NCBI RefSeq assembly: GCF_004103825.1
Contig: NZ_RYFI01000010.1
Span: 118,788-182,787, forward strand
DNA: 64,000 nt
Source of the DNA: Hansschlegelia zhihuaiae
Lineage (GTDB): Bacteria > Pseudomonadota > Alphaproteobacteria > Rhizobiales > Methylopilaceae
Reading direction: 5' to 3'
Shown piece after piece: positions 1-64,000 of this stretch. The notes under the pieces were generated by a model. That model was not told the origin of the DNA. It searched no databases and worked only from the letters and a program-made list of their open reading frames with translations. Within the stretch, counting starts at the first letter, position 1. Each line of letters starts with the position of its first letter. The translations under genes and the position numbers were made by a program.

Positions 1-1
1 G

Positions 2-781
2 CTGAAGGCCCAGACGGCCCTGACCTTCAAGGAGAAGCTGCGCGCCATCGACCTGCTGGTGATCGACGACCTGCAGTTCCTGCAGGGCAAGACCGTGCAG
101 CAGGAGTTCGGCCACACGCTGAACGCGCTGCTCGACGGCGGGCAGCAGGTGATCGTGGCCGCCGACCGCCCGCCCTCGGAGCTCGAGGGCGTCGACGAGC
201 GCCTCCGTTCGCGGCTCGCCGGCGGTCTGACGCTCGAGCTCGGCGCGCTCGACGAGGAGCTGCGCGCCAAGATCCTCGCCGTCCGGGTCGCGGCGGCCAA
301 GGCGCTCCATTCCAAATTCGAGGTGCCCGAGGAGGTGATCGCCTATGTGGCGCGCACCGTCACCGCGAACGGCCGCGACCTCGACGGCGCCGTCAACCGC
401 CTGCTCGCCCACAACACGCTGACCGGCGCGCCGATCTCCGTCGAGATGGCCGAGACGGCGCTGCGCGACCTCATCCGGCAGGTCGAGCCGAAGCGCGTGA
501 AGGTCGAGGACATCCAGCGCATCGTCGCCAAGCACTATCAGGTGAGCCGCGCCGACGTGCTGTCCTCGCGCCGCACCCAGAACGTGGTCCGCCCGCGCCA
601 GGTCGCGATGTATCTGTCCAAGACCCTGACGCTGCGCTCGCTGCCGGAGATCGGACGGCGCTTTGGCGGCCGCGACCACACCACAGTGTTGCACGCCGTG
701 CGCAAGATCGATGAGCTGATCAAGACCGATCAGACGCTGAACGACGAGATCGAGCTGCTGAAGCGCATGCTGCTCGAGTGA
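2..781 (+). CDS. dnaA: Chromosomal replication initiator DnaA, C-terminal part
   Basis: The gene enters from the left edge; its start lies outside the window. The visible 259 residues hold the Walker B region ([10 protein letters not shown]), the rest of the AAA+ domain with sensor motifs, and the C-terminal DNA-binding domain IV with the DnaA signature ([16 protein letters not shown]). DnaA binds DnaA boxes at oriC and opens the origin to load the helicase. The frame is open to the first base, so nothing suggests truncation other than the window edge. Downstream there is a palindromic repeat, then dnaN, which fits the usual dnaA-dnaN neighbourhood with one opposed gene between them. Product identity is certain; oriC was not identified. 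Confidence 0.98.
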
Positions 782-793
782 GCGGCGCGCGGC

Positions 794-870
794 CGTCATG
801 CCCGGACTTGATCCGGGCATCCATCTTTTCGCTAAGGGATGGATTGCCGGGTCAGGCCCGGCAATGACGA
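794..870. repeat. Intergenic palindromic repeat (two hairpins), Rhizobiales type
   Basis: Two perfect inverted repeats follow dnaA: ATGCCCGGA/TCCGGGCAT (798-806 and 812-820) and ATTGCCGGG/CCCGGCAAT (843-851 and 857-865), enclosed by an outer CGTCAT/ATGACG pair (794-799, 864-869). This cloverleaf-like layout is that of dispersed intergenic palindromes common in Rhizobiales genomes. It may also act as a terminator between the convergent dnaA and mechanosensitive-channel genes. Confidence 0.8.
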
Positions 871-898
871 TTTACCCTCATCAGTAGACGCCCCCTCC

Positions 899-1690
899 TC
901 ACTCCGCCGCTTGGGGCGGCTGCACCTCGCGGGCGCGCGTGCGTTCGGCGACGAAGCGGCTGATCTCGTATTTCAGCGCGTCCGTGTCGTTGGCCGGGAC
1001 CCAGGCCTTCACGTTGAGCTCGATCTCGTCGCCATAGCTCGTCTTGCGGATGACGGGCGCCGGGTCGTTCAGCGCGCGGGGATTGTCGTTGAGGTAGAGC
1101 GCGAGGTCGCGCGCCGTGGCGTCGGCGTCGCCATTGGCGGCCGTGACGGTCGTCTCGATGCGCCGGTTCGGATAGGCGGAGTAGTTCACCACCGCCGTGC
1201 CCCAGCACGAGGCGTTCGGGATCAGCACCTGGACGTTGTCCGTGGTGGAGAGCTCGGTGAAGAACAGCGAGAGTTCCTTCACGACGCCCGACTTGCCCGC
1301 GACCTCGATGCGGTCTCCGACCCGGAACGGGCGGAACAGCAGCATCATGACGCCGGCCGCCATGTTGGAGAGAGTGCCCTGCAGCGCGAGGCCGATGGCC
1401 AGCGAGGCGGCGCCGAGCACGGCCAGCAGGCTGGTCGCCTGGATGCCGACGAGCTGCAGCATCGCGATCAGCACGATCGCGAGCATGCCGTAGCGCGTCA
1501 GGCTCGACAGGAAGGTCGCGACGGTGTTGTCGACCCGCTTCGAACTGTGCAGGGCGCGGTGGACGCCACGCTCCGCGAGCCCCGCCAGCCAGAAGCCGAC
1601 GATCGCGATCAGCGTCGCGCCAAGGATGTTGAAGCCGTAGACCACGACCAGATTGGTGAGGAAGGTGAAGTCGATCGGAATGTGCGGCAT
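899..1690 (-). CDS. Small-conductance mechanosensitive channel (MscS family)
   Basis: 263 residues from the ATG preceded by AAGGAG; an in-frame ATG seven codons earlier has no such site. The N-terminal third has membrane segments (about residues 10-100). The pore-lining helix and beta domain follow, with typical MscS text LQGTLSNMAAGVMMLLFRPF and then a beta domain (RVGDRIEVAGKSGVV). MscS channels in the inner membrane release solutes on hypo-osmotic shock. Length fits the E. coli MscS type (286). It lies opposed between dnaA and dnaN, an insertion into an otherwise replication-linked block. No operator of the downstream low-oxygen type is seen. Confidence 0.92.
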   Translation of the reverse strand: MPHIPIDFTFLTNLVVVYGFNILGATLIAIVGFWLAGLAERGVHRALHSSKRVDNTVATFLSSLTRYGMLAIVLIAMLQLVGIQATSLLAVLGAASLAIGLALQGTLSNMAAGVMMLLFRPFRVGDRIEVAGKSGVVKELSLFFTELSTTDNVQVLIPNASCWGTAVVNYSAYPNRRIETTVTAANGDADATARDLALYLNDNPRALNDPAPVIRKTSYGDEIELNVKAWVPANDTDALKYEISRFVAERTRAREVQPPQAAE

Positions 1691-2013
1691 CGGCGCGCGC
1701 TCCTTTCGCAATGCGGCGGCGCGCCTGAACGAGGCGTGAGGACGGGCCGCGAGCGTCTGGGTTTGCAGTGCATCTAGAGGCCGGTCCCCGTCATGTCAGG
1801 ACCCGGCGCGACAATCCGCCCCGACTTCGTCGCGACGAGGCGGTTGAAAAGCCCGTGCGCCGCCGTCCGGGCGGGCTCCACGGCTTGAATCGCCCGGAAC
1901 GCTGGGGCAATGTCCGCAGTCCCTGAGCGCGGACTTGCGTCGCGCTTGCCGGCCGTACGCCCGTCCGCGGGCGCCGCGCCGCCGGCGTCCTCACCCGACG
2001 GAGCGGGACGAAC
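1691..2013. other. Divergent intergenic region between mscS-type gene and dnaN
   Basis: About 320 GC-rich bases separate the divergent mechanosensitive channel and dnaN. It must hold both promoters. I see no DnaA box (TTATCCACA), no hairpin of note and no convincing small gene. Confidence 0.5.
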
Positions 2014-3132
2014 ATGCGAGCGACCCTCGAGCGAGCGGCCCTGCTGAAGGCCCTCGCTCACGTCCACCGCGTCGTGGAGCGGCGCAACACGATCCCGATC
2101 CTCGCCAATGTGCTGATCAGGGCCGGCGACGGCGCGCTCAAGCTGCAGGCCACCGACCTCGACCTCGAGATCGTCGATTCCGTCGCGGCCGAAGTCGCGC
2201 AGGCCGGGGCCACCACGGCGCCCGCCCACACGCTCTACGACATCGTCCGCAAGCTGCCGGACGGCGCCCAGGTCGCGCTCGAGATGACCGGCGACCGCGG
2301 CCAGCTGACGATCCGCGCCGGCCGTTCGCGCTTCACCCTGCAGACGCTGCCCGACTCGGATTTCCCCGACCTTGCGGCGGGCGAACTGCCGGTGCGCTTC
2401 GAGATCGGCGCGGCCGACCTCCGCCGCCTGATCGACAAAACCCAGTTCGCGATCTCGAACGAGGAGACGCGCTATTACCTGAACGGCATCTATCTCCACG
2501 TCGCCGAGACGGGCGGGGTCTCGGTCCTGCGGGCCGTCGCGACCGACGGCCATCGTCTGGCGCGCGTCGAGATGCCGGCGCCGGCCGGCGCGAAGGGCAT
2601 GCCGGGCGTGATCGTGCCGCGCAAGACCGTCGCGGAAATCCAGCGGCTGCTCGAGGATCCGGACGGCGACGTCCGGGTCGAGCTGTCCCCGACCAAGATC
2701 CGGGTCTCCTCCGGCGAGGCGATCCTCACCTCGAAACTGATCGACGGCGCGTTCCCGGACTATGGCCGCGTCATCCCGACGGGCAACGACAAGCGCCTCA
2801 CCGTCGACCGCGCCGAGTTCGCGAGCGCCGTCGACCGCGTCTCGACGATCTCGTCGGAGCGTGGCCGCGCCGTGAAGCTGTCGCTCTCCGACCGCAAGCT
2901 CGTGCTGACCGTTACCAATCCGGACTCGGGCAACGCGACGGAAGAGATCGAGGTCGACTACGAGTCCGATCCGCTCGATATTGGCTTCAACTCCCGCTAT
3001 CTGCTCGACATCGCGGGCCAGCTCGAGGGCGACACGGCGCTGATCCGGCTCGCCGATCCGGGCTCGCCGACGCTGGTTCAGGACCGCGACGACGCCCCCG
3101 CGCTCTATGTGCTGATGCCGATGCGGGTGTGA
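2014..3132 (+). CDS. dnaN: DNA polymerase III beta sliding clamp
   Basis: 372 residues, the usual clamp length. The three repeated clamp domains are readable: N-terminal RATLERAALLKALAHVHRVV, the middle NGIYLHV and TDGHRLARVE motifs near residue 150-185, and the C-terminal ending YVLMPMRV, the typical DnaN tail that contacts client peptides. It encircles DNA and tethers polymerase III and other replication and repair enzymes. The start is the ATG after GAGCGGGACGAAC. It is followed by recF 196 bases downstream on the same strand, with a repeat element between. Confidence 0.98.
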   Translation: MRATLERAALLKALAHVHRVVERRNTIPILANVLIRAGDGALKLQATDLDLEIVDSVAAEVAQAGATTAPAHTLYDIVRKLPDGAQVALEMTGDRGQLTIRAGRSRFTLQTLPDSDFPDLAAGELPVRFEIGAADLRRLIDKTQFAISNEETRYYLNGIYLHVAETGGVSVLRAVATDGHRLARVEMPAPAGAKGMPGVIVPRKTVAEIQRLLEDPDGDVRVELSPTKIRVSSGEAILTSKLIDGAFPDYGRVIPTGNDKRLTVDRAEFASAVDRVSTISSERGRAVKLSLSDRKLVLTVTNPDSGNATEEIEVDYESDPLDIGFNSRYLLDIAGQLEGDTALIRLADPGSPTLVQDRDDAPALYVLMPMRV

Positions 3133-3179
3133 GGGGCGCCATATCTCTCGACGCCCTTTGTCCCGAGGCCTTGCGCCTG

Positions 3180-3304
3180 GGGCCTCCTCCACCATGCTTC
3201 GCATGGTCCCCCTCCTCCGCGAGCGGAGGAGGATCCGATGCGCCCGCCGCTGCGATCCTCCCCTGCGCAGCGGGGGAGGGGGACCGCGAAGCGGTGGAGG
3301 GGGC
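3180..3304. repeat. Cluster of GC-rich inverted repeats between dnaN and recF
   Basis: Several perfect stems stand in a row: ACCATGC/GCATGGT (3191-3207), CCTCCTCCGC/GCGGAGGAGG (3211-3232, ten base pairs with a two-base loop), a CTCCCC/GGGGAG stem around 3258-3278 and ACCGC/GCGGT (3283-3295). This resembles dispersed intergenic repeat elements of alphaproteobacteria. It sits inside the putative dnaN-recF transcript. Confidence 0.75.
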
Positions 3305-3328
3305 CGACGCGCTCCATCGTTTCCGCTC

Positions 3329-4468
3329 ATGACCGTCCCCCGCCGCGCGGCCGTGACCCGGCTGCGCCTCACGAATTTCCGCTCCTACGCCGCGCTCGAC
3401 CTCGTCTGCGGCGACGGCTCGGTCGCGCTGGTCGGGCCGAACGGCGCGGGCAAGACCAACATCCTCGAGGCGATCTCGCTGCTCGCGCCCGGCCGTGGCC
3501 TGAGGCGCGCGCCGCATGGCGAACTCGCCCGCATCCCCGGCGACGGCTCTTGGGCGGTCGCGGCCGAGGCGCTCGGCGCGCAGGGGGCGGTGAGGCTCGG
3601 GACCGGGATCGAGGCCCTGGCCGAGGGCGGGCGCCGCTGCCGGATCGACGGCGCCCCGGTCGGTTCCGCCGGCGCCTTTTCGGAGCATCTGAGGCTCGTC
3701 TGGCTGACGCCCGACCTCGACGGCCTGTTCCGCGGTCCGGCCGGCGACCGCCGGCGCTTCCTCGACCGGCTGGTGACCGCCGCCGACCCCGAGCACGCGC
3801 CGCGCGCCTCCGGCCTCGAAAAGGCGCTCCGCGCCCGCAACCGCCTGCTGGAGGAGGAGCGGCCGGATGCGCGCTGGCTCGACGCCGTCGAGCGCGAGGT
3901 CGCGGAACTCGCGGTCGCGGTCGCGGCCGCGCGGGCCGAGACGGTCGGGCGCCTCTCGGCGCTGATCGCCGAGACCGCCGATCCGGGATCGCCGTTTCCG
4001 AGCGCGGGGCTCAGCCTCGAAGGGTCTCTGGAGACTGAGCTCGGCTCCGCGTCGGCCTCCGCGGTCGAGGATCTCTATCGCGAGCGTCTCGCCCGCCAGC
4101 GGCCGCGCGACCGGGCGGCGGGGCGGACGCTGGAGGGTCCCCATCTCAGCGATCTTCTGGTCCGCCACGCCGCCAAGGACATGCCGGCCGAGAAATGCTC
4201 GACCGGCGAACAGAAGGCGCTGTTGATCGGCCTGGTGCTCGGCCATGTTCGGCTCATTGCTCGGCTCGACGGCTTCGCGCCCGTGGTGCTGCTCGACGAG
4301 GTGGCGGCGCATCTCGACCCCATGCGCCGCGAAGCCTTGTTCTCGGCGCTCGACGGGCTGTCGGCGCAGGCCTGGCTGACGGGCGCGGACCCCGCGGCCT
4401 TCGCGGAAATCGGCGACCGGGCGCGGCTTTTCGCGATTTCGGACGGCGCCGCGCGCGAACTCGTTTGA
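3329..4468 (+). CDS. recF: DNA replication and repair protein RecF
   Basis: 379 residues from the ATG at 3329. An upstream in-frame start would translate the repeat element and is rejected. SMC-like ATPase: N-terminal RLTNFRSY, Walker A GPNGAGKTN (about residues 36-44), signature CSTGEQKALL and Walker B VVLLDEVAAHLD in the C-terminal part. RecF loads RecA at single-stranded gaps together with RecO and RecR. Position between dnaN and gyrB is the classic arrangement. Length is normal. Confidence 0.97.
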   Translation: MTVPRRAAVTRLRLTNFRSYAALDLVCGDGSVALVGPNGAGKTNILEAISLLAPGRGLRRAPHGELARIPGDGSWAVAAEALGAQGAVRLGTGIEALAEGGRRCRIDGAPVGSAGAFSEHLRLVWLTPDLDGLFRGPAGDRRRFLDRLVTAADPEHAPRASGLEKALRARNRLLEEERPDARWLDAVEREVAELAVAVAAARAETVGRLSALIAETADPGSPFPSAGLSLEGSLETELGSASASAVEDLYRERLARQRPRDRAAGRTLEGPHLSDLLVRHAAKDMPAEKCSTGEQKALLIGLVLGHVRLIARLDGFAPVVLLDEVAAHLDPMRREALFSALDGLSAQAWLTGADPAAFAEIGDRARLFAISDGAARELV

Positions 4469-4706
4469 GTGGCCCCGGCACGGCTGTGGGCGCGCCGTGG
4501 AAATTTCCGGGAAAGCGCCTATATCTCAGCGGCTTGGATCGCCCCGTGCGAGGTGGTTCCGCTGTGGATGGTCTGACCCGCGAAATTCGCTTTTTGCGGC
4601 CATCCGGAGTACCAAGGAGCGGTAGGAAAACCGCCTGATTCCTGCGGGCTTCGCGCGCGTTTCAGCGCCGCCGCAGAGCGCCTCGCCGCTGAGGCGCCGA
4701 ACCTGA

Positions 4707-7148
<2,442 letters not shown>

Positions 7149-7246
7149 GCGGCAAGCTGACGCCTGGCGCAGCGAGAGACCGAAGGACTTCGCGGAGCTG
7201 TATTCAGATGGCGGAGCGTCAGCGACGGGGCGCTGGCGTCGCGACC

Positions 7247-8089
7247 TCAATGCGACATCAGGAGGCACGCGTTGCTGGTCTCCAGCAGGTCGCGCGTCGC
7301 GCCGCCGAGCAGCCATTCCCGCATTCGGCTATGACCGTATGCGCCGGAGACGATGAGATCGGCGCCGAGATCGCCGGTCAGATCGAGGAGTTCGTCAGCA
7401 ATCGACTGAATGTCCCCCGCGCGTATCGAAGGGCGGCAAGCGACGCCGTGGCGCGTGAGCCAGGCGCACACGTCCTCCGCGCTTTCGTCGCGCAAGGCCT
7501 TCGAGACCGTCATGACGTGAACTTCGTTTGCTCGCGTCAGAATCGGCAGGGCGTCATGAACGGCGCGACGGGCCTCCCGGGTGTCCTTCCACGCGACCAC
7601 GACCTTATGGGCGGTCATGTGGTCCTTCTCGGGCGGCACGATCAGGATCGGCCGTCCGCATTCCATGGCGATCGTTCCAGGCGAGACGCCGAGATTGGGA
7701 TCGCGCTCGTCATACGTCGCGCCCCGGCCGACCACGATGATGTCGGCGGCGCGCGCCTGCTCGATCAGAAACCGTTCGGGATGGGCGAAAGCGGCGCGCC
7801 ACTCGACGTCATTGCGCGAACCGGCGACGGCTTCGAAAGCGCGTTTGGCGGCCGCGAGGTCGCGCGAGGTTCGGTGGCGCTCCTCTTCGGTCACCTCCTC
7901 GGCGACGTTCGGAAGTCCTTCGGCATAGACCGGCGCGAGCGGCTGCTCGGCCGCGACGCCGATGAGCCGGGCGCCAAACTCGTCGGCCAGCGTCGCTGCG
8001 AGCCGGCCCCGCGCTTCCGCCCACGGGCCGAGATCGAAATGGGCCATCACGCTGGCGAACCGGGAGAGACCAGCCTCATGCGCGCTCAT
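7247..8089 (-). CDS. Universal stress protein, tandem UspA domains
   Basis: 280 residues, two UspA folds. The second ends with the nucleotide-binding pattern G-x2-G-x9-G (from SGAYGHSR to LLGGATRDLL) followed by a C-terminal LLMSH strand, so ATP binding is plausible. The closest relative in the window is the Usp at 31380-32219: both share ERFLIEQARAAD, PPEKD and WKDTREARRA. Start ATG follows GGGAG. The FNR/FixK-like site 8149-8162 is centred 66 bases upstream, so induction at low oxygen is likely. Cytoplasmic stress protein; exact role unknown. Confidence 0.92.
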   Translation of the reverse strand: MSAHEAGLSRFASVMAHFDLGPWAEARGRLAATLADEFGARLIGVAAEQPLAPVYAEGLPNVAEEVTEEERHRTSRDLAAAKRAFEAVAGSRNDVEWRAAFAHPERFLIEQARAADIIVVGRGATYDERDPNLGVSPGTIAMECGRPILIVPPEKDHMTAHKVVVAWKDTREARRAVHDALPILTRANEVHVMTVSKALRDESAEDVCAWLTRHGVACRPSIRAGDIQSIADELLDLTGDLGADLIVSGAYGHSRMREWLLGGATRDLLETSNACLLMSH

Positions 8090-8148
8090 CTCGAACTCCC
8101 ATGATCAACAAACCTTCGAAAGGCTGGGCGCTGTCGAGCCCGCCGGCA

Positions 8149-8162
8149 TTGATGCGCGTCAA
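8149..8162 (-). promoter_or_regulatory. FNR/FixK-like operator
   Basis: TTGATGCGCGTCAA matches TTGAY-N4-RTCAA. A promoter with this site at -41.5 would start near 8114 and leave a leader of about 25 bases before the Usp at 8089. Confidence 0.75.
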
Positions 8163-8180
8163 ACTCTATGGCTCTCGAGA

Positions 8181-8543
8181 TCAGGGCCCTGCGCTCTCGA
8201 GCGATTTGAGGTAGGCGATCAGATCCGTGATCTCGGCGCTGTCGAGCCGGAACTGAGGCATGGACGGATGTCCCGTCTGGATGCCTTCGGCGAAAGCCTC
8301 GGCGAGCGTCTCGACGGGGTAACGTTCATGCAGCGTGCGGAACGGCGGCGCGATCTTGAGAGGACTTGCGCCGCGCGGGCCGATCGCGTGACACATCGCG
8401 CAATGCGTCTTCGCGAATGTCTGACCTCGCTGAGCTCTCGGCTCCAACGCCGACGCCGGGGGCGCGAAGGCGAGTGAAAGGGCGGAGGCGGCGACCAGCG
8501 CCGCCCAGGAAAGACGCTGAGGATTAGCCACGGAGATGAGCAT
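8181..8543 (-). CDS. Small secreted c-type cytochrome
   Basis: 120 residues with an N-terminal signal peptide (hydrophobic run ending PPASALE, about residue 34), one haem-binding CAMCH (about residues 48-52) and a downstream HPSMPQF that can supply the Met axial ligand. It is a class I monohaem cytochrome, probably periplasmic, and could shuttle electrons to a terminal oxidase such as the cbb3 enzyme encoded nearby. Its start lies inside the end of the zeta-like gene (20-base overlap), so it is the third gene of the Usp/zeta-like/cytochrome operon. Confidence 0.88.
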   Translation of the reverse strand: MLISVANPQRLSWAALVAASALSLAFAPPASALEPRAQRGQTFAKTHCAMCHAIGPRGASPLKIAPPFRTLHERYPVETLAEAFAEGIQTGHPSMPQFRLDSAEITDLIAYLKSLESAGP

Positions 8544-8868
8544 CCGCGAGCGCGCCCAGCCGCTCCAGTTTGCGTTGCAGGCGCTCTTCGGTGGCGCGGA
8601 CGCCGAAGACGCCGTGCTTCGCGAGGTCCGTCCGAACCGCCGCGAGCAGGGTTTCGTCGCTCCCTCCTTCGACGTTCGAAAGCATCAGCGTACGGCCGTA
8701 ATCGTCGGCCGCAGCTCCGCTGAGGCCGATCAAATGACCGACCCAGCGCCCGAACATCCTGTCGCGCCGCGCATGCGCCTGAAAAGCGACGTCGCGTTCA
8801 TGCACGAAGCCGGACTCGGCGGCGCGCTCTCTCTGTTCCAGCATGTCAGGAGTTTCCCGCGTTGTCAT
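8524..8868 (-). CDS. ATPase inhibitor subunit zeta homologue (DUF1476)
   Basis: 114 residues. The sequence fits the alphaproteobacterial DUF1476/zeta family: QRERAAESGFVHE, then FQAHARRDRMFGRW, LIGLSGAAADDY and a charged C-terminal helix. In Paracoccus and relatives zeta binds F1-ATPase and blocks ATP hydrolysis, like mitochondrial IF1. Here it sits between a Usp gene (overlapping it by 23 bases) and a cytochrome c gene, behind an FNR-type site, so it may limit ATP loss when respiration fails. The usual housekeeping zeta gene is expected elsewhere. Family assignment is by recalled pattern; inhibitory activity is inferred. Confidence 0.8.
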   Translation of the reverse strand: MTTRETPDMLEQRERAAESGFVHERDVAFQAHARRDRMFGRWVGHLIGLSGAAADDYGRTLMLSNVEGGSDETLLAAVRTDLAKHGVFGVRATEERLQRKLERLGALADAHLRG

Positions 8869-9409
8869 GGACGCCCTCGGCTGCTGAAAGGCTGCGCTGA
8901 GCAGTAGTCTCCACAGACTTGCGCAGCACGAGAACTGGAATGTCCGAGTGGGTCAGCACCTTGTGGGTGACAGATCCCAGCACGATCGCCGACAGACCGC
9001 GGCGGCCATGACTGGCCATCGCGATGAGGTCGCAATTGTGTTCATGCGCGACCTTTATGATCTCCTCATAGGGCTGGTCGCTCCACTTTCGGACAGAGGA
9101 ATGCGGAACGCCGGCGTCATCCGCCCACGCGCCCGCCTGCTGGAGGAGCTTGTCGGCGTGCGCCTCAGCGTGCCGCTCATACTCCTCGCGCGTCGACTCG
9201 ATCATCTCAACCGAGGTCGTCAGGACACGGAATGGCTCATTGACTGTGAGAAGCACGACGGATGCGCCGATTGAGGCCGCAAGCTCGAGAGCCTCGAAAA
9301 CAGCGCCCTGGCTGAGCGCGCTGCCGTCGGTGGGCACGAGTATGCGACGATAGGGCGGCCTCGATCTCTCGAGTTCGACGCTCATCACGGCGATGGTGGA
9401 TGACGACAT
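8846..9409 (-). CDS. Universal stress protein, single UspA domain
   Basis: 187 residues from an ATG preceded by CAGGAGCGAGAA. Strand 1 is RRILVPTDGS (about residues 21-30) and the ATP-binding stretch is ASHG, nine residues, then GS (ASHGRRGLSAIVLGSV), giving (A/G)-x2-G-x9-G-S. It ends LTHSDIPVLVLRKS plus a 30-residue tail. It is a clear paralogue of the Usp at 42345-42863 (shared EEHS/EYERH helix and SHGRRG-SA-V-GS block). First gene of an operon with the zeta-like protein and cytochrome c; the FNR-type box 9472-9485 lies upstream. Confidence 0.93.
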   Translation of the reverse strand: MSSSTIAVMSVELERSRPPYRRILVPTDGSALSQGAVFEALELAASIGASVVLLTVNEPFRVLTTSVEMIESTREEYERHAEAHADKLLQQAGAWADDAGVPHSSVRKWSDQPYEEIIKVAHEHNCDLIAMASHGRRGLSAIVLGSVTHKVLTHSDIPVLVLRKSVETTAQRSLSAAEGVHDNAGNS

Positions 9410-9471
9410 TTCTCGCTCCTGTGATCAAGAGGCTCTCAAATGCAGATTGCAGCGGCGCTCGCTGACCGCCC

Positions 9472-9485
9472 TTGATCCCGATCAA
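9472..9485 (-). promoter_or_regulatory. FNR/FixK operator (perfect)
   Basis: TTGATCCCGATCAA is a perfect TTGAT-N4-ATCAA. Its centre is 69 bases before the Usp start at 9409, predicting a leader of about 28 bases for the Usp/zeta-like/cytochrome operon. Confidence 0.85.
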
Positions 9486-9593
9486 ACGCGGCGTCTTTCG
9501 ACGTGCGGTCCGATTTGCTCCGCAGATGAGGAGTTCTCTTCGACGATCCGGAGTGGACGCGCCGGGCTGGCTCCCAGCCAGCGCGCTCGCAGG

Positions 9594-10061
9594 TCAGCTT
9601 TGACCGACGGCTTCGAGCGCTGTTTGAGAGGCGCCGGCTTCAGGCGCGTCCTCGACCGAGGCGATGCGAAATGCGAAGCTGTCCTTCTCATCGGAAAGCG
9701 TCACATATTCTCCGGGCGTGAACTGATGCAGGTCGAAGCGGTAGCCGGCCTCATCGTCATCGCGCCGGCTTGCGTCGAAATCGAGCAGCCAGGTCGAGCC
9801 GCCGGCGCCTCCCGCGCGGTGGATGAGCATCCCCACGCGCACCGGTGACCCCGCCCAGAACCTGACGGCGCGGCAGCGCGCTCGCTGCTTTCTCCACAGA
9901 ACCGGATCAAGCTTGCCGGCCGAAGTCAGCGGCGCGACGAAGGAATAGCCATGGTCTTGGCTTCCCTCGGGAAACGTGGGGCATCGCGCGACGTGAAGCG
10001 TGATTTGCTTCAGTCGTGACGGGTGTCGCTTGCGTTCGACGGTGATGGGTTTTGGCGGCAT
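9594..10061 (-). CDS. Unrecognised protein, family member 1 of 3 in this window
   Basis: 155 residues, no signal peptide or membrane segment. I do not recognise the family. It shares a clear block order with the proteins at 58105-58617 and 58628-59128: a basic N terminus, then Y-FVAPL, a Trp-Lys plus CRAVRFW stretch (about residues 57-70), a Gly-rich turn and W-L-DFD (about 85-95), then GEYVTLSD (about 118-125) and a final F-I-SVE. The pattern suggests a small beta-rich soluble domain. An exact FNR-type box lies 61 bases upstream, so it is probably made at low oxygen. Confidence 0.8.
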   Translation of the reverse strand: MPPKPITVERKRHPSRLKQITLHVARCPTFPEGSQDHGYSFVAPLTSAGKLDPVLWRKQRARCRAVRFWAGSPVRVGMLIHRAGGAGGSTWLLDFDASRRDDDEAGYRFDLHQFTPGEYVTLSDEKDSFAFRIASVEDAPEAGASQTALEAVGQS

Positions 10062-10115
10062 CTCGGTTCTCGTGGTCTGGAGCCGCCACCGTGGTTTGGG
10101 CGACCACTGTCCGCC

Positions 10116-10129
10116 TTGATCTTGATCAA
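10116..10129 (-). promoter_or_regulatory. FNR/FixK operator (perfect)
   Basis: TTGATCTTGATCAA, perfect palindromic halves. A -41.5 position predicts a 20-base leader for the unrecognised gene starting at 10061. It lies between that gene and the 3' end of hemA. Confidence 0.85.
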
Positions 10130-10259
10130 GGGCCAGGCGGTCGCGGGGCGGGGTTTGGCTGGCGCCACGCGGCGGGCGGGTCTCCCAGCGTCGCCGCTTG
10201 CGGCGCCGTGGAGCATCCGGCGTCGCGCCTGTCCTGTTTGCTGCAGCGCGGGGAAGCGG

Positions 10260-11498
10260 TCACGCCGCGACGGACAGTCTCGCGTCCGCCCACACCGCGG
10301 CGAGCGCCGCGATCAGATGCTCGATGTCGGCGTCGGTATGGAGGGGCGAGGGGGTGATCCTCAGCCGCTCGGTCCCGCGCGGCACGGTCGGGTAGTTGAT
10401 CGCCTGGACATAAACGCCGTGCTCATTGAGCAACCGGTCGGAGAGCTGCTTGCACTTGACCGGGTCGCCCACCATCACGGGCACGATATGGCTCGGGTTC
10501 GGCAGGTGCGGAATGCCGAGCAGATCGAGCCGGCGCCGCACCCGCGCCACCCGATCGCGCTGGCCCAAGCGCTCGGCCTGGCTTTCCTTGAGATGCCGGA
10601 TTGACGCCGTCGCGCCGGCGGCGACCGCGGGCGGCAGCGACGTCGTGAAGATGAAGCCCGACGCGAAGGAGCGAACGAAGTCGGCCGTCGCCGCCGAGCC
10701 CGCGACGTAGCCGCCGACCACCCCGAACGCCTTGCCGAGCGTGCCTTCTATGATCGTGAGGCGGTGCGTAAGCCCGCGCTCCTCGGCGACGCCGCCGCCG
10801 CGCGGGCCGTACATGCCGACCGCGTGGACCTCGTCGAGATACGTCATGGCGCCGTATTTGTCGGCGACGTCGCAGATCTCGGCGATCGGCGCGATGTCGC
10901 CGTCCATCGAGTAGACGCTCTCGAAGGCGATCAGCTTCGGCCGCGAGGGATCGAGCGAGGCGAGGATGCGGTCGAGGTCTTCTGGATCACTGTGCCTGAA
11001 GATGCGCTTTTCTGCGCCGCTGGCACGGATGCCGTCGATCATCGACGCATGGTTCAGCGCGTCCGAGAGGATCACAAGGCCTGGAATCTGTCGGCCCAGC
11101 GTTCCAAGCGTCGCCCAGTTGGACACAAAACCGGAGGTGAACAGCAGCGCCGCCTCCTTGCCATGCAGGTCGGCGAGTTCGGCTTCGAGCAATACGTGGT
11201 CGTGGTTGGTGCCGGAGATGTTGCGGGTGCCCCCAGCCCCTGCGCCCGCCCGGTCCAGCGCCTCATGCATCGCGGTGAGCACGTCGGGGTGTTGACCCAT
11301 GCCGAGATAGTCGTTGGAGCACCAGACCGTGACCTCGCGAGGCCCACGGTCGGTGTGGTGGAGCGCGCGGGGGAAGCGGCCGGCCCTGCGTTCGAGATCC
11401 GCGAAGACCCGATATCGGCCTTCGCGTTTCAGGCCCTCGATGCGCGCGCGGAAATAGGTGTCGTGGGGCAAGGCCGGCTGCTCCGAGCGGAAGACCAA
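10260..11498 (-). CDS. hemA: 5-aminolevulinate synthase
   Basis: 412 residues, the usual length. It condenses glycine and succinyl-CoA to 5-aminolevulinate, the first haem precursor in alphaproteobacteria, using pyridoxal phosphate. Seen: [11 protein letters not shown] near residue 27, [10 protein letters not shown] (58-67), SGTNHDH (95-101), [11 protein letters not shown] (221-231) and the Schiff-base lysine in [10 protein letters not shown] (K256). It is a second haem-related locus in the island with hemN. The upstream box TTGACTTGCGTCAA suggests FNR-type control, so this may be a low-oxygen isozyme; whether another hemA exists is not visible here. Confidence 0.97.
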
Positions 11499-11557
11499 CG
11501 GCGCTTTGCCGTCGCCGCCATTTTCCGCCCGGATAGCCTGGCGCGGGTCCGCCGCGT

Positions 11558-11571
11558 TTGACTTGCGTCAA
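11558..11571 (-). promoter_or_regulatory. FNR/FixK-like operator of hemA
   Basis: TTGACTTGCGTCAA fits TTGAY-N4-RTCAA and is a near-perfect palindrome. Centre 66 bases before the hemA start, predicted leader about 25 bases. It sits in the 78-base gap between hemA and pqqC. Confidence 0.8.
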
Positions 11572-11576
11572 TCAGC

Positions 11577-12335
11577 CTAGGCCGCCGCGACGAGGTGCGG
11601 CGCACGAGCGTCTCCCGCGCGAAAGGCGCCGGGAGCAGGCTCCGCATAGACATATGCGTGTTCGAGGGCGTCCAGCATCGCCCACAGCATCGCGCACTTG
11701 AACTCGAGCGCGGCGATCACCGCCTGCTGACGCTCCGGCGTCGTGGCGTGCGCCTTCACATAGGCGAGCGCGAAATCGCTGTCGCGTTTGGCCTGGACCG
11801 GCCGCGCGGTGAAATAAGCGAGCGTCTCCGGCCGGATGAAGTCGTAGTTCGCCAACATCCCTGCGGTGCGCGTCGCGATGATCGACGGAGAGAACAATTC
11901 CGTCAGGGACGAGGCGATCGCCTCCAGCAGCGTGGCGTCGCGCACGAAGGAGAGGTAGCCGATGACGGCGAACCGTGTCGCCGGCAGCGCGAAACGACCG
12001 GACATGACGGCTGCTCGGCTGAGGCCGAGGTCGTCGGTGAGCTTCAGCCAACGCGCGATGCCGCCGTCGCCTTCGCGCTCGCCGTCATGGTCGACGATGC
12101 GCTGACGCCACGGGCGTCGCAGCGCCGGATCGTCCATCCGCGACAGGATGATCGCGTCCTTCTGCGGAATGCAGGCCTGGTAGAGGTAGCGGTTCAGCGC
12201 CCAGGCCTCGACCTCGGTGCGCGAGCACCGGCCGCTCTGGAGACGCAGCTGGAACGGATGGAGATGGTGGTAGCGCTGGGCGCCGACGTCTCTCAGGCGG
12301 GCCTCGAGTTCATTCTCCGTCAGCAACTGATCCAT
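11577..12335 (-). CDS. pqqC: Pyrroloquinoline-quinone synthase PqqC
   Basis: 252 residues, helical haem-oxygenase-like fold. PqqC family text is clear: RYHHLHPFQLRLQSG (about residues 21-35), NRYLYQACIPQKDAIIL (48-64), RIVDHDGEREGDGGIARWL (79-97) and ELFSPSIIATR. PqqC performs the last step of PQQ synthesis, an eight-electron oxidation and ring closure that needs O2. No pqqA, B, D or E lies beside it, so it is a detached copy. It has its own FNR-type box (12414-12427), notable because its reaction consumes oxygen. A diverged PqqC-like enzyme with another substrate cannot be excluded. Confidence 0.88.
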   Translation of the reverse strand: MDQLLTENELEARLRDVGAQRYHHLHPFQLRLQSGRCSRTEVEAWALNRYLYQACIPQKDAIILSRMDDPALRRPWRQRIVDHDGEREGDGGIARWLKLTDDLGLSRAAVMSGRFALPATRFAVIGYLSFVRDATLLEAIASSLTELFSPSIIATRTAGMLANYDFIRPETLAYFTARPVQAKRDSDFALAYVKAHATTPERQQAVIAALEFKCAMLWAMLDALEHAYVYAEPAPGAFRAGDARAPHLVAAA

Positions 12336-12413
12336 GTCTTAAACCTCTCTTGGGACGCCGCGGGGCGCCTGATCTCTGGAGGCGCATGACAGGCGCTCCG
12401 CCGGGACGCGTCG

Positions 12414-12427
12414 TTGAGCGGGATCAA
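12414..12427 (-). promoter_or_regulatory. FNR/FixK-like operator of pqqC
   Basis: TTGAGCGGGATCAA: right half exact, left half TTGAG has one mismatch to TTGAY. Centre 85 bases before the pqqC start. The 369-base region 12336-12704 between pqqC and ccoG holds this box and the one at 12621 and no convincing gene. Confidence 0.65.
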
Positions 12428-12620
12428 GGACAGCAGGCCTGCGCTTGAGCAGGCTGGATATGGAGCTCTGCCTCGGCGGCTAGCGGACGGTCGGATCGCT
12501 CTCCGGACTGTCCTTGCCGGACTGTCTTGGAGCGGCGCCCCGCTTCCAACGTTCGAGCGCCACGACGCTTGCCGCTCCTGACCGTGCGGCCGCGCGTCGG
12601 GTCCCGCTGTCGCCGGACGA

Positions 12621-12634
12621 TTGATCCAACTCAA
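12621..12634 (+). promoter_or_regulatory. FNR/FixK-like operator of ccoGHIS
   Basis: TTGATCCAACTCAA: left half exact, right half CTCAA keeps the TCAA core. Centre 77 bases before ccoG, predicted leader about 36 bases. Confidence 0.7.
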
Positions 12635-12704
12635 GGCGCAGACGGTCCCCCGGCTTCTAACAAACACAGAGCCCTTGGGGCGTTCGATCCGATCGAGGCT
12701 GACC

Positions 12705-14171
12705 ATGACAACCGGCCTGCAGGCGCAAGCGGAAGACGTCAGCCTCTATGTCTCCGCCAGGAAGATATATCCGCAGGCCGTTTCCGGGCGATTCCGCTCG
12801 ATCAAGTGGGCGTTGCTCATTCTGACGCTCGGAATCTATTACGCCCTTCCGTTCGTACGCTGGGACAGGGGTCCGGACGCGCCCGGGCAGGCCGTCCTGA
12901 TCGATCTGGCCCATCAGCGCGCCTATTTCTTCTTCATCGAGATCTGGCCTCAGGAGGTTTACTACCTCACGGGGCTGCTCGTCCTTGCAGCGATGACGTT
13001 GTTTCTGATGAACGCCGTCGCTGGGCGACTATGGTGCGGCTATCTTTGCCCCCAGACGGTCTGGTGCGATCTGTTCCTCGCAGTCGAGAGGCGGATCGAG
13101 GGCGATCGCCGCGCCCGAATGGCGCTCGACGCCGCGCCCTGGACTGCAGAGAAGATCGCCAAGAAGGCGGCGAAACATGCGGCCTGGCTCTTCATCGCCT
13201 GGTGGACCGGCGGCGCCTGGGTGCTCTACTTCGCCGACGCGCCGACCCTCGTCCGGGATCTCGCGGTCGGCGCCGCGCCGATCTCCGCCTATGTCTGGAT
13301 CGGCATCCTGACGTTCACGACCTACACGCTGGCCGGCCACATGCGGGAGCAGGTCTGCCTCTACATGTGCCCGTGGCCGCGCATACAGGCGGCGCTTACG
13401 GACAGACACGCGCTGAACGTGGCCTATCGCCGGGATCGCGGCGAGCCGCGCATGTCGCTCAAGCATGCGACGGCGGCACGAAATCTGGGGTCGCCAGCGG
13501 GCGATTGCGTCGATTGCGTTCAGTGCGTCACCGCCTGTCCGACCGGCGTCGACATCCGTGAAGGCTCACAGCTGGGCTGCATCCAGTGCGGCCTGTGCAT
13601 CGACGCCTGCGACACCGTTATGGGCAAGATCGGACGGCCGCAGGGCCTCATAGGCTACGACACCGAGGTGAATATCGGGCGGCGGGCCAAGGGGCTCGCG
13701 CCCACCTTTAAAATCGTTCGATCGCGCACGGTTTTCTATGCGGTCGTGATCGCGCTGGTGAGCGGGGTCATGTCTTACGCGCTCGCCACGCGCGCATTCA
13801 CCGGTCTGGATGTGATCCACGACCGCAATCCGCTCTTCGTGCGCCTGTCCGACGGTGGCGTCCGTAACGGCTACGTCGTGCGGATCCTCAACAAGGAGAC
13901 GGTCACGCGCACGTTCTCGTTGAGCGTCGCCGGGCTGGCGCGCGCGACCATCGAGGCCGTCGGCGCCGAGATCGGCGCCGACGGCCTCCCCGCCATCCAG
14001 GTCGGTCCGGACACCACGCGAGAACTTCGCGTCGTCGTCACGGCGCCCGCGCCGGGTCCGGACGTCGCAGCGACTCCGATCCAGTTCCGCGTGACCGAAA
14101 GCGCGAGCGGCGACGTCGCCGGCGCCGGCGATTTCTTCCGGTCGCCAGTGGGCAAGTATCAGGGGGGATAA
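12705..14171 (+). CDS. ccoG: cbb3 oxidase accessory ferredoxin-like protein CcoG/FixG
   Basis: 488 residues from the ATG at 12705 with GAGG upstream; the upstream in-frame ATT/ATG region would overlap the FNR box. It has several membrane segments (about residues 40-60, 85-105, 160-215, 340-360), the RdxA/FixG text RLWCGYLCPQTVW, and two cysteine clusters for 4Fe-4S centres (C268-x2-C271-x2-C274-x3-C278 and C292-x2-C295-x2-C298-x3-C302). A periplasmic Ig-like C-terminal domain follows. CcoG is thought to reduce Cu(II) to Cu(I) for CuB assembly of cbb3 oxidase. First gene of ccoGHIS. Confidence 0.96.
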   Translation: MTTGLQAQAEDVSLYVSARKIYPQAVSGRFRSIKWALLILTLGIYYALPFVRWDRGPDAPGQAVLIDLAHQRAYFFFIEIWPQEVYYLTGLLVLAAMTLFLMNAVAGRLWCGYLCPQTVWCDLFLAVERRIEGDRRARMALDAAPWTAEKIAKKAAKHAAWLFIAWWTGGAWVLYFADAPTLVRDLAVGAAPISAYVWIGILTFTTYTLAGHMREQVCLYMCPWPRIQAALTDRHALNVAYRRDRGEPRMSLKHATAARNLGSPAGDCVDCVQCVTACPTGVDIREGSQLGCIQCGLCIDACDTVMGKIGRPQGLIGYDTEVNIGRRAKGLAPTFKIVRSRTVFYAVVIALVSGVMSYALATRAFTGLDVIHDRNPLFVRLSDGGVRNGYVVRILNKETVTRTFSLSVAGLARATIEAVGAEIGADGLPAIQVGPDTTRELRVVVTAPAPGPDVAATPIQFRVTESASGDVAGAGDFFRSPVGKYQGG

Positions 14172-14172
14172 C

Positions 14173-14691
14173 ATGACGACGATTGACGCGGTTCGGGCCC
14201 GCGGCCGGGCCTTCACCGGCCGCGCCTTCCTGTGCTGGCTCCTCGGGACCTTCGCGGTGGTCCTCGGCGTCAATTTCGCGATGGCCTATCTCGCCGTGAA
14301 GAGCTTCAACGGCGTCGAAGTGAAAAGCTCCTACGCCGCCGGTAAGGCCATGCCGACCGTCCTGCGCGAGGCGGCCGACCAACGTGCGCGCGGCTGGACC
14401 GTCGACCTTCACGTCGATCGAAGTCTCGACCTGACGGCGCGGGCCGAAGCTTGGGCGGTCTTCCAGGATCGAGACGGCTCTCCTCAATCCGGCCTCGCCG
14501 TCGAGGCCCGATTGGAGCATCCCAGCGACGAATTCCTCGATCGGTCGACGACGCTGATCGAGGGCGCGGCCGGTCGTTACGCCGGGGCGTTCGTCGCGCT
14601 GACGCCCGGCGGGTGGACGGTCGAGCTGGTCGCCCGCCGCGGCGGCGACATTGTGTTCACAAGCCGCAACGCCCTGATCATCGCGCCATGA
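14173..14691 (+). CDS. ccoH: cbb3 oxidase assembly protein CcoH/FixH
   Basis: 172 residues, starting one base after the ccoG stop. One N-terminal membrane segment (about residues 15-35) followed by a periplasmic domain with the FixH pattern (VEVKSSYAAG, AVFQDRDG, YAGAFVALTPGGWTVEL). FixH is a small membrane protein required to assemble or stabilise cbb3 oxidase. It overlaps the next gene by four bases (ATGA), so translation is coupled to ccoI. Confidence 0.94.
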   Translation: MTTIDAVRARGRAFTGRAFLCWLLGTFAVVLGVNFAMAYLAVKSFNGVEVKSSYAAGKAMPTVLREAADQRARGWTVDLHVDRSLDLTARAEAWAVFQDRDGSPQSGLAVEARLEHPSDEFLDRSTTLIEGAAGRYAGAFVALTPGGWTVELVARRGGDIVFTSRNALIIAP

Positions 14692-16976
14692 CAGCCTCGG
14701 CCGCGGCCATCAACGCAATCGAGGACGTCAGCTTCGGCCCCGCCGCATCGAAGCGGGATTGGGCTGCGTGGACCACCGTCGGGGCCGATGGCCGCCGGCG
14801 GCTGGAGCTTGCAGTCGACAATGTCGACTGCGCCGCGTGCATGGGCGACATCGAGCGCGCGGCGGCGCGCATTCGCGGCGTCGCGAGCCCGCGCCTCAAT
14901 TTGACGACCCGGCGGCTTACGGTCGCGCTGGAGCGCGATGACGCGGATCTCGAAGGCCTCCTGACCGCGCTCGACGCCGTCGGCCATCCGGCGAGGCCAT
15001 TTGATCCGGCGCTCGCCCGCGGCGCGGCGTCGACCGAAATGCGCCGGCTGCTCACGTCGCTCGCGACAGCGGGATTCGGCGCGATGAACGTCATGATGCT
15101 GTCGGTCGCGATCTGGTCCGGCAATGTGACCGACATCACCCCCGAGACCCGCGACTTCTTCCACGCGGTGTCCGCGCTGATCGCGCTTCCCTGCATCGCG
15201 GTGGCGGGCCGGCCGTTCTTCTCCAGCGCCTGGCGGGCTGTCCGCCGCGGCGGCGTGACGATGGACCTGCCGATCTCGGTCGGCGTCACGCTCGCGACCG
15301 CGTATTCCTTCGTCAACACGCTGACCCGCCAGCAAGAAGCCTATTTCGACAGCGCCCTCATGCTGCTGTTCTTTCTGCTCTGCGGACGCGTCCTCGACGA
15401 GCTGATGCGTCGTCGCACCGCGCTCGAGGCGGAGACGCTCGCCGCCCTGCGCACCGACACCGCGGTGAAGATCGAGCCGACGGGCGAATTGGTGGAGACG
15501 CCGGCCTCGAAGATCGCTCCAGGCGATCTTGTGCTGGTGCGGCCCGGCGAGCGCGCGCCGGTCGACGGCGTCATCGCCCGCGGCGCGAGCGAGTTCGATC
15601 TGTCGATTATGACCGGCGAAACCACTCCGGTCGCCGCCGTCGTCGGGACCGAGATTTGCGCGGGAGCCTGCAATGGATCGGGCGCCGTCGAGTTGCGCGC
15701 GTCGAGGCCCGCCAGCGGCAGCTTTCTCGACGAGGTCGAGCGATTGCTGCGCGCGGCGGGCGACGCCAGATCGCGGACCCGACGTCTGGCGGACCGCGTC
15801 GCCCGCTTCTACACGCCCGTCGTCCATCTCGGAGCGCTGTCGACGCTGATCGGCTGGCTCGCGGCGGGAGCCGATTGGCGGACGGCGCTGGTCAACGCCA
15901 TCGCCGTCCTCATCATCACATGCCCATGCGCGCTGGCGCTCGCCATCCCGGCGGTTCAGGTCGTCGCCGCCGGCCGACTGTTCCGAGACGGCGTCCTCCT
16001 GAACGCAGGCGACGCAATCGAGCGGTTCGCCACCGTAGACACGGTCCTGTTCGACAAGACCGGAACCCTGACCGAGCCCGAGCGACGGATCACCGATCTG
16101 GCTGACATCGACCCGGCTCTCGCCGGGCGGGCCGCGCGACTCGCGTCGCGAAGTCGCCATCCGTTGGCGCGCGCGCTCGCCATGGCGGCCGGCGCGACGG
16201 AGAACGCATCTGCGACGGAGGTCGTCGAGCGTCCGGGCCAAGGCGTCGAGGGACGCGTCGACGGCCGCCGCGCCAGGCTCGGCAGTCCGACGTTCTGCGG
16301 CGTAGCGGCGACCAAACTCGCGGCCGCCGAGGAGCGCCGCCCCCGGGCGACCTTCATCGCCTACCGGGAGGACGACAGCGAGCCGACGCTGATCGCGGTC
16401 GAACAACGTATCCGACCGGACGCCCGTGATGCGGTCGCCGCGCTCCGAAAGGCGGGCTTAGCGATCGAAATCATTTCGGGCGATCGGCCTGACGCGGTGG
16501 CGAGCGTCGCCGCCGAGCTTGGCGTCGGCCGGTGGCGCGCGCGCCAGACGCCCGCGGACAAGATTGCGCGTCTCGAACAGCTGAAAGCGTCCGGAAGGCG
16601 CACGCTGATGGTGGGCGACGGCATGAATGACGCCCCTGCGCTCGCCGCCGCGCATGCCTCGCTCGCGCCGGCTTCCGGCGTCGACGTCGCCCAGGTCGCC
16701 GCAGACGCCGTCCTTCTCGACGGACGGCTGAAGGCGGTTCCGGATCTGCTCGCCATTTCTCGATGCGCTCGCTCGGCGATGATCGAAAATCTCGCCTTCG
16801 CGATCGTCTACAACGTCGCCGCCGTGCCGATCGCGGTGACCGGCCATGCGAGCCCGCTCGTCGCTGCGCTGGCGATGTCTGGTTCTTCGCTGGTCGTGAC
16901 CGTGAACGCTTTGCGGCTGCGCAGCGCGCGCGCTGTGTCCGGCGGGGAACGCAGGCTCGTCGAGGCCCGCGCATGA
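14688..16976 (+). CDS. ccoI: Copper-transporting P1B-type ATPase CcoI/FixI
   Basis: 762 residues from the ATG overlapping the ccoH stop. An N-terminal metal-binding HMA domain has C48-AA-C51, followed by membrane segments, actuator motif TGET, membrane CPC (ITCPCALALA), phosphorylation motif DKTGTLT, HP locus SRHPLA and hinge GDGMNDAPAL. The CPC motif marks a copper pump. CcoI-type pumps move copper to the periplasmic side for cbb3 oxidase assembly rather than for detoxification. The position between ccoH and ccoS supports this role. Confidence 0.96.
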   Translation: MTASAAAINAIEDVSFGPAASKRDWAAWTTVGADGRRRLELAVDNVDCAACMGDIERAAARIRGVASPRLNLTTRRLTVALERDDADLEGLLTALDAVGHPARPFDPALARGAASTEMRRLLTSLATAGFGAMNVMMLSVAIWSGNVTDITPETRDFFHAVSALIALPCIAVAGRPFFSSAWRAVRRGGVTMDLPISVGVTLATAYSFVNTLTRQQEAYFDSALMLLFFLLCGRVLDELMRRRTALEAETLAALRTDTAVKIEPTGELVETPASKIAPGDLVLVRPGERAPVDGVIARGASEFDLSIMTGETTPVAAVVGTEICAGACNGSGAVELRASRPASGSFLDEVERLLRAAGDARSRTRRLADRVARFYTPVVHLGALSTLIGWLAAGADWRTALVNAIAVLIITCPCALALAIPAVQVVAAGRLFRDGVLLNAGDAIERFATVDTVLFDKTGTLTEPERRITDLADIDPALAGRAARLASRSRHPLARALAMAAGATENASATEVVERPGQGVEGRVDGRRARLGSPTFCGVAATKLAAAEERRPRATFIAYREDDSEPTLIAVEQRIRPDARDAVAALRKAGLAIEIISGDRPDAVASVAAELGVGRWRARQTPADKIARLEQLKASGRRTLMVGDGMNDAPALAAAHASLAPASGVDVAQVAADAVLLDGRLKAVPDLLAISRCARSAMIENLAFAIVYNVAAVPIAVTGHASPLVAALAMSGSSLVVTVNALRLRSARAVSGGERRLVEARA

Positions 16977-17110
16977 CAGTCCTGATCTATCTGGTTCCCG
17001 CCGCCGTGAGCCTCGGAATGTTGGGGCTCGCCGCGTTCCTGTGGTCGCTGAGGAGCGGCCAGTTCGATGATCTCGAGGGCGCCCGCTGGCGCATCCTGGA
17101 CGAGGACTGA
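16973..17110 (+). CDS. ccoS: cbb3 oxidase maturation protein CcoS/FixS
   Basis: 45 residues, start overlapping the ccoI stop (ATGA). One membrane segment (about residues 4-24) then the family tail SLRSGQFDDLEGARWRILDED, close to the FixS consensus (FDDLEGPAxRIL). CcoS is needed to insert redox cofactors into cbb3 oxidase. Last gene of ccoGHIS; 105 bases of non-coding sequence separate it from the convergent copper operon. Confidence 0.95.
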   Translation: MTVLIYLVPAAVSLGMLGLAAFLWSLRSGQFDDLEGARWRILDED

Positions 17111-17215
17111 CCCAAGCGCTCCGCACCCCGCTCCTGGCGCCTTCGCCATGATGGCACGGCGCGTCAAACGCTCCGCTGCGCGGGAGACGGCTGGCGGCGT
17201 GGCCGCCGCGGCCAC

Positions 17216-17500
17216 TCACTTCTTCTGAATCTTGGTGACCGTGATCTGGCCGTTCACGCGGTCGGCGTCGAACATCACCTTGTCGCCCACCTTGATCGAG
17301 TTGAGCATGGCGGGGTGCGCGACCTTGAACACCATGGTCATCGGCTCGTCCATGTCGAGGTTCTTGATCGGACCGTGCTCGAGCGTGATCTTGCCCGCAG
17401 CCTCGTCGATCTTCTTGACCTTGCCCTCGGCCGCGGAGGCGGCGGTTGCTGTGAGCAGGAGGACGGCGAGTGTGGCGCCGACGGCGGCGGTCTTCTTCAT
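17216..17500 (-). CDS. CusF-like periplasmic copper-binding protein
   Basis: 94 residues from the ATG preceded by GGAGACCGCT. Signal peptide to about residue 24 (ATAASA). The small beta-barrel has KITLEHGPIKNLDM and EPMTMVFKV: His plus two Met as in CusF, but the CusF tryptophan position reads Met/Glu-Pro, a variant common in alphaproteobacteria as far as I recall. It likely binds Cu(I) in the periplasm. Last gene of the csoR operon. Confidence 0.9.
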   Translation of the reverse strand: MKKTAAVGATLAVLLLTATAASAAEGKVKKIDEAAGKITLEHGPIKNLDMDEPMTMVFKVAHPAMLNSIKVGDKVMFDADRVNGQITVTKIQKK

Positions 17501-17523
17501 AGCGGTCTCCTTGGGTTCGCGGG

Positions 17524-17997
17524 TCACTTGACGGCGACGACGCCGTCCATTCCGGCCTCGCGGTGGCCGGGGATCAGGCAGGCGAAGTTGAACTCCCCGG
17601 CCTTGGTGAACTTCCAGACGATCTCGTCCGTCTTGCCGGGCGCGAGGCGACGGCCATTGGGGTCGTCGTGCTCCATGTCGGGGTTCTTGCGCATCGCGAT
17701 CGCGTGGCGGTCATTGTCGGCCCGCGTCGCGAGCATGAACTCGTGGTCGAACTGGCCCTCGTTCTTCAGGACGAAGCGGACCTGCTCGCCGCGCCGGGCG
17801 ATGACCGTTTCAGGCTCGAACAGCATTCGGCCGTCGTCGGTCTCCTTCATGATGATCTCGACCGTGCGAGCGGATTTTTTGGGATCGCCGGGCTCGCCGA
17901 AGGCGCGAGCCTCGCCTTGACCGTGGCCGGGGTCGGCGAAGACGGCGGATGGCGCGAGAGCCGCGGCGAACGCGGCCGTCGTCAGCAACTTCCTCAT
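17524..17997 (-). CDS. Periplasmic cupredoxin (blue copper protein)
   Basis: 157 residues. Signal peptide to about residue 21 (SAVFA). Cupredoxin fold with type 1 copper ligands: His in FDHEF, then Cys, His and Met in FACLIPGHREAGM near the C terminus. Strand text RRGEQVRFVLKNEG is typical. It may accept or donate electrons or buffer copper for the multicopper oxidase encoded just upstream (23 bases apart). Confidence 0.92.
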   Translation of the reverse strand: MRKLLTTAAFAAALAPSAVFADPGHGQGEARAFGEPGDPKKSARTVEIIMKETDDGRMLFEPETVIARRGEQVRFVLKNEGQFDHEFMLATRADNDRHAIAMRKNPDMEHDDPNGRRLAPGKTDEIVWKFTKAGEFNFACLIPGHREAGMDGVVAVK

Positions 17998-18020
17998 GGA
18001 TCGTGCTTCCTGTTCGGGGG

Positions 18021-19421
18021 TCAGTGGTTTGCGTGTCCGCCGCTGGCCTTGGGCTTGACGACGTTCATCTCGACGGAGCCGGGCCTTGCCGGCCCGGCTT
18101 CGGCTTTGGCCGCGGCGGGGGCCTCACCCTTCCACTCGAAGGCGACGGTTCCGTGCGGGTGCTCGAACCAGCCGGGGTCGCGGTAGTCGCCGCGCGCGAG
18201 GCTTTCGCGGACCTTCACGACCGAGAACATCCCGCCCATCTCGATCGGGCCGAACTGGCCGAAGCCCGTCATCATCGGCAGCGTGTTGTCGGGCAGCGGC
18301 ATCTCCATCGCGCCCATGTCCGCCATGCCCGCCTGGCCCATGGGCATGTAGCCGGGCGCGAGCGCCTTGATGCGCTTCGCCACGTCCTTCTTGTTCACGC
18401 CGATGAAGTTGGAAATGCCGTGACCCATGGCGTTCATGGTGTGGTGCGACTTGTGGCAGTGGATCGCCCAGTCGCCGGGGACGTCGGCGACGAAGTCGAA
18501 GGCGCGCATCTGCCCGACCGCGCAGTCGATCGTCACCTCAGGCCATGCCGCCGCCTCCGGGACCCAGCCGCCGTCCGTGCACGACACCTTGAAATCGTAG
18601 CCGTGCATGTGGATCGGGTGGTTCGTCATGGTGAGGTTGCCGAACCGCACCCGCACCTTGTCGCCCTTTCCCGCCACCAGATGGTCGATCCCGGGGAACA
18701 CCCGCGTGTTCCAGGTCCACAGGTTGAAGTCGGTCATCTCGGCGACGCGGGGCACGTAGGCGCCGGGCTCGATGTCGTAGGCCGACATCAGGAAGACGAA
18801 GTCGCGGTCGACGCGCCGGAACGCCGGATCCTTTGGGTGCACGACGAAGAAGCCCATCATGCCCATCGCCATCTGGACCATCTCGTCGGCGTGCGGGTGG
18901 TACATGAAGGTGCCGCTCTTCTTCAGCTCGAACTCATAGACGAAGGTCTGGCCAGGCTTGACGTGCGGCTGGGTCAGCCCGCCGACGCCGTCCATGCCGC
19001 AGGGCACGAGCTGCCCGTGCCAGTGCACCGTGGTGTGCTCCGGCAGGCGGTTGGTGACGAAGATCCGGACCTTGTCGCCCTCGACGGCCTCGATGGTCGG
19101 TCCCGGCGACTGGCCGTTGTAGCCCCACAGATGCGCGACCATGCCCGGCGCGAGCTCGCGCACGACAGGTTCGGCGATCAGGTGGAACTCCTTCCAGTCG
19201 CCATTCATGCGCCAGGGGGCGGTCCAGCCGTTCAGGGTGACGACGGGGTTGTAATCGGGGCCCGTCGAGGGGACGAGCGGCGGCTGCATGGTCGCGTCCT
19301 TCATGGTCGCGGCCTCGGGGATCGAGGCCGCCTCGACGCGACCGGAGACCGCCGTCGCGGCGACGAGCGACGTCGCCCCGGCGGTGGTGGCGGACAGGAA
19401 CGATCTGCGCGAAACGAGCAT
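18021..19421 (-). CDS. Multicopper oxidase (copper resistance type), Tat-exported
   Basis: 466 residues from the ATG with GGAG seven bases upstream; an in-frame ATG six codons earlier lacks a site. Twin-arginine signal (SRRSFLS). Copper ligands: HWHG, HPHADEM, HPIHMHG and HCHKSHHTM, the full set for one type 1 site and the trinuclear centre. A Met-rich stretch (GYMPMGQAGMADMGAMEMP) near residue 380-400 likely binds Cu(I). It probably oxidises Cu(I) in the periplasm. The gene lies 15 bases after the outer-membrane factor gene, within the csoR operon. Confidence 0.94.
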   Translation of the reverse strand: MLVSRRSFLSATTAGATSLVAATAVSGRVEAASIPEAATMKDATMQPPLVPSTGPDYNPVVTLNGWTAPWRMNGDWKEFHLIAEPVVRELAPGMVAHLWGYNGQSPGPTIEAVEGDKVRIFVTNRLPEHTTVHWHGQLVPCGMDGVGGLTQPHVKPGQTFVYEFELKKSGTFMYHPHADEMVQMAMGMMGFFVVHPKDPAFRRVDRDFVFLMSAYDIEPGAYVPRVAEMTDFNLWTWNTRVFPGIDHLVAGKGDKVRVRFGNLTMTNHPIHMHGYDFKVSCTDGGWVPEAAAWPEVTIDCAVGQMRAFDFVADVPGDWAIHCHKSHHTMNAMGHGISNFIGVNKKDVAKRIKALAPGYMPMGQAGMADMGAMEMPLPDNTLPMMTGFGQFGPIEMGGMFSVVKVRESLARGDYRDPGWFEHPHGTVAFEWKGEAPAAAKAEAGPARPGSVEMNVVKPKASGGHANH

Positions 19422-19435
19422 CGTTGTCTCCAATT

Positions 19436-20875
19436 TCACTGGGGCGACGCGGCCGAGGCCGAGGTGGCGGAAGCCAGCTTCGGCGCGGACGCGGCGGGTC
19501 CGTCCGCGGCCCCGCCGCCGATCAGGGCGGCCTGGAAGTCAACGTCGGCGATGAAGAAGTCGCGCTTGGCCCGGATCGCCGCGACGTTGGCGGCGACGGT
19601 CTCACGGGCGTTGGTCAGCAGCTCGAACGGGTCGACCAGCATGCCATTGTACTGGAGCTGAGTCTCCTCGGTGATGATCTTTCGCAAAGGCAGGACACGG
19701 CTCTGATAAGCCCGCGCGATCTCGTGGCGCCCGCGATAGGTCGCATAGGCCTCGCGGGCTTCGGACCGGGCGTTGACCGCCTTCTCGAGGAGGCGGTTCA
19801 CCGCGCCCATGTAAGTCTCGCGCGCCTTCGTTGAGGAGGCCTTGCCGAAGTCGAAGATCGGGATCTGGACCGCGACCTCGAAGCCCTTCGGGTTCGCCTT
19901 CTCTCCCTCCGCCGACCTGGAGTGGTTGGCGAGGCCGGTGATTTCGAGCATCGAGATCGCCCGGGTCTGTTCGGTCAGCCCGTACCGCTGCGCCAGCGCG
20001 TCGAGTTCGAGCCGATCCCCGATGATGTCGACCCGCCGACGGAGCGCGGTCGCCTCCACGTCCCCCCGGCTCTCGAGCCGAGGGAAGGACGGAAGCCGGC
20101 CGGGGAGTTTGTAGTCGAGGTCCCGCCCCCAAAGTCCGAGCTGCCGGGTGAGCGCCTCGCGCTCCTTCGCCGCATCGAGCCGCGCTTCCGCGAGCTCGGT
20201 CGCGACCTCGGCGTAGAGCGCGCTCGACCGGGCCTGGTTGAGCTTCGTCGCCGCCCCGGTCTCCCCGAGCTTCTTGGTGAGCTCCGCCGCGGCGCCCGCC
20301 GACGCCCGCGCGGTCTCGAGGAAGGCGGCCGTCTCCCGGCCGGCGACTGCCCGGTAGAACGCCCGCCGGGCCTCGGCGGCCGTGCGGAAGGTGGCGGCGA
20401 CGGCCTTGTGCTGAGCGGCGCGGAACTCCGTCTCCGCGATCTTCGAGCGTCTCGGCAGGGTCAGCAGCTGGAGCAGGTCGGCGATGAGGCGCCGCTCGAC
20501 ATCGAGGTCGCCGGAGGCCGCCACCCGCTCGATCGAGACGGTGGGCGACGGTGGAAGGCTCGCCGCGACGTATTCCGCCTCGGACACGCCCAGCGCGTTG
20601 TACTCGACCTGCAGGCCGCGGTTGTTCAGGAGCGCGATCTGGACGGCGGCGTCCGCAGTCAGCGGCCTCGCAAGCAGGCGGTCGACCCGCGACCTCACGG
20701 CGGCCGCGTCGGCCGGGGTCACGATCTTCGCTGTGGTCGCGCCGAGCTCGAGGGAGACCCGTGACGTCACGGGCGACATGCCGCCGTCCCGGGTGAAGCT
20801 TGCGCAGGCGCCGAGCGAGCCGGTCAGGGCGACCACGGCGACCGACCTCAGCAGGCGGGAGCGGAGGGCGGCCAT
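19436..20875 (-). CDS. TolC-family outer-membrane efflux lipoprotein
   Basis: 479 residues from ATG 20875, which overlaps the stop of the small lipoprotein gene as TGATG. Lipobox LGAC (about residue 24). Two repeated coiled-coil outer membrane factor domains (LLNNRGLQVEYNALGVSEAEY; VQIPIFDFGKASSTKARE). Such CusC-like channels work with RND pumps, yet no CusA or CusB homologue is in this operon or window. It may serve a pump encoded elsewhere or have a distinct role in copper export. Confidence 0.9.
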   Translation of the reverse strand: MAALRSRLLRSVAVVALTGSLGACASFTRDGGMSPVTSRVSLELGATTAKIVTPADAAAVRSRVDRLLARPLTADAAVQIALLNNRGLQVEYNALGVSEAEYVAASLPPSPTVSIERVAASGDLDVERRLIADLLQLLTLPRRSKIAETEFRAAQHKAVAATFRTAAEARRAFYRAVAGRETAAFLETARASAGAAAELTKKLGETGAATKLNQARSSALYAEVATELAEARLDAAKEREALTRQLGLWGRDLDYKLPGRLPSFPRLESRGDVEATALRRRVDIIGDRLELDALAQRYGLTEQTRAISMLEITGLANHSRSAEGEKANPKGFEVAVQIPIFDFGKASSTKARETYMGAVNRLLEKAVNARSEAREAYATYRGRHEIARAYQSRVLPLRKIITEETQLQYNGMLVDPFELLTNARETVAANVAAIRAKRDFFIADVDFQAALIGGGAADGPAASAPKLASATSASAASPQ

Positions 20876-21099
20876 CACATGCCCTCCATCTGCTTGGACG
20901 TCACGCCCCTATTCTGATCCACCCAGGGCTTGGGCCCGACCGGACGATGGTCCGCCGTCCCCGCGACGACGGAGCTGTAGCGCGCGATCGGTATGCGGGT
21001 GGCCGGATCGGAGGGATCGCTTCCGGCGATGGGCGGCGGGGGGAGCGTCGAGCAGCCAACAAGCAGCGACGCTGCGGCGGCCGAGAAGAGCGGCTTCAT
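20875..21099 (-). CDS. Small lipoprotein of copper operon, function unknown
   Basis: 74 residues with lipobox LVGC (Cys16) followed by a Pro-rich stretch (STLPPPPIAGSDPSD) and an Arg/Pro-rich tail ending KQMEGM. No family recognised. It is translationally coupled to the outer-membrane factor gene (TGATG), so it may be an accessory of that channel. Confidence 0.75.
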   Translation of the reverse strand: MKPLFSAAAASLLVGCSTLPPPPIAGSDPSDPATRIPIARYSSVVAGTADHRPVGPKPWVDQNRGVTSKQMEGM

Positions 21100-21222
21100 G
21101 AGGAACCCCGAGATCTGAACGGGCGGACGAAGGCGCGCAGGGGCGCCGGACGCGCGGTCGGTGAGACGTCTCGAGAGTTGGTCCGCGTCGCCGGACGAGC
21201 GGGCGCGGGCGTCAGTGAGACC

Positions 21223-21648
21223 TCAGCCGACGGCGGCGAGCGGTCTCGGAGGATGTTTGATGTGGACGGTCGGGCCCGCGAGGGTGGCCGGCTCGGACAG
21301 CGAGGGCGCGGCGGTCGCTCCGACCGGCCGAGAACCGAGCATCGCCAGATCATGCGCCATCGCTGCGTGGCAGGCGTGGCCGCAGCAGGCGGTGGTCCCG
21401 TTCGGGCAGCCATCGTCGGAACAATCCCCCGACGCCGCAGACGTCGCGGCGTCTCCAGGGGAAGCTTTGGCGTGCTCGATCCTGGAGTCCGTCGCTATGG
21501 AGCCGATCGAAGTCGGCTCCTGCGACTGAGCGCCCGCCTGCGGCGTCTCGTGACCCGCATGGGCCGCGCTGGGCGTCGACCATGCGGCCGCGACGAAGAC
21601 GGCGAAAGCCATCGCGGCGACCAGCCGGATGAGACGGGCGACCGTCAT
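21223..21648 (-). CDS. Cys/His-rich secreted protein of copper operon
   Basis: 141 residues, start overlapping the csoR stop by four bases (ATGA). Signal peptide or anchor to about residue 28 (STPSAAHA), a His near HAGHE, then a Cys/His cluster CSDDGCPNGTTACCGHACH (about residues 75-93) and a His-containing tail VHIKHPP. Family not recognised. The cluster and operon position point to periplasmic copper binding. Confidence 0.8.
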   Translation of the reverse strand: MTVARLIRLVAAMAFAVFVAAAWSTPSAAHAGHETPQAGAQSQEPTSIGSIATDSRIEHAKASPGDAATSAASGDCSDDGCPNGTTACCGHACHAAMAHDLAMLGSRPVGATAAPSLSEPATLAGPTVHIKHPPRPLAAVG

Positions 21649-21920
21649 CCGCGCACCCGCCCGAGGACCTCGACCAACTCCGCCACCTTCTGGCGCTGCT
21701 CGTCCTTGTCTCCCGACTGGATGGCGTTCTCGACGCAATGGCCGACGTGGTCCTTCAGGATCTCTTCCTCGACCCGCTTCAGGGCGGCCCGGACGGCGGA
21801 GATCTGTGTGACGACGTCGATGCAGTAGCGGTCCTCCTCGAGCATGCGCGCGATGCCCCGGACCTGACCCTCGATCCGGCTCAACCGCTTCCCGCACGAG
21901 GCCTTGGTGTGGCGCTGCAT
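21645..21920 (-). CDS. csoR: CsoR-type copper-sensing repressor
   Basis: 91 residues, all-helical DUF156 family. The text RLSRIEGQVRGIARMLEEDRYC is diagnostic; metal ligand positions Cys (RYCIDVV), His and Cys (DHVGHC) are present, the CsoR Cu(I) set. It represses the copper operon it heads and releases DNA when Cu(I) binds. Two operator-like palindromes stand upstream (21932-21946 and 21966-21984). An RcnR/FrmR relative is less likely given the copper genes downstream. Confidence 0.94.
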   Translation of the reverse strand: MQRHTKASCGKRLSRIEGQVRGIARMLEEDRYCIDVVTQISAVRAALKRVEEEILKDHVGHCVENAIQSGDKDEQRQKVAELVEVLGRVRG

Positions 21921-21931
21921 GCTTGATTAAT

Positions 21932-21946
21932 TACCCTATAGGGGTA
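21932..21946 (-). promoter_or_regulatory. Probable CsoR operator 1
   Basis: TACCCTATAGGGGTA, an inverted repeat of the G-tract type bound by CsoR (TACCC...GGGGTA), 12 bases before the csoR start. Confidence 0.75.
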
Positions 21947-21965
21947 TAAAGGGCAAGCGCCCACA

Positions 21966-21984
21966 TATACCCACATGGGGTATA
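21966..21984 (-). promoter_or_regulatory. Probable CsoR operator 2
   Basis: TATACCCACATGGGGTATA, a second, longer inverted repeat of the same kind, 34 bases (centre to centre about 36) from operator 1. The remaining sequence to the sulfotransferase start at 22257 (21985-22256) holds no recognised gene. Confidence 0.75.
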
Positions 21985-22256
21985 CGGACGGATAGCGGGA
22001 GCCTGGGCCGTAGACGCAGGACCGCGACGCGAAGGCAGGCATCCTGCTGCGGAGCGCCGGCGGTCATCGCCATGGCGATCGCGGCATCGTCGAGAGAGGT
22101 CCGTTGTAGGCACGCAGCGTCAGGGTAGAGTCCTGGGCGGGCAGGCGAAGGGGCGTCCTGTTCGGGTGGCGCGCCAGCGCGCCGTCACCGGCGACCGGCC
22201 GGGCAGGCCGCCGGTGCGGACTGACAGCCGGGTGATAACGGGAAAGGAGACGGATC

Positions 22257-23180
22257 GTGCCAGGAATCTCGCCGCACTGGCCGGAGAAGACCCGGGAGCT
22301 GCACAACCACCACTTCGACTCGACGGTCTGGAATGACTTCCGGTTCCGCGACGACGACGTCGTGATCGCCACCTACGCCAAGTCCGGCACCACCTGGGTG
22401 CAGCAGATCGTGGCGCAGCTCATCTTCCAGGGCGTAGAGGACCTGCCGGTGGCCGAGATGTCGCCGTGGCTCGACCTCCGCGTCCCGCCCAAGGCGGAGA
22501 AGCTGCCCGCGGTGGAGGCACAAGCCCACCGCCGCTTCCTGAAGACCCACCTGCCGGTGGACGCGCTCGTCTACTCGCCTAAGGCCAAATACCTCTACAT
22601 CGGCCGCGACGGGCGGGACGTGGTCTGGAGCATGCACAACCACCACGTCAACGCCAACGAGCTCTGGTACCGGGCGCTCAACGACACGCCGGGCCGGGTC
22701 GGCCCGCCGATCGGCCCGCCGCCAGCCGACGTCCGCCGGTACTTCCTCGAGTGGCTCCAAGGCGACGGCCACCCGTTCTGGCCTTTCTGGGAGAATATCC
22801 GGAGCTGGTGGGCGATGCGGGAGCTGCCGAACCTGCTGCTCTTGCACTTCAACGAGCTCAAGGCGGATCTGCCGGGTCAGGTCCGATGCATCGCGGCGTT
22901 CCTCGACATCCCGGTGGAGCCGGGCAGGTGGGACGCGATCCTCGAGCACTGCGGGTTCGCCTACATGAAGCGCCACGCGAGCAAGAGCGTGCCGCTCGGC
23001 GGCGCGTTCTGGGACGGCGGGGCGCAGACCTTCGTCCACCAGGGCACCAACGGCCGCTGGCGGGACATCCTCACCGCTGAGGATTGCCGTCGGTACGAGG
23101 AGACGGCCCGGCACGAGCTGGGTGAGGCCTGCGCCCACTGGCTCGCCACCGGCGAGCGGTCCGACCAGGACCGAAGGTAA
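22257..23180 (+). CDS. Cytosolic-type sulfotransferase
   Basis: 307 residues from a GTG start with AAGGAG eight bases upstream. PAPS-binding motifs are clear: 5' phosphosulfate loop TYAKSGTTW (about residues 40-48), 3' phosphate motif YIGRDGRDVVWSMHNH (about 118-133), and HFNELKADLPG with a C-terminal KxxxxGxW-like region. It transfers sulfate from PAPS to a hydroxyl or amino acceptor that cannot be predicted. It is a single gene flanked by the divergent copper operon and by a pentamer repeat, with no low-oxygen box, so it stands apart from its neighbours and may have been acquired. Confidence 0.9.
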   Translation: MPGISPHWPEKTRELHNHHFDSTVWNDFRFRDDDVVIATYAKSGTTWVQQIVAQLIFQGVEDLPVAEMSPWLDLRVPPKAEKLPAVEAQAHRRFLKTHLPVDALVYSPKAKYLYIGRDGRDVVWSMHNHHVNANELWYRALNDTPGRVGPPIGPPPADVRRYFLEWLQGDGHPFWPFWENIRSWWAMRELPNLLLLHFNELKADLPGQVRCIAAFLDIPVEPGRWDAILEHCGFAYMKRHASKSVPLGGAFWDGGAQTFVHQGTNGRWRDILTAEDCRRYEETARHELGEACAHWLATGERSDQDRR

Positions 23181-23500
23181 GCTCGGCGCGCCGCGCTCCC
23201 GCCCGCCGCGCCCCGACCAGACCAGACCAGACCAGACCAGACGGAAGCGCTGGCATTCTCGGCCGGCCCGCGCGGTTCTCTCCAGAGGGGACCTTCTGTC
23301 TAGGTCAGACCACTAGGAGCATCGCGCAGGTGAAGACCGTTCCCTCCGGCGTGTCGTAGCGGTCGTGCTTGCGGCCCTCGAGATACTTCGACGGATCGGC
23401 CTTGAACTTCGATTTGCGCCCGAGACCCTGCCCCGAGTCAGCCGAGGTCTCGGCCAACTGGGTTCGTCGCCTAGACCCTACAGGCCGCATTGCGGACGCC
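23181..23500. other. Intergenic region after the sulfotransferase
   Basis: About 320 bases between the convergent sulfotransferase and hemN. It contains the pentamer repeat 23215-23242. A 61-codon frame on the minus strand (23305-23490) translates to a charged sequence with the phrase KFKADPSKYLEGRKHDRYD; it has no recognised family, no good ribosome site and may be a gene remnant. Confidence 0.4.
23215..23242. repeat. Tandem pentamer GACCA, five copies plus GAC
   Basis: Five perfect GACCA units followed by a partial one, 35 bases after the sulfotransferase stop. Non-coding; a site prone to slippage. Confidence 0.85.
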
Positions 23501-24850
23501 CTATGCCGCCAAGGAATGGCGCGCCGTTTCGGTGAGATGCGCGTCGAATGCGCTCGCGACGATCCTGGCGATCGCCGGAGCGTCTCGCATGATCAACAGC
23601 CGGTCGCCGAGAAACCGAATGAAGCCCGAACGCCTGAGCGGCTCGAGCGTCTCGACGTCCGTCGCGAACACGGACGGCGATGAATTGTGCCGGGCGGTGA
23701 CTTCCGCGAGATCGACGCCGAAATAGCACATGATCTCCTCGATGACGTCGGCGCGCATACGGTCGTCCGCCGTCAGCGCCACGCCGCGGGTCGTCGGCAG
23801 CCGGCCCTGCTCGATCGCTTTCGACCAGGCGCCGACGTCAGGCGCGTTTTGGACGTAGCCTTGAGGCAGGCGACTGATCGACGACGCGCCGAGACCGATG
23901 AGAATGGGGGCGTCGTCCGTCGTATAACCCTGGAAGTTGCGTCGGAGCCCGCGCTGCTGAAGCGCGGCCGCCATGTCGTCGCCGGGCCGGACGAAGTGAT
24001 CGATGCCGACGGCGACGAAGCCGGCACCCTCGAGGGTCTCGCGCGCGATGGTGGCCAGTTCGAGACGCAGGGCGGCGTCTGGCAGAGCGGAAGCGTCGAT
24101 CAGCTTCTGGTTCGCCTTCTGCCACGGGACATGGGCGTAGCCGAACAGGGCGATCCGATCCGGCTCGAGAGCGATGGCCTGCTCGACAGTGGCGCGCATC
24201 GACCGCAGCGTCTGGCGCGGCAGGCCGTAGATCAGATCAAGGTTGAGCCGGTCGACGCCCACGCGCCGCAGCTGGGCGACCGCGTTGACCACCGTGCCGA
24301 CCGTCTGACGGCGGCCGATCGCCTTCTGCACTGTCTCATCGAAATCCTGCACGCCGAGACTGGCCCGGTTCACCCCAACCATCGCGAGACGTTCGGCGAG
24401 CCGGCCCCCGACGAGTCGGGGGTCGAGCTCGATGGCGTGTTCGGCCGTCGCCAGGACGTCGAACCGGGCGTGGATCGCCGCGGCCAATCCGAAGAAGGCG
24501 TCTTCCGGAAGCATGCTCGGGGTCCCACCGCCCCAATGCACATGCGAGACGGCCCTGGTCCCCAGATGCGACGCCACCAGATCGAGCTCGAGGCGCAGCC
24601 TTCGGGCGTATTCGACGAGCGGCTCCTCGCGACGGGACGCGCGCGTCGCGCAGCCGCAATAATGGCAGATCGACCGGCAGAACGGCACGTGAAGATAGAG
24701 CGAAGCCGCGCCTGGCGCGTCCTTCAACTCCGATAGCCAGCGGGCATAAGAACCCACGTCCACGGCGGCCGAGAAATGCGGCGCCGTCGGATACGATGTG
24801 TATCTGGGAACCTGTCGGTTCAGAATGTCGGGCAGCGCGATCTCGAACAT
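23501..24850 (-). CDS. hemN: Oxygen-independent coproporphyrinogen III dehydrogenase
   Basis: 449 residues, radical SAM enzyme. The cluster motif [10 protein letters not shown] (C-x3-C-x2-C-x-C, about residues 58-67), [10 protein letters not shown] (about 103-112), [10 protein letters not shown] and the C-terminal HemN domain (RRNFQGYTT) are present. It decarboxylates coproporphyrinogen III to protoporphyrinogen IX without O2. It is divergent from ccoN and shares the FNR-type box 24884-24897. No Shine-Dalgarno is visible before the ATG, and the predicted transcript start falls on the start codon, so the message may be leaderless. Confidence 0.96.
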
Positions 24851-24883
24851 GGCTCATCGTCGTCGGCGCAGCCGCGCCGTTCG

Positions 24884-24897
24884 TTGACCTGGATCAA
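24884..24897. promoter_or_regulatory. Shared FNR/FixK-like operator of hemN and ccoNOQP
   Basis: TTGACCTGGATCAA. At -41.5 it predicts a ccoN transcript start near 24932 (53-base leader) and a hemN start near 24849, at the hemN ATG itself. Confidence 0.8.
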
Positions 24898-24984
24898 GGT
24901 TCGCCGGGCCGATTTCCCCGAAAGCCAACCATCGACGACGCCGGACCGGCGGCGATCGATCGGAGCACGGGTTCGGGGACGTCC

Positions 24985-26634
24985 ATGAACGCAGACCGCA
25001 TCGCGCCAAGCTTCACGGCGGAGGAAACGGGCTTCGCCATCTTCTTCGCGCTCGCGGCGATGGCCTGCTTTTTCCTGGGCCTCCAGGCGGTCGACGCGCC
25101 CTTTGGCGCGCACATGATGGTGGGGGGCGCGTCTGCGATCGGCGGGTTCGCCTTGCTGTACCGGTCGAGCATGGCGCGCGCGGCGCCGGCGCCCGAGGAG
25201 ATCGACGGCAAGCCCAATTACAATTTCGGGCCGGTCAAGTTCGGCGTGATCGCAGCGATGTTCTGGGGCGTCGCCGGCTTCGCGGTCGGCTGCTGGATCG
25301 CGCTGGAGCTGTCGTTCCCGGCGCTCAATTTCGACCTCGAGTTCCTGAACTTCGGACGTCTGCGTCCTTTGCACACCTCGGCGGTCATCTTCGCCTTCGG
25401 GGGCAACGTCCTGCTGGCGTCGTCCTTCTACGTAGCGCAGCGGACCTGCCGGGCGCGGATGCCGGGCGTCGTCGCGCCCTGGTTCGTGATGCTCGGCTAC
25501 AACCTTTTCATCGTGGTCGCGGGCACCGGCTACCTGATGGGCGTCACCCAGAGCAAGGAATACGCCGAGCCCGAATGGTACGCCGACCTCTGGCTGACGA
25601 TCGTCTGGGTCGTTTATCTCGTGCTGTTTCTCGGGACGCTCCGGAAGCGCAAAGAGCCCCACATCTACGTCGCGAACTGGTTCTACCTGGCGTTCATCGT
25701 CACCATCGCGATGCTGCACGTCATCAACAACCTGGCTGTGCCGGCGACCGTCTTCGGATCGAAGTCGTACGTCGCATGGTCAGGCGTCCAGGACGCCATG
25801 GTGCAGTGGTGGTACGGCCATAACGCCGTCGGTTTCTTCCTGACCGCCGGCTTCCTCGCCATCATGTACTACTTCATCCCGAAGCGCGCGGATCGTCCGG
25901 TGTACTCGTACCGGCTGTCGATCGTGCACTTCTGGTCGCTGATCTTTCTTTACATCTGGGCCGGCCCGCATCACCTGCACTACACGGCGCTGCCGGAGTG
26001 GGCGTCGACCCTCGGCATGACGTTCTCGATCATGCTGTGGATGCCGTCATGGGGCGGCATGATCAACGGCCTGATGACGCTTTCCGGCGCCTGGGACAAG
26101 CTCAGGACCGACCCGGTGCTGCGGATGATGGTGGTGTCGGTGGCCTTCTATGGCATGGCGACCTTCGAGGGGCCGCTGATGTCGATCAAGGAGGTCAATT
26201 CGCTCTCACACTACACCGACTGGACCATCGGCCACGTGCACTCCGGGGCGCTCGGCTGGGTCGCTTACATTTCCTTCGGCGCGCTCTACTGTCTGACGCC
26301 CTGGCTCTGGAAGCGGCCGCTGTATTCCCTGAAGCTGGTCGACTGGCATTTCTGGATTTCGACCATCGGTATCGTCTTCTACATTTCGGCGATGTGGGTC
26401 GCGGGCATCATGCAGGGCCTGATGTGGCGGGCCTACACGTCTTTCGGCTTCCTCGAATACTCATTCGTCGAGACCGTGGACGCGATGCATCCCTACTACG
26501 TCATCCGCGCGCTGGGCGGGATCCTGTTTCTGATCGGCGCGCTGCTGATGGCCTTCAATCTCTATCGCACGATCCGCCCGAGCGAGGCCGAGGAGCGCGT
26601 GGCCGCGCCGCTCGCGCTCGCGCCGGCCGAGTGA
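24985..26634 (+). CDS. ccoN: cbb3 cytochrome c oxidase subunit I
   Basis: 549 residues from the ATG at 24985; the longer frame would run through the FNR box. About twelve to fourteen membrane helices. Metal ligands: low-spin haem His in RPLHTSAV, CuB His and the cross-link Tyr region in [10 protein letters not shown]...MYYFIPK, CuB pair in GPHHLHY, haem b3 and haem b His in [17 protein letters not shown]. Catalyses O2 reduction with high affinity and pumps protons. First gene of ccoNOQP. Confidence 0.98.
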
Positions 26635-26646
26635 GGACCCGAGCCC

Positions 26647-27387
26647 ATGTCCGCCGCCGTCTGGGACAAGCACAAGATCTTCGAGAAGCACTCGCTGCTG
26701 CTTCTCGTCGGCATTCTGATCATGGTCGCGATCGGCGGCCTCGTGGAGATCGCCCCGCTCTTCTACATCAAGAGCACGATCGAGACTGTCGACGGCGCGC
26801 GGCCCTACACCCCGCTCGAACTCGCGGGACGCGACATCTACGTCCGCGAGGGCTGCTATCTCTGCCACAGCCAGATGATCCGTCCGATCCGCGACGAGGT
26901 GGAGCGCTACGGGCATTTCTCGCTCGCCGCCGAATCCCAGTACGACCATCCGTTCCAGTGGGGATCGAAGCGCACCGGACCTGATTTGGCGCGCGTCGGC
27001 GGCAAGTATTCCGACGAGTGGCACAAGGCCCATATGATCGATCCGAGATCGGTGGTGCCGACCTCGATCATGCCGGGCTATCCGTTCCTGGCCGAGCGGC
27101 CGCTCGACCACGGCCGCATCACCGGCCAATTGTCGGCGAACCGCACGGTCGGCACGCCCTACAGCGACGACCAGATCTTCTGGGCGCGGCGTGACGTCTA
27201 CGCTCAGGCCGAACCCGATTCCGCGGACGCTGCGGCGTTTCAGAAGCGCTATCCGACCGCTCTCATTCGCGACTTCGACGGCGACCAGAAGCGCCTGACC
27301 GAGATGGACGCGCTGATCGCCTATCTGCAGATGCTCGGCACGACGGTCGACTTCAAGCAGTACGACGACAAAGCAAACCTGCGTTGA
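26647..27387 (+). CDS. ccoO: cbb3 oxidase subunit II, monohaem cytochrome c
   Basis: 246 residues. One N-terminal membrane anchor (about residues 16-40), haem motif CYLCH (70-74), the conserved [12 protein letters not shown] and the Met region SIMPGYPFL. Passes electrons from CcoP to CcoN on the periplasmic side. It begins 12 bases after ccoN. Confidence 0.98.
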
Positions 27388-27398
27388 GGCCCGAGCCG

Positions 27399-27548
27399 AT
27401 GACTTACGAAACGCTGGCGCATCTCGCCCAAACCGCCGGTCTGCTCTTCTTCTTCTCGCTGTTCGCAGCTGTGCTCGGCTACGCGCTGCGGCCGCGAAAC
27501 CGCGCGCGCTTCGACGCGGCCGCCCGCACGCCGCTCCGGGAGGATTGA
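27399..27548 (+). CDS. ccoQ: cbb3 oxidase small subunit CcoQ/FixQ
   Basis: 49 residues, too short for many gene finders. ATG at 27399 after GAGCCG. One membrane segment (about residues 12-30, AGLLFFFSLFAAVLGYAL) and a basic tail RPRNRARFDAAARTPL, the FixQ pattern. It stabilises the interaction of CcoP with the CcoNO core. It lies exactly between ccoO and ccoP. Confidence 0.93.
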   Translation: MTYETLAHLAQTAGLLFFFSLFAAVLGYALRPRNRARFDAAARTPLRED

Positions 27549-27551
27549 GTC

Positions 27552-28427
27552 ATGAGCGCGGCTGACAGGCGCGACGCGACGTCCGGCGTCGACACCACAG
27601 GCCATGAGTGGGACGGCATCCGTGAGCTCAACAACCCGCTGCCGAAATGGTGGCTCTACATCTTCTACGCCTCGATCGCGTGGGCCGTGGTCTATTGGAT
27701 CGTGATGCCGGCCTGGCCGCTCGCCTCGACCTACACCAAGGGCCTGCTCGGCTACTCGCAGCGCGAGGCGGTGTTGGCCGACCGGGATGAAGCGCTCGCC
27801 GAGCGCGCCGCGCATGGCGCGCCGCTGCTCAAGGTGACGCCGGAGCAGATCTCCAAGGATTCTGGGCTGCTCGAATTCGCCCTGGCGAACGGGAAGGCCG
27901 CCTTCGGCGACAACTGCGCGGGTTGCCACGGCGCAGGCGGCGGCGGGGCCAGGGGCTTTCCGAACCTGCAGGACGATGACTGGCTGCACGGCGGCTCGAT
28001 AGACGAAATCCTGCGCACCATCCGCGTCGGCGTCCGCTCGACGTCGCCGGAGACGCTGGGCGGCGTCTCAATGCCGGCCTTCGGCCGCGACGGCTCCCTC
28101 AAGCGGGACGAGATCGAGAACGTCGCGGCATTCGTCAGGACTTTATCCAGTCTCGCGCCGGCCCCAACCGCCGACGTCGCGGCTGGCGGTCGGATCTTCG
28201 CGACGCGATGCGCCTCCTGTCACGGCGCGAAGGGCGAAGGGAATCGCGAGATGGGCGCGCCTCGCCTCAATGACGCGATCTGGCTTTACGGAAGCGATCA
28301 GAAGGCGATCGTCGAGACGCTCGCCACAGGGCGGGCGGGCGTGATGCCGGCCTGGGAGAGCAAGCTCGACGAGGCGACCTTGCGGTCGCTCGCGGTCTAC
28401 GTCCGGTCGCTCGGCGGGGCGCAGTAG
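27552..28427 (+). CDS. ccoP: cbb3 oxidase subunit III, dihaem cytochrome c
   Basis: 291 residues. N-terminal LNNPLPKWWLYIFYASI leads into a membrane anchor (about residues 32-55); two haem motifs CAGCH (about 122-126) and CASCH (about 217-221) with distal Met regions (VSMPAFGRDG; VMPAW). It accepts electrons from soluble cytochrome c or cytochrome bc1. Three bases separate it from ccoQ. Confidence 0.98.
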   Translation: MSAADRRDATSGVDTTGHEWDGIRELNNPLPKWWLYIFYASIAWAVVYWIVMPAWPLASTYTKGLLGYSQREAVLADRDEALAERAAHGAPLLKVTPEQISKDSGLLEFALANGKAAFGDNCAGCHGAGGGGARGFPNLQDDDWLHGGSIDEILRTIRVGVRSTSPETLGGVSMPAFGRDGSLKRDEIENVAAFVRTLSSLAPAPTADVAAGGRIFATRCASCHGAKGEGNREMGAPRLNDAIWLYGSDQKAIVETLATGRAGVMPAWESKLDEATLRSLAVYVRSLGGAQ

Positions 28428-28435
28428 GAGCCGAA

Positions 28436-29149
28436 ATGGTCGGGGACGCCGGCGCTCTGACCTTTGCCGGCGGCTTTCTGATGGGGCTTGCCAGCAGCCT
28501 CCATTGCGCTTCGATGTGCGGCGGCGTCGCCTCCGCTATGATGTTCTCGTTTGCGGCCTCTGACACTGCCGGAGCCCGACAGCTGGCGCTGGGGCTCACG
28601 CAAGCTGGCCGGGCGGCAGGCTATGTCCTCGCCGGCGGAGCCACGGCGACAATCGGCGCGCCGGTGATCTCGGCCCTGGACCATGCCGGCGGCCTGATCG
28701 CTCTTCGCTGGGCCTCCGCCGCGATGCTTGCCTGGATCGGATTGGCGACGCTCGGGCTCGTTCCGCCATTGCGGGTCCTGCACGGCTTCGCCGCGCGTCT
28801 CAGGCTCCCGACTTCCTATGTCGCCGGCGCGCCGGGCATCGTCATCTGGGCGCCGTTCCTGAGCGGCCTCGGCTGGAGTTTCACGCCATGCCCCATGGTG
28901 CTGGCGGCATTGGTCTACGCAGGCCTCAGCGGAACCAGCCTCTCGGGCATGCAGGTGATGGCGGGATTCGCGCTCGGCACAATGCCGGCCGTCGTCGCGT
29001 GCGCGCTGGGAATGGACCGGCTGCGGAGCGCCGCTCGGCGCCCCGCGGCGCGGATATCCGTAGGTCTTGGCCTCGTCGGGCTTGGGCTCGCCAGCGCGGC
29101 GGCGCCGCTGTCTGGCGGCATTCTCGGCCTGTGCCTCACGTCGTTCTGA
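28436..29149 (+). CDS. UreH/DsbD-like membrane protein (sulfite exporter TauE/SafE-like), cbb3-linked
   Basis: 237 residues, about six membrane helices. The start region SSLHCASMCGGV holds a His and two Cys, the mark of the UreH/DsbD_2-type family often found with cbb3 oxidase and copper genes; a second pair-like WSFTPCPMVL lies near residue 147. Its ribosome site overlaps the ccoP stop (TAGGAG), so it is the fifth gene of the operon. A role in copper or thiol handling during oxidase assembly is likely but inferred from context. Confidence 0.82.
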   Translation: MVGDAGALTFAGGFLMGLASSLHCASMCGGVASAMMFSFAASDTAGARQLALGLTQAGRAAGYVLAGGATATIGAPVISALDHAGGLIALRWASAAMLAWIGLATLGLVPPLRVLHGFAARLRLPTSYVAGAPGIVIWAPFLSGLGWSFTPCPMVLAALVYAGLSGTSLSGMQVMAGFALGTMPAVVACALGMDRLRSAARRPAARISVGLGLVGLGLASAAAPLSGGILGLCLTSF

Positions 29150-29200
29150 GCGATTTTCCGAACGCGCATCCGCATTCCTTCTCGGTGCGCCGCAATGTCT

Positions 29201-29214
29201 TTGATCTGGATCAA
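29201..29214 (+). promoter_or_regulatory. FNR/FixK operator (perfect) of fnrN
   Basis: TTGATCTGGATCAA, exact consensus. Centre 74 bases before the fnrN start; predicted leader about 32 bases. Suggests autoregulation or cross-regulation. Confidence 0.85.
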
Positions 29215-29280
29215 ACCGCCAACCCGTCATTGATCTACGAGAAACCAAGACCGTCTATCGGTCGGCCTTCGGGAAGAGCC

Positions 29281-30051
29281 ATGGCGGACCTCAACGACGT
29301 CGACGCGACGGGCAGTCCTTGCAGCGGTGAAGCACGAGTTCTCGGCCAGACCCGCTGCCGCGCCGCCCAGGCGGCTTCCTGCGATAGTTGTGGCGTCAAG
29401 GACGTCAGTGTGTGCTCGGCGCTCGAGGCTGTCGAACTCGAGGCTTTCAACGCACTTTCCGAAAAGGTGATCTTCCGTTCCAAGGAGACATTGTTTCTCC
29501 AAGGCGACGACGCTCGCGCGGTCTACAACGTCACTTGCGGAACGCTGCGGCTCTACAAGCTATTGCCGGACGGACGCCGCCAGATCGTCGGCTTCCTCTT
29601 GCCTGGGGACTTCGTCGGATTGTCTCTCAGCGAGCGCTACGGGTTCTCCGCTGACGCGATCGATCAGGTTTCGGCCTGTCGCTTCGACCGAGGCGACTTC
29701 ATCGACTTCGTCGATCGCAATCCCCATCTCTTGCGCCGTCTTCACCAAGCCGCGACGCATGAACTGACCCTCGCCCAGGATCATATGGTTCTTCTCGGGC
29801 GCCGCGCGGCCGAGGAGAAGGTCGCCGCGTTCCTCTTGGCGATGCGCGGAAGATTGCGCCGCCTTGGCGGCAGCGCCGTCACCATCCCGTTGGCGATGAC
29901 GCGGCAGGATCTAGCCGATCACCTTGGCCTTACGCTCGAGACCGTCAGTCGGGTGGTGTCGAAGCTTGCCCGGGAAAAGACCATTCTCGTCGTTCCCGAC
30001 GGACTGAGGATCATGGACGCCGGACGCCTGGAGCAGATCGGCGCCAGCTGA
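29281..30051 (+). CDS. fnrN: FNR-type oxygen-sensing transcription regulator (FnrN-like) 1
   Basis: 256 residues from ATG 29281 after GGGAAGAG. N-terminal cysteines C34-x2-C37-x7-C45 and C133 match the four ligands of the FNR 4Fe-4S cluster. cAMP-domain-like barrel (RRQIVGFLLPGDFVGLS), dimer helix, and a C-terminal helix-turn-helix LADHLGLTLETVSRVVSKL whose E-SR recognition pattern fits TTGA-N6-TCAA sites. It should bind DNA only without oxygen. Its paralogue is at 46939-47727. It overlaps the convergent gene 29911-30321 at the 3' end. Confidence 0.95.
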   Translation: MADLNDVDATGSPCSGEARVLGQTRCRAAQAASCDSCGVKDVSVCSALEAVELEAFNALSEKVIFRSKETLFLQGDDARAVYNVTCGTLRLYKLLPDGRRQIVGFLLPGDFVGLSLSERYGFSADAIDQVSACRFDRGDFIDFVDRNPHLLRRLHQAATHELTLAQDHMVLLGRRAAEEKVAAFLLAMRGRLRRLGGSAVTIPLAMTRQDLADHLGLTLETVSRVVSKLAREKTILVVPDGLRIMDAGRLEQIGAS

Positions 30052-30321
30052 TCGAACGGACGCCCCCTCGATGTCGAGAGGCTCGGGCCTGCAGTTCGCG
30101 CAGGCTTCGTCCGCCTTGCCGGCGGCCGCTTGCTGCTCTTCGATCGAAATGAGGTGCCTCAGCGCGGAGTCCGCCACGACGCCGATCCTGTCGTTGACGA
30201 TGACGACTCCGCCCTGGCAATAGCGCTTCATGCTGTCCGCTGCAGCCTGAGCCTCCTTCGCCGTGTTCACGACGACGGCGAAGTGCCTGGCGTGCTCGCC
30301 CCAACCGACCCGATAGGCCAT
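29911..30321 (-). CDS. Small protein of unknown function, convergent with fnrN
   Basis: 136 residues from an ATG with AAAGGAAC upstream. The first 75 residues look like a genuine compact domain (YRVGWGEHARHFAVVVNTAK, then SMKRYCQGGVVIVNDRIGVV and LRHLISIEEQQA); the remainder holds CANC and then runs 141 bases antisense into fnrN, so the true coding part may end early or the C terminus may be unconserved. A degenerate FNR-type site (30389-30402) lies 74 bases upstream. No family recognised. Confidence 0.6.
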   Translation of the reverse strand: MAYRVGWGEHARHFAVVVNTAKEAQAAADSMKRYCQGGVVIVNDRIGVVADSALRHLISIEEQQAAAGKADEACANCRPEPLDIEGASVRSAGADLLQASGVHDPQSVGNDENGLFPGKLRHHPTDGLERKAKVIG

Positions 30322-30374
30322 GATCTGTTCCTTTGACGATGCAGACGGTCCGGCTTCACAAAGCCAACATGTCC

Positions 30375-30395
30375 GTCTCAAGACCGCCTTGAGAC
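30375..30395. terminator. Perfect 8-bp hairpin after ompW-like gene
   Basis: GTCTCAAG-ACCGC-CTTGAGAC directly after the stop codon of the ompW-like gene (minus strand). No T-run follows, so termination is uncertain; the right arm overlaps the degenerate FNR-type site. Confidence 0.5.
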
Positions 30396-30402
30396 AGATC
30401 AG
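30389..30402 (-). promoter_or_regulatory. Degenerate FNR/FixK-like site
   Basis: TTGAGACAGATCAG: TGA-N6-TCA core intact, one mismatch in each half. The centre-to-start distance (74) fits the gene at 30321. Confidence 0.4.
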
Positions 30403-31067
30403 AACTTGTAGGCGACGCCGGCGCCGACGATCCAGGGGCTGATCTTGGCGCGACCGGAAACGTCGGCTCCGCCGGCCACGAGATCGATCTTCGGCTTCAT
30501 GCGCACATATTTCAGATCGACGTTCACGCCCCAGTGCTCGTTGAGCATGTAGTCGAACCCGACCTGGGCGGCCGGGCCGAACGAGTTCTTCAGCTTCAGG
30601 CGTGTCACCGCGCCTCCCGCGGCGTCCTCGCGGAAGTAGATCGAATAGTTCAGCCCGACGCCCGCATAGGGTCGGAAGGCGCCGAAATTCGTGAAATGGT
30701 ACTGCGCCATCACGGTCGCGGGCAGCACCCACACGTCTCCGACAGCCACGCCCGCGAGAGCTCCGCGCCCGCTGATCTTGTGTTTTGAGAAGCAGCAGAT
30801 CGTTTCGATCGCGATGTTCGGCGTGAAGAAATAGCTGACGTCGATTTCGGGAACGACGCGGTCCGAGACATGCGCGCTGCCCGGAACGTTGAACTTCGCC
30901 GACGAATTCGGAAGGATTCCGATTGCGCGAACGCGGAGCATCCAAGGATTGAAATCGGCGGGCGCCGCGGCGACTGCCGGCGTCTCGGAGGGAATGTCAG
31001 CCGCGGCGGCGGGCGTCGCTGTCACTGCCGCGAGGACCGAAAGGGTCCCGGCTATCAAAACTTTCAT
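30399..31067 (-). CDS. ompW: OmpW-family outer-membrane protein
   Basis: 222 residues. Signal peptide to about residue 23 (TPAAAA), then an eight-stranded barrel with OmpW text: WMLRVRAIGILP, VVPEIDVSYFFTPNIAIE, PATVMAQYHF, FRPYAGVGLNYS, GVNVDLKYVRM and a final aromatic residue (GVAYKF). OmpW forms a narrow channel for small hydrophobic compounds and is oxygen-regulated in enterics. The box 31141-31154 upstream fits FNR-type control. Confidence 0.92.
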   Translation of the reverse strand: MKVLIAGTLSVLAAVTATPAAAADIPSETPAVAAAPADFNPWMLRVRAIGILPNSSAKFNVPGSAHVSDRVVPEIDVSYFFTPNIAIETICCFSKHKISGRGALAGVAVGDVWVLPATVMAQYHFTNFGAFRPYAGVGLNYSIYFREDAAGGAVTRLKLKNSFGPAAQVGFDYMLNEHWGVNVDLKYVRMKPKIDLVAGGADVSGRAKISPWIVGAGVAYKF

Positions 31068-31140
31068 CGAAGGCTCCCCGAAAAATCACATCGCTTGGAA
31101 AGCGGCAAAGTAACTCTCGGGGCGCCGGCGAGCCGGCGCG

Positions 31141-31154
31141 TTGATACAGGTCAA
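31141..31154 (-). promoter_or_regulatory. FNR/FixK-like operator of ompW-like gene
   Basis: TTGATACAGGTCAA fits the consensus. Centre 80 bases before the start at 31067; predicted leader about 39 bases. Confidence 0.75.
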
Positions 31155-31306
31155 GCCCAGCGCGGCAGGTGAGTGAGCCGGTCGGCGTTCAGCGGAGACG
31201 CTCTTCGGCGGCGTTCGGCGGGTCCGGTCTCCGCCAGACCTTCTGACGCGCTTTCAGCAGGCCTCATGGCGGGGCGGTCAGCGGGACGCAAAAATGACGC
31301 TGAATT

Positions 31307-31320
31307 TTGATCGGAATCAA
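31307..31320 (+). promoter_or_regulatory. FNR/FixK operator (perfect) of Usp/synthetase operon
   Basis: TTGATCGGAATCAA, exact halves. Centre 66 bases before the Usp start at 31380; predicted leader about 25 bases. Confidence 0.85.
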
Positions 31321-31379
31321 AGCGTTTCATGGGACGTCCGCGAATCCTGCGCACTGCATCTTTTGAGGAGGAGCGCCGC

Positions 31380-32219
31380 ATGAGCACGACCCAGACTGGC
31401 GGTGGTTTCGCCAGCATTCTCACGCACTTTGATCTCACTCCCCAGTCGGAAGCGCGTGGCAGGCTTGCGGTGCAGCTAGCCGAACAGCACGGTGCGCATT
31501 TCATCGGCGCCGCGGCGGAGCAGCAATTGCTTGAGGTCTACAACGACATGACGGTCAACGTTTCGGCGACCGTGTCGGACGAGGAGCGGGCCCGCGTAGA
31601 AGGAGACCTGAAAGCAGTCCGCCGCATTTTCGACGCCGTCGTCGGCGCCCGCAACGATGTCGAATGGCGGTCCTGCGTCACCGATCCAGAACGATTTCTG
31701 ATCGAGCAGGCGCGCGCCGCGGATCTCGTGGTGATCGGTCGACGCTCGACCTACGACGCCCGGGACGGAACGCTCGGCGTCCGCCCCGGAAATATCGTTC
31801 TGGAGTGCGGCCGGCCGATCCTCGTCGTTCCGCCTGAGAAGGATTATCTCGCGGCTCACAAGGTCTTGGTCGCGTGGAAGGACACGCGCGAGGCCCGGCG
31901 CGCGCTGCGTGACGCCCTGCCGATCCTGAGACAGGCGAACGAGGTCGTCGTCATGACGGCCGCTCCCGCCTACCGCGACGCCGGCGCGGAAGACGTCTCC
32001 ATCTGGCTGGACCGGCATGGCGTGCGGTCCCGGGTTTCGGTCCACACCGGAGAGGTCGCGAACGTCGCCGCCCAATTGATCGACGTCGCCGACGATATCG
32101 GCGCGGATCTCATCGTCTCCGGCGCCTATGGCCACAGCCGGACCCGCGAATGGTTCTTCGGCGGCGCGACGCGCGACCTCCTGGAGAACTCGAAGCACTG
32201 CCTGTTCATGTCCCATTGA
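31380..32219 (+). CDS. Universal stress protein, tandem UspA domains
   Basis: 279 residues from the ATG after GAGGAGGAGCGCCGC. Two UspA folds; the second ends SGAYGHSRTREWFFGGATRDL, giving the G-x2-G-x9-G nucleotide-binding pattern. Paralogue of the Usp at 7247-8089, with which it shares long identical stretches (ERFLIEQARAAD; AWKDTREARRA). One base separates its stop from the start of the acyl-CoA synthetase/GNAT gene, so the two are co-translated and may be enzyme and substrate. Confidence 0.93.
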   Translation: MSTTQTGGGFASILTHFDLTPQSEARGRLAVQLAEQHGAHFIGAAAEQQLLEVYNDMTVNVSATVSDEERARVEGDLKAVRRIFDAVVGARNDVEWRSCVTDPERFLIEQARAADLVVIGRRSTYDARDGTLGVRPGNIVLECGRPILVVPPEKDYLAAHKVLVAWKDTREARRALRDALPILRQANEVVVMTAAPAYRDAGAEDVSIWLDRHGVRSRVSVHTGEVANVAAQLIDVADDIGADLIVSGAYGHSRTREWFFGGATRDLLENSKHCLFMSH

Positions 32220-32220
32220 G

Positions 32221-34923
32221 ATGAGCAGCTTCGGTCTGGACCGGCTGTTCCAGCCGACCTCCGTCGCGGTGGTGGGGGCCAGCGACCGGGCCGGCTCGTT
32301 GGGCCGGTCCGTCATGGCGAATCTGGTCGGCGGCGGCTTCGCGGGGCGGATCGCTCCCGTCAACCCTAGGCGAGCGACCGTCGGCGGTCTGAAGGCGTGC
32401 TCGTCCCTTCGTGACCTTGCGGGACCGATCGACCTCGCCGTCGTCTGCACGCCGCCGACCGCGGTCCCGTCCGTGATCGAGGACGCCGCAGCGATCCACG
32501 CCGGCGCCGCGCTGATCCTGACCGCCGGCGTTTCCCGCGGCTCTGGATCGCAGTCCGAGGTCATCCTGGACATCGCTCGCCACCATGGATTGCGGCTGAT
32601 CGGACCGAACTCCTTCGGCTTGCTCGCGCCGCACGCCGCATTGAATGCGAGCTTCGCCGCAGGACCGGCCGCGAAAGGCGACCTGGCGCTCATCAGTCAG
32701 TCCGGCGCCGTGGCCGCGGCCTTAGTGGGCTGGGGGTCTCGGCGAGCGCTTGGATTTTCGGCCGTCGTCTCGCTTGGCGACGCCCTCGACGTCGATGTCG
32801 CCGACTGCCTCGATCACTTCGCGGGCGACCGGCGGTCGCGCGCCATCCTGCTCTATGTCGAGGCCATCACGGACGCCAAAAAATTCATGTCAGCGGCCCG
32901 CGCGGCGGCCAGGGTCAAGCCTGTGGTGGTGGTTAAGGGCGGCCGGCACGCCGCGGGCGCAAGGGCGGCCGCCACCCATACGGGCGCGCTGGCGGGCGCC
33001 GACGAGGTCTATGAAGCGGCGTTCCGGCGGGCCGGACTGCTTCGGGTGCTCGATCTCGACCAGCTCTTCGCCGCTGCTGAAGTACTCGGACGACGCCAAT
33101 GGGATCGCGGCGATCGACTTGCGATCCTGACCAACGGCGGCGGCGTCGGCGTGCTGGCCGTGGACCGCCATCTCGACATGGGAGGAAAGCTCGCGGCGCT
33201 CTCGACCGAGACGCTTGCCTCGCTCGATAAGGCGCTCCCTGCCACCTGGTCGCGCGCCAACCCCGTCGACATTATCGGCGACGCCGACGCCCAGCGTTTT
33301 TCAAGCGCGATCGAGATCCTGCTCGCGGCTCATGAAGTCGACGCCATCGTGGCCCTCGAGGCGCCTACCGCGCTGGCCGCCGCCGAGACGACCGCAAAAT
33401 CGGTCGTCGCCGCAGTCGAGGCGTCAAAGTCTCGCGCCATGCCAGTCAAACCCGTGCTGGCCTCGTGGCTCGGGGCAGGGCCGGACATCCAGAAGATCTT
33501 CGCCGAAGCAAAGATCCCTCATTTCGAAACCGAGAGCGACGCAATCGCGGCGTTCGATTACCTGACACGGCACCGCAGAGCGCAGGCCGCGCTTCACGCG
33601 ACGCCGACCGCGGCGCCCTTCGATCAACGACCTTACGTCGAAGCAATCCAGCGCATGATCCGCTCGGCGTTGGCCGAGGGCCGCGCCTGGCTGGATCCGG
33701 TCGAAGCGGCCAGCCTGTTGAAGGCGTTTCGCATCCCGATGGTCGAGTCGGTGGAGGCCTCCACGGCCGGCGAAGCGGCGGTCGCGGCGCGTCAGCTGTT
33801 GCTCAACGCTGAGGCCGTCGCCTTGAAGATCCGATCCCGCCTGATCGTTCACAAATCCGACGTTGGCGGGGTATGCCTCGATCTGAAAACTCCGGCCCAG
33901 GTCGAGCTGGCCGCAACCGATATGCTGGCGCGCGTCCGTCTGGCTTGTCCCGAGGTCAATGACGCAGGCTTCCTGCTGCAGCCCATGGTTCGCCGCGGCG
34001 AAGCGCGCGAGCTCATCGCGGGCCTTTCCGACGACCCGACATTCGGCCCGGTCATTCTGTTCGGCCGCGGCGGCGTGGGGGTCGAGGTTTATCGCGACAC
34101 CGCGCTGGGACTGCCTCCGCTCGACCAGCCGCTCGCCGCCGACCTGATCGACCAAACCGAAGTGGGTCGGACGCTCGCCGCCTATCGCGACGTGCCGGCC
34201 GCCGACCGCAAAGCCGTGGAATCCGTGCTTGTCGCGCTTGGCGAGATCGCTTCGGCCCTGCCCGAGGTGCGCTCCATCGATCTGAACCCGCTGCTGGCCG
34301 ACGCCGGCGGCGTTCTTGCCGTCGACGCTCGCATCGCGATCGCTGGCTCGGACGCGTCGCGGATGGTCATCCGGCCCTATCCTTTGCATTGGACCCGAAC
34401 GCTCAAGACGCTCGCCGGCGATTCCTACGTCGCGCGCCCGTTGAGGGCCGAGGACGAGGTCCTGATCGGGCGGCTTCTTGCAGCCGTCGAGCCCGACGAC
34501 CTGCGAATGAGGTTCTTCGCGCCGGTGCGCCACCTCGAGCACGGATTTCTGACGCGGCTCGTCCATCTCGACTATGCCCGGGCGATCGCCTTTGTCGCGC
34601 TCGCCGCCGACGGGGAGGCGGCGGGCGTCGTGCGTCTGCACTGCGACGCCGATCACAAGGCCGGCGAGTTCGCCATTCTCGTCCGGAGCGACCTGAAGGG
34701 GCGCGGCGTCGGTTGGGCGCTGATGCAGCTGATGCTGGAATGGGCGCGATCCGAGAACATCGCGACGGTGTGGGGCGACGTCCTGAAGGCCAACGTCGAG
34801 ATGTCCGCGATGTGCCGGGAGCTTGGGTTTGTCGCGATCGCCGGAGGAGACGACGAGGCGACGACCTTCTCGGTCGACATTCGTGCGCTGGATATGGCGA
34901 GCGCCGCCGAAGCGGCGGCCTGA
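32221..34923 (+). CDS. Fused ADP-forming acyl-CoA synthetase / GNAT acetyltransferase
   Basis: 900 residues. Domains in order: CoA-binding (SVAVVGASDRAGSLG, residues 14-28), succinyl-CoA-ligase-like flavodoxin domains (LISQSGAVAAA; TNGGGVGVLAVD), ATP-grasp (ALKIRSRLIVHKSDVGGV, about 530-550; FGRGGVGVEVYRD) and a C-terminal GNAT domain (RSDLKGRGVGWALMQLMLE, about 820-840). Relatives include Pat/PatZ-type protein lysine acetyltransferases and ADP-forming acetate-CoA ligases. Only CoA and nucleotide sites can be seen; whether the synthetase part is active is undetermined. Coupled to the Usp upstream. Confidence 0.9.
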   Translation: MSSFGLDRLFQPTSVAVVGASDRAGSLGRSVMANLVGGGFAGRIAPVNPRRATVGGLKACSSLRDLAGPIDLAVVCTPPTAVPSVIEDAAAIHAGAALILTAGVSRGSGSQSEVILDIARHHGLRLIGPNSFGLLAPHAALNASFAAGPAAKGDLALISQSGAVAAALVGWGSRRALGFSAVVSLGDALDVDVADCLDHFAGDRRSRAILLYVEAITDAKKFMSAARAAARVKPVVVVKGGRHAAGARAAATHTGALAGADEVYEAAFRRAGLLRVLDLDQLFAAAEVLGRRQWDRGDRLAILTNGGGVGVLAVDRHLDMGGKLAALSTETLASLDKALPATWSRANPVDIIGDADAQRFSSAIEILLAAHEVDAIVALEAPTALAAAETTAKSVVAAVEASKSRAMPVKPVLASWLGAGPDIQKIFAEAKIPHFETESDAIAAFDYLTRHRRAQAALHATPTAAPFDQRPYVEAIQRMIRSALAEGRAWLDPVEAASLLKAFRIPMVESVEASTAGEAAVAARQLLLNAEAVALKIRSRLIVHKSDVGGVCLDLKTPAQVELAATDMLARVRLACPEVNDAGFLLQPMVRRGEARELIAGLSDDPTFGPVILFGRGGVGVEVYRDTALGLPPLDQPLAADLIDQTEVGRTLAAYRDVPAADRKAVESVLVALGEIASALPEVRSIDLNPLLADAGGVLAVDARIAIAGSDASRMVIRPYPLHWTRTLKTLAGDSYVARPLRAEDEVLIGRLLAAVEPDDLRMRFFAPVRHLEHGFLTRLVHLDYARAIAFVALAADGEAAGVVRLHCDADHKAGEFAILVRSDLKGRGVGWALMQLMLEWARSENIATVWGDVLKANVEMSAMCRELGFVAIAGGDDEATTFSVDIRALDMASAAEAAA

Positions 34924-34943
34924 GGTCTGACGCGCTCGCGGCT

Positions 34944-35645
34944 TCAGGCCGCCGACGCCTCCGAAGTCCGTGCCGAAGACCCGTCCGCGCCGCTCGCAAT
35001 TCTTGTCAGAAGTTCGATCTGCTCCTGCTGCTTTTTGAGCAGCGCGACAAGGTGCTCATCGCGCATGCGGTCGAGCTTGTCGTGCAATCCCATGATCTCG
35101 ATCTCGGCCTTCAGATTCACCTCATAATCGAGGGCTGCGTTCTGACGATCCTTCGCGGCCTGACGGTTCTGGCTCATCATGATCACCGGAGCCTGGATCG
35201 CCGCCAGCATCGAAAGCAGCAGGTTTAGAAAGATGAACGGGTAGGGGTCGAAAGGCCGCGCGAGAGCGAGGACGTTAAGCCCGGTCCAACAAAGGAGGCT
35301 CGCTCCGAAGCCGATGATGAAGCCCCACGACCCGCCGACCGCCGCGACGCGGTCGGCCAACTTCTGACCGAATGTAAGCTCATCGGCGCCGTGGTCCGGG
35401 TGTCTCGTGATGACGCGTCGTGCGGCCGCGTGACGAAGCACGCGTGTCTCGGCCTCGCGCAACGTGCGCGGATGACCGCCGAACCACCGGTGAGCCGCGG
35501 CCGTGACGAAACTGGCATGTTCGTCATCGGGCGGACAGTCGGAGGCCTTCATCTTCAGGCCGACATGCTGGAAGAAGTGAAGCGGCGTCGTGCGCGCCTC
35601 CTCGTCGGGCGGCGTTGCGGCCTCACTTCGTTTCACGGAGCTCAA
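34944..35645 (-). CDS. DUF1003 membrane protein
   Basis: Up to 233 residues. DUF1003 pattern: FGQKLADRVAAVGGSWGFI, two membrane helices (about residues 108-150) with DPYPFIFLNLLLSMLAAIQAP, then MMSQNRQAAKDR and a coiled-coil tail. The start is uncertain: TTG at 35645 or GTG at 35636 overlap the end of cydX, while ATG at 35552 gives 202 residues and keeps the whole domain. It follows cydX on the same strand, so it may be the last gene of the cyd operon. Function unknown. Confidence 0.85.
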   Translation of the reverse strand: MSSVKRSEAATPPDEEARTTPLHFFQHVGLKMKASDCPPDDEHASFVTAAAHRWFGGHPRTLREAETRVLRHAAARRVITRHPDHGADELTFGQKLADRVAAVGGSWGFIIGFGASLLCWTGLNVLALARPFDPYPFIFLNLLLSMLAAIQAPVIMMSQNRQAAKDRQNAALDYEVNLKAEIEIMGLHDKLDRMRDEHLVALLKKQQEQIELLTRIASGADGSSARTSEASAA

Positions 35646-35715
35646 GCCACATCGCGTTGAGGACAGCGAAGGCGCTGGCGAGGCCGAGGCCCAGAATCCA
35701 GGCGAAGTACCACAT
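35623..35715 (-). CDS. cydX: Cytochrome bd small subunit CydX
   Basis: 30 residues: MWYFAWILGLGLA, then a membrane helix and LNAMWLELRE. The N-terminal M-W-YF-W-LG pattern is the CydX/CbdX signature. It stabilises the haems of CydAB. Its ATG lies 11 bases after the cydB stop. Confidence 0.92.
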   Translation of the reverse strand: MWYFAWILGLGLASAFAVLNAMWLELRETK

Positions 35716-35726
35716 GACGCGTCCTC

Positions 35727-36866
35727 TCAGTAGGAGCTCGTGTCGCTTCGGATCGCGGCGAGCGTCACTCGGCCGCGCAGCACCCTGTAGGCCCAGGCCG
35801 TGTAGGCGACGATGATCGGCAGAAAGATCACGACCGCGACCAGCATGATCCCGAGCGTCAGTTCGCTCGAGGACGCGTCCCACACGGTCAGGCTCTGGTC
35901 GGGGGCGAGCGATGACGGCAGCAGGAACGGGAACAGGCTGACCCCCGCGGTCGCCACGACGCCCGCGACAGAGATCGCGCTCGCCACAAAGGCGGCCCCG
36001 TCTCGCCGATAGATCGTCAGCGTCCCGGCTATCGCGGCGCCTGCGAGCGCCGCCGCCGGCGCCGCCAACATCCAGAGATGGCGCGCATAGTTCGCGGAAA
36101 CGCCGCCGAGCCTGACTTCGACCGCCTTCAGCAGCGGGTTGGAAGGGCCCGACGTATCGATCGCGCCGACGATCCGATAGGTGTTGACGCCGAGCTCCAT
36201 GCAGACGCCGCCGACGATCATCGCGACGATCAGGATGAAAGCCGCCTGTCGGGCCGCGAAGGCCGCTCGGGACGCGACCGGCTCGTCGGACTTGAGGGCC
36301 AGATAGCAGCCTCCATGCATGATGAGCATGATCACGCTGACGAAACCGCAGAACAACGCAAACGGATTCAGGAGGCCGAGGAAACTGCCCTCGTAAGTCA
36401 TCCGGAGTTCGTCGTCGAAGCGGAACGGCGCGCCCTGGAGAGCGTTGCCGACCGCCACGCCGAAGATCAGCGCCGGCACGAAGCCGCCGGCGAACAGCGC
36501 CCAGTCCCAGAACGATCGCCACCGCTTATCGTGGATTTTCGAGCGGAACTTGAAGCCGACAGGTCGCAGGATAAGCGCGCACAGCACCACGAACATCGCG
36601 AGGTAGAAGCCTGAGAACGCCGCGGCGTAGAGCGCGGGCCAAGCCGCGAAGATCGCGCCCGCGCCGAGAACCAGCCAGACCTGATTGCCTTCCCAGACCG
36701 GCCCGACCGTGTTGATCACGATCCGCCGCTCACCGTCGCTGCGGGCGACGAAAGGCAGCAGCGTCGCCACGCCGAGATCGAAGCCGTCCATGACGGCGAA
36801 ACCGATCAGCAGCGCTCCGAGCAGCGCCCACCAGATGAGACGGAGCAATTCATAGTCGAACGGCAT
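35727..36866 (-). CDS. cydB: Cytochrome bd ubiquinol oxidase subunit II
   Basis: 379 residues, normal length, eight to nine helices. Text typical of CydB: LRLIWWALLGALLIGFAVMDGFDLGVATLLPF, then VGPVWEGNQVWL and the C-terminal PIIVAYTAWAYRV. Partner of CydA in the bd-type quinol oxidase, which reduces O2 with high affinity without proton pumping. 18 bases after cydA. Confidence 0.97.
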   Translation of the reverse strand: MPFDYELLRLIWWALLGALLIGFAVMDGFDLGVATLLPFVARSDGERRIVINTVGPVWEGNQVWLVLGAGAIFAAWPALYAAAFSGFYLAMFVVLCALILRPVGFKFRSKIHDKRWRSFWDWALFAGGFVPALIFGVAVGNALQGAPFRFDDELRMTYEGSFLGLLNPFALFCGFVSVIMLIMHGGCYLALKSDEPVASRAAFAARQAAFILIVAMIVGGVCMELGVNTYRIVGAIDTSGPSNPLLKAVEVRLGGVSANYARHLWMLAAPAAALAGAAIAGTLTIYRRDGAAFVASAISVAGVVATAGVSLFPFLLPSSLAPDQSLTVWDASSSELTLGIMLVAVVIFLPIIVAYTAWAYRVLRGRVTLAAIRSDTSSY

Positions 36867-36884
36867 GGGATGCGTCCTAAGGGC

Positions 36885-38477
36885 CTATTCGGCGGCGATC
36901 GGAGAGGCGCTCAGCGGTCGCCCGTGGCCCGACTCCGGACGGGCGGGTCCAAGCAGCCGGTCGGGGCCCATGCGGATCGTCTTGACCATGAGCACGAGGT
37001 CGACGACCGCGAGCGCGGAGTAGAACGCCACGAAGCCGATCAGCGTCGCCCAGACATTGCCGGCCGACACGCTCGAGACCGCGAGAAACGTCGGCATGAC
37101 GCCCTCGATGACCCAGGGCTGACGTCCGACTTCGGCGACGATCCAGCCGAGCTCGGCGGCGACCCACGGCGTCGGCAGGGCGAGGAGGGCGACCCAGAGG
37201 AATGTCCGCGACGCGTCGATACGACCCCGGCTCGCCAGCACGAAAGCGGTCGCAAACAGCGCGATGAAGAACACGCCAAGTCCGACCATGATCCGGAAGC
37301 TCCAGAACAACGGAGAGATCGGCGGGACCGTGCTCCAGGCCGCGCGGGTGATCTCGGCGTCGGTCGCATTCAGGACGTCGGGCCGGATCTTCTTGAGCAG
37401 CAGCGCGTAGCCGAGTTCGGCCGAGGTCGCCTCGAGCTTCGCGCGAGCCATCGCGTCGGTGCGGTCGGCCTTGATCTTCTCGAGCGCTTCATAGGCCATC
37501 AGGCCGAAGCGGATTCGCAGCTCCACATCCTTGACGAGGTCCTCGATGCCCGCGACCTCCTTGCTGATCGAGCGGGTCGCGATCAGGCCGAGCATCCACG
37601 GGATCCTGACCTCGTAGCGGGTCTCGCGCGCTTCTGCGTCGGGAATGCCGAACAGCGTGAAAGAGGCCGGCGCGGGTTCGGTCTTCCACATCGCCTCGAT
37701 GGCGGCGAGCTTCATCCTCTGGTTTTCGCCGGTCGTGTAGCCGCTCTCGTCGCCAAGCACGACGACTGAAAGCGCCGCCGCGAGACCGAAGCTCGCCGCC
37801 ACCGTGGCGGATCGCTTGGCGAGTTCCATGTGCCGAAGGCGCAGCATGTAGAAAGCGCTGACCGCCAGCACGAACACCGCCCCGGTCACGTAGCCCGCGC
37901 TCACCGTGTGGACGAACTTCGCCTGGGCGACGGGATTGAAGATCAGCGCGGAAAAGTCCGAGACCTCCATCCGCATCGTGTCGGGGTTGAAGGTCGCTCC
38001 GACGGGGTTCTGCATCCAGCCGTTGGCGATCAGGATCCACAGCGCGGAGAGATTCGTCGCGAGCGCGAGCAGCCAAGTGACCGCGAGATGGCCCACCTTC
38101 GACAGTCGCTCCCAGCCGAAGAAGAACAGACCGATGAACGTCGCCTCGAGAAAGAAGGCCATGAGGCCCTCGATCGCAAGCGGCGCGCCGAAAACGTCTC
38201 CGACGTAGTGACTATAATAGGCCCAGTTCGTGCCGAACTGAAACTCCATGGTGACGCCGGTCGCGACGCCCATGGCGAAGTTGATGCCGAACAGCGCGCC
38301 CCAGAACTTGACCATGCGCCGCCAGATCTCGCGGCCGGTCATGACATAGACCGTCTCCATGATCGCGAGCAGGACGGCGAGGCCGAGCGTCAGCGGTACG
38401 AAGAGGAAGTGGTACATCGCCGTCAGCCCGAATTGCAGGCGTGAGAGGCTGACGACGTCAAGATCGGCGAAAGTCAT
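36885..38477 (-). CDS. cydA: Cytochrome bd ubiquinol oxidase subunit I
   Basis: 530 residues from ATG 38477, which overlaps the stop of the small upstream frame (ATGA). Haem ligands: His in RLQFGLTAMYHFLF (about residue 22), His in KFVHTVSAGY, Met in SFRIMVGLG; quinol-loop and GRQPWVIEGVMPT motif present. Length equals the E. coli enzyme (522), so a long Q-loop form is probable. Oxidises ubiquinol and reduces O2; with cbb3 it gives two high-affinity oxidases in one locus. The FNR-type box 38685-38698 controls the operon. Confidence 0.97.
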   Translation of the reverse strand: MTFADLDVVSLSRLQFGLTAMYHFLFVPLTLGLAVLLAIMETVYVMTGREIWRRMVKFWGALFGINFAMGVATGVTMEFQFGTNWAYYSHYVGDVFGAPLAIEGLMAFFLEATFIGLFFFGWERLSKVGHLAVTWLLALATNLSALWILIANGWMQNPVGATFNPDTMRMEVSDFSALIFNPVAQAKFVHTVSAGYVTGAVFVLAVSAFYMLRLRHMELAKRSATVAASFGLAAALSVVVLGDESGYTTGENQRMKLAAIEAMWKTEPAPASFTLFGIPDAEARETRYEVRIPWMLGLIATRSISKEVAGIEDLVKDVELRIRFGLMAYEALEKIKADRTDAMARAKLEATSAELGYALLLKKIRPDVLNATDAEITRAAWSTVPPISPLFWSFRIMVGLGVFFIALFATAFVLASRGRIDASRTFLWVALLALPTPWVAAELGWIVAEVGRQPWVIEGVMPTFLAVSSVSAGNVWATLIGFVAFYSALAVVDLVLMVKTIRMGPDRLLGPARPESGHGRPLSASPIAAE

Positions 38478-38650
38478 CGGGAGGGACCTGTCGGAGCGGA
38501 GACATCTTTTGAAAGCAGCTTTGCTTCCGTCCCGACGGAGCCGACGCGCTGCTTCATCGGCGCGAAGACGAAAACGCCTGCGCCGATGACGATGAGCGCC
38601 TTGAGAAGGACAACGATGAGCGCCGGACGGGCGACCGGATGGGACCACAT
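38474..38650 (-). CDS. Small membrane protein preceding cydA (58 aa)
   Basis: 58 residues: short basic N terminus, one hydrophobic helix (about residues 10-31, ALIVVLLKALIVIGAGVFVF) and a polar tail. Its TGA overlaps the cydA ATG as ATGA, strongly suggesting translational coupling. A weak AAAGG precedes the ATG, and the -41.5 rule applied to box 38685-38698 places the transcript start exactly at this ATG, so it may be read from a leaderless message. No family recognised; possibly an oxidase assembly or regulatory peptide. Confidence 0.65.
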   Translation of the reverse strand: MWSHPVARPALIVVLLKALIVIGAGVFVFAPMKQRVGSVGTEAKLLSKDVSAPTGPSR

Positions 38651-38684
38651 GAGCCTTTATCGCCGTCGGCCCGCGTCTCCTGCC

Positions 38685-38698
38685 GTGATCTAGGTCAA
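38685..38698 (-). promoter_or_regulatory. FNR/FixK-like operator of the cyd operon
   Basis: GTGATCTAGGTCAA: right half exact, one mismatch in the left. A -10-like GATAAA lies at 38656-38661, correctly spaced for a start near 38650. Confidence 0.7.
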
Positions 38699-38702
38699 AT
38701 CT

Positions 38703-38828
38703 TCAGACGTGCCGGCGAGCCTGGAACGGACGACGGCGGCGGAGCAGGCGAGGACCGCGCGGCTCCGTCCCCAGAACGATCGCGACGGCGATGAGAGCGG
38801 CGAGCACCGCAAGTCCAGCTTCGAACAT
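38703..38828 (-). CDS. Possible 41-aa small membrane protein
   Basis: ATG at 38828 with AGGTGAAGG upstream; one hydrophobic helix (about residues 4-21, AGLAVLAALIAVAIVLG) then an Arg-rich tail. It is divergent from fixL and both could use the near-consensus box 38890-38903. Existence rests on ribosome site, hydrophobic helix and box spacing only. Confidence 0.4.
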   Translation of the reverse strand: MFEAGLAVLAALIAVAIVLGTEPRGPRLLRRRRPFQARRHV

Positions 38829-38889
38829 GGCCTTCACCTGAGTTTTCTGCTCGCGTCCCCTCACAAACATCGCAACGCGGCGACAAGCC

Positions 38890-38903
38890 TTGATATGAGA
38901 CAA
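38890..38903. promoter_or_regulatory. FNR/FixK-like site between fixL and a small frame
   Basis: TTGATATGAGACAA: left half exact, right half one mismatch (GACAA). Predicts a 25-base leader for fixL and about 27 bases for the 41-aa frame on the other strand. Confidence 0.55.
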
Positions 38904-38962
38904 AGTTAGCGAGTTCTGAGGTCCCTTCCAAGCGGATCGCCGCTTGGGCGGCAGTGGTGATC

Positions 38963-40498
38963 ATGACCGATCGATCGGATCCGAGCCCGTTGGCGAGTCG
39001 CAAGACTGCGGCTGAGTTGCTCATCGACTCGCTGTCGGACGTCGCCCTGATGGTTCTTGATCGAGAGGGCGTCATCAAAAGCTGGAGCGTCGGCGCGGCC
39101 AACCTGCATGGATGGACTGCCGACGAGATGATCGGTCGGCATTTTTCGGTGATGTTTCGACCGGAGGACGTTGCGGCCGGCCGGCCCCAGCAGCAGATCG
39201 AGACGGTCCGCTCCTTGGGGCGGTACGAAGAGACAGGCGTCAGACGTCGCAGCGACGGCAAGGAATATGTCGCGGCTGTGGTGATGACGCCTGTCATCGG
39301 CGACGACGGAAGCGTCCAGGCCTACGCCAAGGTCATGAGAGACGTGTCTGAACGTGTCGCCGGCGAGCAGGCGCTACGGGCGAGCGAAGCTCACCTCCGT
39401 TCGATTCTGGACGCTGTCCCGGACGCGATGATCGTCATCGACGAGCGCGCCACGATTCAGTCGTTCAGCCTCACGGCCGAGAGGCAATTTGGCTACGCGC
39501 CGAAGGATGTGATCGGTCAGAATGTCAGCATGCTGATGCCAGAGCCCTATCGCAGCCAACACGACGGCTACATCTCCCGCTACCGGACCACGGGCGAGCG
39601 TCGCATCATCGGCATCGGCCGGGTCGTGGTGGGGCAGAGACAGGATGGCTCGACCTTTCCCATGGAACTTTCGGTGGGCGAAATGCGGTCGGGCGGCGCC
39701 CGCTATTTCACGGGATTCATCCGCGATCTCACGGAGCGTCGGGAAGCCGAGACGCGCATGCAGGAACTCCAGGCCGAACTCGTCCATATGTCGCGCTTCA
39801 CAGCGCTCGGAGAGATGGCGTCGACGCTGGCGCACGAGATCAATCAGCCACTTACAGCCATCGCCAATTATCTGAAGGGGTGTCGCCGGCTGCTGGAGCG
39901 CATGAGCGGAGACGAGGTCTCCCTGATGAAGGACGCGGTCGAGCAGGCGGCGGACCAGGCGTTGAGAGCGGGCGATGTAATCCGACGACTTCGCGAGTTT
40001 GTCGCACGCGGCGAGACTGAGCGGCGCGTCGAGAACCTGCCGAAGCTCGTGGAGGAAGCAAGCGCTCTCGCGCTCGTGGGCGCGCGTGAACGCGGCGTGC
40101 GCGTGACTTTCGATTTCGATCCGGGCGCTTCATTCGTGCTCGCCGATCGGATCCAAATCCAGCAGGTTTTGCTCAACCTCATGCGCAACGCGCTGGAAGC
40201 GATGCAGGATGTCGGCCGCCGACAACTCACCGTCGCCACCAAGAGCGGACCGGATGGCGAGCTTGTCGAGATCGGCGTCGCGGACAGCGGTTCGGGCGTC
40301 GCGGAGGAGGTCGCGGCAAAGTTGTTCCAGCCCTTTGTCACGACCAAGTCAGCTGGAATGGGCGTCGGCCTTTCAATCTGTCGCACGATCGTGGAATCCC
40401 ACGGCGGCCGGATTTGGGTCGAGGCCTCGCAGGATGGCGGGGCGCGTTTCGCCTTCACGTTGCGCCAGGTGCGACCGGGGGAGGTCAGTGATGACTAG
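38963..40498 (+). CDS. fixL: Oxygen-sensing histidine kinase FixL
   Basis: 511 residues from ATG 38963 (two GTG codons precede in frame). PAS-A (about 20-130), haem-binding PAS-B (about 135-260) with the proximal His at residue 200 (RSQHDGYI) and the downstream IIGIGR arginine that senses O2, HisKA with phospho-acceptor H291 (LAHEINQPL), then N, G1 and G2 boxes of the ATPase ([20 protein letters not shown]). No membrane segment, like the Bradyrhizobium form. It phosphorylates FixJ when O2 leaves the haem. Eight-base overlap with fixJ. Confidence 0.96.
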
Positions 40499-41114
40499 CG
40501 AAGTAGTGCATGTCGTTGATGACGATATCGCCGTGCGGCAATCCCTCGCTTTTCTGCTGTCCACCGACGGCCTGCCGGTTCGCGTGCATGACAGCGCCGA
40601 GAGCTTTCTGATGAACATGACCGAGTTCAGCGGCGGCTGCATTGTCACGGATGTGCGCATGCCGGGAATCGACGGGCTCGACTTCCTCGCGAGGCTTAGG
40701 GATCGGGGCGTCGATATGCCGGTGATCGTCATGACCGGCCATGCGGACGTTCCGCTTGCGGTTGAAGCCATGAAAAGAGGCGCCGTCGACTTCCTGGAGA
40801 AGCCGTTTGAAGACGAGGCGTTGCTGTCTGCGATCCGCACCGCGCTGGATCGCCGAAAAGGCGGCATGGAGCCCAAGGCCCAATCGGTCGATATCCGCGA
40901 GCGCGTCGAGGCGCTCTCTGAAAGGGAGCGCCAGGTCCTGGAGGGTCTGCTCGCCGGCAAGGCCAACAAGGTGATTGCGTTCGATCTGGAGATCAGCCCG
41001 CGCACCGTTGAGATCTACCGCGCAAACGTGATGACGAAGATGCAGGCGACCAGCTTGTCTCACTTGGTCCGACTTACGCTCCAGTCAGGCTCGGCCCTTA
41101 AGTACAAACCCTGA
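40491..41114 (+). CDS. fixJ: Response regulator FixJ
   Basis: 207 residues. Receiver domain with acidic pocket VVDDD, phospho-acceptor D54 (VTDVRMPG), Thr in IVMTGHAD and Lys in LEKPF; LuxR-type helix-turn-helix C-terminal ([19 protein letters not shown]). GGGGAGG ribosome site within fixL. Target in rhizobia is fixK or nifA; no cysteine-free FixK is in the window, so it may activate one of the FnrN genes or a distant fixK. Confidence 0.96.
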
Positions 41115-41195
41115 ATGTCTCTAGGCGCGGATCGCCGCCATAACGGGTCGGGGCGCAATGAAGCGCTCTGCGCGCGCATGGTCCGGAATCCTTTT

Positions 41196-41564
41196 ATGTC
41201 AACAGCTTCAGGAGCGGTCCTCGTCGTCGACGACGACCATGCAGTGCGTCGTTCGCTGCAATTCATGCTGGAGCTTGAGGGGTTGCGGGTTCGGGCCTTC
41301 GCGAGCGGCGCCGCGCTTCTCGCCGAGAAGGACCTGCCGCAATGCGGCTGCCTTGTCGTCGATCAGCTCATGCCCGGCATGACAGGAATTGAACTCATCC
41401 AGGCGCTCAGGACGAGAGGGTGGCTTCTTCCCATCGTCATGATCGCGGGAAATGTGACGAAGGATCTGAAGCGGGAGGCCAGACGCTGCGGCGCGGCCGC
41501 CGTCGTTGAAAAGCCGCTGCATGGGGCGGATCTCGCGGGAACGATCCGCGAGCTCTTGAAGTAA
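41196..41564 (+). CDS. Single-domain receiver protein following fixLJ
   Basis: 122 residues from ATG 41196; an in-frame ATG at 41115, immediately after the fixJ stop, would add 27 unconserved residues. Receiver only: VLVVDDDHAVRRS, acceptor Asp in VVDQLMPG, Lys in VEKPL. The switch Thr/Ser is replaced: FixJ reads MTGH where this reads IAGN. It may act as a phosphate sink or inhibitor for FixL; no output domain exists. Confidence 0.85.
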   Translation: MSTASGAVLVVDDDHAVRRSLQFMLELEGLRVRAFASGAALLAEKDLPQCGCLVVDQLMPGMTGIELIQALRTRGWLLPIVMIAGNVTKDLKREARRCGAAAVVEKPLHGADLAGTIRELLK

Positions 41565-41593
41565 AACGAGTCAGTAAGTCGATGGAAGCTCGC

Positions 41594-42163
41594 CTAAGCG
41601 CGAGAGGGCGATCGGTTATCCCCACTCTGCTCAGAAACTGCTGTAACGGACGGCCCCCCGCTGGGCGAGGCCGTTGTTATCCGGCGCACCATGATTCCAT
41701 CCGACACGGCGCGATAGCCTTCAAGTCCCTCGACCGCGTTGACGACAGACTGTGGAAGATGCACGGCCACCGCGTCGCATCGCAGTTCGCGGCCGAGCTC
41801 CTCGCCATGCCGGGCGATCGCGGTCAGCAAGTCGGGCCCGGCTCCGACGACATCTGCGATGACCAGGTCGCGTACGTTCAGAACTCTGGCGAGACCCTCG
41901 CTGGCCGCGACCAGCGAGGGCTGGACGTCGACCTCATAGCGATACAAAGCATGCGGATAGCCGCGTGGATCCTCGATCAGCACCAGTCCCGAGCGACCGT
42001 CCTTTGATGAGGTGGCGCGCCTAAGGTAACGCGTCCATGCGGCGAAGCTCAGAGATGGGTGCGCAAGGCTGACCAGAGCGAAGGCGCGACGCGCGATCTC
42101 TTGACCGCGGTCACCATCGTCCGAGGTCAGGCAACGCGCTACGAAAAGGTCGCGGGACCGCAT
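41594..42163 (-). CDS. Protein of unknown function, possibly GNAT-like
   Basis: 189 residues from ATG 42163 (TTG 42175 also in frame). Soluble. Central part LVLIEDPRGYPHALYRYEVD and LNVRDLVIADVV plus the helix LLTAIARHGEELGRELRCDAVAVHLPQ recalls a GNAT-like alternation but no acetyl-CoA loop (Q/RxxGxG/A) is evident. The palindrome CCTGA-ACTG-TCAGG at 42229-42242 lies 73 bases upstream. Convergent with the receiver gene. Function not recognised. Confidence 0.7.
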   Translation of the reverse strand: MRSRDLFVARCLTSDDGDRGQEIARRAFALVSLAHPSLSFAAWTRYLRRATSSKDGRSGLVLIEDPRGYPHALYRYEVDVQPSLVAASEGLARVLNVRDLVIADVVGAGPDLLTAIARHGEELGRELRCDAVAVHLPQSVVNAVEGLEGYRAVSDGIMVRRITTASPSGGPSVTAVSEQSGDNRSPSRA

Positions 42164-42228
42164 CGGAACATCCAAGGGTAAGAACAGTCAAAACTACGGC
42201 GTGCCAAGCACTGGCCGACGTTGTCTCC

Positions 42229-42242
42229 CCTGAACTGTCAGG
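42229..42242 (-). promoter_or_regulatory. Palindrome with CRP/FNR-like core
   Basis: CCTGAACTGTCAGG is a perfect TGA-N4-TCA palindrome (outer bases CC/GG instead of TT/AA) at the same distance from the start of the gene at 42163 as the FNR boxes elsewhere. Could be an operator for another CRP/FNR member or a chance hairpin. Confidence 0.3.
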
Positions 42243-42344
42243 TGGAAGACTACGGAAGGCGGCCACCGCTGACATTTAGATCGAGACGAAACGCTGCGAC
42301 GTCCAACTGCTCAAGATGCTTCGAGCCGCGAGACTAGGGCGACG

Positions 42345-42863
42345 TCATTTTGCTCGGCAGACCAGGACCGGGATGCTCGAATGCGTCAGAACCTTGACGG
42401 TCTGGCTGCCCATTACGAGCGCGGATATTCCGCGTCGGCCATGGCTCGCCATCACGATCAACTGGCAGTCATTGTCCTCGGCGGCCCGGATGATTGCTCT
42501 GAACGGCTCGGCGTCCTCCAAATGCAATTGCTTTGTGGGCACCTCCGCTGCAGTCGCTACTGCGGCGGCCGGCGACATGACAGACTGAACATGTTTTTTC
42601 ATCTGGCGGGAATGTTCTTCGAAGCTGCGGTAGACTGTCACCGCATAGGAAGACGTCGGCTCATACGGCTCGGTCACCGTGACGAAATAGATTGTCGCGC
42701 CTGTTGCGTGCGCCAGTCCGACCGCATGGGATATCGCCTCGCCGGAAAGCGGGCTCCCATCTATCGGTACAAGAATTCGGCTATAGAGTTTATTCCCGAG
42801 GCTGCCCGTGGCCTGAGCGCCTTTCAGCGAGATCTGGCCTTCTATACTCGTGCTCGTCGACAT
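42345..42863 (-). CDS. Universal stress protein, single UspA domain
   Basis: 172 residues from the ATG after GGAGTGGAAGGC. RILVPIDGSPLSGEA near residue 28, then MASHGRRGISALVMGSQTVKVL giving (A/G)-x2-G-x9-G-S, and LTHSSIPVLVCRAK at the end. Paralogue of the Usp at 8846-9409. A perfect-left-half FNR-type box lies 63 bases upstream. Divergent from the P-type ATPase gene. Confidence 0.93.
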   Translation of the reverse strand: MSTSTSIEGQISLKGAQATGSLGNKLYSRILVPIDGSPLSGEAISHAVGLAHATGATIYFVTVTEPYEPTSSYAVTVYRSFEEHSRQMKKHVQSVMSPAAAVATAAEVPTKQLHLEDAEPFRAIIRAAEDNDCQLIVMASHGRRGISALVMGSQTVKVLTHSSIPVLVCRAK

Positions 42864-42919
42864 GCCTTCCACTCCTATCAATCTAGGGCAAGGCTGACGA
42901 CACTTGCTCGGCGACGTCC

Positions 42920-42933
42920 TTGATCCAGCTCAA
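42920..42933 (-). promoter_or_regulatory. FNR/FixK-like operator of Usp 42345
   Basis: TTGATCCAGCTCAA: left half exact, TCAA core kept. Predicted leader about 22 bases. Confidence 0.7.
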
Positions 42934-43046
42934 TTTCCGCGCAAGCGCGCGCGGTTAGCAGTGAAAATCAAGCGGCTGACCAAGAACCGTTGGCCGATGT
43001 CATAGCCCGAGATCGCGCTGTATGACATGCGCTCCACCCCCCGAAT

Positions 43047-43060
43047 GTGATCAAGATCAA
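43047..43060 (+). promoter_or_regulatory. FNR/FixK-like operator of cation ATPase
   Basis: GTGATCAAGATCAA: right half exact, one mismatch in the left. Predicted leader about 22 bases to the start at 43117. Confidence 0.7.
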
Positions 43061-43116
43061 GACTGTTGGGTCTCGGATAGCGGAAGATCGTCGCCTCATT
43101 CGCAGCGAGACGACCG

Positions 43117-45722
<2,606 letters not shown>

Positions 45723-45723
<1 letters not shown>

Positions 45724-45743
45724 CCTTGCGAGATCGGCAAGGC
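45723..45743 (+). terminator. Hairpin at the end of the cation ATPase gene
   Basis: GCCTTGC-GAGATCG-GCAAGGC begins on the last base of the stop codon. Seven perfect pairs; no T-run follows. Confidence 0.5.
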
Positions 45744-45905
45744 GGCTGGCGGTAGGCGTTTCGTGCATAGGGCCAAGACGCTCAGGCCACTGCCTCGGAT
45801 ACAGACTGTCCTCGGGAACGCGAAGGGCGCTTCCTCCCGCCCGGTCCAAAGCACTAAGATCGTCGCAACACGCGCCGATCTCGCGTGCGGACGATCGCCG
45901 AGGCT

Positions 45906-45919
45906 TTGATCACGGTCAA
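45906..45919 (+). promoter_or_regulatory. FNR/FixK-like operator of Usp 45974
   Basis: TTGATCACGGTCAA fits the consensus. Centre 61 bases before the start; predicted leader about 20 bases. Confidence 0.75.
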
Positions 45920-45973
45920 TGACCGATTACCGTCAGCTGCGACGTTGCCCCGACAGAACTATTGGAGGTCGCT

Positions 45974-46819
45974 ATGCCGCATTCCTTGTCCGGACTGAAG
46001 AACGTGCTTGTCGTCATGAATGAAGAAGGACAGGGCGAGCGTTCGGCCGCCCTCGCTTACGGCCTGTCTCTCGCCCAGGCCGCACAAGCGCATGTCACCG
46101 TGCAGGCAGGCACGGTGAAACTGGATCTGCCCAGCGCACGTGGATCGTCCGTCGTGGCCGGCATGGTGGCGGCGGAGAACCGCCGGCTGCGCGAGTTGGC
46201 GACGCGCATTGCGGACGAGTCGCGTGCGGAGGCCGCCATGGCCGGCGTGATCTGCGAAACGGACGCGACGCAACTCGACTACGCGCATCTCAAGGCGCGG
46301 GCCTTGGCGCAGGCCCGCGTCAACGACGTCACGATCGTCGACGCAGATCCTAGCGTGCTGACGATCGACGGCGGGCTGCTGCGAACCGTCCTTTTCGACA
46401 GCGGACGACCGTCTATCGTCGTGCCGAAAGGATGCGACGCGTTCGCGGCGGACCGAATTGTGGTGGCCTGGGACGGGAGCGCGTCCGCGTCACGCGCCGT
46501 GGCCTCGGCGATGCCGTTCCTGCGAGCCGCATCCGAGGTCGAAGTCGTCTGCTATATCGGCGAGAAGGATCTCTCGGACAGCGCCGCCGGAGCGGACCTC
46601 GCCGCCGCGCTCGTTAGACACGACGTCAACGTATCGGCCAAGGAACTGGCTGCAGGCGGCGATGTCGCGCGGCGCCTCTGCGAGCAGGTCGGCCTCATCC
46701 GGGCGGACATGATCGTGATGGGCGCGTTCGTGCATTCGCCAGTTCGCGAATGGCTGTTCGGCGGGGTCACACAGTCTATGCTAAAGACCACCCCAGTACC
46801 GCTTTTCATGGCGCGTTGA
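45974..46819 (+). CDS. Universal stress protein, tandem, divergent type
   Basis: 281 residues from the ATG after TTGGAGGTCGCT. Two UspA-like halves: NVLVVMNEEGQGERSAALAYG at the start and DRIVVAWDGSASASRAV near residue 158; the C-terminal loop reads MGAFVHSPVREWLFGGVTQS, where the second Gly of G-x2-G is Val, so nucleotide binding is doubtful. Different subfamily from the other four Usps in the window. Followed by a strong hairpin. Confidence 0.9.
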   Translation: MPHSLSGLKNVLVVMNEEGQGERSAALAYGLSLAQAAQAHVTVQAGTVKLDLPSARGSSVVAGMVAAENRRLRELATRIADESRAEAAMAGVICETDATQLDYAHLKARALAQARVNDVTIVDADPSVLTIDGGLLRTVLFDSGRPSIVVPKGCDAFAADRIVVAWDGSASASRAVASAMPFLRAASEVEVVCYIGEKDLSDSAAGADLAAALVRHDVNVSAKELAAGGDVARRLCEQVGLIRADMIVMGAFVHSPVREWLFGGVTQSMLKTTPVPLFMAR

Positions 46820-46835
46820 ACTCGCGCAGACCGAT

Positions 46836-46873
46836 GATCTTCCCCCTAGGGGAAACCCCTTAGGGGGAAGATC
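46836..46873. terminator. Long imperfect-by-one-base hairpin
   Basis: GATCTTCCCCCT pairs with AGGGGGAAGATC and, inside, AGGGG pairs with CCCCT around an AAA loop with one bulged T: about 17 pairs. It lies 17 bases after the Usp stop and 66 bases before the second FNR-like gene. Probably a terminator, though no T-run follows; it also occupies the position where other units carry an FNR box. Confidence 0.6.
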
Positions 46874-46938
46874 TGAATTTCGCTGGGCGCCGCAAAGGTT
46901 ACTCTCCGGATCATGCCCTTAGAGGCCTGGAGGCGCAA

Positions 46939-47727
46939 ATGCACATTCAGCAACCCGCCAGCGTTTCAGCGTTCTCGCCCGAAATCCTGTCCGCAGCGTA
47001 TCGCGACGCCCGCGCGGCTGAGGTCGCGCATTGCGAAGACGCTCCGAGAGGCCGTTGCTCAGCGTGTCCGGTGCGCGGCTTGAGCGTCTGCGCCGCGCTT
47101 GCCCAGGACGAACTTCCAAGGCTCGAACAGCTCTCGGATCCTGTGCGCTTTCGGGCCGGCGAAACCATTCTGCTGGAAGGCGATCCGGCCGGCGCCGTCT
47201 ACAACCTTAAGGCTGGGATGGTGCGTCTGTACCGCATCTTGCCCGATGGCCGCCGCCAGATCGTGGGCTTCATGATGCCCGGCGATTTCATCGGCCTGTC
47301 GCTCTCCGACCGGAATGGCTTTTCGGCCGATGCGGTCGACGATGTCGCCGCCTGTCGTTTCGACCGCGCCGCATATACGAAGTTCGTCGGCCAGACGCCT
47401 CATCTTCTGAGACAGATGCATGAAGCGGCGAGCCATGAGCTGACAATCGCGCAAGACCACATGGTTCTGCTCGGCCGGCGCAGCGCCGAGGAAAAAGTGG
47501 CTTCGTTTCTGATGTCCCAACGCGATCGGATGCGCAGGCTCGGCGCGAGCGTCGTGACGCTCGCTCTGCCAATGTCGAGGACCGACTTGGCCGACCATCT
47601 AGGCTTGACGATCGAGACCGTCAGCCGAGTGATCTCGAGGCTTGCGCGCGCTCGGGTCGTCTTGGTCGTGCCGAACGGAGTGCGCCTCCTCGACCTCGCC
47701 AAACTGGAAAGCCTGGCGGCGTCCTAA
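46939..47727 (+). CDS. FNR-type oxygen-sensing transcription regulator (FnrN-like) 2
   Basis: 262 residues; GGAGG lies eight bases before the ATG. Cysteines C40-x2-C43-x7-C51 and a fourth in VAACRFDR match FNR cluster ligands. Barrel RRQIVGFMMPGDFIGLS and helix-turn-helix LADHLGLTIETVSRVISRL are nearly identical to those of the regulator at 29281-30051, so both should recognise the same TTGA-N6-TCAA sites. Unlike the first copy it lacks an upstream FNR box. Confidence 0.94.
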   Translation: MHIQQPASVSAFSPEILSAAYRDARAAEVAHCEDAPRGRCSACPVRGLSVCAALAQDELPRLEQLSDPVRFRAGETILLEGDPAGAVYNLKAGMVRLYRILPDGRRQIVGFMMPGDFIGLSLSDRNGFSADAVDDVAACRFDRAAYTKFVGQTPHLLRQMHEAASHELTIAQDHMVLLGRRSAEEKVASFLMSQRDRMRRLGASVVTLALPMSRTDLADHLGLTIETVSRVISRLARARVVLVVPNGVRLLDLAKLESLAAS

Positions 47728-47788
47728 GTGGATTGCGCGATCGCCGCCCGGAAGCAGGTCGAGGGTCCGACGACCGGGGCGCGATATG

Positions 47789-48772
47789 TCACGGGACGAG
47801 AACGGCGGCGCCATGGACCCGGCCGCCACGAAGATCGTCGAGCGCCTCATTGGCGCGATCGAGCGCGTAGCGAGTGGTGACGGTTCGAATCCCGGATTTT
47901 GGAACGAAGGCTAGGAACTCCGTGGCGTCCTGGCGCGTCAGATTCGCGACGGACATCACTTGGCGCTCACCCCAGATCAGCCGATACGGAAACCGGGGCA
48001 GATCCGTCATATGGATGCCTCCGCAGACAACCCGGCCGCCCTTGCGCACAGCTTTCAACGCTGCCGGCACGAGCGCTCCGACGGGCGCGAAAATGATCGC
48101 CGCGTCGAGCTCGCACGGGCAGGGATCCTCTGACGCGCCGGCCCATCTGGCGCCGAGCGACAGCGCAAGATCCTGCGCGGACTGATCGCCCGGTCGGGTG
48201 AAAGCGTACACCTCCCTCTCCTGGAAATGACAGACTTGAGCGAGGATGTGGGCGGCGGCGCCGAACCCGTACAGTCCCACGCGTTTGGCGTTTCCGGCCA
48301 TGCGCAGCGATCGCCAGCCGATCAGGCCGGCGCACATCAGCGGGGCGGCTGCGATCGGATCATCGAAGCCGACCAGAGGAAAGGCGAAGTCGGCGTTCAC
48401 GACCACATGGGTCGCGAACCCGCCGTCACGCGTGTAGCCCGTGAAGGTGGGGTCGTCGCAAAGATTTTCCCGACCGTCCGCGCAATAGGCGCAGGCGCCG
48501 CACACCCCGCCGAGCCATGGAACGCCGACCCTGTCGCCGACGCGAAATGCGTCCACGCCAGACCCCACGACCTCGATCCTGCCGACGATCTCATGGCCTG
48601 CCGTGATCGGAAGCGGGCCGTCGGTCAAATCGCCGTCGACGACGTGGAGATCTGTTCGGCAGACCGCGCATGCCTCGACCCGCACCAGCGCCTCGCCCGG
48701 CGACGGCGCGGGCGTCGGACGCTCCTCAAGCACAAGCGGCGCTCTTCGCGACCGCAGGACCATAGCCTTCAT
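47789..48772 (-). CDS. Zinc-dependent alcohol dehydrogenase (AdhA-like)
   Basis: 327 residues, medium-chain family. Catalytic zinc Cys in ACAVCRTDLH (about residue 38) and GHE (about 60-62), structural zinc cysteines GVCGACAYCADGRENLC (about 89-105), Rossmann motif GLYGFGAAAH. Oxidises or reduces primary alcohols/aldehydes with NAD(P). Its ATG overlaps the stop of the PhoU-like gene by four bases, so it is third in the phasin/PhoU-like/ADH operon behind box 49566-49579; a fermentative role is plausible. Confidence 0.93.
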   Translation of the reverse strand: MKAMVLRSRRAPLVLEERPTPAPSPGEALVRVEACAVCRTDLHVVDGDLTDGPLPITAGHEIVGRIEVVGSGVDAFRVGDRVGVPWLGGVCGACAYCADGRENLCDDPTFTGYTRDGGFATHVVVNADFAFPLVGFDDPIAAAPLMCAGLIGWRSLRMAGNAKRVGLYGFGAAAHILAQVCHFQEREVYAFTRPGDQSAQDLALSLGARWAGASEDPCPCELDAAIIFAPVGALVPAALKAVRKGGRVVCGGIHMTDLPRFPYRLIWGERQVMSVANLTRQDATEFLAFVPKSGIRTVTTRYALDRANEALDDLRGGRVHGAAVLVP

Positions 48773-49140
48773 GCTGCGCTCGCGAGCGGCTCCCGGGCTA
48801 TTCCGAGGCCTTCTGAAGGTGACGTAATCCGACGGCCGGTCTTCGCGAAGAAAGCCATGTCGGCGATGGCGGCGATGCGCAGCGAGGCGACAATGGCGCG
48901 GAGATCGCAGGCGACCGGCCGCCGCCGGGCGATCAGGACGATCGCGAAGTCAGCGCAGTTCCTCTCGAGCTCGCATACTCTGCCGTGCACGGCCTTCAAG
49001 GCGTCAGGGTCCGCTTCGGGGCCGCAGAAAAGCGGGGCGTTGGCCGCGATCGCCAATTTCTCGGTCGCGTCGCCAAGTTCGGCGACGCGACCTTCGAGTT
49101 CGGCGATGTCATCGTCAAACGACTTCAAGGCATGGCCCAT
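48769..49140 (-). CDS. Short PhoU-domain-like protein
   Basis: 123 residues, helical. The half ending RRRPVACDLRAIVASLRIAAIADMAFF matches the PhoU signature (P-A-DLR-I-A-LRI-DLERIGD), but only one three-helix repeat is present where PhoU has two (about 230 residues). It may be a phosphate-signalling fragment turned to another use. Lies between phasin and alcohol dehydrogenase genes with tight spacing (23 bases and a 4-base overlap). Confidence 0.75.
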   Translation of the reverse strand: MGHALKSFDDDIAELEGRVAELGDATEKLAIAANAPLFCGPEADPDALKAVHGRVCELERNCADFAIVLIARRRPVACDLRAIVASLRIAAIADMAFFAKTGRRITSPSEGLGIAREPLASAA

Positions 49141-49163
49141 GAATCGCCTTCCGTCTCCTCTGG

Positions 49164-49496
49164 TCAGGCCGACTTCGCCTGTTCGGACACGGATTCGCGG
49201 ACCTTGTGGACCAACTTTTCGGTCTCCCGGCCATAGTCCTTGAAAGCGTCCCTCATGAAGCTCGACTGCGTCTCGAAGACTTTGCCGATATCTTTGCATT
49301 CCAGCATGCCGCTCAGAAGCTCGGCCTGGGCTTCCATGCGCTGACTCCCGAAGCGCAACGCCTCGATCGCCGAAATCGCCGGCAACGTCATCAGTGACCG
49401 CCAGGCCGCCAAGGCGTTCTGGGGCGACAGCATCTCGGTCAAACTCTGCGCCGCGCCGTTGGTCGCCTTGGGCGCAGTCGTCTGGATTCCGGCCAT
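49164..49496 (-). CDS. Phasin-family protein
   Basis: 110 residues from the ATG after AGGAGGTCGAG. Amphipathic helical: SPQNALAAWRSLMTLPAISAIEALRFGSQRMEAQAELLSGM, then FETQSSFMRDAFKDYGRETEKL typical of phasins. Such proteins coat polyhydroxyalkanoate granules. First gene of the operon with PhoU-like and ADH genes; FNR-type box centred 76 bases upstream, pointing to storage of reducing power at low oxygen. Confidence 0.82.
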   Translation of the reverse strand: MAGIQTTAPKATNGAAQSLTEMLSPQNALAAWRSLMTLPAISAIEALRFGSQRMEAQAELLSGMLECKDIGKVFETQSSFMRDAFKDYGRETEKLVHKVRESVSEQAKSA

Positions 49497-49565
49497 CTCG
49501 ACCTCCTGTCTTCGCCGGCACGCCGCCGACCTGGCGAAACCATACGGGGTGGGAGACCAGGGTCC

Positions 49566-49579
49566 TTGATTGGGATCAA
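49566..49579 (-). promoter_or_regulatory. FNR/FixK operator (perfect) of phasin operon
   Basis: TTGATTGGGATCAA, exact halves; predicted leader about 35 bases. Confidence 0.85.
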
Positions 49580-49628
49580 CTCGTCCTCGACGCGCCAACG
49601 TCCATGCAGGCGGGCGCGGCGGGGCACT

Positions 49629-49642
49629 TTGACCAGGATCAA
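49629..49642 (+). promoter_or_regulatory. FNR/FixK-like operator of YeeE/YedE pair
   Basis: TTGACCAGGATCAA; centre 68 bases before the start at 49704, leader about 27 bases. Lies 63 bases from the divergent phasin box. Confidence 0.8.
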
Positions 49643-49703
49643 GGTCGCTTATCGAAGAGTGGCCGACCGTCCGCGCCTCTCCTGCGGATCAGAAGCTCCG
49701 GAC

Positions 49704-50123
49704 ATGACCGAGACCTCGTATTTCGCCTCTCTTCTCGGCGGCATGGCGATCGGTCTTGCCGCGGCCGTCATGATGGCGCTGAACGGCCGCGTGGCCGGCG
49801 TAAGCGGCATCCTGAGCAGTCTATGGCGCCAAGCTCCGTCGATGCCCAACGTCGCGTTTCTCGGAGGCCTGTGCAGCGCGGTGCTGATATACCGTGCTGT
49901 GAGCGGTGAGGTTCCGGCGATCCACGTCCAGGCGTCTCCAGCGCTGATGATCCTCTCCGGACTCTTAGTGGGCTATGGATCGCGGCGGGCGTCAGGCTGC
50001 ACGAGCGGTCATGGCGTCGTAGGACTAGCGCGGCGCTCGCCACGATCCATCGTCGCCGTCGTCGTGTTCCTGGCGAGCGGAATCGCCACGGTCGGGGTCA
50101 TGCGCATGGTCGGCCTGCCATGA
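49704..50123 (+). CDS. YeeE/YedE-family membrane protein, first half
   Basis: 139 residues with about four membrane helices. The diagnostic Cys loop reads GYGSRRASGCTSGHGVVGLARRSPRS (G-S-R-GCTSGHG). YeeE/YedE proteins move thiosulfate or other sulfur species; in many alphaproteobacteria the transporter is split into two short genes as here. Overlaps the next gene by four bases (ATGA). Confidence 0.9.
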   Translation: MTETSYFASLLGGMAIGLAAAVMMALNGRVAGVSGILSSLWRQAPSMPNVAFLGGLCSAVLIYRAVSGEVPAIHVQASPALMILSGLLVGYGSRRASGCTSGHGVVGLARRSPRSIVAVVVFLASGIATVGVMRMVGLP

Positions 50124-50569
50124 GCCTCGTTCGGACCATCGTCGGCGGGTTATCAGGGCTTGTGTTCGGCCTCGGCCTAACGGTTTCGGGCATGCTCGAT
50201 CCCGCCCGGGTGCGCGCCTTCCTGGACGTGGCGGGCCCATGGGATCCAAGCCTTGCGTTCACGCTCTGCGGCGCGGTGCTGGTCGCTTCCGTCGGCGTCT
50301 GGCTTTCAGGTCGGATGTCTCGGCCCGTCTTCGATGATCGCTTTCATCTGCCCGAAACCCGCACCGTCGACGACCGACTTGTCACCGGCGCGGCTCTGTT
50401 CGGCGTCGGATGGGGGATGGCCGGCCTTTGCCCGGGCCCGGCGATCGCTTCGCTCGTCCTCGGAATTCCCGCCACGCTTTTCTTTTTCGTCGCCATGGTC
50501 CTCGGCATGGCGTTGCACGACCGTCTGAGCATTCGATCGGTTTGGCGCACTCGATCCGTCGACGGTTGA
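50120..50569 (+). CDS. YeeE/YedE-family membrane protein, second half (DUF6691)
   Basis: 149 residues, about four helices. GLVFGLGLTVSGMLDPARVRAF and FGVGWGMAGLCPGPAI (Cys near residue 104) are the family's second-half motifs. Pairs with the preceding gene to form one sulfur-compound transporter in the inner membrane. Confidence 0.9.
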   Translation: MSLVRTIVGGLSGLVFGLGLTVSGMLDPARVRAFLDVAGPWDPSLAFTLCGAVLVASVGVWLSGRMSRPVFDDRFHLPETRTVDDRLVTGAALFGVGWGMAGLCPGPAIASLVLGIPATLFFFVAMVLGMALHDRLSIRSVWRTRSVDG

Positions 50570-50634
50570 TCATCGACCACGCCGCACGCCCGCGGAGCTC
50601 AGGTCCAAGGGTTCCACGCCCTTCCTTTGCGCTG

Positions 50635-51390
50635 TCAGGGGTGCTCGATCGCGTCTCCGGACTCGCGGGCGCTGCTGTGGCGCGACGCGACGCCCTGGCC
50701 ATGGAGATCGGCCCTCGCGGTCAGAGGCAGGTGGTCTGACGCCTTGCGGGCAAGCGGAGTGTTGTGGACAGCAAGGTCGCGCACCAACCCGTGAGGCCAC
50801 CCCAGGATCCGGTCGAGCGGAAAGATCGGACGACGGGACGGGAAGCTGGGCAGCGGATGCGCTTCGCCGAACAGCGGCTCGAAGACGTTGAGAGACGAGC
50901 GTCGCCGGCGTCGCCATTCATTGAGATCGCCGAGCAGCAGGGTCGGCATCGGCGGCAGCCATCCGAACGCCGTCACCAGCGCTCCCGCCTGAGAGAGCCT
51001 CGACCGGCGCAACAGACCGAAATGCGCGGCGATGATCCGGAACGGGCCGTCGCCGAAGTCGAGATCCACGATGATCGCGCCACGCGGCTCGACGCCCGGC
51101 AATCTGATGCGGGCGCGCCGGTACGACACAGGCTCGCGCGCGACCAGCAGCGCGTTGCCGTGCCAGCCATGGCCGTCCGGCGCGTCGGATTGGGCCAGGA
51201 GGCGAAGCCCGGTCTCCTCTTGCAGCGCCTTCAGGTCAAGCAGCCCGATGCGGGAGCCGAACCGTCGATCGACCTCTTGAAGCGCCACCACCTCGGCGCC
51301 GATTTCGCGTAGGACGCCGATGATGCGGTCTGGACGGGAGCGACCGTCCGTCCCCCGACATTTGTGAATGTTGTAGGTCGCGACCTTCAA
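50635..51390 (-). CDS. Endonuclease/exonuclease/phosphatase-family protein
   Basis: 251 residues from a TTG start (no ATG in frame nearby). EEP fold motifs: ATYNIHKCRG (residues 4-13), ALQEVDRR (36-43), LLLGDLNEW (about 150-158) and a C-terminal SDHLPL (about 220). Metal-dependent phosphoesterase on DNA, RNA, or lipid head groups. Sixteen bases after the cardiolipin-synthase-like gene, a pairing often seen and suggesting phospholipid-related work. Confidence 0.9.
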   Translation of the reverse strand: MKVATYNIHKCRGTDGRSRPDRIIGVLREIGAEVVALQEVDRRFGSRIGLLDLKALQEETGLRLLAQSDAPDGHGWHGNALLVAREPVSYRRARIRLPGVEPRGAIIVDLDFGDGPFRIIAAHFGLLRRSRLSQAGALVTAFGWLPPMPTLLLGDLNEWRRRRRSSLNVFEPLFGEAHPLPSFPSRRPIFPLDRILGWPHGLVRDLAVHNTPLARKASDHLPLTARADLHGQGVASRHSSARESGDAIEHP

Positions 51391-51406
51391 GCGGCGGCAT
51401 CCAGCG

Positions 51407-52807
51407 TCATAAGTAGGGCGACATCAGCCGCGCGGCCGCGTCCCGGACCTTCAAGGGCAAGGGCTTGCGGTCGAGCTCGGCGAGCGTCAGCGGAGCGCTG
51501 CACTTCGAAACGATCAGTTCCGACAGCCGGGTCGCCAGCTTGGCCTCATAGAGCTCCACCGTGAGTTCGAAATTGAGACGAAGGCTGCGCGAGTCCCAGT
51601 TCGCGCTCCCGATTAGGCACCAGACGTCGTCGATGGTCATGAGCTTGGAATGGTCGAAGGGGGGCGGGGACCGGTAGAGCCGACATCCCGCCTCCAGCAG
51701 CGGCCTGACATGCGCGTCCGAAGCCCAAGCCACCAGCCGGTGATTGTTGACCGCAGGGGTGACGAGCCGCACCTCGACCCCGCGTAGCGCCGCGACCTGA
51801 AGGGCCGTCAGAACGCGCTCGTCAGGAAGAAAGTAGGGCGTGGCGATGCGAATGGTCTTCCGGGCCGAGGACACGGCCGAGAGCAACACGAGCACAAGCC
51901 GGTCAACCGCCTGGTCGGGACCGGAGACGATCGCCCGCGCGCGCGGCCCGTCCGAGGGCGACGAGGACGGCGTCTCTGGGACGTCGGCGCCGGTGGTGAA
52001 CGTCCAGTCTTCGTCGAAGCTGTCGGCGATCTGGTCGACCACAGCGCCGGTCACGCGGAAATGCAGATCGCGGACGGGAGTGCGAGTCGGACGCGCGAGC
52101 ACGTTTTCGGCCGCGATGTTCAGCCCGCCGACGAAAGCGGTGCGCCGGTCGATGATTAAGGCCTTCTTGTGCAGCCTGAGATCGAGCAGCGGCATCCGCC
52201 ACGGCCAGGCCGAGTGCAGGAAACGCGCGGCCGGCACGCCGCGTCGCCTAAGCGCCCGATAGGCGGCCGACTTGAAATAGCCGCCGCCCATGCCGTCGAT
52301 CAGGACGCGGACCGCGACCCCGCGCCGATGCGCGTCGGCGAGCGCCTCAACGAATGGCTGCCCGGCCTCGTCGGTGCGGAATATGAAGGTCGACAGTTCG
52401 ATGGTGGCCCTGGCCTCCTCGATCGCGCGAAGCATGACCGGATAGGCCTCGTCGCCCGATTGCAGGATGGATTCGACGGTCCCGTCGACGCGATCGACGC
52501 CGGTCACAGCGCCGACCGCGGACGCGAGCCGGTCTTGCGGCGAGAGCTCTCGCGCGTCCGGGCCGGACGGCGTCCGGAAGCGGCTTACGCCACGCAGGCG
52601 TCGGGCCTTGCGATGGACGCGATTGACGCCGAAGGCGAAATAGAGCGCCGCGCCGAAGATCGGCGACAGCCACGCGACTCCGATCCATCCGATAGCGGCC
52701 CGCACGTCGCGTTTCCGCAGCAGGACATGGATTGACGTAGCGGACGCGACGGCGAGGTGCAGTGCGGTAAGCCAGAGGCTCTCTTGTGCGAATTCGCCAA
52801 ACGTCAC
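51407..52807 (-). CDS. Cardiolipin synthase-like phospholipase D protein
   Basis: 466 residues, GTG start. Two N-terminal membrane segments (about 12-30 and 40-60), then two HKD motifs: LHKKALIID (about 212-220) and DHSKLMTID (about 398-406), each followed by the usual G/S-N residues (GGLNIAAEN; GSANWDSRS). Probably joins phosphatidyl groups to form cardiolipin in the inner membrane. No FNR-type box seen before it. Confidence 0.92.
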   Translation of the reverse strand: MTFGEFAQESLWLTALHLAVASATSIHVLLRKRDVRAAIGWIGVAWLSPIFGAALYFAFGVNRVHRKARRLRGVSRFRTPSGPDARELSPQDRLASAVGAVTGVDRVDGTVESILQSGDEAYPVMLRAIEEARATIELSTFIFRTDEAGQPFVEALADAHRRGVAVRVLIDGMGGGYFKSAAYRALRRRGVPAARFLHSAWPWRMPLLDLRLHKKALIIDRRTAFVGGLNIAAENVLARPTRTPVRDLHFRVTGAVVDQIADSFDEDWTFTTGADVPETPSSSPSDGPRARAIVSGPDQAVDRLVLVLLSAVSSARKTIRIATPYFLPDERVLTALQVAALRGVEVRLVTPAVNNHRLVAWASDAHVRPLLEAGCRLYRSPPPFDHSKLMTIDDVWCLIGSANWDSRSLRLNFELTVELYEAKLATRLSELIVSKCSAPLTLAELDRKPLPLKVRDAAARLMSPYL

Positions 52808-53005
52808 GGTTTTGGTCGCAACAGGACTGCGCGGCGACGGTCACGCGGCGTTCGCGCTATCCCGCCCACGAGCGACATCCCACGATCAAGGATCGTCATA
52901 GAGAGCAATCGGGCATAGCTCGACGCGACGCAAGTCGACGCAGCGTGGTCGACGACAATTATTCGCGGCCTGTCGCAGAGCGGCGCCTTGCCGTCATCGA
53001 GACGG

Positions 53006-53275
53006 CTAACGGCCTCGACACTGGTCCACGCAGTTCTGGAAGAGCGGCGCCAGGCGACTCACGCAGTCGAAGACGCTTTCGCTTCGCGCGGACGCCTGCG
53101 CGTCGCACTGCGGCGCGAGCCACGCGCTGCACGCCCGTCGGCATTCCTTATCGATCGCCTCCGCTCGCGCGCGTTCCCCAGTCGCGCGGACGTTCCGGTC
53201 GGTGGTTCGCGACAGAGTGGTCAGCAGGATGATCAAGCCCGCGATCAAAGCGGCGCCCAGCAAGGCCGCGAACAC
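53006..53275 (-). CDS. Hypothetical single-helix membrane protein with Cys pairs
   Basis: 89 residues from a GTG; a membrane helix (about residues 2-20, FAALLGAALIAGLIILLTTL) then a soluble part with five cysteines (ECRRACSAW, QCDAQ, DCVSRL, NCVDQCRGR). Probably periplasmic with disulfides. No family recognised and the start is weak. Confidence 0.45.
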   Translation of the reverse strand: MFAALLGAALIAGLIILLTTLSRTTDRNVRATGERARAEAIDKECRRACSAWLAPQCDAQASARSESVFDCVSRLAPLFQNCVDQCRGR

Positions 53276-53426
53276 GCCTTTGCCGAGCGATCCGAGCTGA
53301 AATCCTTCGTGCGCGCATGGGTTTGGGCTGCCGGCACTCCGCTGGCTTCTCCCGGCCCCGACGGGTTTGCTTCGGGCGGCGCCGGGCTCGTCGAAACTCG
53401 CTGGCGGGCCCGACCGCCGCCTCGCG

Positions 53427-53918
53427 TCAAGCGGCCTTGACCTCGATCTTTTTCGCCTGCTTCGCCTCGCCGATCTTGGGGAGGCGGATCGTCAGAACGC
53501 CGTTGCGGTGGTTGGCTTCGATCTGGCTCGCGTCGACGTCGTCGGGAAGCTGAAAGCTCCTGCGGAACGAGCCGTACGTGCGCTCCGAAATCTGGGTTCC
53601 GCCTTCCGTCTTCTCGGTCTCGCGTGTCTTCTCGCCCTTGATGACCAGCATGTCGCCGACGACCGAGACGTCGACCTGCGAAGGCTCGAGGCCGGGGACC
53701 TCGGCGGTGAGCTTGTATTCGTCATTGGTTTCCGCGATGTCGATCGCAGGCGCAAAGGCGCTCGGGCCGATCGCGCGTTCGAACAGGCGCTCCATCGCCG
53801 GCAGTTCGATCACGGAGGACATCCGGTCGAACAGACGGTCGAATTCGCGCATGAGATGCCGGCGGGCGGGCGCGGCCGCTGGCTCTGAAGATGAGGTCTC
53901 GACGAGTTCTTTGGACAT
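53427..53918 (-). CDS. Hsp20/alpha-crystallin small heat-shock protein
   Basis: 163 residues. Crystallin domain about 55-150: PAIDIAETNDEYKLTAEVPGL, ISERTYGSFRRSFQLPDDVD, and the A-x-x-x-NGVL motif (ANHRNGVLTIRLPK). Holds unfolding proteins without ATP. A degenerate FNR-type site (53988-54001) lies 76 bases upstream. HspX of the mycobacterial dormancy regulon belongs to the same family. Confidence 0.95.
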   Translation of the reverse strand: MSKELVETSSSEPAAAPARRHLMREFDRLFDRMSSVIELPAMERLFERAIGPSAFAPAIDIAETNDEYKLTAEVPGLEPSQVDVSVVGDMLVIKGEKTRETEKTEGGTQISERTYGSFRRSFQLPDDVDASQIEANHRNGVLTIRLPKIGEAKQAKKIEVKAA

Positions 53919-53987
53919 GGCTCGCTCCAGTCGTGACGGTTGAGCGGATCGCTCGGCGACATTCTCTTCTTGGAGCCGCTGGCCGCT

Positions 53988-54001
53988 TTGACCTGCCGCA
54001 A
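53988..54001 (-). promoter_or_regulatory. Degenerate FNR/FixK-like site before hsp20
   Basis: TTGACCTGCCGCAA: left half exact, right half keeps only CAA. Spacing to the hsp20 start fits, but the match is weak. Confidence 0.3.
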
Positions 54002-54004
54002 AGC

Positions 54005-54502
54005 ATGACGACGGGGGACGACGTCAATGACCTCGGGCCGTTCATGAACAGCGCGGGAATCCTCATCTACCGCGGCGCGGGCTCCGGCCTCGAGGTGCTG
54101 CTCGTTCACCCGGGCGGCCCGTTTTGGAGACATAAGGATCTCGGAGCCTGGTCGATCCCGAAAGGCGAAGTGCGGGCGGGTGAACCGCCGGAAACGGCCG
54201 CCAGGCGTGAGTTCGCCGAAGAGCTGGGACAGACCCTCGGCGGCGAACTCATGGATCTCGGGACCGTCAGACAGCGGGCCGGGAAGGTCGTCCGCTGTTA
54301 TGCGGGTCGTGGCGACTTCGAAGTCGCAGCCGTAAAAAGCGATCTATTCGAGATCGAATGGCCGCCGCGCTCGGGCCGGAGGGCGGCTTTCCCCGAAATC
54401 GATCGCGCAGCCTGGTTCAATACGGCTGTCGCAAAGGAGAAACTCTTGCCCTCCCAGAGAATTTTCGTAGACCGCCTGGCGGAGCGATTGTCTCGGGGAT
54501 GA
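54005..54502 (+). CDS. NUDIX hydrolase
   Basis: 165 residues from ATG 54005 (ATG 54044 also possible). The complete Nudix box G-x5-E-x7-REVxEExG is present (GEVRAGEPPETAARREFAEELG, about residues 54-75). The substrate is an unidentified nucleoside diphosphate derivative; the RHKDLGAWSIPKGEV context resembles Ap4A/NTP-type members. Divergent from hsp20. Confidence 0.9.
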   Translation: MTTGDDVNDLGPFMNSAGILIYRGAGSGLEVLLVHPGGPFWRHKDLGAWSIPKGEVRAGEPPETAARREFAEELGQTLGGELMDLGTVRQRAGKVVRCYAGRGDFEVAAVKSDLFEIEWPPRSGRRAAFPEIDRAAWFNTAVAKEKLLPSQRIFVDRLAERLSRG

Positions 54503-54569
54503 GCACAAGCGCGACGCGCGGCGGAGACCCGGACCGCCACAGGCGATCCGGGCCCGCTCGTCGGCGCTG

Positions 54570-55217
54570 TCAGGCGGCGATGCTGATCGTGTCGTCTACG
54601 GATTTCACGCCGGCGGCCGACCAAGCGGCCTGCTCGGCGATGCGGCGCTCCTGCCAGCTGTGCACACGACCCGAAAGGCTGACTTTGTCGTTTGTGACGG
54701 TGACGTGGATCGCAGCCGCGTCGAGCGCGGCGTTCCGCTTCAGAGCGTCCTCGATCTTCTTCTTCACGTCGTCCGCCTTCGGTCGATCGGTAAGCGCGAT
54801 CGTGTTGGACACGCCGACGACTCCGTCGAGTTTCCGCACCGACGACTCCGCGGCCTCGCGCTGGTACTGCCAGTCGACTGTGCCGGACAGGGTGATCCAG
54901 CCGCGCTCGACCTTCACCTTCACGGCGGCCGGCACCATCGTGTTCCAGTCGAGCACTTTGATTGCGCGCTTGGCGATCTCGTCGTCGCTCCGCTTGCCGT
55001 CATAGGGGTAGCGAACCTCGATCTCCTCGGCGATCGCCCTTACCCCCCGAACGCGCTGGGCGGCCTTCTCGGCCGCCACCTTTTCGGCATAGCTCGCCAC
55101 GTGACCGGTCAGCGTGACAACGCCTTCACGAACCGCGACGCCGATGTGAGCAGCGTTCACGACAGGCTCGAATTCGAGCTCTTCCTCCACGAGCGACTTC
55201 AATCCGGCGTCAGACAT
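54570..55217 (-). CDS. BON-domain protein, three tandem domains
   Basis: 215 residues, ATG after AGGAGATGGGACC. Three BON repeats: about 1-70 (GVVTLTGHVASYAEKVAAE), 75-145 (GWITLSGTVDWQYQREAAE) and 148-215 (DKVSLSGRVHSWQERRIAE). No signal peptide, so cytoplasmic unlike OsmY. BON domains are thought to bind lipids or hydrophobic ligands. Box 55342-55355 upstream may control it. Confidence 0.93.
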   Translation of the reverse strand: MSDAGLKSLVEEELEFEPVVNAAHIGVAVREGVVTLTGHVASYAEKVAAEKAAQRVRGVRAIAEEIEVRYPYDGKRSDDEIAKRAIKVLDWNTMVPAAVKVKVERGWITLSGTVDWQYQREAAESSVRKLDGVVGVSNTIALTDRPKADDVKKKIEDALKRNAALDAAAIHVTVTNDKVSLSGRVHSWQERRIAEQAAWSAAGVKSVDDTISIAA

Positions 55218-55341
55218 GGTCCCATCTCCTGTCTCGGCCCACGCTTGTCAGCTCCACTCGGACGCTCTGAGGGCGGGGGCGGTCTCAAGGGCGGCGATGG
55301 CCCTCCTTCGCAATCAATGTGACGGACCGATCCCCGCCGCC

Positions 55342-55355
55342 TTGATCTGCGTCAG
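55342..55355 (-). promoter_or_regulatory. FNR/FixK-like site, BON gene side
   Basis: TTGATCTGCGTCAG: left half exact, last base mismatched. It predicts a 90-base leader for the BON gene. Confidence 0.55.
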
Positions 55356-55394
55356 CGGCGTCCCGCGCGGGCAAGCGCGCTCAAAGGATTGGGG

Positions 55395-55408
55395 TTGCGC
55401 TGGATCAA
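55395..55408 (+). promoter_or_regulatory. FNR/FixK-like site, alcohol dehydrogenase side
   Basis: TTGCGCTGGATCAA: right half exact, left half TTGCG degenerate. Predicted leader of 26 bases for the gene at 55469 matches the other units. Confidence 0.55.
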
Positions 55409-55468
55409 TGGGAGCAGCGGCGACCGCAGTAAGGCTCGCGACTGACATCCACGCGGCGGAGCCATCCC

Positions 55469-56542
55469 ATGCCGAAAATGAAAGCTGCGATCTTTGTCGA
55501 GCCCGGACGCATTGTGCTCGACGACAAACCTGTCCCCGACGTCGGTCCGCTCGACGCCCTCGTCCGCGTGACCACGACGACGATCTGCGGGACGGACGTC
55601 CACATCCTCAAAGGCGAATATCCCGTCGCGAAGGGTCTGACGATCGGTCACGAGCCCGTGGGAGTCATCGAGAAGCTCGGATCAGCCATATCCGGCTATC
55701 AAGAGGGGCAGCGCGTGATCGCGGGCGCGATCACGCCGAGCGGCCACTCCTATGCCTGTCTCTGCGGCTGCGGCTCACAGGATGGTCCCCGCGAGAAGCA
55801 TGGTTTCAAGGCGATGGGCGGTTGGCGCTTCGGGAACACGATCGATGGGGCGCAGGCCGAATACCTACTTGTGCCCGACGCGATGGCGAACCTCGCTCCG
55901 ACGCCTGACGCGTTGACCGACGAGCAGGTCCTGATGTGTCCCGACATCATGTCGACCGGCTTTTCGGGCGCGGAGAGCGGCGGCGTGCGCATCGGCGACG
56001 CGGTGGCGGTGTTCGCGCTCGGGCCAATCGGGCTCAGCGCCGTCGCCGGCGCTAAATTGATGGGCGCCACTCGGATCATAGGCGTCGACACTGTGCCCGC
56101 CCGCCTCGCTATGGCGCGCCGGATGGGTTGCGACGAGGTCATAAACTTCAAAACTGGCGATCCAGTCGAGCAGATCCTGACGCTCACCGGTGGCCGCGGC
56201 GTCGACGTCGCGATCGAGGCGCTTGGAACGCAGGCCACGTTCGAGGCGGCCCTCCGGGTCCTGCGTCCCGGCGGCGCGCTGTCGAGCCTCGGCGTCTATT
56301 CGGAAGACCTTCGGATCCCGCTCGGGCCATTTGCGGCAGGGCTCGGCGACCACAAGATCGTCACGACGCTTTGTCCCGGCGGCAAGGAACGGATGCGACG
56401 CCTTGTGGACGTCATCGCGTCTGGCCGGGTCGACATGCGCCCCCTCGTGACGCACAGGTTCAAGCTCGACGATATCGAGCAGGCCTACGATCTGTTCTCC
56501 CACCAGCGCGACGGCGTCCTGAAGGTGGCGATCACGCCATGA
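55469..56542 (+). CDS. Zinc-dependent alcohol dehydrogenase (secondary-alcohol type)
   Basis: 357 residues, medium-chain family. Catalytic zinc ligands CGTDVH (about residue 40) and GHEPVG (about 62-67); the usual four-cysteine structural zinc lobe is replaced by a loop with CLCGCG (about 93-98). Rossmann GPIGLSAVAGAKLMGA. The overall pattern recalls bacterial isopropanol/butanediol dehydrogenases using NAD(P). Overlaps the kinase gene by four bases. Confidence 0.92.
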   Translation: MPKMKAAIFVEPGRIVLDDKPVPDVGPLDALVRVTTTTICGTDVHILKGEYPVAKGLTIGHEPVGVIEKLGSAISGYQEGQRVIAGAITPSGHSYACLCGCGSQDGPREKHGFKAMGGWRFGNTIDGAQAEYLLVPDAMANLAPTPDALTDEQVLMCPDIMSTGFSGAESGGVRIGDAVAVFALGPIGLSAVAGAKLMGATRIIGVDTVPARLAMARRMGCDEVINFKTGDPVEQILTLTGGRGVDVAIEALGTQATFEAALRVLRPGGALSSLGVYSEDLRIPLGPFAAGLGDHKIVTTLCPGGKERMRRLVDVIASGRVDMRPLVTHRFKLDDIEQAYDLFSHQRDGVLKVAITP

Positions 56543-58050
56543 GCGACCCCGAGGCCGAGCAGGCCGTAGTCATCGACTTTCTGAAGAAGTTGCTCGGCCC
56601 GGATGTGAGCGAGCAGCGAACCCATATCTCCGTCATTCTCCTCGGTCGTAACACTGTCTGGAAGCTGAAGCGCGCCGTGAAGCTGCCCTATGTCGACTTC
56701 TCGACGGCGGGCGCGCGGCTCGATGACTGCGATCGGGAGGTCGCGCTCAACCGGCGCACGGCTGCGACGCTCTATCACGGCGTAAGACGGGTGACGCGCG
56801 CAGGCGATGGCCGCTTGGCCCTCGACGGCGAAGGGGCGCTGGTCGACGCCGCGGTGGAGATGGCGCGATTTCCATCGGACGCTCTCCTCGACCGGATGGC
56901 CGCGCGCGGCGATCTGACCGCCGCCGTCATTTCGCGTCTCGCTCTGGTCGTCGCCGACTTCCATCAAAACGCCAACTCCGTTGTCGATCGGAACGCCGGC
57001 GGAAGGATAGGCCGCGTCATCGACGGCAACGCGAGGCTGTTGCGAACCTCCGACGTCTTGGACCCCGAGGAGGTCGCTCGCTACTGCGCCGACTGCGACG
57101 TCGCCTACGAGCGTTTCTCGGGAATGCTCGACCGGCGGGGCGAGGCCGGCGCCGTGATACGCGGTCACGGAGATCTGCATCTCCAGAACATCTGCATGTG
57201 GCGGGGAGAGCCTACCCTTTTCGATTGCCTCGAGTTCGACGATGAGCTCGCCACCATCGATCGGCTCTATGACCTGGCGTTCCTTCTCATGGATCTGTGG
57301 CGGCGCGAGCTTCGCTCCCACGCGAACCTCGCGCTCAATCGCTATCTCGACAGAATCGACGACGAGTCGGCTCTGCCCCTCCTGCCGTTCCTCATGTCTA
57401 TCCGAGCGGCGGTGAGGGCGCATGTCGCCGCCGGTCAGGCGCAGGCCGACGACAGGAAGGCGCGAGAAGCCCGCGATTGCCTCTCTCTCGCGCGGAGGCT
57501 GCTGGAGCCTGTCGCGCCGAAGCTGGTGGCGATCGGCGGCTTCTCGGGTTCGGGCAAGTCGACGGTGGCGGCCGCCATCGCGCATGACGTCGGTCAGGCT
57601 CCCGGCGCGCGAATCCTCGGCAGCGACCGAATCCGAAAGGCGATGCTTGGCGTCGCTCCGGATCAGAAACTGCCGCAGGAGGCGTATCGGGCGGATGTGA
57701 CGAGCAGAGTCTACCAAGAAATCTGCGAGCGGGCCGGAAGCGTCCTAAGGTCAGGTCATGGCGTCGTCGCCGAAGCGACGTTCTCGACGCCGGTCGAGCG
57801 CTCTCGGATCGAGCAGGTCGCGTCCGCGTCGTCGTATGATTTCCGAGGAGTTTGGCTTGACGCCGCCGGGGAACTCCTGGCGAGCCGCGTTTCCCGCCGG
57901 ACTGGCGATGTCTCGGACGCCGACGTCAGCGTTCTGGCGGTCCAGTTGCGAAAGGGAGCCGGAGAAATCGGTTGGCCGAAGGTCGAAGCGTCGGGAGACG
58001 CCTTGGACGTTTCGAAACGGGTCGCCGGGCTTCTTTGCCGGTCCGCCTGA
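56539..58050 (+). CDS. Fused aminoglycoside-phosphotransferase-like / AAA kinase
   Basis: 503 residues. N-terminal kinase-like APH part with catalytic loop GHGDLHLQNI (about residues 209-218) and metal-binding FDCLEFDDELATID; C-terminal P-loop kinase with Walker A GGFSGSGKST (about 333-342). The same fusion is encoded by Rv2004c of the mycobacterial DosR regulon. Substrate unknown. Translationally coupled to the alcohol dehydrogenase (ATGA). Confidence 0.9.
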   Translation: MSDPEAEQAVVIDFLKKLLGPDVSEQRTHISVILLGRNTVWKLKRAVKLPYVDFSTAGARLDDCDREVALNRRTAATLYHGVRRVTRAGDGRLALDGEGALVDAAVEMARFPSDALLDRMAARGDLTAAVISRLALVVADFHQNANSVVDRNAGGRIGRVIDGNARLLRTSDVLDPEEVARYCADCDVAYERFSGMLDRRGEAGAVIRGHGDLHLQNICMWRGEPTLFDCLEFDDELATIDRLYDLAFLLMDLWRRELRSHANLALNRYLDRIDDESALPLLPFLMSIRAAVRAHVAAGQAQADDRKAREARDCLSLARRLLEPVAPKLVAIGGFSGSGKSTVAAAIAHDVGQAPGARILGSDRIRKAMLGVAPDQKLPQEAYRADVTSRVYQEICERAGSVLRSGHGVVAEATFSTPVERSRIEQVASASSYDFRGVWLDAAGELLASRVSRRTGDVSDADVSVLAVQLRKGAGEIGWPKVEASGDALDVSKRVAGLLCRSA

Positions 58051-58104
58051 AGGGTGGGCGCCGGCACGACGACGTCCCACATTGGCAAAGCGCGCTTCGG
58101 CCCG

Positions 58105-58617
58105 CTAGCCGACGTGGGGATCATAGCCGATATTCGCTTCGGCCTCGAGCGCCTCCGCAGTCGGAAAAGGAGACGTTGGAGCTCCAGCCAGGTCGCTGAG
58201 GGACGCCACGCTCATCACCTTGAGAATGTCGCTCCCGGCGTCGTCCGTCAGCGTGATGTATTCGCCCGGCGAGAAGCGATGCTCGTCAAGTCTGTAGCCG
58301 ACTCGATCATCCGCATCCGTCGCCGGATCGAAATCGAAGAACCAGACATTGCCCTCCGGTCCGCTGCGCCGCCGGAGCTTGCCGTGCAACGTGAGCGCAT
58401 CCGACCAGAAGCGAACGACGCCGCACTTGTCCGGCTGTTTCGCCCATTCGGTCAGGCTGAGCCGCCCCTGCTCATCCAGCGGCGCCACGAAGACATAGCC
58501 GCAATCAGCGGAGCCTGCCGGGCATCCTCGTCGCCGCGCCAACTGCAGCGTGACGACCTTCAGGCGAGCCCGCGGCGCGATCTGTCGAGAGCTTGCGGCT
58601 GACCTTCCCCGGCTCAT
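58105..58617 (-). CDS. Unrecognised protein, family member 2 of 3
   Basis: 170 residues from ATG 58617; the longer frame would run antisense through the neighbouring gene's sequence. Blocks shared with 9594-10061 and 58628-59128: TLQLARR, GYVFVAPLDEQGRLSL, CGVVRFWSD, VWFFDFDPATDADD, and GEYITLTDD. Soluble, no known motif. Starts 10 bases after the stop of member 3, so the two are adjacent operon genes arising by duplication. Confidence 0.8.
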   Translation of the reverse strand: MSRGRSAASSRQIAPRARLKVVTLQLARRRGCPAGSADCGYVFVAPLDEQGRLSLTEWAKQPDKCGVVRFWSDALTLHGKLRRRSGPEGNVWFFDFDPATDADDRVGYRLDEHRFSPGEYITLTDDAGSDILKVMSVASLSDLAGAPTSPFPTAEALEAEANIGYDPHVG

Positions 58618-58627
58618 GGGCGGCCCC

Positions 58628-59128
58628 TCAGGCTGCCGACGTTTTGAGACGCGCCGTCGTGGGGCACCGCGTCGCCAAGGGCGCAAGACGGTCCTCGGGA
58701 ACGAATTCTTCGACACTCGATACGCGGAATACGTGAGGCTCCCCGCGATGTTCGAGAGTGACGTATTCCCCCGTTCGGAACCGATGAATGTCGAGACGAT
58801 GCCCAATTTCGTCGTCGTCAGACCGGTCTGGATCGAAATCGAACATCCAGATCGCCCCACCACGTCCGCCCGCCCGGTGCTTCAGCAACCCGAACAGCGC
58901 ATTTTCCCCCGCCCAGAACCGGACGACGCGGCAGCGCGCCCTCTCCTTGCGCCAAAGCGAGAGACTAAGCATCCCTCGACTGTCGAGAGGCGCGACGAAG
59001 GCGTAGCCATAATGATCACTGCCATTCGGATGCTCAGGCTCCCGCGCAAGGCGCAGTCGCACGGTCATCAGTTTCGACCGGAGCTGACGCCGGCTTAGGG
59101 GCTCGACAGAGACGGACGGCGACGTCAT
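58628..59128 (-). CDS. Unrecognised protein, family member 3 of 3
   Basis: 166 residues from the ATG after GGAGGACAGG. Blocks: VRLRLAREPEHPNGSDHYG, YAFVAPLDSRGMLSLSLW, CRVVRFWAGEN, AIWMFDFDPDRSDDDE, GEYVTLEHRG and FRVSSVEEF. Closest to member 1 by the KERARCRVVRFWAG stretch. Second gene of a three-gene operon behind box 59499-59512. Confidence 0.8.
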   Translation of the reverse strand: MTSPSVSVEPLSRRQLRSKLMTVRLRLAREPEHPNGSDHYGYAFVAPLDSRGMLSLSLWRKERARCRVVRFWAGENALFGLLKHRAGGRGGAIWMFDFDPDRSDDDEIGHRLDIHRFRTGEYVTLEHRGEPHVFRVSSVEEFVPEDRLAPLATRCPTTARLKTSAA

Positions 59129-59145
59129 GGGACCTGTCCTCCAGG

Positions 59146-59439
59146 TCAGGCTGCGAGCCTGGCCGCGACAGCGACCGGACGCTGTGGGGCGACGCGCACC
59201 GCCGGTCCGTCGTCGGGAAACGACACGTCGCTGGCGGCGGAAGGGCTCAAAGCAGCGACGCGGCCGACGTGATCCAGCCAAGCCATCGCGATACGGACAT
59301 TGAAACGAATGGTCTCGACGGCGATCGCGAGCGGGAGATCCAGAGCGAGCGACTTCATGCTCAGCGCCATGAGGGCAGGATCAGGCATTGCGGCTTCCGC
59401 TGTCATTGCGGCCGCGGCGGCTTCCTCGGGCGAGATCAT
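59146..59439 (-). CDS. Small helical protein, distantly phasin-like
   Basis: 97 residues from the ATG with GGAG nine bases upstream; a longer frame would include the FNR box and is rejected. Ala-rich helices: MALSMKSLALDLPLAIAVETIRFNVRIAMAWLDHV, whose LP-x3-A-x-E-x2-RF spacing recalls the phasin at 49164-49496. Tail rich in Pro/Val/Ala. Family uncertain. First gene of the operon with unrecognised family members 3 and 2. Confidence 0.65.
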   Translation of the reverse strand: MISPEEAAAAAMTAEAAMPDPALMALSMKSLALDLPLAIAVETIRFNVRIAMAWLDHVGRVAALSPSAASDVSFPDDGPAVRVAPQRPVAVAARLAA

Positions 59440-59498
59440 CTGCGCGTCTCCATGTTCGAGTGAGCGAGCATCATCGGCGCTGAACGGCGGAAGGCGCA

Positions 59499-59512
59499 TT
59501 GAGCGAGATCAA
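59499..59512 (-). promoter_or_regulatory. FNR/FixK-like operator
   Basis: TTGAGCGAGATCAA: right half exact, one mismatch in the left. Predicted leader 25 bases to the start at 59439. Last such site seen in the window. Confidence 0.7.
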
Positions 59513-59744
59513 GGTTTCGCCGCGGCCCGCCCCTGCGTTCTTTCGCTGACGCCGGGGGGCCTGGGCCGAGGCGCTGCGGGCGTCTCTCTCGCCGCCTATC
59601 TGGACTTATGAGCGAAGGAGCGCAGAAGCGGATCTTTGGGCTGGAACAGGTCGGTCCTATCGGGAACAGAACGGCCGAAAGCCATAGCCTTCGGGCCGTT
59701 CGGTCTCATGGCAAGTCGCGGGCGCGCCGTCTTCCCCGGGCCGG
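59513..59744. other. Intergenic, no gene seen
   Basis: With the box just before it, 59440-59744 is a 305-base stretch without a supported gene. It marks the end of the low-oxygen island. Frames across it are antisense shadows of the reductase gene. Confidence 0.5.
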
Positions 59745-60812
59745 TCAGGCGGCATCGCGACGGTTGAGCTCGAGGCGCTCGTTGACGAGGCCGACGGTCT
59801 CGTCGAGCGTCGCGTTCCGCATGCCGCGTCCCGCGGCGATCGTCTGGACCAGCAGGTCGACGCGCTCGATCGCCTTGGCGCCGGCGAACAGCGCCCGGGC
59901 GGCGGAGGACGGGCTCGTCAGGCCATTGGCGGCGGCGGCGTATTTTTCGAAGGGCACGAGGTCGCGTTCCGCCGCGCCAAGCGCGACGCAGACTTCGCGG
60001 ACCCAGGCGTAGATCGCGCGCGACGCCTCGATGTCGGAATGCACCGCGTCGCGGATCGCCCGCGGGCCGCGCGGCGTCACGCAGCGGTAATTGCCGGTCA
60101 GCAGCATCGCCCATTTGGCGAGCGGCACGAAGATGCTGTCATGGACGCGGAGCTTCACCGGCAGCTCGACGGCATCGCCGTCGACCGTCCAGCGGGCCGC
60201 GTCGATCCCGGCCTCCAGGTCGCGCAGGACCGCGGTGTGTTCGTCCTTCTCGAAGCGCGAGACCTTGAAGTTGGTGGGCAGCGAGACCTGCAGCAGGTTG
60301 AGCGGCTCCCCCTGCGGGCGGAAGGCCTGCGGGTCCGGACTGCACAGCGTCAGGTAGGTCGGGTCGATCGGCGCCCAGACCGACGGGTCGGCATAGGCCG
60401 CCTCGAGGCCGCCGGTCGCGAGGCCCGGCAGACGCTTCAGATAGGGCAGCGGCGGCATGTTCATGATCGACATCGCCGGGGCCTTCGCTCGCCCGATGGC
60501 GGCCACGAGCTCCCGGACGCCGGGCGAGCGATATTGCGGCTCCTGCATGGCGAGGCCAATGAGGGCGTAGGCCGAGGGGTCGACGTCTCCGGGGCCGGCG
60601 GCCTCCAGCCGGCCGGGCAGGTCGCGCGACGCGATCTCGACCATGCCGCCGTCCTTCAGCGGCATGCGCACGCGCACGCCCTCGCGATTGATGAGCTCCG
60701 CCTCCTGGGGAAGGCAGACCAGCGTCACGTCGTTGCCGGCGAGCAGCAGCTTGGTCGCGAGCAGCGAACCGTAGGACGCGCCGAGGATGAGAATCTTGTG
60801 CGTTCCGCTCAT
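59745..60812 (-). CDS. Ketopantoate reductase-like (ApbA/PanE family) protein
   Basis: 355 residues from the ATG after AGGAATCGACCC. N-terminal Rossmann fold KILILGASYGSLLATKLLLAG (residues 5-25; GASYGS instead of the usual GxGxxG), conserved NMPPLPYLKRLPG and a helical C-terminal ApbA domain (LPVKLRVHDSIFVPLAKW). It is about 55 residues longer than PanE, so the substrate may differ from ketopantoate. Single gene outside the low-oxygen island. Confidence 0.8.
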   Translation of the reverse strand: MSGTHKILILGASYGSLLATKLLLAGNDVTLVCLPQEAELINREGVRVRMPLKDGGMVEIASRDLPGRLEAAGPGDVDPSAYALIGLAMQEPQYRSPGVRELVAAIGRAKAPAMSIMNMPPLPYLKRLPGLATGGLEAAYADPSVWAPIDPTYLTLCSPDPQAFRPQGEPLNLLQVSLPTNFKVSRFEKDEHTAVLRDLEAGIDAARWTVDGDAVELPVKLRVHDSIFVPLAKWAMLLTGNYRCVTPRGPRAIRDAVHSDIEASRAIYAWVREVCVALGAAERDLVPFEKYAAAANGLTSPSSAARALFAGAKAIERVDLLVQTIAAGRGMRNATLDETVGLVNERLELNRRDAA

Positions 60813-61247
60813 GGGTCGATTCCTGTGCGTTTCGGGGAAGCGCCGACGCCGAAGCCCGACGTCGCGGTCTCCGGATCCGGGTGCTTCGATTTTTCTTTTC
60901 ACCCCGCCGCCGAAGCCGAGGCGGGGACGCGCCCGGGAACGATATCGCCTCTCAATCGGGCGATAGGCAAGCTAATTTGAATGCAATAATAAGTGAGTTC
61001 GAGTGATGGATTGTTCGATCGGGAACTGTTGGTCCGGAGCTAGTTCATCAAGAGGCGAGCGTCCATTCGTTTTCATATTCGAAAAAAGCTCATAGAAACA
61101 ATTAGATATCAGCAGATGAGGCGGGGTTGGCTCGAAATGGCTTCAGTCGCGCTTAGCGCCGCCCCTGCGAAAATCAGAATTCATTAATGGCGCAGCGTTC
61201 TAAAGTTATGAACGCATAATGGCCATGCGAAAATGGTGGGCTCGGCG
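60813..61247. other. AT-richer intergenic region
   Basis: 435 bases with visibly lower GC than anywhere else in the window, especially 60960-61230 (runs such as GCAATAATAAG and ATTAGATATCAG). No frame is supported and no hairpin or known operator is evident. It holds the promoter of the reductase gene and the 3' flank of the FAD/Fe-S dehydrogenase. Confidence 0.6.
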
Positions 61248-63998
61248 TCAGCCCGCCAGCGCCATGTCGAGCACGCGCGCGACATGGATCGCCTCGCGTC
61301 CGGCCCCGTCGTGGATCTGGTGGCGGCAGCTCGTGCCGTCCGCCACCACGAGGTCGCCGCCCGCCGCCGCGCGCACGGCCGGCAGCAGCGAGAGTTCGCC
61401 CATCGCGAGCGAGACGTCGACGGTCTTGGCGCCATAGCCGAAGGCGCCCGACATGCCGCAGCAGCTCGACTCGATCGGCCGGACCTCGAGCCCGGGAATC
61501 GCCTTGAGCGCCGCCTGAACGGCGGTCATCGCGTCGAACGCCTTTTGGTGGCAGTGGCCGTGGAGATGCGCCACCCGGCCGCCCTGGTCCCTGAGCGGCA
61601 GGACGGTGCGGCCCTTGGCGATGTCGGCCGAAAGCAGCTCTTCGATGAGCACTGCCGCGTCGGCGACCGGCTGGACCTCCGCCTTCGGCAGCAGGGCGAA
61701 GAACTCGTCGCGGAAGGTGAAGAGGCAGGACGGCTCGAGCCCGACGACCCGGGCGCCTTTCGCGACATAGGGCGCGAGCGCGTCGAGCGTGCGCCGCGCC
61801 TCGGCGCGGGCCTCGTCGACGAGGCCGGCCGAGAGATAGGTCCGTCCGCAGCAGAGCGCCCGGCCGCCGTCCTTCGCCTCGACGCGGTGGATTCGGTAAC
61901 CGCCGGCGCCGAGCACGCGCTCGGCCGCCTCGAGGTTCTCGCGCTCGTAATAGCGGTTGAAGGTGTCGCCGAAGAGCACGACGTCGCGGCCGTCGCCCAT
62001 CACGTCCTCGGGCCGCGCAGTTCGCCCCTTCTGCGCCCAGGGCTTGCGCCATTTCGGCAGCGTGCGGCGCGCCGAGAAGCCGAGCAGCCTTTCGCTGAGC
62101 TTCGCCGCGCCCGGCATCCGGTCGCGCAGGTTCATCAGGGGCGCGAGACGCGCGGCCCAGGGCGCGTAGCGCGGCAGATGCGCGATCAGGCGCTCCTTGA
62201 GCGGCACTCCGTGGCGTGCGTGATAGGCGCTCAGGAACTCGATCTTCATGCGCGCCATGTCGACGCCCGTCGGGCAGTCGCGCTTGCAGCCCTTGCACGA
62301 GACGCAGAGGTCGAGCGTCTGCTTCATCTCCTCGGAGGTGAAGGCGTCAGGGCCGAGCTGGCCCGAGATCGCGAGCCGGAGCGTGTTGGCGCGCCCGCGC
62401 GTGACGTGCTGCTCGTCCTTGGTCGCGCGGTAGGACGGGCACATGGTGCCGGCCGTCATCTTCCGGCATGTGCCGTTGTTGTTGCACATCTCGACCGCCT
62501 GGCCGAAGCCGCCCCACTCCGACCAGTCGAGCGCGGGAGACGCAGGGACCGTGACGGCGTAGTCCGGCGCGAAGCGCATCAGCGAGCGGTCGTCGAATTT
62601 CGGGCCGCGGACGATCTTGTTCGGGTTCAGGCGGTTCCCGGGGTCGAAGGCGTCCTTCACTTGCTCGAAGGCGCGCGTGAGCTTTTCGCCGAACATCGGC
62701 TCGACGAATTCCGAGCGCGAGATGCCGTCGCCGTGCTCGCCCGAGAACGAGCCCTTGTAGCGGCGGACGAGCTCGCAGGCCTCCTCGGCGATGGCGCGCA
62801 TCTTCCGCGCGCCGTCCTCGGTCTTCATGTTGAGGATCGGCCTGACATGCAGGCAGCCGACCGAGGCGTGAGCGTACCAGGTGCCGCGCGTGCCGTGCTT
62901 CTCGAACACGGCGGTGACGGCGTCGGTGTAGTCCGCGAGATGCTCGAGCGGCACCGCGCAGTCCTCGATGAAGGAGATCGGCTTCCCGTCGCCCTTCATC
63001 GACATCATGATGTTGAGGCAGGCCTCGCGCACGCCCCAGACATTCGCCTGCCGGGAGGGCTCGACGACCTCGACCACGGCGTCGGGGAAGCCGTGGTCCG
63101 CCATGCAGTGGTCGAGCCGCTTCAGCTCGAGGCGCAGATGGGCCGCGTCGTCGCCTGCGAATTCGACCAGCAGCAGGCAGTTCGGCTTGCCCCTCGTGAT
63201 GTCGCCGAGCGTTCTGCGGAACAGCGGGATGTCGGCGCCCAGCGTGAGCACGTTGTTGTCCACGAGCTCGACCGCGACGGGGCCGAGCGCGACGAGGCGC
63301 CGGGTGGTCTCCATGGCGGAGCGGAAATCGGGGAAGTGGCAGACGCCCATCACGCGATGCTTCGGCAAAGGCGACAACTGCACGGTGATCTCGGTCGTGA
63401 CCGCGAGCGTGCCCTCGGAGCCGACCAGCAACCGGCTGAGGTTCGGCCGCGCGGGCAGCAGTTCGTCGAGATTGTAGCCGCCGACCCTGCGCTGGACCTT
63501 CGGAAAGATCGCCTCGATGTCTTCGCGATGCTCGTGGGCGAGCGCGGTCATCGCGGCCATCAGGTTGCGGGCGCGTGTCACGGCGTTGTCGCCGACCGGC
63601 CCGCCGTCGAGCCGGAACGCCTCCCCGTCGTGGAACAGCGCCCGCATCGCGAGCACGTTGTCGACGGTCTTGCCGTAGCGCAGCGAGCGGGCGCCGGACG
63701 AATTGTTGCCCGTCATGCCGCCGAAGGTGCAGCGGCTCGCGGTCGAGGGCTCAACGGGGAAGAACAGCCCGTCCTTCTTCGCGCGGGCGTTCAGATGCTC
63801 GAGCACCATGCCGGGCTGCACGACGGCGGTCCGGGCCTCCCGATCGAAGGCGATCAGGCCGTTGAGATGGCGTGAGAAATCGAGGATGAGGCCGGAGCCG
63901 ATCGGCTGGCCGTTCTGTGAGGTGCCGGCGCCGCGTGCGATGACCGGGACGCTGTGCTGGGCCGCGATCTGGAGCGCGGCCTGGACGTCCGCTTCCGA
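61248..63998 (-). CDS. FAD-binding and Fe-S dehydrogenase (YdiJ/D-2-hydroxyacid type), partial
   Basis: 916 residues visible; the start lies beyond the right edge and about 60-100 more residues are expected. FAD-binding PCMH domain: RGAGTSQNGQPIG, TFGGMTGNNSSGARS, GSEGTLAVTTEI; then FAD-oxidase C-terminal domain (HASVGCLHVRP; GEHGDGISRSEF). Fe-S part with CVSCKGCKRDCPTG (about residue 550) and C-terminal CCG domains (RALCCGRTYLS; HGHCHQKA; ESSCCGMSGAFGY). Relatives oxidise D-lactate or D-2-hydroxyglutarate and feed electrons to the respiratory chain. Confidence 0.93.
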   Translation of the reverse strand, partial: SEADVQAALQIAAQHSVPVIARGAGTSQNGQPIGSGLILDFSRHLNGLIAFDREARTAVVQPGMVLEHLNARAKKDGLFFPVEPSTASRCTFGGMTGNNSSGARSLRYGKTVDNVLAMRALFHDGEAFRLDGGPVGDNAVTRARNLMAAMTALAHEHREDIEAIFPKVQRRVGGYNLDELLPARPNLSRLLVGSEGTLAVTTEITVQLSPLPKHRVMGVCHFPDFRSAMETTRRLVALGPVAVELVDNNVLTLGADIPLFRRTLGDITRGKPNCLLLVEFAGDDAAHLRLELKRLDHCMADHGFPDAVVEVVEPSRQANVWGVREACLNIMMSMKGDGKPISFIEDCAVPLEHLADYTDAVTAVFEKHGTRGTWYAHASVGCLHVRPILNMKTEDGARKMRAIAEEACELVRRYKGSFSGEHGDGISRSEFVEPMFGEKLTRAFEQVKDAFDPGNRLNPNKIVRGPKFDDRSLMRFAPDYAVTVPASPALDWSEWGGFGQAVEMCNNNGTCRKMTAGTMCPSYRATKDEQHVTRGRANTLRLAISGQLGPDAFTSEEMKQTLDLCVSCKGCKRDCPTGVDMARMKIEFLSAYHARHGVPLKERLIAHLPRYAPWAARLAPLMNLRDRMPGAAKLSERLLGFSARRTLPKWRKPWAQKGRTARPEDVMGDGRDVVLFGDTFNRYYERENLEAAERVLGAGGYRIHRVEAKDGGRALCCGRTYLSAGLVDEARAEARRTLDALAPYVAKGARVVGLEPSCLFTFRDEFFALLPKAEVQPVADAAVLIEELLSADIAKGRTVLPLRDQGGRVAHLHGHCHQKAFDAMTAVQAALKAIPGLEVRPIESSCCGMSGAFGYGAKTVDVSLAMGELSLLPAVRAAAGGDLVVADGTSCRHQIHDGAGREAIHVARVLDMALAG

Positions 63999-64000
63999 CT

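Follow-up and report, generated by a model that had tools for sequence, protein, structure and literature searches.

A diverged second zeta gene in a conserved FNR-box operon of Hansschlegelia zhihuaiae: a candidate low-oxygen brake on the F1Fo-ATPase

We describe a second, diverged gene for the ATPase-inhibitor zeta family (DUF1476), here called zeta2, in a 64-kb stretch of the Hansschlegelia zhihuaiae genome. This whole stretch of analysed DNA is referred to as the window. On the minus strand, the order is FNR box, Usp, zeta2, cytochrome c. A preliminary description of the DNA had already read a zeta-like gene in an FNR-box operon with a Usp and a cytochrome c, and both the Pfam matches and the perfect box bear this out. 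The features around the operon are as follows.

9472-9485, no strand assigned: perfect FNR box TTGATCCCGATCAA (pattern match), with its centre 69 bp 5' of the Usp ATG
8846-9409, minus strand: Usp, first gene of the operon (PF00582, 122 bits)
8524-8844 (start at 8868 less likely), minus strand: zeta2, a diverged DUF1476 / ATPase-inhibitor zeta paralogue of 106 aa (PF07345, 74.8 bits)
8181-8531 (ATG at 8543 possible), minus strand: small c-type cytochrome with one CxxCH (PF00034, 50.7 bits)
7247-8089, minus strand: second Usp-family protein, a 3' neighbour rather than part of the operon core (PF00582, 37.4 bits)
10116-10129, no strand assigned: second perfect FNR box, with its centre about 61 bp before the gene at 9594-10061 (minus strand)

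The zeta2 protein matches PF07345 well above the cut-off of 25 bits and covers profile positions 4-100 of 102; it has no NCBIfam match. Its sequence also matches the solved zetas 2LL0 (E 5.1e-11), 7VKV (1.5e-6) and 2KZC (1.5e-5). The preliminary description had proposed looking for another DUF1476 gene in the genome, and there is one: the draft assembly (4.62 Mb in 61 contigs, 97.5% complete) has two such genes, a canonical zeta (zeta1) at 138.9 bits and zeta2 at 74.1-74.8 bits. The canonical copy sits on contig 1, another contig than zeta2, and its presence excludes the idea that zeta2 is the only, constitutive zeta gene.

Four loci carry zeta2, namely the window and the loci L066, L067 and L068, and a Usp homologue is in the matching place at the other three. 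Overlaps of 23 and 20 bases had been noted between the genes of the window, both of which rest on upstream starts that the four-locus comparison speaks against. The junction between Usp stop and zeta2 start reads TGA-N-ATG at each of the four loci, so the zeta2 start is most likely at 8844, after a one-base gap, and the protein most likely has 106 aa. As for the upstream ATG at 8868, L066 has no in-frame start 5' of the conserved one, and the extra upstream starts in L067 and L068 are at differing places. The cytochrome c most likely starts with the GTG at 8531, which overlaps the zeta2 stop by 8 bases instead of 20; the overlap of the GTG is also 8 bases in L066, and 4 bases in both L067 and L068. 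Despite these revised starts, the three genes are tightly coupled. The second Usp-family gene follows the operon in L066 and does not do so directly in L067 or L068.

All four loci have a perfect FNR box 5' of Usp, with a distance from centre to ATG of 69, 68, 59 and 58 bp. The ten specified bases of the box are identical in all six pairs of loci, and the 40 bases on each side have only 20-38% identity (ungapped) in five of the six pairs; the close pair L067/L068 has 82-85%. We did not see a shared -10 element by eye in the upstream alignment of these loci. From this comparison, the box before the Usp-zeta2 operon looks selected, and we think that an FNR-type regulator very probably puts the operon under low-oxygen control.

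Sites of this kind are frequent in the window. There are 16 with at most one mismatch when 0.66 are expected, and none of 100 shuffles reached 16. The perfect box occurs five times, and its half-sites do not occur in the window at all in five other arrangements (spacers of 3, 5 and 6, direct repeats and everted repeats). The window holds five of the nine perfect boxes in its genome. The other zeta2 genomes have 4 (G013), 9 (G014) and 2 (G015), and in both G013 and G015 one of these few is the box of the zeta2 operon. In the nine genomes of the genus that lack zeta2, the counts are 2, 0, 0, 0, 4, 4, 1, 0 and 0. The reversed pattern was not found in any of the 13 genomes of the genus, although this is an easy control as it holds other words. 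In the host genome, neither the 20 kb surrounding the canonical zeta nor the 12 kb surrounding atpA/atpD contains a perfect box. Next to the operon, there is also an FNR-like site with one mismatch at 8149-8162, with its centre about 66 bp before the gene at 7247-8089 (minus strand). The spacing between this site and its gene, and between the box at 10116-10129 and the gene at 9594-10061, is much like that of the Usp-zeta2 box; the product of the latter gene has no Pfam or NCBIfam family match.

By its boxes and gene content, the window is a low-oxygen island. It encodes CydAB, CcoN, FixO and CcoG (cbb3 and bd oxidases), further Usps, and a PAS-domain histidine kinase with a response regulator. 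Three more features are needed here.

46939-47727, plus strand: FNR/FnrL-type regulator with a C-x2-C-x7-C pattern and a Crp-type HTH, a candidate activator
29290-30051, plus strand (start uncertain): second FNR-type regulator, 60% identical to the first, also with C-x2-C-x7-C
54570-55217, strand not given: BON-like gene, by our own reading of the sequence

The cysteines of the C-x2-C-x7-C pattern we take to be the Fe-S cluster ligands. The first regulator scores 169.5 bits against the FnrL model, below the cut-off of 300, and a perfect FNR box lies just 5' of the second, at 29201. Several of the island genes recur near other zeta2 loci. Among the 13 genomes of the genus, only that of the window has FixO, and none of the other three zeta2 carriers does, so there is no constant link between zeta2 and the cbb3 oxidase. 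Near the zeta2 locus of G013, the match to the regulator (L147/L151, G013:C1:2213490-2213990) contains internal stops, so this copy may be decayed, though the FNR sites remain. The island also encodes a long acetate-CoA-ligase-like protein (32128-34923), the end of which weakly matches an acetyltransferase. Its gene adjoins a Usp gene, and the G013 and G014 islands encode counterparts that are about 73% identical to it.

In a survey of the family, all 18 genomes had a canonical zeta and four of them, all from the genus of the window, also had zeta2. Of the 13 genomes of this genus, 4 have the box, Usp, zeta2 and cytochrome c in this arrangement, and the zeta2 carriers include Methylopila sp. 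Yamaguchi and Chelatococcus sambhunathii S14. When we searched the order with a zeta2 model, four of 397 genomes matched at 179-188 bits (scores that are high by construction, since the model was built from these four loci) and the next best match was at 76 bits. In the class (385 genomes), only the window's own copy scored above 80 bits. The genomes of both searches were an even sample of larger groups, and other carriers may exist. We found no relative in viral contigs.

Within the genus, a homologue of the cytochrome c (E 1e-8) is present in all four genomes with zeta2 and in none of the nine without. By the tree of canonical zetas, two genomes without zeta2 are near relatives of carriers (G016 beside G015, and G007 beside G013 and G014), and neither of the two has a perfect box or a regulator match at E 1e-40. 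The co-occurrence of the cytochrome c and these two comparisons indicate that zeta2 is an accessory gene. Its presence and absence follow those of its operon and, in the two comparisons, those of the FNR sites. Across all nine genomes without zeta2, perfect boxes occur in four and the regulator in three; because of shared ancestry, these counts of zeta2, box and regulator cannot be treated as independent observations.

We also considered whether second DUF1476 copies are low-oxygen copies in general, and rejected this. Among 20 second-copy loci from other genera (10-12.5 kb each, from 19 genomes), none has a perfect box, and homologues of the Usp and cytochrome c are absent from them at E 1e-3. 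This set covers 20 of the 23 second copies in 22 genomes, counting the copies that the zeta2 model detects. The second copies in G126, G220 and G330 have no box within flanks of about 1.5 kb. We also checked 74 further DUF1476 loci of 2.1-3.3 kb, which represent 70 genes because 4 were fetched twice; just one of them, L046, has a perfect box, which lies 3' of the gene match. Four loci are on plasmids (two from Sinorhizobium meliloti, including pSymA, one from Sphingobium and one from Aureimonas; L062, L064, L063 and L065). In the 12 kb taken at each of them there is no perfect box, and their listed neighbours include neither a Usp nor a cytochrome c. Formate dehydrogenase genes lie about 5 kb from the Sphingobium plasmid copy.

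Some of the other copies have a different architecture. Eleven second DUF1476 copies are "headless" zeta paralogues, in which the N-terminal R-E-x-A segment is missing and the rest is kept (L110-L114, L116-L120 and L126, from five two-copy f20 genomes, five two-copy f40 genomes and the f35 genome G317). There are also two genomes with two DUF1476 genes close together (L125, at G332:C2:63786 and 64258, and L132 in G656).

All four zeta2 proteins keep R-E-R-A-x-E in the N-terminal segment and share the conserved signature R-D-R-x-F-G-R-W. The N-terminal part is the better conserved one, with 17 of 35 columns invariant compared with 23 of 73 in the rest, although in the canonical zetas of these genomes 25 of the 35 columns are invariant. 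The zeta2 N-terminus is also two residues shorter than that of canonical zeta. Values of dN/dS are 0.17-0.30, which indicates purifying selection, with dS near saturation in some pairs.

In a tree of 99 rows, the neighbour of zeta2 was L115, a very long row. We then removed 21 rows that were long or strongly diverged, and in the reduced tree of 78 rows zeta2 forms one clade with support of 100/98 (with the bootstrap not settled) on a branch of about 1.0 change per column. The AU test does not reject a topology in which zeta2 groups with the genus's own canonical copies (p-AU 0.219), so zeta2 may have come from duplication with fast change or from acquisition from elsewhere.

The AF2 model of zeta2 has a pLDDT of 85.8 and an extended N-terminal helix (residues 2-38), although the first 20 residues have a pLDDT of only 59-67 and the model was made from just 3 sequences. 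Its best structure matches are the solved zetas 2KZC, 2LL0 and 7VKV, with Z of 11.7, 9.9 and 8.0 and the next row at 6.5, where values under about 13 can be common among helical bundles. The Foldseek E-values against the solved zetas are weak (0.0055 to 0.025). We conclude that zeta2 is predicted to have the helix-bundle fold of the solved zetas.

As to the target, the four zeta2 genomes each have four PF00006 matches. For the host genome, we read these by score and frame length as atpA, atpD, a FliI-like ATPase and Rho. We therefore rejected the idea that zeta2 partners with a second F-type or N-type ATPase, with the reservation that the genome is a draft. One F1Fo was found, and so there is one candidate F1 target for zeta2.

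Our proposal is that zeta2 is an FNR-induced brake on ATP hydrolysis by F1Fo and that the cytochrome c and Usp belong to the same survival response; we consider the case for this to be evenly balanced. Sequence and comparison support its starting points, which are a diverged second zeta, a conserved box and operon, a low-oxygen setting, a single F1Fo and a predicted zeta fold. From there we infer that the box acts on transcription, that zeta2 binds and inhibits F1, and that Usp and cytochrome c have the roles given here. When oxygen falls, one of the island's FNR-type regulators (46939-47727 or 29290-30051) would bind the box at 9472-9485 and the three genes would be switched on. The globular bundle of zeta2 would bind the cell's F1Fo-ATP synthase and the N-terminal helix would go to the catalytic interface, as with the Paracoccus zeta, where it would block ATP hydrolysis. 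ATP would then be spared while respiration is weak or has stopped. The cytochrome c would serve residual electron flow.

The idea of a zeta inhibitor made at low oxygen was in the preliminary description, and it gains from the second zeta beside the canonical copy, the conserved box and the island setting. The brake is favoured by the single F1Fo, the purifying selection, the zeta bundle with an extended helix and the retained R-E-R-A-x-E. It is weakened by the two missing N-terminal residues, by an N-terminal part that is less conserved than in canonical zetas and by the low confidence of the modelled N-terminus, on which the structure cannot decide between an inhibitor and a non-inhibitor. 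In the Paracoccus zeta, inhibition is carried by the first 14 residues (PMC10469736). The zeta of S. meliloti, which is also in the Rhizobiales, did not inhibit its own F1 (PMC10469736), and in Paracoccus the loss of zeta by deletion gave a less than twofold increase in hydrolysis (PMC5795051). Both findings make inhibition by zeta2 less likely a priori. On balance, we would expect that zeta2 inhibits F1 about as readily as that it does not. That it is a dedicated anoxia brake, an FNR-wired paralogue made on demand that locks F1 when respiration stops, we regard as possible and somewhat on the doubtful side.

It is also conceivable that zeta2 binds F1 without inhibiting it and displaces or antagonises zeta1, so that reversal of F1Fo keeps up the proton-motive force in anoxia. 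This would suit a protein that has diverged far from its co-resident zeta1 and has a shorter N-terminus, and Rhizobiales zetas are present on F1 in low or trace amounts, with the S. meliloti zeta being non-inhibitory, as described in PMC10469736. We find it unlikely; against it, the motif is kept in all four proteins and the N-terminal part is their better conserved one, unlike in the 11 headless copies, where this segment is missing.

Another reading takes zeta2 off F1 altogether, as a moonlighting DUF1476 protein with some other low-oxygen role alongside Usp or the cytochrome c. A role of this kind was proposed for the Zymomonas zeta (PMC9317440), and the strict co-occurrence of zeta2 with the cytochrome c in the genus (4/4 versus 0/9) would agree with it. 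However, the predicted zeta fold and the retained motif argue against it, and by eye the cytochrome c has a signal-peptide-like N-terminus, which would put it in another compartment than zeta2; we hold this reading to be improbable. Extra dosage at low oxygen from a redundant accessory zeta with the properties of zeta1 would explain the shared family and predicted fold. It would not lead us to expect a separate, long-branched clade with a signature of its own, and we judge it to be very improbable.

Mitochondrial IF1 blocks ATP hydrolysis and not synthesis, and the brake that we propose for zeta2 would work alike. "A bacterial counterpart to IF1", as it was put in the preliminary description, is not a new idea for zeta, which was already described as IF1-like in Paracoccus (PMC5795051, PMC10469736), and the two inhibitors are regarded as analogous rather than homologous (PMC9317440). 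What would be new is a low-oxygen paralogue. With the zeta of the alphaproteobacterial F1Fo-ATPase (P. denitrificans, 2LL0 and 5DN6), zeta2 has in common the family, the predicted fold and R-E-R-A-x-E; it differs from the P. denitrificans protein in being a second, diverged copy that is two residues shorter and is encoded in an FNR-box operon. Paracoccus is said to have a single zeta copy and, in an unpublished remark in the same paper, to modulate zeta expression with oxygen (PMC9317440). We found no oxygen-regulated zeta paralogue in the literature searched (titles and the starts of abstracts among the matches listed).

Judging by its description in PMC9241938, the proposed brake would also be comparable to AtpTheta (atpT) of cyanobacteria, a small separate protein that prevents ATP hydrolysis and is most abundant in darkness. 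AtpTheta is controlled mainly through mRNA stability, whereas zeta2 has a conserved FNR box. The low-oxygen-activated (lxa) locus of Burkholderia cenocepacia is also a low-oxygen island and combines Usps and a cytochrome c with a BON-domain protein (PMC6127331), for which the window has the BON-like gene. Unlike the window, its passages in that paper name no zeta, and the main text does not contain "ATP synthase". The new part is thus the combination, as the zeta family, the idea of inhibition and FNR islands are each already known.

The extent to which alphaproteobacterial zeta guards ATP in vivo is disputed, with a small effect of its deletion on hydrolysis in one study (PMC5795051) and strong effects on growth claimed in another (PMC9317440). 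A strain with two zetas, one of which has an FNR box and is absent from close relatives, opens this role to a direct test. Zeta2 could also explain why a constitutive zeta in the Rhizobiales can be non-inhibitory, as the brake would be supplied only when it is needed.
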